In this document: positions 1 through 64,000 of the stretch, in pieces
Numbering within the stretch: the stretch's first letter is position 1
Layout: each line of letters opens with the position of its first letter
Origin: Phytohabitans houttuyneae
GTDB taxonomy: Bacteria > Actinomycetota > Actinomycetes > Mycobacteriales > Micromonosporaceae
Reading direction: 5' to 3'
Assembly (NCBI RefSeq): GCF_011764425.1
Contig: NZ_BLPF01000001.1
Location: forward strand, 2,595,001 to 2,659,000
DNA: 64,000 nt
Position numbers and translations under genes: made by a program
The notes under the pieces: model-generated
Database searches by the model: none
Seen by the model: only the letters and a program-made list of their open reading frames with translations
What the model was told of the DNA's origin: nothing

Positions 1-190
1 ACTCCCTCCCCCACCAGGCGATCCGTGCCACGACACGGTCACCTCGCACCGCGACCCACATCCACGCGGCTTGCCGCCGCCCGGCCGCGAGGTCGTCTTC
101 CAACTCCTCGTTCAGGACGTAGGGCAGCGTGTTGAAAAGGCTCAGCTCGTCCGGCCCGCTGATCGGCCGGATCGTCAGATTCTCAGTCAA
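1..190 (-). CDS. GNAT-family N-acetyltransferase, N-terminal fragment cut by the window edge
   Basis: Reading the minus strand from about 190 gives an open frame to the window edge, starting LTENLTIRPISGPDEL and continuing through ELEDDLAAGRRQAAWM and VARIAWWG. The start (T)IRP-x-(5)-DEL pattern followed by a helix and a V-x-R-I-A strand is typical of the N-terminal half of GCN5-related acetyltransferases, which transfer acetyl from acetyl-CoA to an amine. The likely start is TTG at 190, or GTG at 196; no clear ribosome-binding site decides between them. It is divergent from the next gene, with about 90 bp between them. The catalytic core lies outside the window, so substrate cannot be inferred. 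Confidence 0.6.
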   Translation of the reverse strand, partial: MTENLTIRPISGPDELSLFNTLPYVLNEELEDDLAAGRRQAAWMWVAVRGDRVVARIAWWGRE

Positions 191-282
191 GACCACAGTC
201 TGCACAGAACCCCCACACCCCCTACAACCGATTTACCCGGTTCCGTCACGCCCCTGTCGATCACCGTGGCTACCGTCAGGGC

Positions 283-1242
283 ATGGCGAGATGGCTGACG
301 GTGCTCTGCTGGGCGGTGGCCGTGCCGGGCGTGCTGTGGGCCGCGGTGCGGCTGCTCGGCGTGGAGCGCGGGCCGCTCGTGCAGCTGCTCGCCTTCACCC
401 CGTACGCCGCCGCGTGGAGCCTCGGCCCCCTGGTGCTCGCCCTCGCCCTGCGGCGCTGGTGGCCGGCGGGCGTGGCGGCCGTCGCCGCGGTGGCGCTTGT
501 CGCGGTCGTGGTGCCGCGCGCGATCGGCGGCCCGGCCGGCGGCGACGGCCCCACCCTCCGCGTACTGACCGCCAACCTGCTCGCCGGCGCGGGTGACGCC
601 GAGACGCTCGTACGGATCGTGCGCGAGCGCGAGGTGGACGTGCTGGCGGTGCAGGAGTTCACGCCCGCGGCGGCCGCCCGCCTCGACGCGCTGGGGCTGG
701 CCGCTCTGCTGCCGCACCGGCGGCTCAACCCGATCGCCGGCACGGAGGGCTCCGGGCTGTACTCCCGCTACCCGCTCACCGCCACCGGCGTGCGGCAGAA
801 CCCGGGCGGCTTCACGCAGGCGTACGGCACGCTGACCGCGCCCGGCGCCGCACCTACCACAGTGGAGTCCGTGCACCCGGCCGCGCCGTACTCGCTTGGC
901 CAGCTGCGCGCCTGGGAGCGGGATCTCGACGCGCAGCCGCGGGCCACGCCGAGCGGGCCGGTGCGCGTCCTCGCCGGCGACTTCAACGCCACGCTCGACC
1001 ACGCGCCGCTGCGCCGGCTGATCGACTCCGGCTACCGCGACGCGGCCGACGCCGCCGGCGCGGGGCTCACCGGCACATGGGGGCCGTATGACGGCGATCG
1101 GATCCCGCCCGTCACCATCGACCACGTGCTGGTGGACCGCCGCGTCGGCGTACGCGACGTGTCCGTGCTCCGCCTGCCGGGCAGCGACCACCGCCCGGTC
1201 TACGCGGAGCTGGCGCTACCGCGCGCTGATCTGGGCGGGTGA
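283..1242 (+). CDS. endonuclease/exonuclease/phosphatase (EEP) family membrane-anchored hydrolase
   Basis: 319 aa. The first 90 or so residues are three hydrophobic segments, followed by an EEP (DNase I-like) domain. Conserved metal and catalytic positions are visible: LTANLLAG (Asn), VQEF (Glu), GDFNATLDH (Asp/Asn), IDHVLVD and the terminal GSDHRPV (Asp-His pair). Members cleave phosphodiester bonds in nucleic acids, phosphoinositides or sphingomyelin; the substrate here is unknown, and the topology places the catalytic domain probably outside the membrane. The 3' end overlaps the 3' end of the convergent cimA by 27 bp, so no intergenic terminator separates them. Confidence 0.8.
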   Translation: MARWLTVLCWAVAVPGVLWAAVRLLGVERGPLVQLLAFTPYAAAWSLGPLVLALALRRWWPAGVAAVAAVALVAVVVPRAIGGPAGGDGPTLRVLTANLLAGAGDAETLVRIVREREVDVLAVQEFTPAAAARLDALGLAALLPHRRLNPIAGTEGSGLYSRYPLTATGVRQNPGGFTQAYGTLTAPGAAPTTVESVHPAAPYSLGQLRAWERDLDAQPRATPSGPVRVLAGDFNATLDHAPLRRLIDSGYRDAADAAGAGLTGTWGPYDGDRIPPVTIDHVLVDRRVGVRDVSVLRLPGSDHRPVYAELALPRADLGG

Positions 1243-2806
1243 CAGCCCGTACGTGAGCGCGTCGACGAGCGCGTGCCAGCTCGCCTCGACAACGTTTTCG
1301 TGGACGCCCACCGTGGTCCAGTCGCGGCCGCCACCGTCGGCGGTCTCGACGAGCACCCGCGTGACCGCGCCACTGCCGTGGGAGCCCTCGAGGATCCGCA
1401 CCTTGTAGTCGGCGAGCTCGAAGTGGGCAAGCGCCGGGTAGTGCCGGCGCAGCGCCACCCGCAGCGCCTCGTCGAGGGCGTTGACCGGGCCGTTGCCCTC
1501 GGCGGTGGCGATGACCCGCTCGCCGCGCACCCGCACCTTGACGGTGGCCTCGGAGACGACCGCGCCGTCCTCGCGGTGCTCGACCTGCACGCGGTACGAC
1601 TCCAGGGCGAACGGCTTCGCCGTGCTCTCACCCGGCAGCTCCGAGCGGACGAGAAGCTCGAAGGACGCGTCCGCGGCCTCGAACGACCACCCGCGCGCCT
1701 CCAGCTCCTTGACCCGGCGCGTGACAGCGGAGAGGGCTTCCGGATGGCCGGCCAGGTCCAGACCGAGCTCGCGACTCTTGAGCTCGATGCTGGCCCGGCC
1801 GGCCATCTCGGTCACCAGGATCCGCATGTCGTTGCCCACAATGGATGGATCAATGTGGTTGTACAGCACCGGGTCCACTTTGATCGCGCTCGCGTGCAGC
1901 CCCGCCTTGTGAGCGAATGCCGCGGCCCGACGTAAGCCTGGTGGGTGTCGGGGCGATGTTGGCGATCTCGGCGACGGCGTGCGAGACGCGCACCGTCTGT
2001 TCCAGGCAGCCGTCCGGTAGGACGGGCAGCCCGAGCTTGAGCTGGAGGTTGGCGACGACGGCGAAGAGGTCGGCGTTGCCGGGGCGCTCGCCGTACCCGT
2101 TGGCGGTGCACTGGAAGTGCTTCACGCCCGCTTCGACGGCGGCGATCGTGTTGGCGACCGCGCAGGAGGTGTCGTTCTGGCAGTGGATGCCGAGGCGCTC
2201 CGGCCCGACGCCGAGCCGCTCGACGAGCTCGCCGATCGCGGCGGTCACGCGCGAGGGGAGCATGCCGCCGTTCGTGTCGCACATCACCACGACCTCGGCG
2301 CCGGCCTCAAGGGCGGTGGATACGACCGAGGCGGTGTAGGCGGGGTCGTGGCGGTAGCCGTCGAAGAAGTGCTCGCAGTCGAGGAACACCCGCCGCCCCT
2401 CGGCGACGAAGTGGGCCACGCTGTCGTGCACCATGGCGAGGTTTTCCTTGCCGTCGGTGCGCAGCGCCCGCTCCACGTGGCGGATGTCCGACTTGGCGAC
2501 CAGGCAGACGGCGGCCGTCTCGGCGTCGAGCAGGGCGCGCACCTGGGGGTCGTCGGCCACGGCGATGCCCGCCTTGCGGGTCGCGCCGAACGCCACCAGG
2601 ACGGCGTGTTTGAGTGGCAGCTCGCTGCGGGCGCGGGCGAAGAATTCGGTGTCCTTGGGCATGGCGCCCGGCCAGCCGCCCTCGATGAAGCCCACGCCAA
2701 ACTCGTCGAGCAGCTTGGCCACGGCGAGTTTGTCGACGACGGAGTAGCTGATCCCCTCACGCTGCGCCCCGTCGCGGAGCGTGGTGTCGTACACCTGGAA
2801 GGTCAT
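1216..2806 (-). CDS. cimA: (R)-citramalate synthase CimA, with two apparent one-base deletions
   Basis: Condenses pyruvate and acetyl-CoA to citramalate, a threonine-independent route to 2-oxobutyrate for isoleucine. The N-terminal TIM barrel starts with VYDTTLRDGAQREG and has EGGWPG and CQNDTSCAVAN; the C-terminal leucine-dimer regulatory domain ends the protein. The frame breaks twice near the barrel end: in the G run at 1950-1953 (one base short before DTHQAYVG) and in the C run at 1926-1928 (before AFAHKAGLHASAI). Restoring one base at each gives about 530 aa, the family's usual length. The ATG at 2806 follows an ideal AGGAGG. An attenuator lies upstream. Either sequencing error or a real inactivation; error is favoured because both halves are perfectly conserved. 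Confidence 0.85.
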
Positions 2807-2828
2807 GGCTCTTGCCTCCTGATCCAAC

Positions 2829-2857
2829 AAAAAGACCCCCGCGGTCGCGGGAGGTCT
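2829..2857 (-). terminator. Rho-independent attenuator terminator upstream of cimA
   Basis: On the minus strand an AGACC-CCCGCG stem pairs with CGCGGG-GGTCT (one bulge) and is followed by five T residues. It lies between the branched-chain leader peptide and the cimA ribosome-binding site, which is the arrangement of a transcription attenuator. Confidence 0.75.
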
Positions 2858-2885
2858 GCGCGCTCGGCGTGAGGGGGCCGGCGCG

Positions 2886-2918
2886 CTAGGTGCCAATAAT
2901 GAGGACGAGGTGGGTCAC
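2886..2918 (-). CDS. branched-chain amino acid leader peptide of the cimA attenuator
   Basis: A 10-codon frame starting GTG reads (V/M)THLVLIIGT and stops with TAG 80 nt before the cimA ATG. Five consecutive codons are Leu-Val-Leu-Ile-Ile, exactly the residues whose supply cimA serves. A terminator hairpin with a T tract follows. Leader peptides with runs of regulatory codons before a terminator are the established hallmark of ribosome-mediated attenuation in ilv and leu operons. The ribosome-binding site is weak. The function is inferred from composition and position. Confidence 0.75.
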   Translation of the reverse strand: MTHLVLIIGT

Positions 2919-3038
2919 GCCAACACTCTGCCACCGGTCCGGCACGTTTGGAAAGCAAGGTCCACATCTCGGGACCCGTGTCGCCGGGTTAGGTGACCCT
3001 CGATGTGGGTACCTCCGGTGTCGGAAGGAGTGATAACC

Positions 3039-3464
3039 GTGAACAGGCACGATCCCCAAACCCCGTATCAGCCCCCGAACCCGAACGAGCTCGGTGGCGC
3101 CATGCCGGGTGCCGTGCCGGGACGGGCGTTCGACCCGTGGACGTACCGCGACGACGCCGGCGTGACCGGCACGGACCTCGTCGGCTACAAGGTGGAGGCT
3201 ACCGACGGCAGCATCGGCAAGATCGACCGTTGCAGCAATGAGGTCAGCGCCAGCTACCTGGTCGTCGACACCGGCCCGTGGATCTTCGGCAAGAAGGTCA
3301 TGCTGCCAGCCGGCGTGGTGAACAACACGGACCACGAGGACCGCAAGGTGTACGTGGATCGGACGAAGGACGAGATCAAGTCCGCGCCCGAGTTCGATGA
3401 GAACACGTACACGGACCCCGTTTACCGGGACAAGCTCGGCTCGTACTACGGCGGGATGCACTAG
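3039..3464 (+). CDS. PRC-barrel domain protein
   Basis: 141 aa. GTG at 3039 is chosen because GGAAGGAG lies 8 nt upstream; an ATG-like start further upstream has none. After a Pro/Asn-rich N-terminus, residues about 40-110 form a PRC-barrel: GYKVEATDGSIGKI, SYLVVDTGPWIFGKKVMLPAG and a D-x-x-V-x-V-x-x-TKDEIK ending. PRC-barrel proteins of this type are cytosolic, often stress-related, and of unknown biochemical role; the domain is also found in RNA processing and photosynthetic proteins. The C-terminal Tyr-rich tail (SYYGGM) is common in actinobacterial homologues. It stands alone, with a hairpin terminator after it. Confidence 0.8.
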   Translation: MNRHDPQTPYQPPNPNELGGAMPGAVPGRAFDPWTYRDDAGVTGTDLVGYKVEATDGSIGKIDRCSNEVSASYLVVDTGPWIFGKKVMLPAGVVNNTDHEDRKVYVDRTKDEIKSAPEFDENTYTDPVYRDKLGSYYGGMH

Positions 3465-3488
3465 ATCGGTTCCCTCCCTCTAGAAGGG

Positions 3489-3519
3489 CCGGGGCGCCCC
3501 CTCACCAGGGGCGCCCCGG
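3489..3519 (+). terminator. hairpin terminator after the PRC-barrel gene
   Basis: A perfect 12-bp GC-rich stem (CCGGGGCGCCCC) with a 7-nt loop lies 25 nt after the stop and is followed only by TTGTCG, so the T tract is weak, as usual in high-GC actinobacteria. Confidence 0.6.
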
Positions 3520-3545
3520 TTGTCGTCTCGGGTTACGGTGGCGAA

Positions 3546-4271
3546 GTGGATCGCACGTTGCCCTTCACGACCACCTTCAACTTCCGCGATGTCGGCGGCT
3601 ACCTCGGCCACGAGGGACGCACTGTCCGGTGGCGCCGCCTCTACCGCTCCGACTCGCTTCACCGCCTGGACAACGGCGACACCGAGGCGTTCGCCGCGCT
3701 GGGCGTCCGCACGGTCGTCGACCTGCGCCGCCCGCACGAGGTCGCCCGCGACGGCCGCGTCCCGGAGTACCTGGGGCTCGGCTACCGCCACATCCACCCT
3801 CAGCACCAGGACTGGGACGAGATCCCGTACGAGGAGAAGATCGGCGTCGCCCGCTACCTAGCCAACCGCTATTACGACCTTGCCGAGCAGGGTGCGGCCG
3901 GCATCTCGGCCGCGGTCGGCGTGATCGCCGACGAGGCCCTCGCCCCGGTCGTCGTGCACTGCGTGGCCGGCAAGGACCGCACGGGCGTGGTGTGCGCGCT
4001 GACGCTGTCGGTGCTCGGCGTGAGCGACGAGGACATAGCGACGGACTACGCGCTGAGCACGCAGGCGGCCACGCGGTTCACCGACTTCCTGCGCAGCCGC
4101 AAGGTCGAGGTGCAGCGCATCCCCCAGCCGTACTTCTCGTCACCCGCCGAGGCGATGCTCATCTTCCTGAAGGAGCTCCGCGAGCGGCACGGCTCCGCCG
4201 AGGGCTACCTGCTGGCCGCCGGCCTCAAGCCCGAGCAGCTCGAGTCCATGCGCACCCACCTGCTGTCCTGA
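3546..4271 (+). CDS. tyrosine-protein phosphatase (atypical dual-specificity type)
   Basis: 241 aa, GTG start. The signature HCVAGKDRTG (Cx5R loop) at about residues 138-147 supplies the nucleophilic Cys and phosphate-binding Arg. An N-terminal NFRDVGGY motif and LYRSDSLHRL identify the Mycobacterium PtpB-like/Y_phosphatase3 family. Such enzymes dephosphorylate phosphotyrosine, phosphoserine or phosphoinositides; some are secreted but no signal peptide is visible here. It is monocistronic or loosely linked to the small gene after it. Confidence 0.85.
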   Translation: MDRTLPFTTTFNFRDVGGYLGHEGRTVRWRRLYRSDSLHRLDNGDTEAFAALGVRTVVDLRRPHEVARDGRVPEYLGLGYRHIHPQHQDWDEIPYEEKIGVARYLANRYYDLAEQGAAGISAAVGVIADEALAPVVVHCVAGKDRTGVVCALTLSVLGVSDEDIATDYALSTQAATRFTDFLRSRKVEVQRIPQPYFSSPAEAMLIFLKELRERHGSAEGYLLAAGLKPEQLESMRTHLLS

Positions 4272-4329
4272 CCCGCGCTGTGTGACTTCCCACCCGCTCA
4301 CCCGACCATGACCGTGGGACGGTGGGCGT

Positions 4330-4623
4330 ATGACGGAGGACATCCCGGCGGAGGTTGCCCGGCTCCGCAACGCCATCTCGTGTGAACTGCACGCCCAGCT
4401 GGCCCTGCGCGGCGAGACGATCGACCTGGCCGCCGTGCCCGAGGTCGCCTACGCGGTGGCACTGCGCCTCCGCGAGGCGTTCGCGATCGAGTGGGCGCCG
4501 CGGGGCGAGCAGGACCCGGACGACGACGGCTCGCTCGGCCTGGACGCCGCGGTGTTCCACGCCTCGTCCCTACCCACGGCCGACCGCTACCCAATCTTCG
4601 ACCACGGCTGGCCCCGCCCCTGA
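4330..4623 (+). CDS. small conserved-looking protein of unknown function
   Basis: 97 aa, ATG start, 58 bp after the phosphatase. The N-terminal half is helical and amphipathic (EVARLRNAISCELHAQLALRGE), the C-terminal half acidic, ending HGWPRP. No recognised domain. Codon use is typical of neighbours, so it is probably a real gene, but nothing indicates its role. Confidence 0.55.
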   Translation: MTEDIPAEVARLRNAISCELHAQLALRGETIDLAAVPEVAYAVALRLREAFAIEWAPRGEQDPDDDGSLGLDAAVFHASSLPTADRYPIFDHGWPRP

Positions 4624-4933
4624 GCCGCCACCCAGACCGCGCCAGCCCATCCCGCGCGGGGGTGCGTCCACGACGCGAGCGGCAGCTGGCGCCGGTTGAT
4701 CGTCGCTGGCTGCAACCATGCCTCGCCCCCCGCGAGCGGCGGGCGGCGGTTCGTTGATCAGCCGCAGGGCTGCCGGTGGTTGGACGCGATCGTCGCGATG
4801 GGTCGCCCCGTGGGGCACCTTCTCGCCACGGACGGCCCAGCCCGCCCTTGGATCAAGGACTGATCCCCGCGCTGCACCCCCGGATCAAGCCCGAGCCATG
4901 GCGATGTCCGCACTGTCCGGACGGTTGGCGGGG

Positions 4934-5415
4934 TGAGCCGCGGGAGCATCCCAAGCTGGGCGCACTGCTGCGCCCAGCTCCAGAGCCTCCACCACCACGG
5001 CAATGCGCCGCCTGGATCCTCGACAGGTGCACAGCCGGGCCGCCGTCCGCGGTGAGAAAGCGGCCCCGCAAGGGCAAACTGATCGCCATATCGCACCCCA
5101 AAACCGCAGTCGACCCGCGCCGATCGAGGATCGGTCTGATGCCCTGCCGTCGCGGACCGGCGCACGAGGATCTAGGTCCCCGACAGCGCGGAGGGTGAGG
5201 CGGCGGGAGCATCCCAAGCTGGGCGCACTGCTGCGCCCAGCTCCAAAAGCCTGCACCACCACGGCATTGCGCCACCTGGATGCACAGCCGGGCCGCCGTC
5301 CGTGGCGAGAAAGCGCCCCCTGTCGACCCGCGCCGATCGGAGACCGGGCTGATGCCCTGCCGGTCGCGGACCGGTCGGGCGCGCGAGGACCTAAGGTCCT
5401 CGACCGCGGAGGGTG
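4934..5415. repeat. two tandem imperfect units of about 266 and 215 bp
   Basis: Each unit starts with a G-rich GGTGAG-CGCGGGAGCATCC block and contains a perfect 11-bp stem AGCTGGGCGCA/TGCGCCCAGCT (4954-4979 and 5217-5242), a CACCACCACGGCA block, a GGTGCACAGCCGGGCCGCCGTCC-type block and a CGACCCGCGCCGATCG block. Unit 1 carries roughly 50 bp that unit 2 lacks. A related stem occurs near 45257-45276. Confidence 0.75.
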
Positions 5416-5467
5416 AGGCCGCGGGAGCAACGGTCCGGACCACCGCGGACATCGCGGTAGCCCAAAT
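5411..5467 (-). repeat. 57-bp 3'-junction repeat, copy A
   Basis: Nearly identical to the copies at 46011, 55637 and 61591 and, inverted, at 54393. Key blocks: a CCGCGG palindrome, the GGTCCGGACC palindrome and the ACCGCG-GACAT-CGCGGT hairpin. The CTACCGCG end faces the ilvE stop codon, 162 bp away. Confidence 0.8.
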
Positions 5468-5586
5468 CTCTTGTGGGCGCGGCGGAGCGTCTCCCTGGCG
5501 CGTTCGCGGGACGCGCAATCAACGTGCGTGAGCATCACGGAGCGGGTGAGGCCGCGGGAGCCACAGACCTCTGGGTGGACGCGGAA

Positions 5587-5612
5587 GGGGCAGCGTCCTA
5601 CGACGCTGCCCC
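5587..5612 (-). terminator. ilvE terminator
   Basis: An 11-bp perfect stem GGGGCAGCGTC with a 4-nt loop lies about 17 nt after the ilvE stop on the minus strand and is followed by TTCC. Confidence 0.65.
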
Positions 5613-5628
5613 CTTCGAAAGTCCGTGC

Positions 5629-6726
5629 TCAGATGACGCGGTGGACCCAGCCGTGCGGGTCGTCGGCGCGGCCGCGCTGGATGGCGACGAGCTGCTCGCG
5701 CAGGTCCATCGTGACCTCGCCCGGGCCGCCGTCGCCCATCGCGAACTCGCCCTCCGGCGTGCGGACCACCCCGATCGGGGTGATGACCGCGGCCGTGCCG
5801 CAGGCGAAGACCTCGCGGAGGCGGCCGCTCTTGGCGTCCGCCCGCCACTCCTCGAAGCTCACCGGGCGCTCCTCCACGCGGCGGCCCTCGCGGGCGGCCA
5901 GCGCCATCACCGAGTCGCGGGTGATGCCGGGCAGGATGGTGCCGGTCAGCGGGGGCGTGGCCATGGTGCCGTCGTCGTACACGAAGAAGATGTTCATGCC
6001 GCCGAGCTCGTCGACGAACTTGCGCTCCACCGCGTCCAGGAACACCACCTGGTCGCAGCCGTGCTGGATGGCCTCGGCCTGTGCGGCCAGCGAGGCGGCG
6101 TAGTTGCCGCCGCACTTGGCCGCGCCGGTGCCGCCGGGCGCTGCCCGCGTGTACTCCTGGGAGACCCACACCGCGACCGGCTTGACGCCGCCCGAGAAGT
6201 AGGCGCCGACGGGTGAGGCGATCAGGACGTACAGGTACTCAAGCGCGGGGCGCACGCCGAGGAAGACCTCGCTCGCGTACATGAACGGGCGCAGGTAGAG
6301 GCTGCCGTCCTCGGTCGGCGGGATCCACTCGCGGTCGATCTCGATGATGTGGTGCAGCGAGTCGAGGAAGGTCTGCTCGGGCAGCTGCGGCATGGACATG
6401 CGCTCGGCGGAGATGTTGAACCGCCGTGCGTTGGCGTCCGGGCGGAACATCGTCACGCCGCCGTCGGCCGCGTGGTACGCCTTCAGGCCCTCGAAGATCT
6501 CCTGCGCGTAGTGCAGCACCGCGGAGGCGGGGTCCATCGGGATCGGGCCGCGGGCCTCGACGCGTGCGTCGTACCACCCTTTGCCGTCCGCGTACTTGAT
6601 CGTGACCATGTGGTCGGTGAAGATGCGGCCGAAGCCCGGGTTGGCCAGCAGCGCGGCGCGCTCGGCGGCCGATACCGGCTGAGGATTCGGACGGATCTCG
6701 AAGTCGAGCTTGTCACCACCGCTCAT
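5629..6726 (-). CDS. ilvE: branched-chain amino acid aminotransferase
   Basis: 365 aa class IV PLP-dependent transaminase for the last step of Ile, Leu and Val synthesis (2-oxoacid plus glutamate). Features seen: EIFEGLKAY, RFNISAERM, GGNYAASLAAQ, VFLDAVERKFVDELGGMNIF and FACGTAAVITPIG, all typical of IlvE; the catalytic Lys is in the VERK segment. ACGGAGG precedes the ATG. It is 90 bp downstream of leuB on the same strand and likely co-transcribed; a hairpin terminator follows. Confidence 0.95.
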   Translation of the reverse strand: MSGGDKLDFEIRPNPQPVSAAERAALLANPGFGRIFTDHMVTIKYADGKGWYDARVEARGPIPMDPASAVLHYAQEIFEGLKAYHAADGGVTMFRPDANARRFNISAERMSMPQLPEQTFLDSLHHIIEIDREWIPPTEDGSLYLRPFMYASEVFLGVRPALEYLYVLIASPVGAYFSGGVKPVAVWVSQEYTRAAPGGTGAAKCGGNYAASLAAQAEAIQHGCDQVVFLDAVERKFVDELGGMNIFFVYDDGTMATPPLTGTILPGITRDSVMALAAREGRRVEERPVSFEEWRADAKSGRLREVFACGTAAVITPIGVVRTPEGEFAMGDGGPGEVTMDLREQLVAIQRGRADDPHGWVHRVI

Positions 6727-6816
6727 CGCGCTGGTACCTCCGTAACTATGGGAGTGCAGAATACCCCGAACGCTCGTTAGAAAGCGCGGGGTGAAGAAGG
6801 GGGAACGAGGGGTCGG

Positions 6817-7851
6817 CTAGGCCGCGACAGCGGCGGCGAGCCGGTCGCCAACCTCGGCGGTGCGCAGCGGGGCACCCGGGGTACGGGACGCCAACTCGGC
6901 CGCGACCGCCTCGGATACTCGACGGGCCTCGTCTGCGTGGCCGAGGTGGTCGAGCAGCAGCGACGCCGACAGCACGGCCGCGACCGGGTCGGCCAGGCCC
7001 TTGCCGGCGATGTCCGGAGCCGAACCGTGGACCGGCTCGAACATCGAGGGGAACTCGCGCGACGGGTTGATGCACCCGCTGGCGGCGAGCCCGATGCCGC
7101 CCGTGACCGCGGCGGCGATGTCGGTGAGGATGTCACCGAAGAGGTTGTCGGTGACCACGACGTCGTAGCGCTGCGGCTGGGTCACCAGGTACATGGCGGC
7201 CGCGTCGACGTGCTGGTACTCCGTCTCCACGTCCGGGAAGTCGGCCTTGACCGCCTCGAAGGCGCGCGACCACAGCGAGCCCGCGTGGGTCAGGACGTTT
7301 GTCTTGTGCACCAGCGTCACCTTGCGCCGCTCGCGGCGCTGGGCCCGACCGAAGGCGTCGCGGATGACCCGCTCGACGCCGTGCCGCGTGTTGAGGCTCT
7401 CCTCGGTCGCGACCTCGGCGGGCGTGTCACGGTGCAGCGTGCCGCCAGCCCCCGCGTACAGCCCCTCGGTGCCCTCGCGCACCACCACGAAGTCGATCTC
7501 GCCGGGCTTGACGTGTGCGAGCGGGCTCGACGTGCCGGGCCAGAGGCGGGACGGGCGCAGGTTGACGTACTGGTCGAAGGCGAAGCGCAGCTTGAGCAGC
7601 AGCCCGCGCTCCAGCACGCCCGGCGGCACGGTCGGGTCGCCGACGGCGCCGAGCAGGATCGCGTCGTGCTCGGCGAGCTCGGCGAGCACGGAGTCCGGCA
7701 GCACTTCGCCGGTGCGGTGGTAGCGCGCGGCGCCCAGGTCGTACTCCGTCGCGGTCACTTCGCCGGGAAGCACGACGTCAATGACCTTGAGGGCCTGCGC
7801 GACCACCTCGGTCCCGATGCCGTCGCCGGCGACCACCGCGATGCGTGCCAC
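6817..7851 (-). CDS. leuB: 3-isopropylmalate dehydrogenase
   Basis: 344 aa, NAD-dependent oxidative decarboxylation of 3-isopropylmalate in leucine synthesis. Starts [16 protein letters not shown] (GTG start with GAAGGGG 6 nt upstream). Substrate and metal-binding residues are visible in the RxxxxxxxxR loop (LRPSRLWPG), HKTNVL and [16 protein letters not shown], plus the NAD-binding [21 protein letters not shown]. leuC and leuD are not in the window. The 5' region carries a 40-bp perfect palindrome. Confidence 0.95.
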
Positions 7852-7882
7852 GTCAAACCCCTTCGTCTTGACCCCTCATGGC

Positions 7883-7922
7883 GCTGCCTGTGGCGTCGCG
7901 GGCCCGCGACGCCACAGGCAGC
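7883..7922. repeat. 40-bp perfect palindrome in the leuB 5' region
   Basis: Two 20-bp arms meet with no spacer: the left arm begins GCTGCCTGTGGCGTCGCGGG at 7883 and the right arm ends at 7922. It lies about 30 bp before the leuB GTG and has no T tract on either side, so it is not an ordinary terminator. It could be a transcript hairpin or a dimeric regulator site. Confidence 0.85.
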
Positions 7923-8056
7923 ACTGGAAAGACTGTACTGAGGGAACGTTAATCGTCCGTCCCGATTCTCGGTACGCGAGTCCCAAAATTCGGTACACAG
8001 GTCTTTCTCAGCTAATCCCCATGATCCGGTCAACTTCAGGGCTTACCTTCTCCATC

Positions 8057-8929
8057 ATGGCTATCCAGCGGGCCCCGATGCCGAGCCGTAGCGTCGCACG
8101 GACGGGGCGGCTGAGAGACGGGCGGGGCCGCGCTGACCTGTGGCTCGGCTACCAGGGCCCGGCCAACCGGCCGTTCGGGGCCGCCACCTCCGCCGCGACG
8201 GGCCGGTTGGTCGCCCGCCACGCGGTGCACACCTCGGCGGCCGACTTCTCGCTGATGCTCGTCGCGCCCGAGTGGATGACCCGCCGCACGGTAAGTCTGG
8301 CCATCGCCGACGCCGTCGCCGAGCTCCGCGCGATCGACGCGACCTACAGCCCGCTGCGCCGCGGCAGCCTCGTGTCGCTGCTGCGGCGGGGCGAGGTCAC
8401 CCCGGAGGCCTACGCGCCACTGGCCGACATCGTGGCCCGCTGCGACGCGATGCGCGCGGCCACCGACGGGTGGTTCGACGCCTGGGCGGTGCCCGGCGGC
8501 TTCGACCCGGGCGGCCTGCTCAAGGGCTGGGCCGTGGAGCGTGCCGCGGCGCGGCTGCGCGCGTCGGGCATCACTGACTACGCCGTGGTGGGCGAGGCGG
8601 ATCTGGCGGTGCGGGGCAACGCACCGCACGGCGGGCCCTGGCGCGTCGCGATCCACCATCCGCGCGAGCCGCGCCGGGTGCCGATGATGCTGGAGATGAC
8701 CGAGGGCGCGGTCGGCACCTCCGGCATCACCGGCCACAGCGGGCACGTGGTCGACCCGCACACCGGCGAGATCGTGCGCCACGTCGGCTGCGCTGTCGTG
8801 ACCGGTCCCGACCTGTCCATCGCCGACGCCTACGCCACGGCCCTCTACGCCGCCGGGCCGGCCGGGCTCGGCTGGTTTCCCACTGTGGACGGTTACCGCA
8901 TGCTCTTCGCCGACTGCCGTCCCGCCTAA
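8057..8929 (+). CDS. ApbE-like FAD:protein FMN transferase
   Basis: 290 aa. ApbE enzymes attach FMN from FAD to a threonine in partner proteins in a Mg-dependent reaction. Family signs: SLAIADAVAELRAIDATYSPLRRGSLVSLLRRGE, FDAWAVPGGFDPGGLLKGWAVERAA, and TSGITGHSGHVVDPHTGE followed by TGPDLSIADAYATALYAAG, which contains the conserved Asp/Thr metal site. No lipobox is present, unlike many ApbE proteins, so it is predicted cytoplasmic. ATG at 8057 is the first start compatible with the family's N-terminus. It is divergent from leuB. No flavinylated target gene is adjacent. Confidence 0.8.
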   Translation: MAIQRAPMPSRSVARTGRLRDGRGRADLWLGYQGPANRPFGAATSAATGRLVARHAVHTSAADFSLMLVAPEWMTRRTVSLAIADAVAELRAIDATYSPLRRGSLVSLLRRGEVTPEAYAPLADIVARCDAMRAATDGWFDAWAVPGGFDPGGLLKGWAVERAAARLRASGITDYAVVGEADLAVRGNAPHGGPWRVAIHHPREPRRVPMMLEMTEGAVGTSGITGHSGHVVDPHTGEIVRHVGCAVVTGPDLSIADAYATALYAAGPAGLGWFPTVDGYRMLFADCRPA

Positions 8930-8954
8930 AGAGCTTTTCTCAAGGGGTAAGGAA

Positions 8955-8997
8955 GATCAGCCTCCGCGGTCTCGGCAAGTGACCGCGGAGGCTGATC
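8955..8997 (+). terminator. strong hairpin after the ApbE-like gene
   Basis: A perfect 17-bp stem GATCAGCCTCCGCGGTC with a 9-nt loop starts 25 nt after the stop. There is no T tract, as with many actinobacterial terminators. Confidence 0.65.
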
Positions 8998-9203
8998 GGC
9001 AGTTCGGGTACGCGTGGCTCGCGCACACGGGAGGTGCGGAAACACACCTCGCCGGCCGCGTCACCCGAAGACCGGCCCACGCGGTGCGTAACCAATTGAA
9101 TACGCTATCGATTCGGCCCGGCCGGGCGCAAGGCAGGCCCCCCGCCGCGTGTCGCGCGGGGTGGGCGCCCCCGGACGTTCACCGGATGGCAATATCTGTG
9201 CCC

Positions 9204-9557
9204 GTGAGTTTTGACCTCGTCGTGTGGGCCCTCGACCGTGGCGCCACGCCAGCGGACGTACGGGCGGCGCACGAGCTGTGCCGCGAAGGTGAGCACGCGG
9301 AGGGCGAAGTCGACCGCCGGATCGGCGCCTTCTACGCCGAGCTGACCGCCCAATACCCGGACAAGGAGGCGGTCGCGGACAGCCCGTGGACCGACGCTCC
9401 CTTGCACGTCGCGCCCGACCACGTCCTGATGTGCCTGAGCGAGTCGTGCGCCGACGCCGTGCTCGAGGCGATCGAGCGTCTGGCCGGCGAAAACGACCTG
9501 ATGCTCCTCGACCTGCAGGACGGCACGGTCTATCCACCACCGTCCCGCGTCGTGTGA
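9204..9557 (+). CDS. conserved hypothetical protein (SFDLVVWALD N-terminus)
   Basis: 117 aa from GTG at 9204 (a start at ATG 9186 would add six residues). The N-terminus VSFDLVVWALDRGATPADV followed by CREGEHAEGEVDRRIGAFYAEL and a DSPWTDAPL segment resembles a family of short actinobacterial proteins of unknown function. No catalytic motif is seen. It is preceded by more than 250 bp with the ApbE terminator and converges on serA with a shared bidirectional terminator. Confidence 0.6.
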   Translation: MSFDLVVWALDRGATPADVRAAHELCREGEHAEGEVDRRIGAFYAELTAQYPDKEAVADSPWTDAPLHVAPDHVLMCLSESCADAVLEAIERLAGENDLMLLDLQDGTVYPPPSRVV

Positions 9558-9589
9558 AAGGGCTCCCCGCCGCGGCGGGGAGCCCTTTT
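9557..9589. terminator. bidirectional terminator between the hypothetical gene and serA
   Basis: A perfect 16-bp palindromic stem (AAAGGGCTCCCCGCCG) begins at the last base of the upstream stop codon and ends in TTTT on the plus strand and TTT on the minus strand, so it can serve both convergent genes. Confidence 0.85.
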
Positions 9590-9598
9590 GCGGTCCTA

Positions 9599-11212
9599 CT
9601 ACTCGTCGCGCAGGTCGGCCGCGCTCGCCGCGGTCGCGCCGATCACGTCGGCGGACTGGGTGAGCAGCTCGGCACCGACCGAGGAGTCGACGGTGAGCGT
9701 CATCAGCGCCTCGCCGCCAGCCTCGCGCCGGGCCACCTGCATGGCCGCGATGTTGACACCCGACTCGCCCAGGATCGACCCGATCGCGCCGACCACACCG
9801 GGCCGGTCCGCGTACCGGAAGAAGAGCAGGATGCCGTCGGCGGTCAGCTCGATGTCGAAGCCGTCGACCTCGGTGAGCTTGATGGTCTCCCGGGTGCCGC
9901 TGACCACGACCGTGCCGGAGACGCTGACCGTACGCCCGTCGGGCAGTGCGCCGCGGACCGTCACCAGCGTCGGCTCCTCGGCCGAGTCGGCGAACGTGGT
10001 CAGCTCGACCTCGACGCCCCGGTCGGCCGCGAACAGCGGCGCGTTGACGTACGTCACCTGCTCCTCGACCACGGAGGCGAACAGGCCCTTGGTGGTGGCG
10101 AGCTTGAGCACCGAGACCTCGTTGGCGACGGCCTCGCCCCGCACCTCGACGGTGACGCTGGCGGCGACCCCACCGGCGACGGCGGTGAACACCTTGCCGA
10201 GCTTTTCGGCGAGCGGGAGCAGCGGGCGCACGTCTTCGGCGACCACGCCGCCGGCCTGCACGTTGACCGCGTCCGGCACGAACTCGCCCTGCAGCGCGAG
10301 CTTGACGCTCTTGGCCACCGCGAGGCCGGCCTTGTCCTGCGCCTCGGCGGTGGACGCGCCGAGGTGTGGCGTGGCCACCACGTTGTCGAACGCGAACAGC
10401 GGCGAGGCGGTGCAGGGCTCCTTCGAGTACACGTCGATGCCGGCGCCGCCCACGCGGCCCTCGGCGATCGCGTCCGCGAGCGCCTGCTCGTCGATCAGGC
10501 CACCGCGCGCGGCGTTGATGATCCGCACGCCCGGCTTGACGATCGCCAGCTCCTTTTCGCCGATGAGGCCCACGGTCTCCGGCGTCTTGGGCAGGTGGAT
10601 CGAGATGAAGTCGCTCTCCCGCAGCAGCTCCTCCAGGCCGACCAGGCGGACGCCGAGCTGGGCCGCGCGAGCGGGCTGCACGTACGGGTCGTAGGCGATC
10701 AGGCGGGTGCCGAACGCGGCGATCCGCTGGGCGAAGAGCACGCCGATGCGCCCCAGGCCGACAACACCCACCGTCTTGCCCTGGATCTCGACGCCGGTGT
10801 ACTTCGACCGCTTCCACTCGCCGGCCTTGAGCGCGGCGCTGGCGCTGGCGGTGTTGCGCGCGACCGCGAGGAGCAGCGCGAGGGCCTGCTCGGCGGCGGA
10901 GACGATGTTGGAGGTGGGCGCGTTGACGACCATGACGCCGCGGGCGGTGGCGGCGGACACCTCGACGTTGTCGAGGCCGACCCCGGCACGGGCGACGACC
11001 TTGAGGCGGGGGGCGGCGGCGACAGCCTCGGCGTCGATCTGTGTGGCGGAGCGGACGATCACTGCGTGGGCTTCGGACAGCGCGGCGAGGAGGGCCGGGC
11101 GGTCGGTGCCATCCACGTGGCGGACGTCGAAGTCGTGCGCGAGCACGTCGATGGCGGCGGGAGCGAGCTCTTCAGCGATCAGCACGACCGGAGTAAATGC
11201 GACGGGAGTCAT
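9599..11212 (-). CDS. serA: D-3-phosphoglycerate dehydrogenase
   Basis: 537 aa, first step of the phosphorylated serine pathway. Substrate-binding and Rossmann domains are followed by an intervening (ASB) domain and a C-terminal ACT domain (residues about 455-525, RYADRPGVVGAIGSILGESGVNI), the long actinobacterial/type 1 form feedback-inhibited by serine. GLGRIGVLFAQRIAAFG binds NAD; INAARGGLIDE (Arg), SKEP (Glu) and TPHLGAST (His) are the catalytic triad. GAGGACAG precedes the ATG. It links to glyA function (serine to glycine) elsewhere in the window. Confidence 0.96.
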   Translation of the reverse strand: MTPVAFTPVVLIAEELAPAAIDVLAHDFDVRHVDGTDRPALLAALSEAHAVIVRSATQIDAEAVAAAPRLKVVARAGVGLDNVEVSAATARGVMVVNAPTSNIVSAAEQALALLLAVARNTASASAALKAGEWKRSKYTGVEIQGKTVGVVGLGRIGVLFAQRIAAFGTRLIAYDPYVQPARAAQLGVRLVGLEELLRESDFISIHLPKTPETVGLIGEKELAIVKPGVRIINAARGGLIDEQALADAIAEGRVGGAGIDVYSKEPCTASPLFAFDNVVATPHLGASTAEAQDKAGLAVAKSVKLALQGEFVPDAVNVQAGGVVAEDVRPLLPLAEKLGKVFTAVAGGVAASVTVEVRGEAVANEVSVLKLATTKGLFASVVEEQVTYVNAPLFAADRGVEVELTTFADSAEEPTLVTVRGALPDGRTVSVSGTVVVSGTRETIKLTEVDGFDIELTADGILLFFRYADRPGVVGAIGSILGESGVNIAAMQVARREAGGEALMTLTVDSSVGAELLTQSADVIGATAASAADLRDE

Positions 11213-11507
11213 CTGTCCTCGTAGGTTGTGGGCGGGTTTTCGGCAGCGCGTCGACCTCGAGTGAGTGTGGCCGTGTCAGCGCGCCGCTCTGCGCCCTGCG
11301 CCTCCCCGCGAGCGGACGGCTCTCGCGGTCGTCGCCATCTCCACGCCGCCCGTCAGGGCCCGGCGACCGGCGCGAGGAAAGCGTGCGTGCCCTATCCCGC
11401 GATCGTAGGCGCACGAGGACGCTGCGTCGCTCCCACCTCGGCGTGAGCGCCCTCACAACCCTTTACAAATGCGACGTAACAGGCGCAGCTTGCCAGCCGC
11501 AGGACGC
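11213..11507. other. serA upstream region without a gene
   Basis: About 295 bp between serA and mpgS (both minus strand). No frame with domain features, no leader peptide rich in a single amino acid and no terminator hairpin was found. It presumably holds the serA promoter, which cannot be placed with confidence. Confidence 0.4.
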
Positions 11508-12737
11508 CTACCCGAACGGGTGACGGTCCACCTTGGCGAGCTCGCGACCCACCTGCCGGAACGACGTCGCCTCCGAGGTGAGCGCGTCGAGGAACGTGTC
11601 GAAGGCGAGCGAACCGACCGGCGGGTAGATGCGCTCCCGCGGCGGCTCCTGGCCCGGCACGAGCGCGCCCTCGGAGACCATGAACTCCAGGATCGCCTCG
11701 CGCACCGCCGGAAGCGCGACCGGCGAGTGGTACAGCACGTTGAGCGCCTGCATCCGCATGCCCTTGACGTGGTCCTCGCCCTTGTTGTCGTGGAAGTGCG
11801 GGTTGCGCGTCTCGATCTGCAGCACGGGCACCGAATGCGGCAGCGCGTGCGCGGAGACGACCGGGAGCACGCCGCCGAACTGCTCGAAGAGCTCGACGTA
11901 CTCGAACGGCTCGACCGCGAAGCCGCCGGCCAGCCGCATCTGCATGCCGAGCTCGAGGCTGAGCGCGTGCTCGCCGGCGTTGCCGGTCGCGATCACCTCG
12001 GTGCCGAAGCCGGAGTACTCGGCGACGAGGCGGTTGAGGAACATGTTCGTGACTTCGGAGCTGCGCCCGCGGCGGCTGAAGAAGAGGCGTCCGTCGCGCA
12101 GCTTGGGCTTGGAGTGCCAGGAGATGCGGACCATCGAGTACGGGCTGTCGGCCGAGGCCAGGTGCAGGCCGGCCGCGTAGGCCTTGCAGTACTCGTTGAC
12201 CGCGCCGGGCACGTAGTTGTCGGCGTCGACGTAGCCCAGGTACCGCCGGCCGGTCATGGCCGCCATCGCCATGCCGATCAGCATCGCCTCGCCCTTGCCG
12301 GTGCGGACCAGCCCTTCGTCGTCGATCAGCTCCGGCATCCCGGCCGCCTTGATCGCCGCCGCCAGACCGGGGTCACGCTGGTGAATCGCCATCGCCGGAC
12401 GCTCCGCCGAGCGGCAGAACTGCTCCAGGCTCTGCACCTCAATCTCGTACCGATCGACGGGCTGGCGAGCACTGTTACTGACGAGAATGATGAGACAGTC
12501 GTGCGGAATTCCAGAGAGCACGCCCTCAATTACTCTGCGTGTCTCATTCATACACGGAATAACGACGACCAATTCCTCCTCGACCACACGCATGGCGTCG
12601 GGTGGCACCAGCTGACTATGGGATCCGCCCTGGTCAGCGCCGCGTTGCGCGCCCGAGTCGAGCTCGATGACGCGCTGAAGCTCATGGATCCGGACGGCGC
12701 CGAAGCGCTCGGTTCGGTGCGGTTGCTCCAGACGCAT
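11508..12737 (-). CDS. mpgS: mannosyl-3-phosphoglycerate synthase
   Basis: 409 aa, GT55 family. Transfers mannose from GDP-mannose to 3-phosphoglycerate, giving the precursor of the compatible solute mannosylglycerate. MRLEQPHRTERFGAVRIHELQ at the start matches the family; VIPCMNE and YVDADNYVPG (metal-binding DxD-like) are the nucleotide-sugar elements; EIEVQSLEQFCRS, VRTGKGEAMLIG and a CKAYAAG segment are conserved. ATG at 12737 is chosen over upstream starts because homology begins there. No phosphatase (mpgP) gene is adjacent, so the second step must be encoded elsewhere or be done by a non-dedicated phosphatase. It sits between ilvC and serA, the latter consuming the same substrate. Confidence 0.85.
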   Translation of the reverse strand: MRLEQPHRTERFGAVRIHELQRVIELDSGAQRGADQGGSHSQLVPPDAMRVVEEELVVVIPCMNETRRVIEGVLSGIPHDCLIILVSNSARQPVDRYEIEVQSLEQFCRSAERPAMAIHQRDPGLAAAIKAAGMPELIDDEGLVRTGKGEAMLIGMAMAAMTGRRYLGYVDADNYVPGAVNEYCKAYAAGLHLASADSPYSMVRISWHSKPKLRDGRLFFSRRGRSSEVTNMFLNRLVAEYSGFGTEVIATGNAGEHALSLELGMQMRLAGGFAVEPFEYVELFEQFGGVLPVVSAHALPHSVPVLQIETRNPHFHDNKGEDHVKGMRMQALNVLYHSPVALPAVREAILEFMVSEGALVPGQEPPRERIYPPVGSLAFDTFLDALTSEATSFRQVGRELAKVDRHPFG

Positions 12738-12847
12738 GAATCGACGGTACCTGAGGGTTCGATTAAGTGCGCGTAAGCGAAGACAGATTGGGGGAAGGTG
12801 GGGCTGCCGCGCGTAATAGTTCCATACACGCAATCTGCTGGTAACGA

Positions 12848-12880
12848 AGACGCCCTCCGGAGACCGTCCGGAGGGCGTCT
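12848..12880 (-). terminator. ilvC terminator
   Basis: A perfect 14-bp stem AGACGCCCTCCGGA with a 5-nt loop lies 13 nt after the ilvC stop on the minus strand and is followed by TCTTCGTT. It separates ilvBNC from mpgS. Confidence 0.7.
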
Positions 12881-12892
12881 GCATACAGTCGA

Positions 12893-14479
<1,587 letters not shown>

Positions 14480-14480
<1 letters not shown>

Positions 14481-16324
14481 CAGAGGTCGTCCTCGTCGAA
14501 GCTCGGGCGCATGTCGCGGGCGAACATGATCTCGTCGTTGCTGGTACCGGCGGCGACCATCGGCCACACCATCGCGTCCTTGCCGACCACGAAGTCGACG
14601 ACGACGGGCGCGTCGTTGATCTCCATGGCCGCCTTGATGGTCTTGTCGACGTCGTCCGCGCTCTCGCAGCGCAGGCCGATGCAGCCGAGCGCCTCGGCCA
14701 GCTTGACGAAGTCGGGGATGCGGTGCTTGTGGGTGCCCAGGTCGGTGTTGGAGTAGCGCTCGCCGTAGAACAGCGTCTGCCACTGCCGCACCATACCGAG
14801 GTTGCCGTTGTTGATGATGGCGACCTTGATCGGGATGCCTTCAAGCGCGCAGGTGGCCAGCTCCTGATTGGTCATCTGGAAGCAGCCGTCGCCGTCGATA
14901 GCCCACACGGTGGTGTCCGGCTTGCCGACCTTGGCGCCCATCGCGGCCGGCACCGCGTACCCCATCGTGCCGGCGCCACCGGAGTTGAGCCACGTGTGCG
15001 GCTTCTCGTACGAGATGAACTGCGAGGCCCACATCTGGTGCTGTCCGACACCGGCCACGTAGATGGAGTCCGGGCCGGCGATCTCGCCCAGCCGCTTGAT
15101 GACGTACTGCGGGGCGAGCGTGCCGTCGGTCGGGTCGTCCCAACCCAGCGGGTACCGGTTGCGCAGGTCGTCGAGCTGGGCCCACCAGTCGGTGCGGTCG
15201 CCGGTGCGGCCGGCCGCCCGCTCGGCCGAGACGGCCTGGATCAGCTCGTCGATGACGTGCCGCGCGTCGCCGACGATCGGCACGTCCGCGGTGCGGTTCT
15301 TGCCGATCTCGGCCGGGTCGATGTCGGCGTGCACGATCGCCGCGTCCGGCGCGAACGAGTCGAGCTTGCCGGTCACCCGGTCGTCGAAGCGGGCGCCGAG
15401 CGCGACCAGCAGGTCGGCCTTCTGCAGCGCGTACACGGCGGAGACGGAGCCGTGCATGCCGGGCATGCCCAGGTGCTGCGGGTGCGAGTCGGGGAACGCC
15501 CCGCGCGCCATCAGCGTGGTCACGACCGGGATGCCGGTCAGCTCGGCCAGCTTGCGCAGGCTGTCGGTGGCGCCGGCCTTGAGCACGCCGCCGCCGACGT
15601 ACAGCACGGGACGGCGGGCCGAGGTCATCAGCTTGGCGGCCTCGCGGATCTGCTTGCCGTGCGGGTGCAGCGTCGGCCGGTAGCCCGGCAGCTCCATCGC
15701 CGGCGGCCAGTTGAACGTGGTCTGTGCCTGCAGCACGTCCTTGGGGATGTCGACCAGGACCGGCCCGGGGCGCCCGGTGGAGGCGAGGTGGAACGCCTCG
15801 GCCATGACCCGCGGGATCTCCTCCGGCGTGGTCACCAGGTAGTTGTGCTTGGTGATCGGCAGGGTGATGCCCTGGATGTCGGCTTCCTGGAACGCGTCCG
15901 TGCCGATCGCCGGCCGCGCCACCTGGCCGGTGATCGCGACGATCGGGACCGAGTCCATGTACGCGTCGGCGATCGGGGTGACGAGGTTGGTCGCGCCGGG
16001 GCCGGAGGTGGCCATGCAGACGCCGACCTTGCCGGTGGCCTGTGCGTATCCGGTGGCGGCGTGACCGGCGCCCTGCTCGTGGCGGACCAGGATGTGCCGC
16101 ACGGCCGAGTCGTAGATCGGGTCGTACGCCGGCAGGATCGCGCCGCCGGGGATGCCGAACATGACGTCGACGCCGAGGGCCTCGAGCGACTTGACGAGGC
16201 TTACCGCGCCGGAGACCTTGGCGGGGGCGGGCGGTGCCGCCGGGGTGGCGGCGTTGGCCGCGGCGGCGAGCATCGCCGGCGACGGTGCGCGGTGGGCGAG
16301 TGACTCAGGTGTTGGTCTCGTCAT
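14480..16324 (-). CDS. ilvB: acetolactate synthase large subunit
   Basis: 614 aa TPP, FAD and Mg-dependent enzyme making acetolactate (Val/Leu) and acetohydroxybutyrate (Ile). The N-terminal PYR domain has [15 protein letters not shown] and [19 protein letters not shown] with the catalytic Glu; the central domain binds FAD; the C-terminal PP domain has the TPP motif [12 protein letters not shown]...INN. The first 40 residues, Ala/Pro-rich, extend beyond the conserved start. An attenuator-like structure lies 60-120 nt upstream. Confidence 0.97.
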
Positions 16325-16386
16325 GGCGTTCAGCCTTCTGGCTCGTGGTCGGCGGTCTCGTGGTCACGTGGCTTTTCGAAAGGCAC

Positions 16387-16445
16387 AAAAAAGGCCCGCG
16401 TGCGAACGCACGGGGCCAGCGCACTCTCCGGAGGGGAGAGTGCGC
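16387..16445 (-). promoter_or_regulatory. tandem hairpins with terminator in the ilvB leader (candidate attenuator)
   Basis: On the minus strand a perfect 11-bp stem (GCGCACTCTCC, 16419-16445) is followed directly by a second stem (16393-16417) and six T residues (16387-16392), then the ilvB start 63 nt later. The second hairpin is an intrinsic terminator. The first arm GCGCAC can also pair with the GTGCG of the second hairpin, a possible antiterminator. The same structure may simply end the GGDEF gene just upstream; both roles are possible. Confidence 0.6.
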
Positions 16446-16478
16446 TCAGGTAAGTACTCGAGACGACCAAGTCGGCAT
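16446..16478 (-). CDS. possible ilvB leader peptide
   Basis: An ATG frame of ten codons reads MPTWSSRVLT and its stop codon abuts the first hairpin of the ilvB leader. It contains adjacent Val and Leu codons near the end, but is not strongly enriched in branched-chain residues, and its ribosome-binding site is poor. Position supports it, composition only weakly. Confidence 0.3.
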   Translation of the reverse strand: MPTWSSRVLT

Positions 16479-16482
16479 GGGC

Positions 16483-18804
16483 CTAAGCCTGACGCATCTC
16501 ACGCGATGAGTCAACTGCTCCCACATTGTGGGCGCGGCGCCCTGTTGGCCCTGCATTTTGCTCTCGATCGCTCTTCTGCTCGGGCACTGGCACGACTCGA
16601 GCGGGCGACGAGGCGGACTCCAGCCGGGCCTCGAAATGCTCAGCCGGCACCGGCCATCCGGACAGGTAACCCTGGCCGAGCTTGCATCCCGCCTCGACCA
16701 CCATCGCCATCTGTCGCTGCTCGCCGATGCCCTCCGCGATGACCTCCAGCCCGAACTGGTGGCCCAGCTCGACCACCACCCGCACCATCTGCGGCACCAC
16801 CAGCGAGTGGTCGATCTTCAGGATGTCGATCGGGAGCCGGCTCAGCTGGCCGAGCGAGGAGTACCCGGCGCCGAAGTCGTCCAGGGCGATCCGCACCCCT
16901 GTCTCGCGCAGGTCGCCCAGCCGCCGGATCAGCTCCTCCACGTCGGTGGAGACGGCGTGCTCGGTGACCTCCAGCACGAGGCGCTGCGGCGGCACCCGGT
17001 GCGCCCGCAGCGCGTCCTTCACCTGGTCGACGTACCGGCTGGCGTGCAGCTCGCGGGGCGAGACGTTTACCGACACCCACACGTCGTGTCCCTCGGCGAG
17101 CCAGCGGGACAGCTGGTGGCAGGCCTGGTGCAGCACCCACGCGCCAAGCCTGTTGATCATCCCGCACTCCTCGGCGAGCGGGATGAACTCGTCCGGGCCG
17201 ACCTTGCCCAGCCGCGGGTGCTGCCACCGCAGCAGCGCCTCGGCGCCGACCGGCCGCACGTCGGGCAGCACCACGACCGGCTGGTACTGCAGGTGCAGTT
17301 CGTCGCGGTCGATCGCGCCGCGCAGCTCGTGCTCCAGCTCGGTGTGGCGGCGCAGCTTCACGTCGTACTCGACGTCGTAGCGCTCGACCCTGTTTTTGCC
17401 GTGCGACTTGGCCCAGCGCAGGGCGAGATCCGCGTTGCGCAGCAACGTCGTCACGTCGGGGACGGTCGCGCAGCCGGCCAGCCCGATGCTGACGGAGAGG
17501 AAGACCGTGCCGGTCTCCTGCTCGTACGGCCCGCCGAGCACGCGGAGCAGCCGGGACGCGGCCCGCGTGGCCTCGTCCGGGCGGGCCCACATCAGCACGG
17601 CGAACTCGTCTCCGCCGAGCCGCGCGGCCACGTCGCCGGGGCGCAGGTTCATCCGCAGGCGCTGCCCCACCTCGACGAGCACCGCGTCGCCCACGTCGTG
17701 GCCGCGCATGTCGTTGACGTTTTTGAACCCGTCGAGGTCGAGCGCCAGCAGCACCGCCTCGGCTCCCGGCGCCTGCTCGTCCTCAAGTGCGCTGAGCAGG
17801 CCCCGCCGGTTGGCCAGGCCGGTGAGCGGGTCGGTGTGGGCCAGCTCGCGGAAGTGCGCCTCCCGGTCGCGCAGCCTCTCCGCGTACGCCTTGACGTCGC
17901 GCAGCGCCAGGAACTGCCGCCCCACCAGCGCGAACCCCTCCAGGCTGCCGGTCACGATGCCGACCATGTCGAAGGCGCCGCCGCGGACGAGGTGGTACAG
18001 GGCGGAGGCGGCCATCGCGGCCATCGGCAAGAACGCGTACGCACTGCCGCGGCGGCTCAGCTCCTCGTCTAGCGCCGGGCTGTCGTCGCCCTCGGGCACC
18101 GGCGCGACCGGCCAGCGGTCGGTGCCGCGGGCGGCGAACGCGACGAGGCCGAGCGCGGCCGGCAACGCCACGGCGCTCACGTCGACAAGTGCGGTCATGC
18201 CCTGGCAGACGCCACCGGCCAGCCCCATCCCGGCGACCGCCGCCAGCGTCACGCCGGTGCCGACCCGCACCAGCGGACCGCGTGGCCGGGCCGCGCGCAT
18301 CGCCGTGATCACGCTGACGCCCAGCGCCAGCGCGGCGATCGCGGCCGGGATCAGCAGCGGGCGGCACCAGAACGGGGTGCGGTCGCCCAGCACGCGGGTC
18401 GGCTCGGAGACCGCCACCCAGCCGACGAACCACAGCGCGGCGGCGATCACCAGCGCGTCGAGCAGGTAGCGCAGCATGCCCGGCCGCGAGGGTGCCGCGC
18501 CGGGCAGCGTGAGCAGGCCGAGGAGCAGCAGGCCGCTGCTGACCGCGACGCCGAGCGCGAGCAGGCTGCCGAGCGAGGTCTTTTCGTGCTGGGTGTGCAC
18601 GATGTGCTCCTGCACGGCGATGCTGGCCGCGATGCCTCCGGCCGTGGTCAGCGCCCCCGCGGCCGCGCCCGCGGCGAGCAGCCGGTGGGCGCGCCGACTC
18701 GCTCCGGCGCGCGCTCGCGCCGACGCGGCCAGCAACACGACACAGACCAGCGCGAACACCACGCCTGCCGTCGCGACGGCCGCCACCACCGAGGGGAGGG
18801 GCAC
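16483..18804 (-). CDS. membrane GGDEF-EAL protein (c-di-GMP synthesis/breakdown)
   Basis: 773 aa from GTG at 18804 (PLPSVVAAVATAG start of the first membrane span). About eight hydrophobic segments (residues 1-290) form an uncharacterised sensory region, followed by GGDEF (RLGGDEF at about 400) and EAL (EALLRW at about 522) domains. The I-site RPGD lies five residues before GGDEF, so diguanylate cyclase feedback inhibition is expected. EAL metal residues EALLRW, SVNVSP, EVTEH, LDDFGAGYSS and LKID are intact, so both activities are possible. It lies between divergent ilvD and the ilvB leader; its stop is only 5 nt from the leader frame. Confidence 0.88.
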   Translation of the reverse strand: MPLPSVVAAVATAGVVFALVCVVLLAASARARAGASRRAHRLLAAGAAAGALTTAGGIAASIAVQEHIVHTQHEKTSLGSLLALGVAVSSGLLLLGLLTLPGAAPSRPGMLRYLLDALVIAAALWFVGWVAVSEPTRVLGDRTPFWCRPLLIPAAIAALALGVSVITAMRAARPRGPLVRVGTGVTLAAVAGMGLAGGVCQGMTALVDVSAVALPAALGLVAFAARGTDRWPVAPVPEGDDSPALDEELSRRGSAYAFLPMAAMAASALYHLVRGGAFDMVGIVTGSLEGFALVGRQFLALRDVKAYAERLRDREAHFRELAHTDPLTGLANRRGLLSALEDEQAPGAEAVLLALDLDGFKNVNDMRGHDVGDAVLVEVGQRLRMNLRPGDVAARLGGDEFAVLMWARPDEATRAASRLLRVLGGPYEQETGTVFLSVSIGLAGCATVPDVTTLLRNADLALRWAKSHGKNRVERYDVEYDVKLRRHTELEHELRGAIDRDELHLQYQPVVVLPDVRPVGAEALLRWQHPRLGKVGPDEFIPLAEECGMINRLGAWVLHQACHQLSRWLAEGHDVWVSVNVSPRELHASRYVDQVKDALRAHRVPPQRLVLEVTEHAVSTDVEELIRRLGDLRETGVRIALDDFGAGYSSLGQLSRLPIDILKIDHSLVVPQMVRVVVELGHQFGLEVIAEGIGEQRQMAMVVEAGCKLGQGYLSGWPVPAEHFEARLESASSPARVVPVPEQKSDREQNAGPTGRRAHNVGAVDSSREMRQA

Positions 18805-18961
18805 AAAACCATGCTGCCGGAATTCAGGGGGCCATGGGGGACGGCATGTGCGACTCGCATCTTTTTGGCACGAAGCGGCTATTCGGACGAGTGCTACCCG
18901 ACCCAACGGGCAGGTTGCCCTTATCTGATCCCGGATATTGAAACGTGACAGACTGGGTTTC

Positions 18962-20806
18962 ATGCCTGAGCTGCGGTCGAGGACCTCCACGCATGGTCGC
19001 ACCATGGCCGGCGCCCGCGCCCTGTGGCGCGCCACCGGCATGACGGACGACGATTTCGGCAAGCCGATCGTCGCGATTGCCAACAGCTTCACCCAGTTCG
19101 TACCCGGGCATGTGCACCTCAAGGACCTCGGCGGCCTCGTCGCCGATGCGGTGGCGGAGGCCGGCGGCGTCGGGCGCGAGTTCAACACGATCGCGGTCGA
19201 CGACGGCATCGCGATGGGCCACGGCGGCATGCTCTACTCGCTGCCCAGCCGCGAGCTGATCGCCGACGCGGTCGAGTACATGGTGAACGCGCACTGCGCC
19301 GACGCGCTCGTCTGCATCTCCAACTGCGACAAGATCACGCCGGGCATGCTGATCGCCGCGCTGCGGCTCAACATCCCCACGGTCTTCGTCTCCGGCGGCC
19401 CGATGGAGGCCGGCAAGACGGTCGCGATCGAGGGCATCGTGCACGACAAGATCGACCTGATCGACGCGATGATCGCCTCGTCCAACGACGCGGTCACCGA
19501 CGAGCAGCTCGGCGGCATCGAGCGTTCCGCCTGCCCGACGTGCGGCTCGTGCTCCGGCATGTTCACCGCCAACTCGATGAACTGCCTCACCGAGGCCATC
19601 GGCCTCGCCCTCCCGGGCAACGGCTCGACCCTGGCCACCCACGCCGCCCGCAAGGCACTCTTCGAGCGGGCCGGCCGGCTGGTCGTCGACATCGCCAAGC
19701 AGTGGTACGAGAACGACGACGCCTCGGTGCTGCCCCGCGCGATCGCCTCCCGGAGCGCGTTCGAAAACGCGGTCGCGCTGGACGTGGCGATGGGTGGCTC
19801 GACCAACACGGTGCTGCACCTGCTGGCCGCGGCCCGCGAGGCGGAGCTCGACTTCGGCGTCGCGGACATCGACGCGATCTCCCGCCAGGTGCCCTGCCTG
19901 TCCAAGGTCGCGCCGAACTCGCCGAAGTACCACATGGAGGACGTGCACCGCGCCGGCGGCATCCCGGCCATCCTGGGCGAGCTCGACCGCGCCGGCCTGC
20001 TGCGCCGCGACGTGCGTTCGGTGCACGCCGGCGACCTCGACACCTGGCTGGCCGACTGGGACATCCGCGGCGGCAAGGCGACGCCGGAGGCGATCGAGCT
20101 GTTCCACGCCGCGCCGGGCGGGGTGCGCACCACCCAGCCGTTCTCGACGGAAAACCGGTGGGACCGCCTCGACGTGGACGCGGCCGAGGGCTGCATCCGC
20201 GACCGCGCCCACGCCTACACGGCGGACGGCGGCCTCGCGATCCTGCACGGCAACCTCGCGCCGGACGGCTGCGTGGTCAAGACCGCGGGCGTGCCCGAGG
20301 AGGTCTGGCGCTTCAGCGGCCCGGCCCGGGTGTTCGAGTCGCAGGAGGACGCGGTCAGCGGCATCCTCAACAAGGACGTCAAGGCCGGCGACGTGGTCGT
20401 GATCCGGTACGAGGGGCCGAAGGGCGGGCCGGGCATGCAGGAGATGCTCTACCCGACCTCGTTCCTCAAGGGCCGTGGCCTGGGCCGCGCGTGCGCGCTG
20501 ATCACCGACGGCCGCTTCTCCGGCGGCACCTCGGGCCTGTCCATCGGCCACGTCTCCCCCGAGGCGGCCGGCGGCGGCCTGATCGCCCTGGTGGAAGACG
20601 GCGACGAGATCGTGATCGACATCCCGGGTCGCTCGCTCGAGCTGAACGTGCCGGCCGACGTGCTGGACGCCCGCCGGGTGGCCCAGGAAAAGCGCGACAA
20701 GCCCTACACCCCGATAGCCCGCACCCGCCCAGTGTCGGCTGCCCTCCGCGCCTACGCCTCGATGGCCACCTCGGCCAGCGACGGCGCCTACCGCCTCGTC
20801 CCCTAG
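18962..20806 (+). CDS. ilvD: dihydroxy-acid dehydratase
   Basis: 614 aa Fe-S dehydratase, third common step of branched-chain synthesis. [27 protein letters not shown] begins the protein; cluster cysteines are in [12 protein letters not shown] and [22 protein letters not shown], with the carbamylated-lysine position in the former. C-terminal [23 protein letters not shown] is intact. It is on the opposite strand from ilvBNC and divergent from the GGDEF gene, sharing about 157 bp of intergenic DNA. A 60-bp inverted element follows its stop. Confidence 0.96.
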
Positions 20807-20818
20807 CCGCTTCACGCA

Positions 20819-20878
20819 GTTGATCAGGGAGTTGGTGGGCGTGACGCGGCGCGCCGTTGCACCAACTCCCTGATCGAC
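20819..20878. repeat. 60-bp GTTGATCAGGGAGTTG inverted element, copy 1
   Basis: The ends GTTGATCAGGGAGTTGGTG and CACCAACTCCCTGATCGAC pair with one mismatch, giving a 19-bp-arm hairpin between the convergent ilvD and mannanase genes. It matches the reverse complement of the element at 23829-23890. It could act as a bidirectional terminator. Confidence 0.75.
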
Positions 20879-20894
20879 AGGTGCGGAGGGCGGG

Positions 20895-22862
20895 TTACTC
20901 GGCCCGGACGTTGTCGATGTCGAACTCGCCCGGGTGCGCCCACACGTAGACCTCGCGCACGTCGGACAGCGCCGCCGCGTCGCAGGACATCTGGGTGAGC
21001 AGGTCGGCCGTCACGGTCACCTGGGTGCTTTGCGGTACCCAGGCGAAGTTGGACTGGCACCAGCTGGGCACGTCGCCGTACTGCACGGCGATCGCACCGC
21101 TCGTGCCGGCGTCCGGACCGGTGCGCAGGTCGAACTTGAGCGACACCTTGCCGGTCAGGTCGAGCGGCGCGGGCAGCCGGATGCCGAACCACCCCTGTGC
21201 CGAGGCGGAGATGTGCAGGCCGTACGCGCCCTCGGTGTGGAAGTCGGCGGTCTGCGTGGTGGTACCGACGTCACCGAGCCATGGCGCGGCCGCCCACCCC
21301 TCCGTCCCGGTCTCGAACGTGGCGATCTGGATCGGCGGGGTCGCCTCGGGCAGCACGGTGATGGTCAGTTCGGCCACATTGGACGTACGGCCGGCGAGGT
21401 CCCGCACCGTGTAGCCGGCCACCGCGCGCCCGTGGAAGTCGGTGGCGGGCGTGAACGTCACCGTCGAACCGTCCAGGGTGAACACTCCACCCGCGACGGT
21501 CACGGACCGCTGCTGCCCCGCTGCCGCCGGGTCGAGGTCGATCGACGAGGCCCGCACGGACGTGCGGTACGCGATGTCGTTGTGCGCCGGCTCAAGCGTC
21601 ACCGGCGTCTCGAAGGCGGTGACGGCGCCGTCGTGGTCGGCCACCGGTGGTCGTGAACGCAGGCCGCGGCGGATGTCGTCGCCCGCGTTCGCGAGCGTGA
21701 TGCAGACCGGGCTCGGGCAGTAGACGGTGTAGCCGTCGTAGTCGGGGTAGAGCGTGCCGTCGTCCTGCACGCCGGAGAGGATCCAGTAGAGCCAGCCGCT
21801 GCCGCCGCTGGTCCGGAACGTGTCGGTCCACTCCTGGTAGACCGGGTTGCGGTCCTCCTTCTCCACCCAGCCGAACTCGCCGAGCATCGCCGGCTTGCCG
21901 ACCCGCCGCGCCTCGCGGTTGTGCCGCTCGATCCAGGCGGTGCCCCAGGGCGCGTCCTTGCCCCAGTGGTGCGGGTACAGGTGGTAGGACATGACGTCCA
22001 CGGCGGGCAGCTTGGCGAGCGCGATCGAGTCGACGCCCTCACCGCAGTTGACCGTCCAGTCGGTGCTGGCCCGGTCGTCGCAGAAGAAGCCCTCGTCGCC
22101 GACGCTCGCCAGGTGCCTGCGGTCGATCGACTTGATGTGGCGGGTCATCTCGTCGGCCCACGTGGTGAGCGTCTGCGTGGTGCAGGTGGGCGAGGTCGGG
22201 TGGATACCGGAGCCCTTGCACCGCGGCTCGTTGCCCAGCTCCCAGGTCATGACCGCCGGGTCGTCCTTGTACTTCACGCCGGTGAGCGTGTTTGTGCGGT
22301 TGAGGACGTGCGAGATCCAGTCCTTGTACCAGCCGCGGATGACCGGGTCGGTGTAGAACTCGTCGTGGTACTGCCCGCCGCGCCAGCGCACGTACTGGGC
22401 GATGCCACCGAAGTCGCTCCAGTTGTTGGTGAGCGGGATGACAAGCTTGATGCCCGCGTCGCCGGCGGCCTTGATGACGTAGTCGAGGCGTTCCAGCCCG
22501 TCGGCGCCGTCGTTGTACGCCGGCCTTGTGCCGTCCCAGTACTGGAAGTAGACGCCGTCGGCCTTGCCGGCCACGGAGTTGGAACCGTCCTGGTTGCCGA
22601 TGTCGAGGAAGCCCCACGTGCGCAGCACTGTGAAGCCGCCGGACTTCGCGTCGGCGTACACGTCGTCGACCATCAGGCGCGACTTGTACATGAGGTAGTA
22701 GTTGTTGGTCCCGGCGAAGCGGAACCTCTTGCCGTCGAGCTTGAGGTCGGCACCGTGCCGCGTGACGAAACCGTCCTGTGTGGACGGAGTGGCGGCGGCC
22801 GGAGCGGCGGGGGCGACGACGGCGAGTGCGGTGAGGAGGGCGAGGAGGGGACGCACTTTCAT
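20895..22862 (-). CDS. secreted GH5 mannan endo-1,4-beta-mannosidase with C-terminal carbohydrate-binding region
   Basis: 655 aa. A Sec signal peptide ends near residue 24 (APAAAA). The GH5 (subfamily 7-like) barrel occupies about residues 30-400: FRFAGTNNYYLMYKS at the start, acid/base Glu in WELGNEPRC, nucleophile Glu in MLGEFGW, and aromatic substrate residues. Then an Ig-like linker domain (about 410-505) and a C-terminal beta-sandwich (about 510-655, FETGTEGWAAAPW...SLKFDLRT) resembling mannan-binding modules. It should cut beta-mannan outside the cell. The ATG overlaps the ROK kinase stop (TGATG), so it is the last gene of the mannan operon. Confidence 0.85.
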   Translation of the reverse strand: MKVRPLLALLTALAVVAPAAPAAATPSTQDGFVTRHGADLKLDGKRFRFAGTNNYYLMYKSRLMVDDVYADAKSGGFTVLRTWGFLDIGNQDGSNSVAGKADGVYFQYWDGTRPAYNDGADGLERLDYVIKAAGDAGIKLVIPLTNNWSDFGGIAQYVRWRGGQYHDEFYTDPVIRGWYKDWISHVLNRTNTLTGVKYKDDPAVMTWELGNEPRCKGSGIHPTSPTCTTQTLTTWADEMTRHIKSIDRRHLASVGDEGFFCDDRASTDWTVNCGEGVDSIALAKLPAVDVMSYHLYPHHWGKDAPWGTAWIERHNREARRVGKPAMLGEFGWVEKEDRNPVYQEWTDTFRTSGGSGWLYWILSGVQDDGTLYPDYDGYTVYCPSPVCITLANAGDDIRRGLRSRPPVADHDGAVTAFETPVTLEPAHNDIAYRTSVRASSIDLDPAAAGQQRSVTVAGGVFTLDGSTVTFTPATDFHGRAVAGYTVRDLAGRTSNVAELTITVLPEATPPIQIATFETGTEGWAAAPWLGDVGTTTQTADFHTEGAYGLHISASAQGWFGIRLPAPLDLTGKVSLKFDLRTGPDAGTSGAIAVQYGDVPSWCQSNFAWVPQSTQVTVTADLLTQMSCDAAALSDVREVYVWAHPGEFDIDNVRAE

Positions 22863-23818
22863 CAGGTACTCCCGAAAATGAGAGCGGCGGCACCGAGCAG
22901 ACCCGCGTCCGCGCCGAGCAGGCTCGGGTGGATCCGCACCCGGCGGACGAAGGCGAGACCGGCCAGGTCGGCGACGGCCTCGCGGAGCGGGGTGAAAAGC
23001 AGGTCGCCGGCGCCGGCTACGCCGCCGCCGACCACCACGTCGTCGAGGTCGAGCAGGCCGCCGGCGGAGACGATGCCGGCGGCGAGCGCGGCAGCTGAAC
23101 GCGTGAACGCGGCCCGGGCGATGGGATCGCCGTCGCGGGCGTCCCGGGCGAGCGTGCGGGCGTCCGGTGGCGCGGCGGCGGCATCTGGTCGCCGCTCTAC
23201 CCGGTCACCGCCTCGCCAGCCCTTGGACCAGGCCCACTTCACCATCGACGGCCCGCTCGCGATCGCCTCGACGCAGCCGCGACCGCCGCAGGGACACGGT
23301 GGGCCGTTGAGGTCGACCACGACGTGTCCGATGTGGCCGGCGTTGCCGGTGACGCCGGCGTACACCCGGCCGTCGAGCACCAGCCCGCCGCCCACGCCGG
23401 TGGAGACGACCATGCCGAGCATGGCCGGGGTGGTGTAGCCACCGCGCCAGTACTCACCGAGGGCCATGCAGTGGCCGTCGCCGGCGAGCACCGCGGGCCG
23501 GCCCGGCAGGATCGGGCGCAGGGCTTCCAGGATGGGGTACGGCCGCCAGTCCGGGATGTTGACCGGGCTGACCGTCCCGGCGCCGATGTCGACCGGCCCG
23601 GCCGAGCCGACGCCGAGGCCGGTCAGCTCGGCGGGCGTCCCCTGTGCCGCGACCTCGCGCACGAGCCGGTCAAGGGCGGCCGCGACCTTCTCTCCACCCG
23701 CCCCCGCGGGCGTGGCGGTCGTCCCCCGCGCCAGGATCCTTCCGTCCGTGTCCACGATCGCCGCCGCGATCTTCGTACCCCCGACGTCGACGGCCAGCAC
23801 CGGCCCGCGCCCGCTCAC
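22862..23818 (-). CDS. ROK-family sugar kinase
   Basis: 318 aa. VLAVDVGGTKIAAAIVD is the ATP-binding DxGGTK motif; GNAGHIGHVVVD carries the catalytic/zinc His and CPCGGRGCVE the zinc-binding Cys triad of ROK kinases; no N-terminal helix-turn-helix is present, so it is a kinase, not a NagC-type repressor. In this operon it probably phosphorylates mannose (or glucose released with it). GTG start with GGGAGGGG just upstream. A 62-bp inverted element fills the gap to the GH2 gene. Confidence 0.85.
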   Translation of the reverse strand: MSGRGPVLAVDVGGTKIAAAIVDTDGRILARGTTATPAGAGGEKVAAALDRLVREVAAQGTPAELTGLGVGSAGPVDIGAGTVSPVNIPDWRPYPILEALRPILPGRPAVLAGDGHCMALGEYWRGGYTTPAMLGMVVSTGVGGGLVLDGRVYAGVTGNAGHIGHVVVDLNGPPCPCGGRGCVEAIASGPSMVKWAWSKGWRGGDRVERRPDAAAAPPDARTLARDARDGDPIARAAFTRSAAALAAGIVSAGGLLDLDDVVVGGGVAGAGDLLFTPLREAVADLAGLAFVRRVRIHPSLLGADAGLLGAAALIFGST

Positions 23819-23828
23819 GACCCCTCCC

Positions 23829-23890
23829 GTTGATCAGGGACTTGGTGCACTGAAACGCCGCGTGACACGCCCATCAACTCCCTGATCAAC
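23829..23890. repeat. 62-bp GTTGATCAGGGA inverted element, copy 2, overlapping the GH2 stop
   Basis: The reverse complement of the element at 20819-20878 with about 80% identity. It lies in the gap between the GH2 and ROK genes and overlaps the GH2 stop codon (CGT TGA TCAGGG). As RNA it forms a long hairpin inside the operon, which could modulate downstream expression. Confidence 0.75.
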
Positions 23891-26315
23891 GCTGGTGGGG
23901 GACGTCGTTGACGCAGCGGAGCACGGGGCGGCGCGTCAGCGCCGGCCCGTGCAGTGTGGGTGGCGCGGTCACCCGGAAGACGGCGGTCTCGCCGGGCAGG
24001 AGGGTGACCATGACGTCGTCCACCGACGCGGTCGCGTCGAGGCGGTCGGGGAAGAGGGTCAGGTCGCGGAGGATCGTGCCGGCCTGCACGGTGACCTGCC
24101 AGCCGCCCGGCACCGGCTCGGCGGTGGACTCGTACTCCGGCGCGGGGTAAGGGATGTCCTTGTCCTCGGCGAAGAACCACCACGCCCGCAGCCCGTCGAT
24201 CTCGGCCAGGAGCAGCTCGCGGTGCGGGTCTTCGCTGCCGGTCAGGTCGGCGGGCAGCGGCAGCGTGACCGCGGAGCGCGGCGGCACGTCCAGGTCGAGC
24301 GCGGTCTTGGCGCGCGGCTCTCCCGCGATGGTCAGGCGGGTGACGCTGGCCGGTCCCTGCCACGGCTCGGCGCCGTCGTTGACCGCGACGAGCACCAGGG
24401 CGCCGTCGCGCGGCTGGATCGTGAGGAGGCGGTCGGCGTACGCGCGGCGCAGCGCGTACCACAGTGGTTTGCGCCGCCCGTCGCCGTCGACCGCCGCCCA
24501 CGAGGTGACCGGCCAGCAGTCGTTGAGCTGCCACATGATCGTGCCCATGCACAGCGGACGCAGCGACCGGAAGTGCTCGATGCCGAGCGCGAGCGCGCGG
24601 GCCTGGTTGACCTGGGTCAGGTAGTGCCAGTCGTCGAAGTCACCGGGCGCCGGCAGGTGGGCGTCGAGCCCGCGCTGGAGCTTGGCGTCGCCGTCCATCG
24701 CCTTCTGGTGGTGGCGCATGCCGGGCGAGTCGTGGGCGAGCGGATCATCGCTGATCGACCGCCGCAGCGTCGCGTACACGGGCGGGGCCTGGTAGCCGAA
24801 CTCGGCCACGAAGCGCGGGCGGTAGTCGCGGTAGTGCGTGTAGTCCTTCTGGTTCCACACGTCCCAGATGTGCATGCTGCCGTGCGCGGGGTCGTTCGGG
24901 TGCCGGTCGGGGTCGCCGGAGTAGGGGCTGCTCGGCCAGTACGGCCGGGTGGGGTCGAGCTCGGCGACGATGGCCGGCAGCACCCGCAGGTAGTAGCCCT
25001 CGCCCCAGCTGCGCCCGGCCAGCCGCTCGGGCCATCCCCAGTCGTGAAAGCCCCAGATGTTTTCGTTGCTGCCGAACCAGGCCACCAGGCTGGGGTGGCT
25101 GGCGAGCCGGGTGACCTGCTCGCGCGCTTCGGCCACCACCTCGCTCGCGATCGGGTCCTCCTCCGGGTACGCGGCGCAGGCGAAGAGGAAGTCCTGCGCC
25201 ACGAGCAGCCCCAGCTCGTCGGCGAGGTCGTAGAAGTCCTCGGACTCGTAGCGGCCACCGCCCCACACCCGCAGCATGTTGACGTTGGCGTCGCAGGCCT
25301 GGGCCAGCCGCTGCGCGTACCCCTCGCGGGTCACGCGGGTGACGAGCGAGTCGTCGGGGATCCAGTTGACGCCGCGGGCGAAGACCGGGACGCCGTTGAC
25401 CACGAACATGAAGGGGGTGCCGTCCGCATCCGGCGTGGTGTCGAGGTGCACCGAGCGGAAGCCGATCCGCCGCTGCCACGTGTCGACCGCCGTGCCGGCG
25501 GCGGAGCGCAGCGTCACGTCGAGAAGGTGGCGCACCTGCTCCCCGTACCCCCTGGGCCACCACAGCTCGGGGTCGCGGACCTCGACCTTCACGATGGCCG
25601 TGCGCTCCCCGGGCGCGACGGTGGTTTCCGCGCGGAACCCCGCCACCGCCGCACTGAGCGCGAGCGGTTCGTCGGAGTCGCGCTCGACCTCGACGTGTAC
25701 CTCGACCCGCCCGACTCCATCGTCGACGGTCACCAGTGGACGGACCGTGGCCAGCCGGGCGGTGGACCAGGCGTGCAGCCCGATCGGCTGCCAGATGCCG
25801 GCGGTCACCACGTTGGGTCCCCAGTCCCAGCCGAAGTTGCACGCCATCTTCCGGATGAAGTTGAAGTAGTCGGGGTACGCGTTGGGCCGGTCGCCGAGCG
25901 CGTCCCGCACCTGCTCGGCATAGCGGTACGCCGATCCGAAGTGGACGCGGAGGCGGTTTTCGCCGGTGCGCAGGTGCGGACGGGCGTCAAAGCGGTACGA
26001 GCGGTGCATGTTGGCGGTCGTGCCGACCTCGGCGCCGTTGAGGCTGACCGTGGCGACGGTGTCGAGACCGGCGCAGGCGAGGTCGACGCGCGCGTCGGTG
26101 GTGCCGTCCCACTGGAACGCCGCCTCGTACACCCAGTCGGTGTGTCCGATCCAGCGCAGCGCGGTCTCGTTGGCGTCGAGGTGCGGGTCGGGGATGAGGC
26201 CGGCGGCCAGCAGGTCGGTGTGGACGCAGCCGGGGACCGCCGCCGGCAGCGGACCGACCGACCCGTCGGCCGCTGCCACCGTCCACCCGTCGTGCAGCGG
26301 TCGAAAATCGCTCAT
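23886..26315 (-). CDS. beta-mannosidase, GH2
   Basis: 809 aa, no signal peptide, so it works in the cytosol on imported manno-oligosaccharides. GH2 sugar-binding and Ig-like domains come first (DGWTV, WIGHTDWVYEAAFQW), then the TIM barrel with acid/base Glu in AWFGSNENIWGF and nucleophile Glu in RFVAEFGYQAPP; MACNFGWDWGP is characteristic of beta-mannosidases. ATG at 26315 has GAGCGAGGACGG just upstream. As sequenced, the upstream permease frame runs into this gene without a stop; see the permease entry. Family length is about 810-850 aa, so the start is sound. Confidence 0.9.
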   Translation of the reverse strand: MSDFRPLHDGWTVAAADGSVGPLPAAVPGCVHTDLLAAGLIPDPHLDANETALRWIGHTDWVYEAAFQWDGTTDARVDLACAGLDTVATVSLNGAEVGTTANMHRSYRFDARPHLRTGENRLRVHFGSAYRYAEQVRDALGDRPNAYPDYFNFIRKMACNFGWDWGPNVVTAGIWQPIGLHAWSTARLATVRPLVTVDDGVGRVEVHVEVERDSDEPLALSAAVAGFRAETTVAPGERTAIVKVEVRDPELWWPRGYGEQVRHLLDVTLRSAAGTAVDTWQRRIGFRSVHLDTTPDADGTPFMFVVNGVPVFARGVNWIPDDSLVTRVTREGYAQRLAQACDANVNMLRVWGGGRYESEDFYDLADELGLLVAQDFLFACAAYPEEDPIASEVVAEAREQVTRLASHPSLVAWFGSNENIWGFHDWGWPERLAGRSWGEGYYLRVLPAIVAELDPTRPYWPSSPYSGDPDRHPNDPAHGSMHIWDVWNQKDYTHYRDYRPRFVAEFGYQAPPVYATLRRSISDDPLAHDSPGMRHHQKAMDGDAKLQRGLDAHLPAPGDFDDWHYLTQVNQARALALGIEHFRSLRPLCMGTIMWQLNDCWPVTSWAAVDGDGRRKPLWYALRRAYADRLLTIQPRDGALVLVAVNDGAEPWQGPASVTRLTIAGEPRAKTALDLDVPPRSAVTLPLPADLTGSEDPHRELLLAEIDGLRAWWFFAEDKDIPYPAPEYESTAEPVPGGWQVTVQAGTILRDLTLFPDRLDATASVDDVMVTLLPGETAVFRVTAPPTLHGPALTRRPVLRCVNDVPHQR

Positions 26316-26403
26316 GCCCGTCCTCGCTCCGCTGCGGGCGGGCACGAGGCTCCAAACGCCCTGAGCCAAATGATTCGCTCGCTTCGCTCGCTCATGTGTG
26401 TGT
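26316..26403 (-). repeat. spacer with GAGCGAGCGAAGCGAGCG inverted motif
   Basis: The 88-bp gap between permease and GH2 contains GAGCGAGCGAAGCGAGCG (a GCGAGCG/GCGAAGCGAGCG-like near palindrome) and CGCAGCGGAGCGAGGACGGGC. Such strings are often seen in actinomycete intergenic DNA; only one copy is in this window, so its status as a dispersed repeat is inferred. Confidence 0.4.
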
Positions 26404-27293
26404 TTACCCTTGATTCCGGACAGCGCGATGCCCCTGGTGAAGTGCTTCTGGAATATGAGGAAAACGATGACGGTGGGCAGGGAGGTGAGCAAGGAGGCAG
26501 CCATGATGACCGCGAAGTGTTGCGGGTTGTACGCGTTGGACGCGTTCAGCCGGGAGAGGGCCACGGGCAGGTTGGCCATGCTGTCGCTCTGCACGATGAT
26601 GAGCGGCCACAGGAAGTTGTTCCACTCGGCCAGCACCACGAAGATGGCCATCGCCGCGAGCGCCGGCCGCATCAGCGGCATCACCACCCGCCACCAGATC
26701 CGCCACTCGCCCGCGCCGTCGACCCGCGCCGCGTGCACGAGGTCGTCAGGGATCGAGCGCATGTACTGCACGAGGAAGAAGACGACGAACGCCTTCGCGA
26801 GCGCCGGGACGATGTACCCCTCGTAGCTGTTGAGCCAGCCGAGGTTGCGCACGATCAGGTAGTTGGGGATGAGGCTGACCTGCCAGGGCACCATCATCGA
26901 GGCCACGATGACCACGAAGATGACCCGCTTTCCGGGGAGGTCCATCTTGGTCAGCGCGTACGCGGCGAGCGAGGCGAGCAGCAGCGACACGACCGTGATC
27001 GTGGTGGCGACGAACAGGCTGTTGAACATGAACCGCCCGAAGCCGCCCGGCACGTCGCTGAAGCGCTGGAAGAGCCCGGCGACGACCTGCTGGCCGCGCT
27101 GGTCCGGCGTGTAGTTGGGGTCGTAGAAGGCGTCCACCGTCGGGTCGTTCGGCACGAAGCTGGGCGGGTTTCTGGTCAGCTCCGGCACCGGCTTGAACGC
27201 GGCGGTGAGCATCCAGTAGAAGGGCACCAGCATGGTGGCGCCGAAGATGTAGAGCGGGATCCGGCCGATCGTGGGCAGGAGGCTTCGTCGCAT
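26404..27293 (-). CDS. carbohydrate ABC transporter permease, MalG type, with an apparent one-base deletion at its stop codon
   Basis: About 296 aa. MRRSLLPTIGRIPLYIFG starts at an ATG overlapping the stop of the previous permease (TGATG). Six predicted spans and the EAA loop HAARVDGAGEWRIWWRVVMPLMRPALAA that contacts the ATPase are visible. The family usually ends IALSGIKG and stop. Here AAG GGT AAA reads through, whereas one more G in the run at 26407-26409 gives AAG GGG TAA. The long fusion to beta-mannosidase seen in the raw frame is therefore probably a sequencing artefact. No ATPase gene is in the operon; a shared MsiK-type ATPase elsewhere is likely. Confidence 0.85.
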
Positions 27294-28285
27294 CACAGCT
27301 CCCTCAGCGCGCGGGTGACCCGGAGCTGGATCATGCTCACGATGAAGATGATGATGAACAGCGACCAGGCGATCGCCGACGCGTAGCCGAGCTGGAACTT
27401 CGTGAAGCCCATGTCGTACAGGTACGGCACAAGCATCAGGCCGCTGTCCTGCACGCCCCCGACGCTGCTGACGCCCCGGAAGACGATGTAGACCGCCTCG
27501 AACACCTGGAACGCGGAGATGAGGCTGGTGATCACCACGTACGTGGTGACCGGCTTGAGCTGCGGCAGCGTGATGTACCAGAACTGCTGCCACGAGGTGG
27601 CGCCGTCCAGCTTGGCCGACTCGTAGTGCTCCTCCGGGATCGCGTTGAGCCCGGCTACGAAGATCACCATGCCGTACCCGCAGCCGCCCCAGACCGCCAT
27701 CACGACAAGGATCGGGATCGTGAGTCTCGGCGTCGCGAGCCACTGCACCGGCTCGAAGCCGGCCCAGCCGATCACCGTGTTCGCGAGCCCGAAGTCCTCG
27801 ACCGTGAAGATCCACCGCCAGATCAGCGCGACCGCGATGGTCGAGGTCACCGCGGGCAGGAAGAAGAGCGTGCGCATGATCCGGTCGCGCCAGCTCGTAC
27901 CCCGGAAGGCGACCGCGAGCGTGAGGGCGAGCGCGGTGGTGAGCGTGACCGCGGCGGCGACGTAGATGAACGAGTTGAGCAGCGCCTGGCGGAACCGCTC
28001 GTCCTCCAGCCACAGCCGCCGGAAGTTGTCGACGCCCACGAAGGACGGCGGCTTGACCCCGTTGTAGTTGGTGAACGCGAAGTACAGCGAGTTCAGCAGG
28101 GGCCACACGAGGAACCCGACGAACAGCACCGCGAACGGGAGCAGCATCAGGTACCCGGGAAGCGCCCGCCGCAGCCGCATGCGCCGCAGTTCGGGCGAGC
28201 GCTTCGCCCGGCGTACCCCATCCAGGCCTTGGCCCGCCGCGGCCGGCGCACCCGGCGCCGGCGCGGTGGTGGTCGGTGTGGCCAT
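27293..28285 (-). CDS. carbohydrate ABC transporter permease, MalF type
   Basis: 330 aa. After a charged N-terminus (RAKRSPELRRMRLRRALPGYLMLLP) there are six predicted spans and the EAA loop ESAKLDGATSWQQFWYITLPQLKPV. ATG at 28285 lies 2 nt after the stop of the binding-protein gene. With the MalG partner it forms the membrane pore of a manno-oligosaccharide importer; substrate is inferred from the flanking mannanase and mannosidase. Confidence 0.92.
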   Translation of the reverse strand: MATPTTTAPAPGAPAAAGQGLDGVRRAKRSPELRRMRLRRALPGYLMLLPFAVLFVGFLVWPLLNSLYFAFTNYNGVKPPSFVGVDNFRRLWLEDERFRQALLNSFIYVAAAVTLTTALALTLAVAFRGTSWRDRIMRTLFFLPAVTSTIAVALIWRWIFTVEDFGLANTVIGWAGFEPVQWLATPRLTIPILVVMAVWGGCGYGMVIFVAGLNAIPEEHYESAKLDGATSWQQFWYITLPQLKPVTTYVVITSLISAFQVFEAVYIVFRGVSSVGGVQDSGLMLVPYLYDMGFTKFQLGYASAIAWSLFIIIFIVSMIQLRVTRALREL

Positions 28286-28287
28286 CG

Positions 28288-29556
28288 TTACTTGAGGTTG
28301 TTGTTCATGATGGTCGCGGCTTCGGAGAGCGCCTTCTTCGGATCGACGTTGTCGTTGACGACCGACTGGAGCTTCTTGGTGACCTCGGCCTGGCTGACCT
28401 CCCAGCCCTTGCAGTGGGGCGGGCCGCTGATCGTCTCCATGGTGGTGGCGAGCGTCTGCTTGATGTTGTCGGTCGTGTTGAGCGTGTCGAGCTGGTCCGA
28501 CCGCGGCGACAGCCACAGTTCACCGGCGCGGTTGTAGACCTCCTTCTGCAGCAGCTGGATGGCCTCGTCGGTGTACGTCCACTTGATGAACTCGGCCGCC
28601 GCCTTCGGGTACTTGGTGTACGACATCACGCCGATGATCCGGCCGCCGACGAAGGTGCCGGCCCCGGCCGGGCCGGTGGGCAGCGCGGCGACCTGCCACT
28701 TCCCCTTCAGCTGCGGGTGGGCCGTGTCGATCGCGTTGGCCACCCAGGAGCCGTCGATCGCCATCGCGATCTCGCCGTTGGCCATGCCGGCGGCGGAGTC
28801 GGTGGCGGCCTTGGGCACGCCGTACTTGCGGAACTGGTCGGCCCAGGTGGCGGTGGCGAGCGCGGCCTGGTCGGTGTCGATCGTGGCCTTGGAGCAGTCG
28901 TCGGCGTAGAGGGAGCCGCCGGCCTGCTTGAGCCAGTTGAACCAGGGCAGCCACTCGAAGGTGTTCCAGTTTTCCACCAGCGGGGTCTTCACGCCGGAGG
29001 CCTTGAGCTTGGTGACCGCGGCGGTGAGCTCCTCCCACGTCTTCGGCGGGCCGCTCAGCCCGGCCTTCTGCAGCAGGTCGGGGCGGTAGAAGAGCAGGTA
29101 GAAGGCGTTGTCGAAGGAGGCGCCGTACACCGCGCCGCTCGACGAGGTGATCGCCTTGAGCACCTCGGGGCGGGTCTGCTGCTTGATCGTGCCGATGTCG
29201 TACGTGTTGAGGTCGAGCATGCCGCCCAGCTCGCCGAACTCGATGCCCCAGGACATGCCGCCGGAGATGATGTCCGGCCCGGTCTTGGAGGTGGCCGCGG
29301 TCAGGACCTTCGCGTGGCCGTCGTCCCAGGACAGCGCCTGAACCTTGATCGTCACGTCGGGGTGGGACTGCTTGTAGATGTCCGCGACCGCCTGGAGTGC
29401 GGCGGCGTGCTCATCGGACCCCGTGTTCCAGAACGTGAGCGTGGCGGGCCCGTCGGCCTCCTGGGCCGGCTCGTCGCTGCCGCCGGAGGTGGTGCAGCCG
29501 GCCACGAGGGCGGTTATCGCGGCCGCGGCCGCGGCGACCGCCAATCGCGTGCGCAT
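28288..29556 (-). CDS. extracellular sugar-binding lipoprotein of an ABC transporter
   Basis: 422 aa. MRTRLAVAAAAAAITALVAGC has the lipobox VAGC, so the mature protein is anchored through Cys21. The rest is a family 1 solute-binding fold: LTFWNTGSDEHAAALQAVADIYKQSHPDV, GPDIISGGMSWG, AMAIDGSWVAN and WTYTDEAIQLLQKE. GTGGAGG lies 6 nt before ATG 29556. First gene of the mannan operon; expected to capture manno-oligosaccharides released by the secreted GH5 enzyme. Confidence 0.9.
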   Translation of the reverse strand: MRTRLAVAAAAAAITALVAGCTTSGGSDEPAQEADGPATLTFWNTGSDEHAAALQAVADIYKQSHPDVTIKVQALSWDDGHAKVLTAATSKTGPDIISGGMSWGIEFGELGGMLDLNTYDIGTIKQQTRPEVLKAITSSSGAVYGASFDNAFYLLFYRPDLLQKAGLSGPPKTWEELTAAVTKLKASGVKTPLVENWNTFEWLPWFNWLKQAGGSLYADDCSKATIDTDQAALATATWADQFRKYGVPKAATDSAAGMANGEIAMAIDGSWVANAIDTAHPQLKGKWQVAALPTGPAGAGTFVGGRIIGVMSYTKYPKAAAEFIKWTYTDEAIQLLQKEVYNRAGELWLSPRSDQLDTLNTTDNIKQTLATTMETISGPPHCKGWEVSQAEVTKKLQSVVNDNVDPKKALSEAATIMNNNLK

Positions 29557-29602
29557 GTGTGCCTCCACTATGACTAGCGCCACATCATCGATGAGCATTG
29601 AC

Positions 29603-29614
29603 TGAACCGGTTGA
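29603..29614. promoter_or_regulatory. candidate LacI-family operator
   Basis: TGAACCGGTTGA has an AACCGGTT palindromic core 47 bp before the binding-protein start and in front of the divergent regulator. LacI-family operators are typically palindromes with a central CG; a half-site TTAACCGG recurs at 29694-29701. Binding is inferred from symmetry and position. Confidence 0.5.
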
Positions 29615-29773
29615 GTGAGGAAACGGTACGGCTGGCCATCAGGGGTGTCAATGGCGTGTTACAGCTTGATCGTCACGAAAAGGGAAGGACACTTAACCGG
29701 ACAAGCGTCTTGCGGCAGACCTGTTTTCGCTGGACGCGCGGTAGCGTTAGACCGCTTGTGACGAAGGAGCGCC

Positions 29774-30796
29774 ATGAAGCGACCCACCATCGCGGACATC
29801 GCGCGGCGAGCCGGTGTCTCCAAAGGCGCCGTGTCGTACGCGCTCAACGGGCAACCCGGCGTCTCCGAGGCGACCCGGCAGCGCATCATCGCCATCGCCC
29901 AGGAGATCGGGTTCAACCCCAACAGCGCCGCCCGCGCGCTCTCCGGCGCCACCGCCAACGCGGTGGGGCTCGCCCTGTGCCGCCCCGCCCGCATCCTCGG
30001 CATCGAGCCGTTCTTCATGGAGCTGATCAGTGGCGTGGAGGGCGAGCTGTCGGCCCGCTCGTACGCGCTGACGCTCCAGGTCGTCACCGACCCGGACGCC
30101 GAGATCGCGGTGTACCGGCGCTGGTGGGGCGAGCGTCGCGTGGACGGCGTGTTCGTCTGCGACCTGCGCGTCGACGACCGCCGCGTGCCGGTGCTGGAGG
30201 AGCTCCAGCTGCCCGCGGTCGTCATCGGCGGCCCCGGCCACACCGGCTCGCTGGCCAGCGTGTGGGCCGACGACGCGGCGGCGCTGGTGGAGACGATGGA
30301 GTACCTTGTCGCGCTCGGCCACCGCCGCATCGCGCGGGTGGGCGGGCTGCCCGGGCTGCTGCACACCGAGATCCGCCGGCAGGCGTTCATCGACGCGAGC
30401 GAGCGGCTCGGGCTGGAGCAGTCGCAGACCGTGCCGTCCGACTACACCGGCGAAGACGGCGCCCGCGCCACCCGGCGCTTCCTCAGCGCGGCCAGCCGCC
30501 CGAGCGCGATCATCTACGACAACGACGTGATGGCGATCGCCGGCCTCGCCGTGGCGCAGGAGATGGGGCTCGCGGTGCCCGGCGACCTGTCGATCGTGGC
30601 GTGGGACGACTCGGCGCTGTGCCAGTTGACGCACCCGCCGCTGACGGCCATCGGGCGGGACATCCCGGCGTACGGCGCGCACGCCGCCCGCCAGCTGCTC
30701 GCCGCCATCGAGGGACGCCCGATCGGGGCCTACCAGGATGAGACAGCTCACCTCACCCCGCGGGGTAGCACCGCCGCCCCGCGGATAACGGGCTAA
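29774..30796 (+). CDS. LacI-family transcriptional regulator of the mannan operon
   Basis: 340 aa. Helix-turn-helix TIADIARRAGVSKGAVSYALNG at residues 5-26, hinge helix SEATRQRIIAIAQEIGFNPNSAARAL, then a periplasmic-binding-protein-like effector domain (LGIEPFFMELISGVEGE, DNDVMAIAGLAVAQEMG, LSIVAWDDSALC). GAAGGAG precedes the ATG. Divergent from the transporter and enzyme genes, so it most likely represses them and is released by a mannan-derived sugar. Confidence 0.9.
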   Translation: MKRPTIADIARRAGVSKGAVSYALNGQPGVSEATRQRIIAIAQEIGFNPNSAARALSGATANAVGLALCRPARILGIEPFFMELISGVEGELSARSYALTLQVVTDPDAEIAVYRRWWGERRVDGVFVCDLRVDDRRVPVLEELQLPAVVIGGPGHTGSLASVWADDAAALVETMEYLVALGHRRIARVGGLPGLLHTEIRRQAFIDASERLGLEQSQTVPSDYTGEDGARATRRFLSAASRPSAIIYDNDVMAIAGLAVAQEMGLAVPGDLSIVAWDDSALCQLTHPPLTAIGRDIPAYGAHAARQLLAAIEGRPIGAYQDETAHLTPRGSTAAPRITG

Positions 30797-30804
30797 CATC
30801 ACGG

Positions 30805-30915
30805 GGTACTCGCGACTGGCGTATTGGGGCCTGTTTCAGAGGTTCACAGGACCCAGGTGGAAGGAACCACCGGGGAGCGACCACGATCGCGGCACCGTGC
30901 GCCTGGGTGCCGGTC
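30805..30915 (+). promoter_or_regulatory. ZTP (pfl-motif) riboswitch upstream of glyA
   Basis: The stretch matches the pfl consensus: GCGACTGGCG on the 5' side, a GGTGG-loop-ACCACCGGGGAGCGACCAC core, and the 3' CCGTGCGCCTGGGTGCCGG pseudoknot element, 25-135 nt before the glyA start. This class senses ZTP/ZMP, signalling low 10-formyl-tetrahydrofolate, and commonly controls glyA, folD and purH. Conserved core bases are present; ligand binding is inferred from the class. No downstream terminator hairpin is evident, so translational control is likely. Confidence 0.85.
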
Positions 30916-30940
30916 AGCGTTGACATGCCTGGAGGTCGCT

Positions 30941-32206
<1,266 letters not shown>

Positions 32207-32222
32207 CCAGTCATAACCGGAA

Positions 32223-32251
32223 CGCCGCGGCCCCGCATGTGGGCCGCGGCG
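32223..32251. terminator. glyA terminator
   Basis: An 11-bp perfect stem CGCCGCGGCCC with a 7-nt loop begins 16 nt after the glyA stop and is followed by TCTTCGTC. It could also serve the convergent small gene. Confidence 0.65.
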
Positions 32252-32258
32252 TCTTCGT

Positions 32259-32480
32259 CTACAGCATCGACTCGTAGCGGTCGCCGGCGTCGCGGATCGG
32301 GCGGAACGCCTCGCCGGCCGCCAGCCTGTGCAGCGCCTCGACCAGCCCGTCGGCCGGCGGCAGGTCGAGGGCGGCACGCAGGCGCTCGCGGTCGGCGTCG
32401 AGGTCCGGCCAGTCCTCGCGCAGCTCGTCGTCCGCCTCGGCCAGCAAGGCGCGCAGGGCGGCGCCGCCGTCGTCGCCCAA
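32259..32480 (-). CDS. small acidic protein or continuation of the DinB-like frame
   Basis: 73 aa from TTG at 32480. It is helical and acidic (LLAEADDELREDWPDLDADRERLRAALDL) with no known domain. It is in the same frame as the DinB-like gene just upstream, separated from it by a TGA at 32523-32525 and about 14 codons. It may be a separate small gene, or the two could be one protein if the TGA were an error; DinB homologues normally end near that TGA, so the former is slightly favoured. Confidence 0.35.
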   Translation of the reverse strand: MGDDGGAALRALLAEADDELREDWPDLDADRERLRAALDLPPADGLVEALHRLAAGEAFRPIRDAGDRYESML

Positions 32481-32522
32481 CGGCCGGGCCGTCGCGTCGT
32501 GGAAGCTGGAGATCGAGGCCCT

Positions 32523-32993
32523 TCAGGAACGCAGGTTTCCGACCGCGGTGGCGTAGTACGTCGAGCCTTCGAGGTGGAACGCGATCTGCCGCACCGACCA
32601 CCCCTCGCCGTCGCGGCGGTCCAGCTGGTCGTCCGTCAACGCGCGCAGCCGCACGTCGAAGATCTGCGCCAGTCGCGTCAGCCGGCTGCGGGCCTCGTCC
32701 AGGTCGTCGGCGGTGAAGGGCGCCAGGTCCGCCGCCGTGGTGATGGCAGAGGCGTGCCAGCCGTCCGGGAGCGTCGGCAGGCCGGCCACCCGGGCCTCGA
32801 TCTCCGCGAGGTGGTCGACCAGGTGGTCGGCGACGCGGCGGACGGCCTTGTGCGGCGTGTAGATCCGGTCGTCGACCTGGCTGGGCTTGCCGTCCCAGGT
32901 CGGCCAGGTCTCGGCGAGCCGGAGCACCTCGGCCACCATCCCGGTCACCACGCTGGCGGGGTGCCGCCCATCGACCCGCGGTTCGTCGGACAT
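32523..32993 (-). CDS. DinB-superfamily protein
   Basis: 156 aa. HKAVRRVADHLVDHLAEIEARVAGLP and GEGWSVRQIAFHLEGSTYY give the two His-bearing helices of the DinB four-helix bundle, a metal-binding fold. Related actinobacterial proteins are thiol transferases (mycothiol or bacillithiol-dependent) or uncharacterised. WPTWDGKPSQVDDRIYTPHKA is a conserved block. ATG at 32993. Its function here is not determined by context. Confidence 0.7.
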   Translation of the reverse strand: MSDEPRVDGRHPASVVTGMVAEVLRLAETWPTWDGKPSQVDDRIYTPHKAVRRVADHLVDHLAEIEARVAGLPTLPDGWHASAITTAADLAPFTADDLDEARSRLTRLAQIFDVRLRALTDDQLDRRDGEGWSVRQIAFHLEGSTYYATAVGNLRS

Positions 32994-33452
32994 GGCCGCA
33001 CCCTAGACCTGGGCACCGACATCCTTTGCCGGGCTGCGCCGGGCCCGGACGACGACCGGCGGCGCCGGCTCCCGGCTCGCCACCGGCCGGAATGCGGGCT
33101 CGCGTCACACGATCGGGTGGTTGCGAGTAACGCGGTGCGGCGGGTCGGCGCTTGTCACGTTGTCGGCTGGGGCGGGATCCCCTTTTCAAACTCGGCGCTG
33201 CCGTGCCGAGCTCCCCCTCGTCCCAGCCGACCCCCTTGGCGGCCGGTTCTCGCGGCCGTACCGACCCGCCGCGCCCCGGCGGGATACGGGTGGCTCGGTC
33301 ACGGTCGAGGTCTCGGTGAAGAACGACGCGGCCGGCGACGCCCCCTCCTTTGTCGACGTGATGTGCGTCAGCTGATCCGCGAACGTCAACCGGTAGGCGG
33401 CACCCGCGGCGTCGCCCACCGGCCGCGCTGGGCGAGGTGGGACCCGCGAGCG
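32994..33452. other. intergenic stretch without a confident gene
   Basis: About 460 bp between the DinB-like gene and the second GGDEF gene. A plus-strand frame ending near 33375 contains VTVEVSVKNDAAGDAPSFVDV, which looks like a fragment of a beta-rich protein, but it has no start or upstream domain, and an overlapping minus-strand frame is equally long. It may be a gene remnant. Confidence 0.35.
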
Positions 33453-36110
33453 TCAGTTCGACGGGGCGCGGTGCTCCTCCAGGAACGCCTCCACGCGCTC
33501 GGCCGGCGCCGGCCTCGCCAGCGCGAAGCCCTGACCCAGGCCGCAGCCGGCCTCCTGGGCCTGCCTGACCTGCGCCAGCGACTCCAGGCCCTCGGCGATG
33601 ATGTCAACGCCGAGGCGGCGGCCCAGGTCGGCCACCACGTCGATGAGCGGGCGGCTGTGACCCTGCAGGTCGGCGGGGAGCTGGTCGGAGGGTGCGGCGA
33701 TGATGCTGCCGTCGATCTTCAGCAGGTCGACCGGGAGGCGGCGGAGCTGCTGGAGCGACGCCTGGCCGGCGCCGAAGTCGTCCAATGCGGTGCGGACGCC
33801 GAGCGACCTCAGCGCGGCGAGCTGGGTCACGACCGCGGACACGTCGCTGGACAGGCGGGACTCGGCGACCTCGACGACGATGAGCTCCGGGCTCACGTCG
33901 CGTTCGGCGAGGATCGCCTTGACCCGGGTGACGTAGTCGACGGCGGCGAGCTCGCGCGGCGAGACGTTGATGGACATCCACAGCTCGCGGCCCGGCACGG
34001 TCCACGAGGCCAGCTGCTTGACGGCGGTCTTCAACACCCACTGGCCGATCTCCTCGATCAGCGCGAGGTCTTCGGCCACCGGCAGCAGCTCGCTGGGCAG
34101 CACCGTGCCCAGCGTGGCATTGCGCCAGCGCAGCAGCGCCTCCACGCCGACCGGCTGGCGGTCGGGCAGCGACAGGACCGGCTGGTAGACAAGGTCGAGC
34201 TCGCCGCGGGCCGCCGCGCCGGGCAGCTCGCGCTCCAGGTCCATGCGGCGGACCAGCTGCTCTTCGAGGTAGGCGTCGTACCACTCGATGCGGTCGCGGC
34301 CCATCTGCCGGGCACGGCGCCGGGCCAGGTCGGCGCGGCGCAGGACGTCGTCCACATTGTCGCCGCCGGACAGCTCGGCCAGGCCGATGCTCACCTTGAG
34401 GTGCACGATGGCGCCGGGCAGCTGGTACGGCTCGGTCAGCACCGTCAGCAGGCGGGTGCCCAGCGCGTACGCCATGACCGGGCCCTCGACCGTGACCACC
34501 GCGAACTCGTCACCCGCCAACCGGGCCGGCAGGTCGTCGGAGCCGACGGCGGTGCGCAGGCGGCGGCCGACCTCGATCAGCACCGCGTCGCCGATCTCAC
34601 GGCCGCGCACCTCGTTGACGTCGGCCATGCCGTGCAGGTCGATGACGAGCAGCGCGCCGGTGTGGCCGGACACCTCCCGCTGGCTGACGATCGTGCGCAT
34701 CAGCTCGCGGCGGTTGGCGAGGCCGGTCAACTGGTCCGTGAAGGCGAGCTGGTGCAGCGTGCGCTCCAGGTGGCGGCGCTCACCAACGTCGCGGACGTGC
34801 ACGACCAGCGCGGCCACTTCCGGCACGGCGCGCTGATCGCCCACAGTGGACTCCGTGTCGCGCCAGGTGCCGTACCCGTCGCGGAGGCGGGCCTCGACGA
34901 GCGGTGGGCGGCCAGGCGCCTGGCGCTCGGCGAGCACGGCCGCGAGCAGCGCGGTGACCTCGGGCGCGTCGTCCGGGTGCATCAGCGCGGGGAACGGGCG
35001 GCCGATCACGTCCGCGTCGGAAAGGCCGAAGAGGCGGGCGGCGGCCGGCGACTGCCAGCGCACCACGAGGTCCTCGCTGACGATCATGATGAGGTCGTTG
35101 GCACCGGCGACGAGCGAACGGAAGTGCGCTTCCTGCTCGACGAGGCGGCGGGCGAAGCGGCGCACGTCGGCGGCGGCCATGATCTCGCGCACCACGACGG
35201 TGGGGATGACCATGAGGCCGATCAGGATGGCGGTGTGGTCGAACTCGCCGACCGTGATCAGGTGGTACAGCGCGGCAAGCATCGCGAGCAGCGCGGGCAC
35301 GGTCAGCAGCGGATAGCCGGAAAGCCGCGTCTCGGGCTCGTCCGGCGGCACCAGGTCACCGTCGGCATCCGCGCGGTAGGCGCCGAACAGCACCATCACC
35401 GGGCCGATCAGCACGAGGATGGCGGGGTAGAGGAGGGCGCGGTCGCTCACCCCGTACGCAATCATCATGGTCTGGATCGCGAGGCCGAGCACCGCGGCGC
35501 CGGAGCCGCCCCCGCAGAGGATCGCGGCGCGGCGGTAGCGGGCGGCGCGCAGCGCCGTCACGGTGACGATCGAGAGCCCGCCCACCATGAAGAGGAAGCC
35601 GGCCAGCGCGGCGGGCGGCATGCCACCGGGCGGCGGCAGCAGCCAGCCGGCGAACGCGAGGCTCACACCGATGCTGACCCCGTCACAGGCGCGGCGCAGG
35701 CGCACGCCGAGCGTGGTGGCGGCGCCGGGCAGGAGGAGGACGCCGAGCACGTAGGTGGTGACGGCCGCGCCCAACCCCACCGCGCTCACGGCGGCCTGGT
35801 GGGAGGCGTCGACCTGGGGCAGCGCGACCGCGGTGAGGCCACCGGCGAGCGTGCCCATGCCCAGAAAGCCGGCACCGCGGCAGGGTCCGAAGTTGTGCTG
35901 CTTTGCGTGGATGTCCAGCGCCAGCCGCCACAGCCGGAAAGTCGCCAGCGCGGCGACACCGCCCACGCCGACCACCAAGCCGAACGCGGGTGGGGTGAGG
36001 CCGACCAGCGAGCCGGCGAAACACACCGACGCAGCGGCGGCCACGGCGATGTCCACTGTGGGGACGGCGCCGAACCGGGTGCTGGCGCCGGGGCTGTACG
36101 GCACTGTCAC
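33453..36110 (-). CDS. membrane PAS-GGDEF-EAL protein
   Basis: 885 aa from GTG at 36110, with AGAGGA upstream. Roughly eight membrane spans (residues 10-310), a PAS domain (about 330-440, ANDLIMIVSEDLVVRWQSPAAARLFG), GGDEF (about 533) and EAL (about 654). The cyclase motif reads RLAGDEF, with Ala for the first Gly, and the RxxD I-site is absent (GSDD), so cyclase activity may be weak or unregulated. EAL residues (EALLRW, SINVSP, EVAE, LDDFGAG, LKID) are intact, favouring phosphodiesterase function. PAS may sense redox, light or a small ligand. Confidence 0.88.
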   Translation of the reverse strand: MTVPYSPGASTRFGAVPTVDIAVAAAASVCFAGSLVGLTPPAFGLVVGVGGVAALATFRLWRLALDIHAKQHNFGPCRGAGFLGMGTLAGGLTAVALPQVDASHQAAVSAVGLGAAVTTYVLGVLLLPGAATTLGVRLRRACDGVSIGVSLAFAGWLLPPPGGMPPAALAGFLFMVGGLSIVTVTALRAARYRRAAILCGGGSGAAVLGLAIQTMMIAYGVSDRALLYPAILVLIGPVMVLFGAYRADADGDLVPPDEPETRLSGYPLLTVPALLAMLAALYHLITVGEFDHTAILIGLMVIPTVVVREIMAAADVRRFARRLVEQEAHFRSLVAGANDLIMIVSEDLVVRWQSPAAARLFGLSDADVIGRPFPALMHPDDAPEVTALLAAVLAERQAPGRPPLVEARLRDGYGTWRDTESTVGDQRAVPEVAALVVHVRDVGERRHLERTLHQLAFTDQLTGLANRRELMRTIVSQREVSGHTGALLVIDLHGMADVNEVRGREIGDAVLIEVGRRLRTAVGSDDLPARLAGDEFAVVTVEGPVMAYALGTRLLTVLTEPYQLPGAIVHLKVSIGLAELSGGDNVDDVLRRADLARRRARQMGRDRIEWYDAYLEEQLVRRMDLERELPGAAARGELDLVYQPVLSLPDRQPVGVEALLRWRNATLGTVLPSELLPVAEDLALIEEIGQWVLKTAVKQLASWTVPGRELWMSINVSPRELAAVDYVTRVKAILAERDVSPELIVVEVAESRLSSDVSAVVTQLAALRSLGVRTALDDFGAGQASLQQLRRLPVDLLKIDGSIIAAPSDQLPADLQGHSRPLIDVVADLGRRLGVDIIAEGLESLAQVRQAQEAGCGLGQGFALARPAPAERVEAFLEEHRAPSN

Positions 36111-36231
36111 TGCCGGGTCCTCTTCACGAGGTTGAGGGGGACGGCGCGGTTTCGCTTTTGGCGACACCGCACCTATGACCGGTAACGAAGCGCCGGCCAC
36201 ACGGGTTACGGGTAAGTATCGCCTCAGATGA

Positions 36232-36507
36232 TCAGCCTCCCGCGACCGAGGGGAGGATTCGCACCTCCCCGCCGTCGGCCACGGGTGTGTCCTGCCCAGC
36301 TGAGAGACGGCAGTCGTCGCCGTCCACGTACACATTGACATAGCGGCGCACCTCGCCCCGCTCGTCGCGGATGCGACGCTCGAGCTTCGGCCACCGCGCG
36401 CCCACCTCGTCGAGGACGGCGCGCAACGTGCCGGCGGCTGCCACATCCAAACGGGCGGCACCGCCCGCTTCGGTCCGCAGCACGCTTGGCACAAGCACGG
36501 TCACCAT
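36232..36507 (-). CDS. MoaD/ThiS-type ubiquitin-like sulfur carrier
   Basis: 91 aa beta-grasp protein. The C-terminus RILPSVAGG ends in the diglycine that is adenylated and thiocarboxylated in MoaD and ThiS proteins; YVNVYVDGDDCRLSAGQDTPVADGGEVRILP is typical. Its ATG lies 5 nt after the preceding BNR-repeat gene. The partner enzyme of this pair is not established; molybdenum cofactor genes are absent nearby. Confidence 0.8.
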   Translation of the reverse strand: MVTVLVPSVLRTEAGGAARLDVAAAGTLRAVLDEVGARWPKLERRIRDERGEVRRYVNVYVDGDDCRLSAGQDTPVADGGEVRILPSVAGG

Positions 36508-36512
36508 GCCGC

Positions 36513-37598
36513 TCACACCTCCGTCGCCCGGACGCACAGCACGTCGGGCAGGTGCGCGGCGACCAGCGACCACGAGTCGCCCTCGTCGCGGCTCGCGTAG
36601 ACCTCGCCGGAGCGGGTGCCGAAGTACACGCCCGCCGTGTCGGCGTCGTCCGCGCACATGGCATCCCGCAGCACGGACGGATAGTACGGCTCGCGGGGCA
36701 GCCCTTCGGTGAGCGGCTCCCACGACTTGCCCGCGTCGGGCGAGCGGAACACCCGGCACCTGCGGTCCGCCGGGAAGCGCTCGACGTCGCGGGCCAGCGG
36801 GAAGTTGTACACCACCCCTCCCCGCGCCGGGTGCGCGAGGATCGCGAAGCCGAAGTCGCTCGGCAGCCCGTCCGCGATCGAGCCCCACGTGGAGCCGCCG
36901 TCGTCGGAGCGGTACACGCCATGGTGGTTCTGCGCGTAGAGGCGGTCGGGGTCGGCGGCGTCGCGGGCCACCTTGTGCACGCACTGGCCGAACTCGGGCC
37001 ACTCGTCCGGCTGGAAGTACGCCCGGATGCCCGTGTTACTCGGCGCCCACGTGTGCCCGCGGTCCGCGGTGCGGTAGACCCCGCCGGTGGACATCGCCAC
37101 GAGCACGCGGGACGGGTCGTCGGGGTGCGGCAGGACGGTGTGGATCGCCTGCCCGCCGTAGCCCTCGCCCCACCGCTCGCGGTGCGGGTGCTCCCACAGC
37201 CCGCGGACCAGCTCGTACGTGAGGCCGCCGTCCGTCGAGCGGAAGAGGGCGGAGGGCTGCGTGCCCGCGTACACGACCTCGGGCTCGGCGGCCGAGGCGG
37301 TGGCGAGCTGCCAGACCCGCACGAGCGTGGCGCCGGTGTCCTCCGGGAACGCGACCGGTGCGTACTCCGGCTCCCGCCACGAGCGCCCGAGGTCGTCGCT
37401 GACGGCCACGCTGGGCCCGAAGTGCGAGCTGCTGCTCGATGCCAGCAGCCGCGGCGCGCGAGGCCGCTTGTCGATGCCGACCGCGTAGATGGCGGTCATC
37501 GGAAAGTGCGGGCCGTCGACCCGCCAGGAGCGCCTGCCGTCGTCGCTGGTGGCGAGGAAGAGCCCCTTTCCCGTGCCGATCGCTAGCAATGTGCCCAT
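36513..37598 (-). CDS. BNR-repeat beta-propeller protein (exo-sialidase-like/VPS10-like)
   Basis: 361 aa. Multiple Asp-box repeats of the S-x-D-x-G-x-(S/T)-W type are visible: SDDLGRSWREPE, STDGGLTYE, TADRGHTWAPS, SDDGGSTWGS, SPDAGKSWEPL and SRDEGDSWSL, forming a six-bladed propeller. The start MGTLLAIGTGKGLFLATSDDGRRSW is typical. No signal peptide, so cytoplasmic. Family names as sialidase rest on the propeller only; the catalytic Arg triad cannot be confirmed. Operon partner of the MoaD-like gene, a pairing of unknown meaning. Confidence 0.7.
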   Translation of the reverse strand: MGTLLAIGTGKGLFLATSDDGRRSWRVDGPHFPMTAIYAVGIDKRPRAPRLLASSSSSHFGPSVAVSDDLGRSWREPEYAPVAFPEDTGATLVRVWQLATASAAEPEVVYAGTQPSALFRSTDGGLTYELVRGLWEHPHRERWGEGYGGQAIHTVLPHPDDPSRVLVAMSTGGVYRTADRGHTWAPSNTGIRAYFQPDEWPEFGQCVHKVARDAADPDRLYAQNHHGVYRSDDGGSTWGSIADGLPSDFGFAILAHPARGGVVYNFPLARDVERFPADRRCRVFRSPDAGKSWEPLTEGLPREPYYPSVLRDAMCADDADTAGVYFGTRSGEVYASRDEGDSWSLVAAHLPDVLCVRATEV

Positions 37599-37655
37599 AC
37601 GTGCACACTATGCCCGCGGACCGGTGCGGACCTGGAGCGTGACAGTATCGTTCGG

Positions 37656-38018
37656 GTGAGCAGCGACCAGCCGAAACGGATCCGCTTCAGGCCGCACGGC
37701 GCGATCGCGATCGCCGCCCTAGTAGCGCTGATCGGCGCGGTCCCGCTGGCCAGCGCCGGGTGGTACTACCTACCGATACTGCTGATCCCGCTGGTGATCG
37801 TGATCTGGGTGCTCCGCGCCGGCACCGAGGTGAGCCCCGACGGGGTGCGCGTCCGCGCGCTGCTCGGCGAGCGCCGCATCGGGTGGTCCGAGATCAGCGA
37901 GCTGGGCGCCGACCAGCGCGGCCGCGTGCAGGCCCGCCTCACGGACGGCCAGATCGTGCCGCTCACCGCGGTGCGCGACCGCGACCTGCCCCGCCTGGCC
38001 GAGATGGGCAACCGCTAA
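37656..38018 (+). CDS. PH-domain membrane protein (CFP-6-like)
   Basis: 120 aa. Two hydrophobic spans (AIAIAALVALIGAVPLA and YYLPILLIPLVIVIWVL) precede a bacterial PH_6 domain, GTEVSPDGVRVRALLGERRIGWSEISEL...GQIVPLTAVRDRDLPRLAEM. Homologue of the mycobacterial low-molecular-weight antigen CFP-6; function unknown. A TATCGT at 37646-37651 sits 4 nt before the GTG, suggesting a leaderless transcript. It is divergent from the propeller gene. Confidence 0.8.
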   Translation: MSSDQPKRIRFRPHGAIAIAALVALIGAVPLASAGWYYLPILLIPLVIVIWVLRAGTEVSPDGVRVRALLGERRIGWSEISELGADQRGRVQARLTDGQIVPLTAVRDRDLPRLAEMGNR

Positions 38019-38040
38019 AGACCAGTCCTCATAGGACAGT

Positions 38041-38070
38041 GAGCTACCGCGATGTCCGCGGTGGTCCGGA
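38041..38070 (+). repeat. 57-bp 3'-junction repeat, truncated copy F
   Basis: GAGCTACCGCGATGTCCGCGGTGGTCCGGA begins 22 nt after the PH-domain stop and then diverges, so only the hairpin half is present. It lies between convergent genes. Confidence 0.7.
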
Positions 38071-38087
38071 TCTGTTTTGGCTGGGTC

Positions 38088-39014
38088 TCAGTAGCCGTCG
38101 CGGACCTGGTTGATCAGGGGTTCGCCGGCGGTGAAGCGACGCAGTTGCTCGCCCACGAGCCTGTACGCGCGCGGCAGCAGCCCGCGCACCGAGCCGCCCA
38201 CGTGCGGGGTCAGCAGGAAGTTGGGCATGCTCCACAGTGGATGACCGGCGGGCAGGGGCTCGGGCTCGGTGACGTCCGCGGCGGCGGCGATGCGGCCGGT
38301 GGCGAGTTCGGCCACCAGCGCGTCGGTGTCGACGACCGGGCCGCGGGCGCCGTTTACCAGCAGTGCGCCGTCGGGCATCGCGGCGAGGAAGCGGGCGTCG
38401 ACAAGGCCGCGCGTCTGGTCGGTGAGCGGGACGATGAGCACCACGATGTCGTGGTGCGGGAGGAGGCCGGGCAGCTCGTCGACGGCGTGTACGCCCTCGT
38501 CGGGGCGGGCGGTGCGGGCGACGTTGGTCACCGACACCTCGAAGGGTGCGAGGCGGGCCGCCAGCGCCGCGCCGATCGAGCCGGCCCCGACGATCAGGAC
38601 GCGCTTGCCGGCCAGCTCGTCGGTGGGGGTGTGGTCCGCGTACGACCACTCGCCGCGCGCCTGCGCGCGCACGAACGCCGGGAAGGCGCGCAAATGCGAC
38701 AGGATCGCCGTCATCACCCACTCGGCGGTCGGCGAGTCGTGTACGCCACGCGCGTCGCAGAGCACCATGCCCTCGGGCAGCTTGCCCACCCAGACCTCGG
38801 CGCCCGCGGAGAGGAGCTGCACGACCTCCAGGTCGGGCATCTTGGCCGCGAGGCTCGCCGACTCGGACTGGGCGAGGAAGGGCGGCACCCAGAAGCGCAC
38901 GCCCGCGGGGTCGGAGGGAAGCGCGTCGGGCCTGACGGCCACCTCCACCGTCACCCCGGACGGCACCTCGCCGATCAAGTCGACGCCCTGCTCATGCGGT
39001 ATCCACACCTTCAC
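38088..39014 (-). CDS. D-2-hydroxyacid dehydrogenase family protein
   Basis: 308 aa NAD(P)-dependent dehydrogenase of the SerA/GyaR type, without ACT domain. VLIVGAGSIGAALAARL binds the nucleotide; VNGARGPVVDT (Arg), DVTEPEPLPAGHPLW (Glu) and LTPHVGGS (His) are the catalytic residues. Substrate unknown; glyoxylate/hydroxypyruvate-type activity is possible. It converges with the PH gene. Confidence 0.85.
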   Translation of the reverse strand: MKVWIPHEQGVDLIGEVPSGVTVEVAVRPDALPSDPAGVRFWVPPFLAQSESASLAAKMPDLEVVQLLSAGAEVWVGKLPEGMVLCDARGVHDSPTAEWVMTAILSHLRAFPAFVRAQARGEWSYADHTPTDELAGKRVLIVGAGSIGAALAARLAPFEVSVTNVARTARPDEGVHAVDELPGLLPHHDIVVLIVPLTDQTRGLVDARFLAAMPDGALLVNGARGPVVDTDALVAELATGRIAAAADVTEPEPLPAGHPLWSMPNFLLTPHVGGSVRGLLPRAYRLVGEQLRRFTAGEPLINQVRDGY

Positions 39015-39092
39015 AGATCACGACCCTAGCCCACAGGGCGCGCACAGCCACGGGACAAGGAGAGGCCAGCTTGGGCCGACAACCTCGTCCGC

Positions 39093-41122
39093 ATGACCTC
39101 GACACTGCCTCATGCCGTGCCGGCCCCACCGGCGCCGCCGCCTCCCCGGCGTACCCCCGTCGCCTCCCGCATCCTCCGCGGGCCCGCCGGCGACCCGGCC
39201 TGGACGCGCCCGGCGCTGCTGGTCCTCCTCGTCGCGACGGCCCTGCTCTACCTGTGGGGCCTGGGCGCCTCGGGCTGGGCCAACTCGTTCTACTCGGCCG
39301 CCGCGCAGGCGGGTTCGGCGAGCTGGAAGGCGTTCTTCTTCGGCTCCTCCGACGCCTCCAACGCGATCACCGTGGACAAGCCGCCCGCCTCGCTGTGGGC
39401 GATGGCGCTGTCCGTCCGGGTCTTCGGGCTCAGCTCGTGGAGCATCCTTGTGCCGCAGGCGCTGATGGGCGTCGGGTCGGTGGCGCTGCTCTTCGCCACC
39501 GTCCGCCGCTGGTCCGGGCCGGTCGCGGGCCTGCTCGCCGGCGCGATCCTGGCGACCACGCCGGTGGCGGTGCTGATGTTCCGGTTCAACAATCCGGACG
39601 CGCTGCTGGTGCTGCTGCTGGTGGCCGCCGCGTACGCGACCGTGCGCGCGATCGAGACCGCCGGCACGCGCTGGCTGGTGCTGGCCGGTGCGCTCGTCGG
39701 CTTCGGCTTCCTGACCAAGATGCTGCAGGCACTGCTTGTGGTGCCCGCGTTCGCGCTCGCGTACCTGATCGCGGCGCCCACCTCACTGCGCCGCCGCGTC
39801 GTGCAGGTGCTGTGGGGCGGGCTGGCCATGGTGGCCGCGGCCGGCTGGTGGGTGGCGATCGTGGAGCTGGTGCCCGCGCGCTACCGCCCGTACGTGGGCG
39901 GCTCGCAGAACAACAGCGTCCTCGAGCTCACCCTCGGCTACAACGGCCTCGGGCGGCTCAACGGCAACGAGACCGGCAGTGTCGGCGGCGGACCGGGTGG
40001 CGGCTGGGGGCAGACCGGCCTCACCCGCCTCTTCGACGCGGAAAACGGCGGCCAGATCGCGTGGCTCCTGCCCGCGGCGCTGATGCTGCTGGTGACGGCG
40101 TTCGCTCTGCTGAGGCGGGCGCCGCGCACCGACCGGACGCGCGCGAGCCTGATCCTCTGGGGCGGGTGGCTGCTGATCACCGGGCTGGTCTTCAGCATGA
40201 TGCAGGGCATCTTCCACGCGTACTACAACGTGGCGCTCGCGCCCGCCGTCGGCGCCGTGGTGGCCGTCGGCGCGACCGTGCTGTGGCGGGAGCGCAAGAG
40301 TCCCGCGATCGCCGTGATCCTGGCCGGCACCACCGCGATCACCGCGCTGTGGGCGTGGGTGCTGCTGGGCCGCAGTGCCGACTGGCACCCGTGGCTGCGG
40401 GCGCTCGTGCTGGTGGTCGGCCTCGTTTCGGCCGGCGGGTTCCTGCTGGCCGGACGCCTGGCCAGGTGGGCGGTCACGCTCGTCGCGGCCGGCGCTGTCG
40501 GCGCCGGTTTGTTCGGACCCATCGGGTACGCGCTGAGCACCGCCAGCACCCCGCACACCGGCTCGATCCCCACCGCCGGTCCCGCGGTGGCCGGCGGCCG
40601 CGGCTTCGGCGGTGGCGGCGGTCCTGGCGGTGGTGGCGGTCCCGGCGGCGGCTTCCGGGGCGGTTTTCCGGGCGGCGGCCAGGCGCAGGGGGCTTCCCGG
40701 GCCTGCCGGGCGGCGGTCAGGCGCCGGGCGGCGGCACGACCGGAGGCGGCATGCGGGGCGGCGGCATGGGCGGGCTGCTCGACGCCACCACACCCGACGC
40801 CGAGCTTGTCGCGGCGCTGTCGGAGGACGCCGGCTCGTACACCTGGGTCGCCGCGGCCATCGGCGCCAACAACGCGGCGGGGTACCAGCTCGCCACCGAG
40901 CAGCCCGTGATGGCGATCGGCGGCTTCAACGGCAGCGACCCCTCGCCGACGCTCGCCCAGTTCCAGCGGTACGTGGCCGACGGAAAGATCCACTACTTCA
41001 TCGGCAGCGGGCTGGGGCGCAGCAACGGCGGCAGCGACGCCGCGCAGCAGATCGCGACCTGGGTGGCGGAGAACTTCACCGCCACGACGGTCGGCGGCAC
41101 GACCCTCTACGACCTGTCATGA
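39093..41122 (+). CDS. GT39/PMT-type lipid-linked sugar transferase with Gly-rich linker and exported domain, one apparent base deletion
   Basis: About 676 aa. ArnT/PMT_2-like: many spans, an acidic loop in the first exoplasmic segment ([22 protein letters not shown]), [17 protein letters not shown] and [14 protein letters not shown] long Gly-rich linker (about 510-560) joins a soluble C-terminal domain ([24 protein letters not shown]...[15 protein letters not shown]) outside the membrane. The frame breaks at the G run 40688-40692 inside the linker; one extra G restores a single protein ending ATGA-overlapped with the next gene. It likely moves a sugar from a polyprenyl carrier to a cell envelope acceptor. 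Confidence 0.8.
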
Positions 41123-42351
41123 CGGCGACCGTCTCGCTCCCCGGGCCGGTGGCGCCGCCCGGTGGGCGTACCGATGCCGTGCTCGACGTCGTGATCCCGG
41201 TCTACAACGAGGAACGCGACCTGGAACCCTGCGTCCGCCGGCTGCACGCGCACCTCAGCGAGACGTTCCCGTACCCGTTTCGGATCACGGTCGCGGACAA
41301 CGCCAGCACCGACGGCACGCTCGCGGTCGCCGAGCGGCTGGCGCGGGAGCTGCCCGAGGTGGAGGCGTTCCACCTGACGGCGAAGGGGCGCGGGCGCGCG
41401 CTGGCGGCGGCCTGGTCGGCGTCGGGCGCGCCGGTGCTGGCGTACATGGACGTGGACCTCTCCACCGACCTCGCCGCGCTCCTCCCGCTCGTGGCTCCGC
41501 TGCTGTCCGGCCACTCCGACCTGGCGATCGGCAGCCGCTTGTCGCGCGGCTCGCGGGTGGTGCGCGGGGCCAAGCGGGAGATCATCTCGCGCGGGTACAA
41601 CCTGCTGCTGCGCGGCGCGCTCGCGGCCAGGTTTTCCGACGCGCAGTGCGGGTTCAAGGCGATCCGCAAGGACGTGGCGCGGCGGCTTCTCCCGCTGGTA
41701 CGCGACACCGGCTGGTTCTTCGACACCGAGCTGCTGGTGCTCGCCGAGCGGGCCGGGCTGCGCATCCACGAGGTGCCGGTGGACTGGGTCGACGACCCGG
41801 ACAGCCGCGTCGACATCGTGGCCACGGCGATCGCCGACCTCAAGGGGATCTGGCGGCTCGGGCGGGCCCTGGCCACCGGCCGCCTCCCACTCGGGGACCT
41901 GGCGCGGCAGCTCGGCCGGGAGCCCGCGGCACCGCCCGCCGGCGTACCGCACGGGCTGGCCGGCCAGGTGATCCGCTTCGCCGGCGTGGGGGCGGCGAGC
42001 ACGCTCGCGTACCTCGTCATCTTCTGGATTTTGCGCGGCACGGCCGGCGCGCAGGCCGCGAACCTGCTCGCGCTGCTGGTCACGGCCGTCGCGAACACGG
42101 CCGCCAACCGGCGGCTCACCTTCCGGGTGAGCGGGCGGCGGGGTGCGGCGCGGCACCAGGCGCAAGGGCTCGTGGTGTTCGCGCTGGGACTGGCTCTGAC
42201 CAGCGGCGCGCTCGCCACGCTGGGCGCCGCCGCGCCCGGCGCCGGGCGGGTGGTCGAGGTGACCGTGCTGGTGGCGGCCAACCTGGGCGCGACGCTGCTG
42301 CGGTTTCTGCTGATGCGGGGGTGGGTGTTCGCCCGTTCCGCCGCTCCCTGA
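41119..42351 (+). CDS. GT2 polyprenyl-phosphate glycosyltransferase fused to GtrA
   Basis: 410 aa. N-terminal GT-A domain ([69 protein letters not shown]) of the DPM1-like type, then a four-span GtrA domain (about 280-410, [22 protein letters not shown]...[11 protein letters not shown]). It should make a polyprenyl-phosphate sugar and flip it; the upstream GT39 protein would use it. ATG overlaps the GT39 stop (ATGA), confirming they are one operon. Confidence 0.87.
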
Positions 42352-42431
42352 CCTGGAACCTCGCGGGTGGCGTCCGCCTCGTCCTGCGCGTGATCACCTC
42401 ACCTCACAGCAGGCGCGGCTACCCTGGCCGG

Positions 42432-43586
42432 GTGGACGCCCGCCCCCCGTACCGTGCCACCGCCGCCGCCCTGGCCCTGACCTTGGCGGTCGGCGGCTGC
42501 ACCTTCGGCCCGCCGGATCCCGACGAGGCCGGCGAGCCGCCCACGTTTCCCACCCCCTCGGTGACCGCCACGGCACCCGCCGGCAACAACCAGGAGGTGG
42601 CCGCGACAGTGCTGGCCAAGGGGCTGCGGGTGCCGTGGGGCGTCGCGTTCCTGCCCGACCGCGGCGCGCTCGTGACCGAGCGCGACACCGCCAAGATCCT
42701 CAAGGTGGGACCCGACTCCGGCAACGACGGGCTCAAGGTCACGACCATCCAGACGCTCGACGAGGTCGACGCCGCCGGTGAGGGCGGCCTGATGGGCATC
42801 GCGGTCTCCCCCAGATACGACACCGACAAGACCGTTTTCGTGTACTACTCGAGCGCCACCGACAACCGCATCGCCAAGCTCGTCCTCGGGCAGAAGCCGG
42901 TGCCGATCGTGACCGGCATCCCGCTCTCGGGCATCCACAACGGCGGGCGGCTGGCCTTCGGCCCGGACGGCTTCCTCTACGCGACCACCGGTGACGCCTC
43001 GCAGCGCGGCCTCGCCCAGGACACCCGCAGCCTCGGCGGCAAGATCCTGCGCATGACGCCGGAGGGCAAGCCGGCGCCGGGCAACCCGCTGCCCAACTCG
43101 CTCGTCTGGTCGTACGGTCACCGCAACGTGCAGGGCATCGCCTGGGACGAGGCCAAGCGGATGTACGCGGCGGAGTTCGGGCAGAGCACGTGGGACGAGA
43201 TCAACCAGATCCAGCCCGGCAAGAACTACGGCTGGCCCACGGTCGAGGGGCGGGCCAACGACCCCAAGTTCGTCAACCCCCTCGTGGTGTGGTCACCGGG
43301 TGAGGCGTCCTGCTCCGGGCTGGCCGCGCTGCAGCGGCTGGTGATCGCCGCCTGCCTGCGCGGCGAGCGGCTGTGGTCCGTCGAGCTCACGCAGAGTGGC
43401 ACCGTCTTCGGCCAGCCTCGCGCTCTGCTCACCGAGCAGTTCGGCCGCCTGCGTACCGCCGTGGCCGCCCCGGATGGTTCACTGTGGGTGACCACGTCAA
43501 ACCACGACGGTCGCGGCGAGCCGAAGCCCGAGGACGATCGGATACTCCGGCTCGTCTTCTCCGGCGGCGGTGCCGGAAAGAGCTAG
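42432..43586 (+). CDS. PQQ-dependent sugar dehydrogenase-like lipoprotein
   Basis: 384 aa from GTG at 42432. [10 protein letters not shown] is a lipobox, so it is a membrane-anchored lipoprotein. The propeller is of the GSDH/HHIP family: [66 protein letters not shown] and [14 protein letters not shown] (a His-Arg pair near the PQQ site). It oxidises aldoses outside the cell in characterised members. No PQQ synthesis genes are in the window. Confidence 0.85.
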
Positions 43587-43632
43587 GGTCTAGTTTCGCC
43601 CGCAAGGGTCAAGGGCACGACAGAACACGGTG

Positions 43633-45192
43633 ATGGAAGAACGTACTGAAAGCCATCGACGTGCCGCTTCGGCGGCGCGTCGCGTTGTGGGTTGGGTCAG
43701 GTCCTTCTTCGTCGCCCGCGCCACCCGCCGCATCGGCCTCGGGCTGCTGGTCTTCGCCGTCGCGCTGGTCGGCGTGGTGGTCGGTGTGCTGCTGGGCGCC
43801 CGCACGGAGACGGACGTGGGTCCGTTCCGGGCGGAGATGTCGGTCGCCCCGTCGTTCGTCGGCGACACCGAGGTCGCCATCCCACCCCTCGGCTCGCTGC
43901 ACCTCGACAGCCACGACGGCCCGACGCACCTCAACGTGAGCCTCGGCGCGCTGGACCAGGGCCGCACCGAGGCGCTGATCGACGACCCGGCCGGCATCAC
44001 GCGGGCCAGCCAGACCGCCGTCGACGACGTCAAGAAGGGGCTCATCCAGCTCGGCATGCGTACGGTCGCGGTGTCGGTGCTCTTCGCCATGGCGCTTGGC
44101 GCGCTGGTCTTCCGCAACGTGCGGCGGGTCGCGTGGTCGGGCGCGTTGGCGCTGGTCATCGTGGGCACCAGCCTGGGCAGCGCGTTCGCCACCCTGCACC
44201 CGGACTCGATCGAGGAGCCGCGCTACGAGGGCCTGCTGGTCAACGCGCCGGCCGTGGTCGGTGACGCGCGGCGGATCGCGGACGACTACGGCCGGTACGC
44301 CGAGCAGCTCCAGCAGCTTGTCGCCAACGTCAGCCGCATCTACACGACGGTCTCCACGCTGCCGGTCTACCAGCCGGAGGAGGGCACGACCCGCATCCTG
44401 CACGTCTCCGACCTGCACCTGAACCCCACCGGCTGGTCGATCATGCGCACGATCGTGGAGCAGTTCGGCATCGACGCCGTGATCGACACCGGCGACATCA
44501 CCGACTGGGGCAGCGAGCCGGAGGCGTCGTACGTGGCCTCGATCGGCCTGCTCAAGGTCCCGTACGTCTTCATCCGCGGCAACCACGACTCGGCCGCCAC
44601 GGGAGCCGCCGTCGCCCGCCAGTCCAACGCGATCGTGCTCGACAACTCGATCACCGACGTGGCCGGCCTGCGCATCGCCGGCATCGGCGACCCCCGCTTC
44701 ACCCCGGACAAAGAGACCTCCCCGTCCGGCTCGGGCACCTCCAAGCAGACCGTCGAGCAGGTGATCGGCGCCGGCGAGCGGCTGGCCGCGACGATCCGCG
44801 GTTCCACCGAACCTGTCGACGTCGCCCTGGTGCACGACCCCGCCTCGGCCGGCGCGCTCTCCGGTGTCTGCCCGCTAGTCCTGGCCGGCCACACCCACCA
44901 GCGCGACGTACGCACGCTCGACCAGGTCCCCGGCCAGATGGCGACGCGCCTGATGGTGGAGGGCTCGACGGGCGGCGCCGGCCTGCGCGGGCTGGAGCAC
45001 GAAGACCCGCTGCCGCTGGCGATGTCGGTGCTCTACTTCGACAAGGAGACGCGGGCGCTGCAGGCGTACGACGACATCAAGGTGGGCGGCACGGGCCAGT
45101 CGCAGGTGACGCTCGAGCGCAAGGTCATCGAGGCCGAACACCATCCGGCTCCCGCCGAGGGCCAGCGCCCGGCGCCAACACCGACCCGCTGA
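43633..45192 (+). CDS. membrane-anchored metallophosphoesterase
   Basis: About 519 aa. Membrane spans near residues 28-53 and 140-190 precede a calcineurin-like domain from about 250: HVSDLHLN, DTGDITDW, RGNHDS and AGHTHQRD supply the five metal-binding motifs. A GTG 3 nt upstream (43630) is an alternative start. The substrate (cyclic nucleotides, lipid or pyrophosphate) is not evident. It converges with gatB across a repeat island. Confidence 0.85.
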   Translation: MEERTESHRRAASAARRVVGWVRSFFVARATRRIGLGLLVFAVALVGVVVGVLLGARTETDVGPFRAEMSVAPSFVGDTEVAIPPLGSLHLDSHDGPTHLNVSLGALDQGRTEALIDDPAGITRASQTAVDDVKKGLIQLGMRTVAVSVLFAMALGALVFRNVRRVAWSGALALVIVGTSLGSAFATLHPDSIEEPRYEGLLVNAPAVVGDARRIADDYGRYAEQLQQLVANVSRIYTTVSTLPVYQPEEGTTRILHVSDLHLNPTGWSIMRTIVEQFGIDAVIDTGDITDWGSEPEASYVASIGLLKVPYVFIRGNHDSAATGAAVARQSNAIVLDNSITDVAGLRIAGIGDPRFTPDKETSPSGSGTSKQTVEQVIGAGERLAATIRGSTEPVDVALVHDPASAGALSGVCPLVLAGHTHQRDVRTLDQVPGQMATRLMVEGSTGGAGLRGLEHEDPLPLAMSVLYFDKETRALQAYDDIKVGGTGQSQVTLERKVIEAEHHPAPAEGQRPAPTPTR

Positions 45193-45803
45193 CGGCGCGC
45201 GGCTTCAGTGTCCGGGGCCGCGCGTCGCTTCCCGGACGCCGTGGGCCAGTCGCGGTGGGCGCATTGGTGCGCCCAGGTTGAGAGCCTCGTGCGGCGCGAC
45301 CCCGGCGTGGCTTCGGATGAGGGGCTGGCTCCGGCACGCGGCTCGAAAACCACGGAGCTCCGACCTGCCGCGATGTCCGGCGCCCGCCTCGACGCGGCCA
45401 AGTAGGGCGAGCGTGCGCGGCCAGTGCGAAGGCGGCGTCGACCGGGAGCGCGCGCGCCGCTGCCCGCCCTCGGCCTCGACGGGAGGCGACGAAGTCGGCG
45501 AAGCGGGTCAGCCAGTCACCGGCTCCCGGAGCGAGGGCCTGGCCACCGACGTGACCGGTGCAGGCCCAGATCATGGACCTTCAGCGCGGTGCTCAGGATC
45601 GTCGTCGCGCGGCCTCGCCGGCGCCCGGCCGACCCGGTGTGGGTGCGAGGCGGATTGGCGGGGTCAGGCAGCCTCGGAAATGGCGACCCGGATGTGCGCC
45701 GCGCGGCTGGCTGCGGCAGATCTTGGTAGTTTGTGTCGATCGACTTTCGGAGTTGGGATTGCTTGCGGCGCGACAGCTTCCGGTGTCTTCCCAGCTCACG
45801 GTT

Positions 45804-45951
45804 CTTTCGAGGCGGGAGTGCGCGAGTCCGCCCGCGGTTCGGCGCCTTTGTCGCGGTCTGTGACTGCCGACCAGGGTGCAGGCGGTGTGAGCTTCGAAAT
45901 CTTGGTGAGTTAGCGTGCCATTTCGACGCTAACTTGCCAAGATCTGCCGGA
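45804..45951 (+). repeat. 148-bp dispersed element, copy X
   Basis: Aligns with the reverse complement of 55030-55174 over its whole length at roughly 85% identity, from CTTTCGAGGCGGG to GATCTGCCGGA. It contains an 18-bp-arm hairpin (ATCTTGGTGAGTTAGCGT, 45899-45943). Confidence 0.8.
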
Positions 45952-46010
45952 GCGGGCTCCTGCGCGCGCCTCGACGGGGCAGCCAGGCGTAATGGTGACC
46001 AACCGCGGGC

Positions 46011-46067
46011 GGTGAGGCCGCGGGAGCAACGGTCCGGACCACCGCGGACATCGCGGTAGCTCAAATC
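46011..46067 (-). repeat. 57-bp 3'-junction repeat, copy B
   Basis: Same sequence as copy A apart from a few bases. Its GAGCTACCGCG end faces the gatB stop codon, 65 bp away, beyond the gatB terminator. Confidence 0.8.
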
Positions 46068-46094
46068 CCTTGAAACCAAGGTCGTGCCTGAAGC

Positions 46095-46124
46095 GGGCTC
46101 CCGCGACCGGCGTCGCGGGAGCCC
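46095..46124 (-). terminator. gatB terminator
   Basis: A perfect 13-bp stem GGGCTCCCGCGAC with a 4-nt loop lies 8 nt after the gatB stop, followed by GCTTC. Confidence 0.7.
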
Positions 46125-46131
46125 CGAAAGC

Positions 46132-47619
46132 TCAGCTCAGGCGGGAGATGATGAGGTCGCGGACGGTCTTGGCGTCGGCCTGGCCGCGCGTGGCCTTCAT
46201 GACGGCGCCGACCAGCACGCCCGCGGCCGCCACCTTGCCCTCGCGGATCTTGGCGGCCACGTCGGGGTTGGCGGCGATGGCCTCGTCCACGGCGGCGGTG
46301 AGCGCGCCCGTGTCGGAGACGACGCCCAGCCCGCGGGCGGTCATGATCTCGGTGGGTGACCCCTCGCCGGCGATCACGCCCTCCAGCACGGCGCGGGCCA
46401 GCTTGTCGTTGAGCTTGCCCTCGTCGACAAGGCGCTGAAGCTCGGCCACCTGGGCCGGCGTGGCGCCGACCTCGACCAGCTCGATGCCGGCCTCGTTGGC
46501 GCGGCGGGCCAGCTCGCCCAGCCACCACTTGCGGGCGCCCTCGGGCGACGCGCCGGCCGCCACCGTCTCCTCGATCAGCTCGACCGCGCCGGCGTTGAGC
46601 ACCGACTGCATGTCGAGGTCGGACAGGCCCCAGTCGGCCTGCAGGCGCTTGCGGTGCACGCGCGGCAGCTCGGGCAGCGACTCCTTCAGGGACGATACCC
46701 AGGCGGGGTCCGGGGCGAGCGGGACCAGGTCGGGCTCCGGGAAGTACCGGTAGTCGGTCGCGGTCTCCTTGGAGCGGCCGGGCCGCGTGTCGCCGGTCTC
46801 CTCGCTGAAGTGGCGGGTCTCCTGCTTGATCTTTCCGCCGGCGTCGAGGACTGAGGCCTGGCGGATCATCTCCGTGCGGACCGCGCGCTCGACCGAGCGG
46901 AGCGAGTTGACGTTTTTGGTCTCGGTGCGGGTGCCCCACTCCTCGCCCGGCAGGCTGAGCGAGGTGTTGACGTCGCAGCGCAGCGAGCCCTGCTCCATGC
47001 GCACGTCGGAGACGCCGAGCGAGCGGATCACGTCGCGCAGCTCGCTCACGTAGGCGCGCGCGACGATCGGGGCCAGCGCGCCCGTGCCGGGCACCGGCTT
47101 GGTCACGATCTCGACGAGCGGGATGCCGGCGCGGTTGTAGTCGACGAGCGACTCGGTGGCGCCGTGGATGCGGCCGCTCCCGCCCACGTGCAGCGTCTTA
47201 CCGGTGTCTTCCTCGAGGTGGACGCGCTCGATCTCGACGCGTACCACCGAGCCCTCGACCTCGACGTCCAGCCAGCCGTCCACGCACAGCGGCTCGTCGT
47301 ACTGGCTGATCTGGTAGTTCTTCGGCATGTCCGGATAGAAGTAGTTTTTCCGGGCGAAGCGCGACCAGGTGGCGATCGTGCAGTTGAGTGCGAGGCCGAT
47401 CCGGATGGTGGCCTCGATCGCGGCCCGGTTGGCCACCGGCAGCGAGCCGGGCAGCCCCAGGCACACGGGGCAGATGCGGGTGTTGGGCTGCCCGCCGAAG
47501 TCGATCGGGCAGCCGCAGAACATCTTCGTCTTCGTGCCCAGCTCGACGTGCGTCTCCAGGCCGATCACCGGCTCGTAGCGGGCGACGACGTCTTCGTAGG
47601 GCGGCAGGGTGACGGTCAT
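46132..47619 (-). CDS. gatB: aspartyl/glutamyl-tRNA amidotransferase subunit B
   Basis: 495 aa. GatB binds misacylated Glu-tRNA(Gln) or Asp-tRNA(Asn) and, as a kinase, activates the acyl group before amidation. [33 protein letters not shown] and [15 protein letters not shown] are signature segments; the C-terminal YqeY-like tail ([16 protein letters not shown]) contacts tRNA. The ATG probably overlaps the gatA stop (ATGA) once gatA is frame-corrected. Confidence 0.97.
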
Positions 47620-49092
47620 GACAGCTCCCCGGGGTCAGCGTGCCGACGGCGGACTCGAGCGCGGCTGCCACCCGGTACATCCGGTCGTCGGCGAGCGTCG
47701 GCGCCATGATCTGGAAGCCGACCGGCAGGCCCTCCGAGAGTCCACAGGGACGGAGATCGCCGGGCCACCGTAGAGGTTGGTCGGGATCGTGAACAGGTCG
47801 GCCAGGTACATCTGGTACGGGTCGGACGTGCGCGAGCCCAGCGGGAACGCCACGAACGGCGTCGTCGGCGACACAAGCACGTCCACCTGCTCGAACGCGG
47901 ACGTGAAGTCGCGCGTGATCAGCGTGCGCACCTTCTGCGCCTGCCCGTAGTAGGCGTCGTAGTAGCCGCTGGACAGCGCGTACGTGCCGATGATGACCCG
48001 CCGCTTCACCTCCGGGCCGAAGCCGGCCTCGCGGGTGAGCGACATGACCTCCTCGAGCGCCTTCTGGCCGTCGTCGCCGACCCGCAGGCCGTAGCGCACG
48101 CCGTCGAAGCGCGCCAGGTTGGACGAGCACTCGCTCGGCGCGATCAGGTAGTAGGCCGGCAGCGCGTACTGGAAGTGGGGGCAGGAGACCTCGACCACCT
48201 CGGCGCCGAGCTTGGTCAGCGCGTCGAGGCCGTCGCGGAAGGCGGCCATCACGCCCGGCTCGGCACCCTCGCCGCCGAACTCGCGCACCAGGCCGAGCCG
48301 CACCCCGCTCAGGTCGCCGGTCGCGCCCCGCCGGGCGGCGCCGACCACGTCCGGCACCGGCTGCGGGATCGAGGTGGAGTCGCGCGGGTCGTGGCCGGCC
48401 AGCACCGCGTGGAGCAGGGCCGCGTCCTCGACGGTACGGGCGCACGGGCCGGGAGTGTCCAAAGAGGAGGAGAACGCCACGAGCCCGTAGCGGGACGTGC
48501 CGCCGTAGGTGGGCTTGGCGCCGACGGTGCCCGTGACGGCGCCCGGCTGGCGGATCGAGCCGCCGGTGTCGGTGCCGACGGTCAGCGGCGCCTCGTAGGC
48601 CGCGAGCGCGGCCGCGCTGCCGCCACCGGAACCGCCCGGGATGCGGGTGAGGTCCCACGGGTTGTACGTGGGGCCGTACGCCGAGTACTCGGTCGAGGAG
48701 CCCATCGCGAACTCGTCGAGGTTGGTCTTGCCGAGGATCACGAGCCCGGCCGCGCGCATCCGCTCGACGACCGTCGCGTCGTACGGCGGGCGCCAGCCTT
48801 CGAGGATCTTGGAGCCGGCGGTGGTGGGCACCCCGCGGGTGACCACGATGTCCTTGACGCCCACCGGCACGCCGGCCAGCGGCCCCAGCGGCTCACCCGC
48901 CGAGCGGCGCTCGTCCACCTCGAGCGCCGCGGCGCGGGCACCCTCGGCGTCGACGTGCAGGAACGCGTGCACCCGGTCGTCGACCGCCGCGATGCGGTCG
49001 AGGTGCGCGTCGGTGACCTCCGTCGCGGAGGCATCCCCGCTCGCGATCAGGCCCGCGAGCTGCGCCGCGCTCATCCTGGTCAAGTCACTCAC
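47616..49092 (-). CDS. gatA: glutamyl-tRNA(Gln) amidotransferase subunit A, with two apparent one-base deletions
   Basis: About 492 aa after correction. Amidase-signature protein with the Ser-cisSer-Lys triad: the Lys in VGVKDI, the serines in [36 protein letters not shown] at 49092 has GGAGG upstream, 2 nt after gatC. The frame is lost at the G run 47747-47749 (after AISVP) and again near 47627-47630; restoring one base at each gives [22 protein letters not shown] and a TGA overlapping the gatB ATG. GatCAB supplies Gln-tRNA(Gln) in organisms lacking GlnRS and is essential, so sequencing error is likelier than loss. Confidence 0.92.
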
Positions 49093-49094
49093 GG

Positions 49095-49394
49095 TTACGC
49101 CTCCTCTTCCAGGATCCGAGGCACGCGGAACCGGCCCTCTTCCACGTCGGGCGCGCCGGCGAGAGCGGCCTCCGGCGTCAGGCACGGGACCTCGACGTCG
49201 TCGCGCAGCACGTTGGTCAGCGGCACGGAGTGCGAGGTCGGCGGGATGTCCTCGGCCACGACCTCGCCCACCCGGGCGACCGCCTGGAGGATCACGTCGA
49301 GCTGGCCGGCGAAGAGGTCGAGCTCCTCTTCGGTTACGGCGAGCCGCGACAGGCGCGCGAGGTGCGCGACCTCCTCGCGGGAGATGGCGGCCAT
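49095..49394 (-). CDS. gatC: glutamyl-tRNA(Gln) amidotransferase subunit C
   Basis: 99 aa. [36 protein letters not shown] is the GatC signature; it stabilises the GatA-GatB complex. ATG 49394 has AAAAAGGGGG before it. First gene of gatC-gatA-gatB. Confidence 0.95.
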
Positions 49395-49560
49395 GAGTGC
49401 CCCCTTTTTGAACGGTTGCGGACTGCCCGAGCGTGGCACGTGCCCGGTGACCCGAGCGAGTTTATGACCCCAGCGAGTTTAGTTAGCCACCCTCCGCCGC
49501 CCGCGAGCCGACCCCACGGAAAACGGAGGCATAGACCGAACTCCTCGCCGTCGCCGGCCG

Positions 49561-49566
49561 TATAAC
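49561..49566 (+). promoter_or_regulatory. candidate -10 element for the pgs operon, leaderless start
   Basis: TATAAC ends 5 nt before the ATG at 49572, so the predicted transcript would begin at or next to the start codon. Leaderless mRNAs are common in actinobacteria. No clear -35 is seen (GAACTC at 49538). Confidence 0.45.
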
Positions 49567-49571
49567 CCGGT

Positions 49572-51715
49572 ATGCCCATACGGCGCGAGGTGATCCTGCC
49601 TGCCGCCGATCCTCTCGTCGCATGGCGTCGGATCGCACTGGACAAGCAACTGGCGGCACCGAAGTTTCCGAGTGGCATCCGCGCACCCTCCGTGGTGTTG
49701 CTGTGCGCGCTGCTCGCTCTCGCCGTGGTGTGCGCCGTCTACCTGGGCATGTTTCACGGGCGGGTGATCCCGCAGGCCGTGGTCGACTCGCAGGACCGCC
49801 TTGTCACCAGCCTCGCCCGCGGCCTCAACGCGACGGTCACCAGCGGCGTCGAGGAGATGGAGGCGGCCGCCGAGCAGGTGCCTGCGGGCGGCGACCCGGC
49901 CGCGGTGCTGGCCTCGGCGGCCGGTGGCGGCACGGCCTGGGCCGGCGCGGCGGTGCTCGACGCGGGCAGCCGGCGGCCGGTCGCGGCGCGGGGTGAGCCG
50001 GTGCCGGTGGCGAATGTTCCTCAGGATGTCCCGCGCACCACGGTCACCCCCTTGATCCAAGGCGGCGAGCCGCGCGCGCTGATCGTCGCGCCACTGCCCG
50101 ACGGGCGGCTGCTCGCCGGCATGACCTCCTTGCGCGTACGCCCGCTGCGGCTGGCCCCCAACTCCCGCCAGTCCGTGCTCGTGGGGCTGCCCACCGGCGA
50201 GAGCACGGTCCTGCAGGGCGCGCCCCCCGCCGGCGGGCCGGCCAGCGACGTGATCAAGCGGACGCTCGCCGAGACCCGCGAGGGGCGCGCCGTGCGGTCG
50301 AGCGGCGGACCGGCCGGGAGCGCGCTGCTGGTGGTGGCGGCACCGGTGGGTTCGCTCGGCATCGCGGTGGCCTCGACCGTCTCCGCGCCGGTGATCGACG
50401 TCGGCTCGCCGTGGAAAGGGCTGCTGCCCGCCGCTGGGCTGGTCGTGGCCGCGCTGCTGGCATATCTGGTGGCGCGCCGCGCGCTGGTCCGCCCGGTCCG
50501 CCGGCTGCTGGAGCGCGCCAAGGCGGACGCCTGCGGCGACCCGGGTCCACGACCCAAGATCAAAGGCCCTTCCGAGGTACGCCGCATCGCCGCCGCCCTC
50601 GACGACCGCGCCCGCCCGCGCGGAGTACCGGCCGTGGTGCTGCTCCTCGGCATCCCGGCGATGGTGTTCGCCTGGTGCGGCGCCCTCGGGTACACGTTCG
50701 CCGGCGGCCCCGTGCCGGTGCCCGCGCAGGTGGTCCTGGACAGCGAAAACCAGGTGACCGCCGCGACCCGCGCGCTCGGCGACTCGCTCGACGGTGGGCT
50801 GCGGCAAGCCACGGTCACGGCCGCGCAAAACGCGCAGACGGCGCCGGCTCAGCTCACCCCCGTGCTCGGGCAGCTGGTGGAGAGCGACGACAGGTACCGC
50901 GGCGCGTACGTCACCGACCCCGAAGGGCGGGTCGTGACCACCGCCGGGCGGGAGCCGCTGCGCCAGGCGGAGAAGCTGCCTCAGGAGAGCGGCGTGCGGC
51001 TGGCGAACACGGGCGGGCGGCTGCCGGTCATCTACGCGTACGCGCACCGCCCGGACGGGCACAGCGTGGTGGTCGAGTTCGACGTGCCACGCCTCGCCGA
51101 CCTGCTGCGGCGCGCCGACGGGCGGGTGCGCGTGGTCGACGCCGAGCTGCGCACGATCCTCGACACCGAGGGCTTCCGCGCGTTTCAGCCGCTGGCCGGT
51201 GGCGAGGCCCGCGAGGCGGCGACCACCGCGTCGCAGGGACGCACCGGAGCGAAGATCGCGGGGCGGGCGCTGGTCGCCGGTACCCCCTCGCCGAGCCCAG
51301 CTCCGCGGCGGGCCTGCGCTGGTCCGTGGTGGCCGAGCAGGCCGTTGGTGATCTTGCTTTGCCGGTCAACAGCCTGCGCCGCGCGAGCCTGGTCCTCGGC
51401 GGTGCCGCGGCCTTCCTCGCCGTGGTCGTGCTCGGCTGGCACTACTTCGTGCTGCTGGTGCCGCTGCGGCGGCTCGCCGCGGCGGCGGACCGCATGGCCG
51501 ACGGCGACACCGAGGCGGTGATCTCGCCGCACCGAGCCGACGAGATCGGCGCGATCGCGAGCTGCCTGGAGATCTGCCGCCAGGTGCGCGTGCACGGCCC
51601 GGCCCGCCTCGGCGGCGCCGAACGCCTGCGCGGCACGGGCGCGCCGCCCACGGTCGTCGTGCGCCGCCCACCCAACCGCCAGAAGGTCGGCTCGCGCCGC
51701 GCGGGGAGGCGCTGA
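49572..51715 (+). CDS. tandem extracellular-sensor/HAMP membrane protein, first gene of the pgs operon, with one apparent base deletion
   Basis: About 714 aa after correction. Two repeats of the layout span, extracytoplasmic domain, span, HAMP-like segment: spans near 42-64 and 284-302, then 351-372 and about 605-630. The last segment LRRLAAAADRMADGDTEAVISPHRADEIGAIASCLE is a HAMP, but no kinase, cyclase or methyl-accepting domain follows. The frame breaks at the C run 51283-51287 (after ALVAGTP); one more C restores LAEPSSAAGLRWSVVAEQ. It is tightly linked to pgsB. A role as sensor, scaffold or PgsA substitute is inference only. Confidence 0.7.
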
Positions 51716-51716
51716 G

Positions 51717-52895
51717 GTGCTCTTCCTCTACGGCGTCTTCGCCGCAAGCTGCGTGGTGCTGCTGGTCGCCGGCATCATCGAGCAGCGGGGGCACAACGCC
51801 AACCTGCGCAAGATTCCCACCCGCATCCTCGTCAACGGCATCCGCGGCAAGAGCTCGATCACCCGCCTGTGCGCGGGCGCGTTGCGCGGCGGCGGCCTCT
51901 CCGTGGTCGCGAAGACCACCGGCACGGCGGCGCGCTTCATCTTCACCGACGGCAGCGAGGAGCCGGTCTACCGCAAGTTCGGCATCGCAAACGTGGTCGA
52001 GCAGATCGGCATCGTGCGGCGGGCCGCGATGTACCACCCGGACGCGCTGGTCATGGAGTGCATGGCGGTGATGCCGGCGCTCCAGGAGATCAACCAGGAA
52101 AAGCTGATCCGGTCGACGATCGGCGTGCTGTGCAACGTACGCGAGGACCACCTCGCCGAGATGGGGCCCACGCTCGACGACGTGGCCCGCTCGCTGAGCC
52201 GCTCCATGCCGGTGGGCGGGGTGTGCGTGACCGCCGAGCGGGACCGCCTCGAGATCCTCAAGGAGGAGGCGGCCAAGCGGCGCTGCCGGCTCATCGTGGT
52301 CGACCCGGAGACGGTCTCCGACGAGGAGATGCGCGGCTTCGGCTGGATCACGTTCAAGGAAAACGTCGCGATCGCACTCGCCGTCGCCCGCCTCGTCGGC
52401 ATCGACCGGCGGGCCGCGCTGGCCGGCATGTGGGGCGCGCCGCCCGACCCGGGCGTGCTGACCGTCGAGACCTACGAGGCGAACGGGCGGCGGCTGCGCT
52501 TCGCCAACGTGTTCGCCGCCAACGACCCGGAGTCCACATTGCTCAACGTGCGCCAGCTCGCCCAGCAGGGCCTGATCCGCCGGCCGGTGCACCTGGTCAT
52601 CAACTGCCGGCCCGACCGGGTCGAGCGCAACGGGCAGATGGGGGCGCTGGTGCCGCGGCTGGACCCGGACCGCGTACTGCTGATCGGCGAGCCGACCCGC
52701 AGCGCACTGTCCAAGATCCCGGAGCGCTGGCAGGGGCGGGTCCTCGACCTCGGCGGGCGGCAGCGCCCCGGCGCGATGCTGGACGCGCTGCTGGGCCAGG
52801 TGCGCGGCACGGCCTCGGTGGTCGCGGTCGGCAACATCCACGGCCAGGGCGAGGTCCTGATCGACGAGTTGGCGCGGCTGCGGGGTAAGCGGTGA
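51717..52895 (+). CDS. pgsB: PgsB/CapB-like poly-gamma-glutamate synthase ligase subunit
   Basis: 392 aa. One N-terminal span (residues 2-22) then a Mur-ligase-like ATPase: LVNGIRGKSSITRL is the P-loop (Gly41-Ser46), KTTGTAARFI, ECMAVMPALQEINQEKLIRSTIGVLCNVREDHLAEMGPTLDDVA, APPDPG, FAANDPESTLLN, NCRPDRVERN and GNIHGQGE all match PgsB. In Bacillus it phosphorylates the growing chain's carboxyl and adds glutamate through gamma-amide bonds. GTG at 51717 follows GGGGAGG and is one base from the upstream TGA. The product's monomer and linkage here are unknown. Confidence 0.88.
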   Translation: MLFLYGVFAASCVVLLVAGIIEQRGHNANLRKIPTRILVNGIRGKSSITRLCAGALRGGGLSVVAKTTGTAARFIFTDGSEEPVYRKFGIANVVEQIGIVRRAAMYHPDALVMECMAVMPALQEINQEKLIRSTIGVLCNVREDHLAEMGPTLDDVARSLSRSMPVGGVCVTAERDRLEILKEEAAKRRCRLIVVDPETVSDEEMRGFGWITFKENVAIALAVARLVGIDRRAALAGMWGAPPDPGVLTVETYEANGRRLRFANVFAANDPESTLLNVRQLAQQGLIRRPVHLVINCRPDRVERNGQMGALVPRLDPDRVLLIGEPTRSALSKIPERWQGRVLDLGGRQRPGAMLDALLGQVRGTASVVAVGNIHGQGEVLIDELARLRGKR

Positions 52896-53383
52896 CCTTC
52901 CTTCCCGGCGGGGAGCTGAGCCCGCAGCTCGCGACCATGTGCCTCGGCGTGGGGCTGATCTTCGCGCTGATCTGCTATCTCACCACCAACCTCTCCCCCG
53001 GCGGCATGATCACGCCGGGCTGGGTGGCGCTCGCCATGGTCGAGGACCACCTACAGGCCGCCGTGATGGTGCTGATGACGGTGGTGACCTTCGGGCTCAT
53101 GAAGGTGCTGCAGAAGATCGTCATCCTGTACGGCAAGCGCCTCTTCGCCGCCGTCGTGCTGCTGAGCGTGCTGCTCCAGGTGACCGCGTTCCTCATCATC
53201 CAGCGCGACGTACCGCTGCTGTTCGCCCACCAGACGCTCGGCTTCGTGGCGCCGGGCCTCATCGCGTACCAGCTGATCCGCCAGCCCAAGGGCGCCACCA
53301 TCCTGGCGACGACCGTCGTCTCGGCGGCCACCTACGGCGTCGTGATCAGCGGCATCCTGACCGGCCTGGTGCCGGTGACGTAG
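52892..53383 (+). CDS. pgsC: PgsC/CapC-like membrane subunit of poly-gamma-glutamate synthase
   Basis: 163 aa with about five spans. GLIFALICYLTTNLSPGGMITPGWVAL, KIVILYGKRLFAAVVLLSV and HQTLGFVAPGLIAYQLIRQ match the PgsC pattern (PGxxxPGY, ILYGRRKFA, GxIVPGLIA). PgsC forms the active synthase with PgsB. GTG overlaps the pgsB stop (GTGA), so the two are translationally coupled. No PgsA or PgsE homologue follows. Confidence 0.87.
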   Translation: MTFLPGGELSPQLATMCLGVGLIFALICYLTTNLSPGGMITPGWVALAMVEDHLQAAVMVLMTVVTFGLMKVLQKIVILYGKRLFAAVVLLSVLLQVTAFLIIQRDVPLLFAHQTLGFVAPGLIAYQLIRQPKGATILATTVVSAATYGVVISGILTGLVPVT

Positions 53384-53407
53384 AAGGTCGTGGAGGGAGT
53401 GTTGTCG

Positions 53408-54385
53408 ATGCGCGGGATCTTCGTGAGCGCCGCCGCCGTGGTACTGCTCGCGGGCGGCGCCGCCGCCTGCCAGCGGGGCGAGGTGGAGGGCACAGCGCCG
53501 GCCGCCGCCGCCCCCGACTTCGTGTCCGCGCCTCCCGTGGAGGAGCTGCAGTTCAAGCGGGTGAGCAATCCAGCCCGCACGCTCGTCGTCGACGCGGAGG
53601 GCGCGACGCTCGCGGTCTTCACCGACAAGGCCCGCACGGTGCGCCTGACCGGCCCCTCACGCACCTTCGCCGAGGAGGCTCACACAGCAGCGACCGTCAC
53701 CACGGACGCCTGGATACGGCTGGCGCCGCGCGCGTGGCAGAAGGACGCCGTTGACGACACCTGGGTGCGCCCGTGGCTGGAAAAGGCACTCGCCGACCGC
53801 AGCCCCGACGCGCTCGCCATCGCGATGGAGTACACCGAGGGCGGCAAGCGCAACGCCTCGTTCGGCCCGCTCTCGACCACCGACCCCGACGGCCGCGCCG
53901 AGCGCTCGGACTTCTACGACTACCTCGGCATCGACTGGGAGTTCCCGGACGGCAAGAAGGAACGCCCCGACCCCGACCACATCCGCAGCCTCGACTGCTC
54001 CGGCTTCCTCCGCATGGTGTACGGCTACCGCATGGGCTACCCCCTCCGCGGCACCAACACGGCCGGCACGGGCCTGCCCCGCCGCGCGTACGCGATGGCC
54101 GCGCTGGGCCCGGGCGTGCAGCTGATGCCCAACCGCGGCACGCAGGCCCGCGAGTACGAACGCCTCAACGCCGGCGACCTCGTCTTCTTCAACGGCGGCC
54201 CGGTCCTGAACGACCACATCGAGCACATGGGCATGTACCTGGGCGTGGACAGCAACGGCCGGCACCGCTTCATCTCCAGCCGCACCAAGGCCGACGGCCC
54301 GACCCTTGGCGACACCGGCGGCGACTCGCTGCTGGACGGCTCCGGCCACTACGGCGTCCGTTTCCGCACGGCCCGCCGCATCTAA
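53408..54385 (+). CDS. NlpC/P60-type lipoprotein, candidate polyglutamate hydrolase
   Basis: 325 aa. ATG at 53408 lies 8 nt after GGAGGGAG. VVLLAGGAAAC is a lipobox-like end (Cys21). After an uncharacterised N-terminal half, an NlpC/P60 domain has the catalytic Cys197 in SLDCSGFLRMVYG and the His in NDHIEHMGMYLG, with LNAGDLVFF typical of the fold. In Bacillus subtilis, PgdS, an NlpC/P60 enzyme encoded just beside pgsBCA, cuts poly-gamma-glutamate. The same position here suggests a polymer-trimming or release role; peptidoglycan hydrolysis is the alternative. Confidence 0.8.
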   Translation: MRGIFVSAAAVVLLAGGAAACQRGEVEGTAPAAAAPDFVSAPPVEELQFKRVSNPARTLVVDAEGATLAVFTDKARTVRLTGPSRTFAEEAHTAATVTTDAWIRLAPRAWQKDAVDDTWVRPWLEKALADRSPDALAIAMEYTEGGKRNASFGPLSTTDPDGRAERSDFYDYLGIDWEFPDGKKERPDPDHIRSLDCSGFLRMVYGYRMGYPLRGTNTAGTGLPRRAYAMAALGPGVQLMPNRGTQAREYERLNAGDLVFFNGGPVLNDHIEHMGMYLGVDSNGRHRFISSRTKADGPTLGDTGGDSLLDGSGHYGVRFRTARRI

Positions 54386-54392
54386 ACCCGCA

Positions 54393-54450
54393 GATTCGAG
54401 CTACCGCGACGCCCGTCGTGGTCCGGACCGTTGCTCCCGCGGCCTCACCC
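54393..54450 (+). repeat. 57-bp 3'-junction repeat, copy C
   Basis: Reads GATTCGAGCTACCGCG from 7 nt after the NlpC/P60 stop, so its polarity towards the upstream stop codon matches the other copies. The GACGCCCGTCGTGG variant links it to copy E. Confidence 0.8.
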
Positions 54451-55029
54451 CCGCGGTCGGCAAGCTCACCCCAAAAGGCCTCGCTCCCGCAGATCGGCGA
54501 GCTGCAGCCCCGGGGCAAAGCGCCTCAGCCGGCGGCAGCTGGCGCCACGGGCCCGCCAGCGAGGCGCGCGCCCACCACGCCGCGCTGTGCCATCCCGCCG
54601 CCCATCGACCCACCCGTTCTTCAAGCAGGTCGGCGCCCGGGGCACCACCACGCACGCACCGCGCCCGACGAGACCAACGCTGGCGTCCCGGGCGCCGACC
54701 TGCTCCACTCCCGTAGGTCGATGGCCGGTGGGATGGCACCCCTCCCGCTGGTCGGAGCGCTCCCGCCGGAGGCAAAAGGGGTGACCGCAACCAACCACAG
54801 TGCCGCGCAACCACGGCGGGCGCGAGCAACCGCAGCGCGCGTCCCGGCGGCTCCACAACGCCGATGTCCCCAGCGTCGACCCGTGGATCGATGGCCGGTG
54901 GGATGCCCCCTCCCGCTGGGAGTCCTTTTGCGGTCAGGGTGAGCCTTTCCAAGTCCGACCCCCAGTTGGATGTGAGCTGCCGCTGTGCCCGCGGTGTCGC
55001 CTCACCCTCCGCGATCGCCCAGGTGCCCC

Positions 55030-55174
55030 TCCGGCAGATCTTGGTAAGTTAGCGTCGAAATAACGCGCCAACTCACCAAGATCTCGAAGCGCACACCGCC
55101 TACACCTGATCGACAGTCACGGACCGCGACGACGGTGCCGAACTGCGGGCGGACTCGCGCACCCGCCTCGAAAG
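55030..55174 (-). repeat. 145-bp dispersed element, copy Y
   Basis: Reverse-complement partner of 45804-45951. Its hairpin (55036-55084) has arms AGATCTTGGTAAGTTAGCG and CGCCAACTCACCAAGATCT. Confidence 0.8.
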
Positions 55175-55213
55175 ATCTGCAGAAGCACGAGCGCTCCCAC
55201 CGGCGGCAGGACG

Positions 55214-55635
55214 GCTAACCGCGACCACCACCGGGGCGCGACCGGTCTGGGAGACGCCGCGCCAAGCAGCAGACGGCGTGCGCCACGACCGACAAAGGGC
55301 TGACCGCGACCAACAGCGGCACGCGAGCAACCCAGCAAGCATCCCGGCCGTGCGCCGGACGGAGCGGCCGCACCCACCAGCAGCCGGTGCCGACCGCCAA
55401 GGGCAAAGGGCTGACCGCGACCAACAGCGGGCGCGAGCAACCCCACCGTGCGTCCCGGCGACGCGCCGGATGGAGCGGGCGCACCGAGCGACAGCCGTGC
55501 CGACCTGACCGCGACCAACAGCGGCACGCAAGCGACCCCAGCTAGCTAGCGTCCCGGCAGCGCGCCGGGCGGAGTGGCCGCACCGAGCGTGCGGCCGGCG
55601 CCGCGGGCAAAGGGGCTGACCGCGACCAACGGCGG
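55214..55635. repeat. tandem array of about four 86-111-bp units
   Basis: CTGACCGCGACCAACAGCGG recurs at 55300, 55411, 55505 and (shortened) 55616, with a degenerate one at 55214. Each is followed by GCGAGCAACCC, a CGTCCCGG block and a CGCCGGACGGAGCGGCCGC block. Confidence 0.75.
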
Positions 55636-55636
55636 A

Positions 55637-55694
55637 GGGTGAGGCCGCGGGAGCAACGGTCCGGACCACCGCGGACATCGCGGTAGCTCAAATC
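55637..55694 (-). repeat. 57-bp 3'-junction repeat, copy D
   Basis: Matches copies A and B. Its GATTTGAGCTACCGCG end begins 17 nt after the stop of the GGDEF gene at 55712. Confidence 0.8.
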
Positions 55695-55711
55695 AAGAAA
55701 AGGACTCGGGG

Positions 55712-57775
55712 TCAGGCTGCGCCGTCGAGCGGGCCGTTGGGGTTGACGGCGCGGTAGCGGGAAAGCCACCTCACCAGCTCGTCCGCGGGCATCGGGCGGG
55801 CGTAGAACCAGCCCTGCGCCACGTGGCAGCCGGCGGCGTGGAGGAGGCGCCAGGTGCGTTCGTCCTCGACGCCCTCGGCGACCACGCGGAGGCCGAGCGC
55901 GCCGGCCAGCTCGATCACCGAGCGGACGATCGCGGCGTCGTCGGCGTCGGTGGCCATGCCCAGGACGAACGAGCGGTCGACCTTGACCTCGGCGAGTGGC
56001 AGGCGGCGCAGGTGCTGCATGGAGGAGTAGCCGGTGCCGAAGTCGTCCAGGGCGATGGCCACGCCGATCTTGTCCAGGCGGGCGATGGTGGCCAGGACGC
56101 GGCGGGGGTCGGCCATCAGCGCGCCCTCGGTGATCTCCAGCTGGAGGCGGTCGGCGGGGAGGGCGTAGCGGCCGAGGCGGTCGGCGATCTGGTCGGCGAT
56201 CTCGCCGTCGTGCAGGTCGCGTACGGAGACGTTGAGCGCGGCGCGCAGCTTGAGGCCGGCGGCGCTCCACTTGGCCACCTGCTCGACCACGTCGTCGACG
56301 ACCCGGCGGGTGAGCAGGCGCATCACGGCGCTCTGCTCGGCCACGCGGATCAGCTCCTCCGGGTCGACCATGCCGTGCCGCGGGTGCTTCCACCGCAGCA
56401 GCGCCTCGACCCCCACCACCTCGCCGGTCTCGATCGCGATCTGCGGCTGGTAGTACATGGTGATCTGGCGGCTGCCGGCCACGGAGCCGTCGTCCAGTGC
56501 GCGGCGCAGGTCTGCCAGCAGGCTCAGCCGCTCCGGCGAGTTGTGGTCGGACTCGGGCGCGTAGACGGCGATGGTGTCGCCGCGGTGCTTGGCGTCGTAC
56601 ATGGCCACGTCCGCGTGCCGCAGCAGCGTCGCGAAGTCTTCGCCGTGCTCGGGGTACAGCGCGACGCCCATCGAGCCGGACACGTCGAGCGGCAGCCCGT
56701 CCAGCTCGACCGGCTCGCCGAGCGCCGCCACCACGCGCGCGGCGAGGTCGCGGGCTTCATCGATGCCGGCCAGGCACGGCGCAAGGATCGCGAACTCGTC
56801 GCCGCCGAGGCGGGCGACCACGTCACCGGGGCGTACCGCGTCGGTGAGGCGGCTGCCCACCTCGATCAGCAGCCGGTCACCGACCGCGTGACCGAGCGCG
56901 TCGTTGACGTGCTTGAACCGGTCGAGGTCGAGCACCAGCAGCGCCAGGTGCCGGTCGTCCGCGCCCTTGGCGTCCCGCGCGGCGTGCGTGGGCAGCTGGT
57001 CACCCACCTCGCCGAGCAGGCCCTTGCGGTTGGCGAGGCCGGTGAGCGGGTCGACGCGGGACAGCTGCTCCTGCTCGGCGGAGAGGCGGGCCATCCGGTA
57101 GACGGCGTACAGCGGGACGACCACGAGCGGGATCAGCGCCGCGCTCGTCTCGGCCGCGGCCAGCAGCACCGGGCTGAGCAGCAGTAACGCGCCGATCGAG
57201 AGCAGCTCGAAGGGCAGGCCCTGGCGGAACATCGCCCACCACCGGCCGCCGAAGAGCAGGCGCACCGCGATGGTGACCGAGCTGTACTTGACCACGAACC
57301 AGGCCGCGGCCGCCGCCGCGAAGACGACGACGTCACCCCAGCGGATGCGGTCGAGGTCGGCGAGGCGGCTCACGGCGTAGGCGGCGGAGAGGGCCAGCGC
57401 GTACTGGGCGATGTTGAAGGCGGCGCGCCACCACACGTGACGCATGCGCCACGAGGAGACCACGACCGCCGCGGCCTGCACGGCCACGGCCGGTGCGAGA
57501 CCCCAGCCCAACATGATCGCGAACGTGAAACACGTGGACGGGAAGACCGCTGAGCTCTGCCGCCGCCCCGGCGGGGTGAACGGCCGCGCGTCGACAAGCA
57601 CCGCGAGACCGGCCATCACCCAGAACGCGGCCGGAAGGTCGTCCACCTGCCCCGGCAGGCGGGCCAGCGGAACCGCACACACAAGGGCGGCCACCGTGAT
57701 GACCGCCAATGCGAAAGCGAAGAATGGGCGAGCCCGCTCAGGGGGAACGGAGTTCCGCGACGCTGCGGCCTCCAT
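55712..57775 (-). CDS. membrane GGDEF-EAL protein
   Basis: 687 aa. ATG 57775 follows GGGGGAGGA. About seven N-terminal spans (residues 15-230), then GGDEF (RLGGDEF about 325, I-site RPGD) and EAL (EALLRW about 456, with EITEGAL, LDDFGTGYSS, VKVDRSFV, EGVED). All catalytic residues of both domains are intact, so a bifunctional or switchable c-di-GMP enzyme. Monocistronic. Confidence 0.9.
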   Translation of the reverse strand: MEAAASRNSVPPERARPFFAFALAVITVAALVCAVPLARLPGQVDDLPAAFWVMAGLAVLVDARPFTPPGRRQSSAVFPSTCFTFAIMLGWGLAPAVAVQAAAVVVSSWRMRHVWWRAAFNIAQYALALSAAYAVSRLADLDRIRWGDVVVFAAAAAAWFVVKYSSVTIAVRLLFGGRWWAMFRQGLPFELLSIGALLLLSPVLLAAAETSAALIPLVVVPLYAVYRMARLSAEQEQLSRVDPLTGLANRKGLLGEVGDQLPTHAARDAKGADDRHLALLVLDLDRFKHVNDALGHAVGDRLLIEVGSRLTDAVRPGDVVARLGGDEFAILAPCLAGIDEARDLAARVVAALGEPVELDGLPLDVSGSMGVALYPEHGEDFATLLRHADVAMYDAKHRGDTIAVYAPESDHNSPERLSLLADLRRALDDGSVAGSRQITMYYQPQIAIETGEVVGVEALLRWKHPRHGMVDPEELIRVAEQSAVMRLLTRRVVDDVVEQVAKWSAAGLKLRAALNVSVRDLHDGEIADQIADRLGRYALPADRLQLEITEGALMADPRRVLATIARLDKIGVAIALDDFGTGYSSMQHLRRLPLAEVKVDRSFVLGMATDADDAAIVRSVIELAGALGLRVVAEGVEDERTWRLLHAAGCHVAQGWFYARPMPADELVRWLSRYRAVNPNGPLDGAA

Positions 57776-57900
57776 GCATATCCTCCCCCGCCTCGCGCCA
57801 CTGCATGAGCCGTTCACCACCTTAGGTGTGGGAGCGCGCCAGGCAGGGAGTATTCGCCAACAGTCGTGACTAACTTGAGATACGCGAGTGGCACGCGACG

Positions 57901-61447
<3,547 letters not shown>

Positions 61448-61449
61448 CC

Positions 61450-61492
61450 AGAGCTACCGCGGTGTCCGTCGCGGTCTGGACCCCGCGGCCGA
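61450..61492 (+). repeat. 57-bp 3'-junction repeat, degenerate copy G
   Basis: GAGCTACCGCGGTGTCCGTCGCGGTCTGGACC begins 2 nt after the trpB2 stop. It faces copy E across the junction with metE-like. Confidence 0.6.
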
Positions 61493-61590
61493 CCGACGAC
61501 GGCCGCGCGGCGTGACAAGCCATGGGCCGCCCGCGGGCCGCGACTCAGCGGCGGGCCGTGCCGGCCGGGGGTTGCGTGCGCAACGGCGGA

Positions 61591-61648
61591 GGGTGAGGCC
61601 GCGGGAGCAACGGTCCGGACCACGACGGGCGTCGCGGTAGCCCAAGTC
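61591..61648 (-). repeat. 57-bp 3'-junction repeat, copy E
   Basis: Same as copy C (GACGGGCGTCGCGGTAG variant). It begins 23 nt after the stop of the methionine synthase gene. Confidence 0.8.
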
Positions 61649-61671
61649 TTCGGGATCCCCGGCCCTGCGGC

Positions 61672-62643
61672 TCAGACCTCCTGGAGGCGCTGCGACGCCT
61701 CGCGGACGGCGGTCAGTGCGCGCCGCGCGTCGGCGGCCGGCGTGCCGGCGAGGCCGCAGGCCGGCGTCACCACGACCTGGTCGGGCAGGCGCTGATCGGG
61801 GAAGCCCAGCTGCCGCCACACGCCGCGCACCTGGTCGGCGACCGCGGCGGAGGTGGCCTGGCCGGAGCCGGCGAAGAGGCCGAGCCCGGCGTCGATCGCC
61901 TCGCCCAGCGGGTCGAGCTTGTCCACGAGCGACATGTCGAGCGCCACCGCGGCCGCGCCGCTCGCGCGGACCACGTCGAGAGGTACGTCGGGCGCGCAGC
62001 AGTGCAGCACCACCGGCGCGGCGGCCGCCTCCACGACCGTGCGCAGCAGCGAGCCGGCGGTGGTGGACTCGATCGAGCGGTAGGTGTACAGCCCGCTCTC
62101 CGTCGCGATCCGCCCGCCCAGCGCCGCGGGCAGGGACGGCTCGTCGAGCTGGAGCAGGATGGTGGCGGCGGGCAGCCGGCGGCGTACGTCGGCCACGTGC
62201 GTGCGCAGCCCCTCGGCGAGCGACTCGCTCAGGTCGCGCACCGCACCGTGGTCGCGCAGGATGCGGCCGCCGAGCGCGAGGTCGATGTTGGCGGCGAGCG
62301 TGAAGGGCCCGGCCGCCTGCACCTTGAACGTGCCGGCGAACCCGTCGGCCTGCTCGGTCATCTGGTCGAGGTCGCGTTCGAGCAGGTCGAGGGCGCGGCG
62401 GCGGTCCCGGCCGGGGCGGGAGGCGACGCGCCAGCGGGCCGCGTAGAGCTCGACGGGCAGCTCGACCAGGAACGCGGCGCCCCGCCCGACCATGTCCGCG
62501 CCGGGGCCGCGGTCGGGCAGCTCGGGCAGGTGCGGGAGGTTGGGCAGCTCACCGAGCACGATCTTCTGCGCTTCGGCGACGTCGGTGCCGGGCAGCGAGC
62601 CGATGCCCGTCGCCGAACCGCGCGGCCAGGGAAAGTCAGTCAC
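61672..62643 (-). CDS. MetE-like methionine synthase (short, C-terminal domain type)
   Basis: 323 aa, far shorter than MetE (about 750 aa); only the catalytic barrel is present. [18 protein letters not shown] begins it; zinc ligands are in [10 protein letters not shown] (His, Cys) and [10 protein letters not shown] (Cys). Such actinobacterial proteins act as methyltransferases for methionine, possibly from an unusual methyl donor; activity on homocysteine is plausible but unproved. GTG at 62643 overlaps the mnmA stop by 8 nt, so the pair is an operon. Confidence 0.78.
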
Positions 62644-63715
62644 GGCTGCCAATCGTCGCTGAGCCGAGCACGATGTCGCCGGCGGGGTCCGGCCGGTACG
62701 CGACGAGCGCCTGCCCGGCCGCCACACCGCGGGCCGGGCGGCGCAGGGCGGCGAGCATGCGGCCGCCGGTCAGCTCGACGGTGGCCGGCACGACCTCGCC
62801 GTGCGCGCGCAGCTGGACCTCGCACTCGATCGGGCCCTCCGGCGGCGGGCCACCGGTCCACACCGGACGGTCGGCGGTGACGTCCGAGACGTCGAGCATC
62901 TCGGCCGAGCCGACGGTCACGGTGTTGGTGACCGGCGTGATCGACAGCACGTAGCGGGGACGACCGTCCGGCGCCGGCTCGCGGAGGGCGAGGCCGCGGC
63001 GCTGCCCCACGGTGTACGCGTACGCCCCTGAGTGCGCACCGAGCACCGCGCCCGTCCGCGCGTCGACGATGTCGCCGGGCGCCTCGCCCAGCCGCTCGGC
63101 CAGGAAACGGCGGGTGTCTCCGTCGGCGATGAAGCAGATGTCGTGCGAGTCCGGCTTTTCCGCCACGGCCAGCCCGCGCTCGGCCGCCTCGACGCGCACC
63201 TGCGCCTTTGTCGTGTCGCCGAGCGGAAACATCGAGCGGTCGAGCTGGTCGCGGCGGAGCACGGCCAGCACGTAGGACTGGTCTTTGGCCAGGTCGACGC
63301 TGCGGCGCAGGAGACCGTCCGCACCGAGGCGCGCGTGGTGGCCGGTCACCACGGCGTCAAAACCGAGGGCCACCGCCCGATCCAGCACCGCGGCAAACTT
63401 GATCTTTTCGTTGCAGCGCAGGCAGGGATTGGGGGTACGGCCCGCCGCGTACTCCGCGACGAAATCATCGACCACGTCTTCGTGGAAGCGGTCGGCCATG
63501 TCCCACACGTAGAACGGGATGCCGATCACGTCGGCGGCACGGCGGGCGTCCCGGGCGTCTTCGAGCGTGCAGCACCCGCGGGCCCCCGAACGGTAGGTCT
63601 GCGGGTTGCGCGCCAGCGCCAAATGGACGCCGGTGACGTCGTGACCGGCGTCGGCCGCCCGTGCGGCCGCCACCGCCGAGTCGACCCCGCCGGACATCGC
63701 GGCCAGGACTCTCAC
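62636..63715 (-). CDS. mnmA: tRNA-specific 2-thiouridylase
   Basis: 359 aa. P-loop [13 protein letters not shown] at residues 5-17 adenylates U34 of tRNA; catalytic Cys in [14 protein letters not shown] and partner Cys in DSHDICFI perform the sulfur transfer. It makes the s2U34 wobble modification of Lys, Glu and Gln tRNAs. First of two genes; the metE-like gene overlaps its end. Confidence 0.95.
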
Positions 63716-63803
63716 CCGACAACCGTAACCGGCAGCGCCAGCCGGCTCGGCTCCGCCTCACTCCGGCGGTGACCGGCATGGCGGCTGCGCGGCCTGGCGA
63801 GGC

Positions 63804-64000
63804 TCACTCGCGGCCCGTCGCGCCGTCTTCGTCCACGAAGTCGAGGAAGGCCCTGGCGAGGGCGGAGGGTCGCCCGCCCGGGCGGTGACCGATGCGCAGC
63901 GTGCGCGGCACGCGGGGGTTGAGCGGGATCGGCACCACCCCGGCCGGGTCGCCGTCGAGCATGAGCGAGGGCAGGAGCGCCACGCCCATGCCGGCTCGGA
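63804..64000 (-). CDS. LysR-family regulator, C-terminal fragment cut by the window edge
   Basis: 65 visible residues: RAGMGVALLPSLMLDGDPAGVVPIPLNPRVPRTLRIGHRPGGRPSALARAFLDFV. VxxGxGVALLP and the final substrate-domain strand and helix are typical of LysR effector domains. The DNA-binding half is outside the window. Confidence 0.7.
   Translation of the reverse strand, partial: RAGMGVALLPSLMLDGDPAGVVPIPLNPRVPRTLRIGHRPGGRPSALARAFLDFVDEDGATGRE

Follow-up and report, generated by a model that had tools for sequence, protein, structure and literature searches.

A PgsBC-type polymer synthase operon of Phytohabitans accompanied by a tandem dCache-HAMP protein

A four-gene locus of Phytohabitans, contained in the 64,000-nucleotide stretch of the Phytohabitans houttuyneae genome analyzed here (the window), combines homologs of the poly-gamma-glutamate synthase genes pgsB and pgsC with genes for an NlpC/P60 protein and for a membrane protein built of sensor and HAMP domains. 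What does a sensor protein do at the head of a polymer synthase operon? The reading that we favor, with a probability of about 0.55, is a pgs-type polymer operon in which the sensor sets the activity or the assembly of PgsBC through its terminal HAMP domain.

The synthase genes and the NlpC/P60 gene

The pgsB gene (51717..52895, + strand) encodes a Mur-ligase-like amide ligase of 392 aa. It scores 387.7 bits against the TIGR04012 equivalog, for a cut-off of 222.7, while the matches under the cut-off in the genomes searched reach at most 26.2 bits and are presumably Mur ligases or FolC. This score gap makes its classification as a Mur ligase improbable, a grouping that the sequence-only reading had named as fatal to its proposal. 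The P-loop (51831-51866) and the GNIHG element (52830-52844), which that reading had described as conserved, are invariant as NGIRGKSS and GNIHGQGE in the 15 aligned sequences, including that of the window. The pgsC gene (52892..53383, + strand) encodes a PgsC/CapC membrane protein of 163 aa, and its ORF overlaps that of pgsB via GTGA, as previously proposed from the letters and confirmed by the ORF coordinates. PgsC passes the gathering score of PF14102 (CapC; 110.5 bits for a threshold of 27) and lies under the cut-off of the NCBIfam equivalog TIGR04011 (74.5 bits for 96.45). PgsB has a single match in the whole genome and no second pgsBC was found there, hence no pgsA with a pgsBC pair of its own. 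Sequence searches against solved PgsB or PgsC structures gave no convincing match. From these data we are highly confident that the locus encodes a PgsBC-type polymer synthase and that the two genes form a genuine pair, as first suggested.

The NlpC/P60 gene announced downstream of pgsBC is present (53390..54385, + strand). It encodes an exported peptidase with an N-terminal beta domain, in which the Pfam scan matched one NlpC/P60 stretch (PF00877). In its structure model (pLDDT 87.2), the NlpC/P60 fold matches PDB entry 7cfl (E 3.6e-5). Among 52 aligned rows, His279 (codon 54224-54226) is conserved in all and Cys203 (53996-53998) in 47, the catalytic cysteine being replaced by serine in five relatives. 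The likeness to PgdS in fold therefore holds for one NlpC/P60 domain and not for the beta domain, for which Foldseek returned no convincing PDB match. The description of this protein as a lipoprotein is weakened by the alignment: the signal-peptide residue Cys27 is found in 2/52 rows, window counted, and a lipobox-like string in 4/52, so that a conserved lipoprotein is unsupported. Searches of Pfam, NCBIfam, PHROGs, and PDB sequences with the lipoprotein-like neighbor lp4 gave nothing convincing, and a search of this genome, for which the tool was given no positive control, did not find it.

On the other side, the operon is flanked by the divergent gatC gene (49095..49439, − strand), an arrangement specific to three Phytohabitans among the best 80 of 334 loci. 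No Rfam family was detected around the operon at gathering score. No consensus sigma-70 promoter was found at the operon by a scan that is uninformative in this GC-rich host.

A tandem dCache-HAMP protein with a broken reading frame

The first gene of the locus is split in the window into an ORF at 49572..51286 (+ strand) and a part in a different frame at 51287..51715 (+ strand), where a HAMP domain is recognized in that frame (PF00672, 35.4 bits). The first part encodes TM1, dCache1 (~49749-50411), TM2, HAMP1 (~50481-50627), TM3, and the start and most of dCache2, with limits mapped by hand from the structure model of the intact ortholog at locus L003. The second part encodes the end of dCache2, TM4, HAMP2 (~51449-51598), and a short tail. 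Near position 51,286 the gene is one base shorter than in three congeners, which puts the second TM/HAMP into another frame; intact copies are carried by L003-L005. This break is likely an assembly error, as the nearby gatA gene is likewise affected by two single-base gaps. The gatA gaps and the completeness of only 89% of the P. flavus chromosome, although a single contig, suggest that Phytohabitans assemblies are indel-rich. A decaying sensor gene, with a system dead in this strain, would also explain a frame-broken first gene, but gatA is an essential gene and is similarly broken, and pgsB, pgsC, and nlpC are all open in the window. Together with the apparent indel richness of the assemblies, this makes decay very improbable.

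The double-Cache fold and the HAMP domains were established on orthologs, L003 standing in for the broken gene of the window. The structure predicted for L003 (pLDDT 86.6) comprises two dCache-HAMP units and no output domain, and the two halves of the protein are homologous (hhalign probability 99.6). Its matches in the fold search are dCache ligand-binding domains. The description of a membrane protein with two extracellular domains, two HAMP segments, and no detectable output domain thus stands, except that in this assembly it is not encoded by one open frame. The Pfam scan of 64 orthologs recognized HAMP in 64 and dCache_1 in 38, and no cytoplasmic output domain. About 38 residues remain past HAMP2 in the L003 model, most of them modeled with low confidence. 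Among ten regions drawn by hand, HAMP2 is the best conserved (mean top-residue frequency 0.67, compared with 0.17 for the tail). Single-unit versions, both adjoining pgsB, occur at L156 and L277, and no match to the sensor was obtained on plasmids at E 1e-20.

As HAMP and dCache modules are usual parts of signaling chains, and as we only infer the contact between the sensor and PgsB, the protein might act on another partner, a kinase or the expression of the operon, and be merely cotranscribed with pgsBC. The 64 orthologs scanned have no output domain, however, and neighbor clusters resembling kinases or response regulators (clusters 13 and 14, recognized by visual inspection among the 25 largest, a minority of which were assigned an identity) occur in six loci only. 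We consider this alternative improbable.

A constant sensor and an optional CapA

Each of the best 80 of 334 loci, hence the closest ones, contains the sensor, PgsB, and PgsC, a co-occurrence that goes beyond chance, and 78 of them also contain NlpC/P60. The four-gene order is conserved in relatives. The sensor is only partial at L016 and L036, because the contig ends there. Loci cut in this way also include L031, L054, L262, and L282, and absences at such loci mean little. In the same 80 loci, gatA, gatB, gatC, ligA, and the GGDEF-EAL neighbor lie near the cassette only in L003-L005, which indicates that the cassette is kept together in differing surroundings. We then considered 128 distinct PgsB loci (142 minus fourteen duplicates), with flanks taken from a selected part of the matches and genes counted as near when within 9 kb and above 25 bits. 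The sensor is present in 109 of them and absent from 19. Outside the window, it is encoded on the pgsB strand in 108/108 loci, and in 94 of these its end lies between a 4-base overlap and 20 bases before the pgsB start as estimated from the profile match (96 are at or under 20 bases, the count of 94 leaving out two loci at −25 and −1697).

On the PgsB tree, the sensor requires one change and linked CapA 16, and the branch of the sensor loci has an SH-aLRT value of 91 (unstarred). The sensor has a single origin, and its contrast with CapA yields one independent pair. Distance correlations are 0.85 for sensor-PgsB and 0.90 for sensor-PgsC, within the range of 0.62-0.92 of all cassette-gene pairs compared without a control gene, and thus reveal no special tie of the sensor to PgsB or PgsC.

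No CapA/PgsA gene lies near the operon of the window. The label "without PgsA" is therefore true for this locus, though not for the genome, in which the search for homologs revealed two PF09587 (CapA) genes unlinked to the operon. CapA is near in 36 of the 109 sensor loci versus 17 of the 19 sensor-less loci (Fisher p 4e-6, loci being counted irrespective of descent). Because relatives can carry a CapA gene upstream of the sensor (24 of the best 80 of 334 loci), we rejected the absence of PgsA as a defining trait. A CapA above 220 bits is encoded somewhere in 35 of 49 operon genomes, and PF09587 was not found in three of the 49, whose completeness is not given. In the family of the window, taken as Micromonosporaceae, CapA of its own type (E 1e-50 or better) occurs in 15/19 PgsB-positive and 46/131 PgsB-negative genomes, a comparison made by hand that assumes the same genomes in both searches. 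From the contrast between sensor and sensor-less loci, the two unlinked copies here, and the three genomes in which none was found, it follows that this PgsBC branch has the sensor as its constant partner and CapA as an optional one. We are confident that the sensor is a functional partner of the synthase.

The sequence-only reading had gone further and let the sensor take the place of PgsA/CapA. In a rival reading, the dCache-HAMP protein would be a scaffold for assembly or export, structurally replacing PgsA/CapA, with degenerate, non-signaling sensor domains. The scarcity of CapA near sensor loci and the three genomes apparently devoid of PF09587 are in line with this idea, as are the dCache-like domains of calcium-channel alpha2delta subunits, which appear here as poor, late fold matches. 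Yet both proteins occur together in 36 loci, most operon genomes encode a strong CapA homolog, the association depends on a single origin of the sensor, and a mere scaffold would not need a HAMP2 conserved above the other regions. Replacement is therefore not upheld and a scaffold seems unlikely. The premise of the sequence-only reading, that Bacillus needs PgsA, is itself disputed: according to PMC6029982, pgsBC alone gave PGA in recombinant B. subtilis, PgsA being dispensable, whereas earlier work cited there had found all three pgs genes essential.

PgsB over the cut-off was found in 45/150 sampled genomes of a genus taken as Streptomyces, in one of which it is the same as at L037 (Streptomyces aureus), and in 19/150 genomes of the family of the window. 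Despite this frequency, to judge by their titles, none of the matches listed in our literature search deals with such a polymer in Streptomyces or in this family. This silence of the titles, the PgsC score under the equivalog cut-off, and the frequent role of NlpC/P60 enzymes as cell-wall peptidases would fit an operon making a different amide-linked product, such as a peptide attached to the cell wall or some other amino-acid polymer, rather than poly-gamma-glutamate. PgsB being far over its cut-off and CapA accompanying PgsB-PgsC in nearly all sensor-less actinobacterial loci argue against this, and we regard such a product as rather unlikely.

Proposed role and comparison with known systems

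According to the pgs-type operon with a regulating sensor that we favor, PgsB would act as an ATP-dependent amide ligase with PgsC as its membrane partner, the two polymerizing and exporting a gamma-glutamyl or similar amino-acid polymer that the NlpC/P60 enzyme may trim or release outside the cell. The dCache-HAMP protein would most likely be in complex with PgsB/PgsC. Its two dCache domains may sense a small molecule outside the cell or the polymer itself, and the terminal HAMP, the best-conserved part with nothing conserved past it, could relay their state to PgsB. CapA would assist where present and might, in this genome, act from an unlinked locus. That the sensor acts by HAMP-to-PgsB gating and not as a scaffold is a possibility that we advance with some doubt. 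More tentative still is a ligand-gated regulatory subunit of the synthase whose HAMP sets PgsB activity directly, bypassing any kinase, cyclic-di-GMP, or transcription step. Should the sensor prove to be a subunit, a chemoreceptor-type input would be wired straight to a polymer synthase, a new kind of output for the HAMP module. In this gene set, which a soil actinomycete shares with its relatives, synthesis of a polyglutamate-like polymer may come under direct control from outside. The disputed role of PgsA/CapA also becomes testable in the three genomes that keep the sensor apparently without CapA.

Like the PgsBCA/CapBCA systems of Bacillus, the locus places pgsC after pgsB, with a gene for an NlpC-type hydrolase in the vicinity, and CapA homologs are encoded in the genome. 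It differs from them by the tandem dCache-HAMP protein before pgsB and by a CapA that lies outside the locus and is optional among relatives. PgdS, the NlpC-type hydrolase of Bacillus, shares with the NlpC/P60 protein its domain and the position of its gene after the synthase genes. However, PgdS has several NlpC/P60 domains, and the protein described here a single one behind a beta domain without recognized kin. The sensor-less actinobacterial loci also encode PgsB and PgsC, in the order PgsB-PgsC-CapA, or PgsB-PgsC-NlpC-CapA in L144, L148, and L152, and lack CapA nearby only at L155 and at L282, which ends with its contig. Unlike the locus of the window, they have no dCache-HAMP protein and fall outside the sensor-locus branch of the PgsB tree. 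Finally, the sensor has the dCache fold, transmembrane segments, and HAMP of receptors and histidine kinases such as Tlp3, PctA, PctB, CtaA, KinD, and DctB (sensor domains). In contrast to these, its units are in tandem, the Pfam scan showed no domain of the kinase, chemotaxis, GGDEF, or phosphatase type, and the protein ends soon past its second HAMP.

Composition and distribution of the operon

The operon lies to the right of a divergent gatC gene in a genome of 11.3 Mb. It begins with the gene of a membrane protein carrying tandem dCache and HAMP domains (from position 49572), hereafter the sensor, followed by pgsB (51717-52895), pgsC (52892-53383), and an NlpC/P60 gene (53390-54385). PgsB, the only match of its kind in the genome, scores 387.7 bits against the NCBIfam equivalog TIGR04012 (cut-off 222.7). 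PgsC exceeds the Pfam CapC cut-off (110.5 vs. 27) and falls below the stricter one of TIGR04011 (74.5 vs. 96.45). The closest PgsB relatives are from Phytohabitans flavus, P. maris, and P. suffuscus (95%, 94%, and 92% identity, respectively). In many relatives, including many Streptomyces loci, PgsB bears a long, variable, low-complexity C-terminal extension, of about 300 residues in L006 (PgsB at L006:6001-8049); it is absent from the window and from three congeners (L003-L005).

Among the 80 closest loci (best 80 of 334, one genome per species), the sensor, PgsB, and PgsC are present in all and the NlpC/P60 protein in 78, which bears out the sequence-only reading of a PgsB/PgsC-type operon with a sensor. 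As only the three congeners share the gatCAB site within this set, the cassette stays together while its surroundings change. A YkcB-like mannosyltransferase-family gene (about 39030-40907; profile score 365 bits) has counterparts near the operon in 19 of these 80 relatives.

Sampling at four ranks detected PgsB above the cut-off in 14 of 394 genomes for the class, 21 of 396 for the phylum, 19 of 150 for the family, and 45 of 150 for the genus assumed to be Streptomyces. The locus represents a genuine variant, in Actinobacteria, of the PGA synthase operon, widespread within the samples searched, with the dCache-HAMP protein as its constant extra part. No title among the open-access matches listed deals with a pgsBC operon from Streptomyces or Micromonosporaceae, or with a sensor of this type beside one; being confined to open access, this is no proof of novelty. 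The words "actino" and "Streptomyces" do not occur in the main text of two reviews (PMC5751247; PMC10897055), and a passage of a Frankia secretome paper names a "poly-gamma-glutamate biosynthesis protein" (PMC2266912).

A tandem dCache-HAMP protein and its probable tie to PgsBC

In the window, the reading frame of the sensor gene is interrupted at about 51,286: a base is missing there by comparison with the three congeners, whose gene is a single open frame of 714 residues. gatA is an essential gene. Since two single-base gaps of this kind also appear in it toward the end (about 47,629 and 47,749), compared with the three congeners, the break likely results from indel errors in the assembly, a real mutation being the less favored explanation. 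The intact L003 orthologue was modeled by AlphaFold in its place, using 64 aligned sequences (mean pLDDT 86.6, pTM 0.77). We read the predicted architecture as TM, dCache, TM, HAMP, TM, dCache, TM, HAMP, and a loose tail; a simple hydropathy scan of the 64 sequences gave four to six membrane segments. Foldseek neighbors of the model are dCache ligand-binding domains from chemoreceptors and kinases. Pfam identified HAMP in 64 of 64 orthologues, dCache_1 in 38, and an output domain in none. The two halves are homologous to one another (hhalign probability 99.6, E 1.3e-23), and two single-unit versions (L156 and L277) both score higher against the second half. No other sensor match in the window's genome exceeds 37.6 bits.

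The sensor gene is on the pgsB strand in 108 of 108 loci, and in 94 of them the spacing ranges from a 4-base overlap to 20 bases. On a PgsB tree of 128 rows obtained by a quick search, the sensor has one origin and no loss; the branch joining the 109 sensor rows has an SH-aLRT of 91 (unstarred), and the deeper placements are uncertain owing to several long branches. This adjacency and single origin without loss most likely reflect a functional tie to PgsBC. Distance patterns of the sensor correlate with those of PgsB (0.85) and PgsC (0.90), similarly to other cassette pairs (0.62-0.92), with no control gene in the comparison. Most probably, the locus encodes a PgsBC polymer synthase that has the dCache-HAMP protein as its partner. 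Across ten hand-drawn regions, conservation is highest in the second HAMP and lowest in the tail; as this HAMP is the cytoplasmic stretch with the strongest conservation and the sequence after it is variable, it would be the part that contacts PgsB.

The NlpC/P60 protein and neighboring elements

The NlpC/P60 protein was modeled with a pLDDT of 87.2. Its proposed likeness to PgdS holds for position and for one NlpC/P60 domain (7cfl, E 3.6e-5), but the preceding beta domain found no convincing match in the PDB. It had also been taken for a lipoprotein, a view that finds little support, as the lipobox is not conserved (4 of 52 aligned rows). His279 is invariant (52/52) and Cys203 is conserved in 47 rows. 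As the catalytic Cys is Ser in the other five (L014, L018, L032, L048, and L066), some of these proteins may be inactive, cleavage having possibly been lost in these lineages.

An exported, often lipoprotein-like family that we named lp4 (L006:9601-10542, minus strand, and relatives; alignment A4) adjoins the operon in 53 of the best 80 of 334 loci, but a search of the genome that holds the window gave no member. It has no convincing match in Pfam, NCBIfam, PHROGs, or PDB sequences. Its invariant His150, His191, and His215 and nearly invariant Glu158 may recall the His-Glu-His zinc site described, in a passage of PMC6506827, for gamma-PGA hydrolases such as PghL.

A dispersed intergenic repeat has five matches to its 32-base core in the 64 kb, none being expected (54393-54450, 55637-55694, and at 5425, 46024, and 61605). 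At one place two copies form 58-base inverted arms with 1.2 kb between them. Of 307 loci compared, just 3 contain an identical 19-base stretch, all from the window's genome, and two copies lie directly downstream of a CapA gene unlinked to the operon (L142).

CapA and the evolution of the operon

Neighbor clustering revealed one gene family in 21 loci, identified as the PgsA homologue CapA by its L006 member (PGA_cap, PF09587; E 3.1e-65); by tblastn, it precedes the sensor gene in 24 of the best 80 of 334 loci. Profile searches covered 128 distinct PgsB loci, 109 with and 19 without the sensor. CapA is near 36 of the former vs. 17 of the latter (Fisher p 4e-6, uncorrected for descent), the two sensor-less exceptions being L155 and L282, the latter interrupted by a contig end. 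P. flavus has an additional sensor-less locus ordered PgsB-PgsC-NlpC-CapA. These counts bear on the main rival explanation, that the sensor is a scaffold replacing CapA: CapA is scarcer beside the sensor, but 36 loci hold both, and the contrast goes back to a single origin of the sensor. The tree requires one change for sensor presence and 16 for linked CapA. Most simply, the sensor would have been acquired once with this PgsB type and retained, CapA linkage coming and going.

A CapA above 220 bits is encoded somewhere in 35 of the 49 operon genomes, and PF09587 was not found in 3 of the remaining 14. In the window's genome, PF09587 matches two genes, both away from the operon. The absence of PgsA noted from sequence is true of this locus but not a defining trait of the operon. 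One of the two genes (L142, G000 contig 3) shares 49% identity with CapA of the linked type and has orthologues in three other operon-bearing Phytohabitans (86-87%) and in a congener without PgsB above the cut-off (80%). It is a candidate partner that may act with the window's operon.

A capsule survey reports five or more of its eight capsule groups from Actinobacteria, the part concerned not saying whether PGA is among them; it finds PGA-type capsule genes in most phyla and classes CapA as accessory (PMC5542703). In Bacillus, a passage of PMC6029982 describes PgsA as dispensable in one recombinant system, whereas earlier studies cited therein found it essential.
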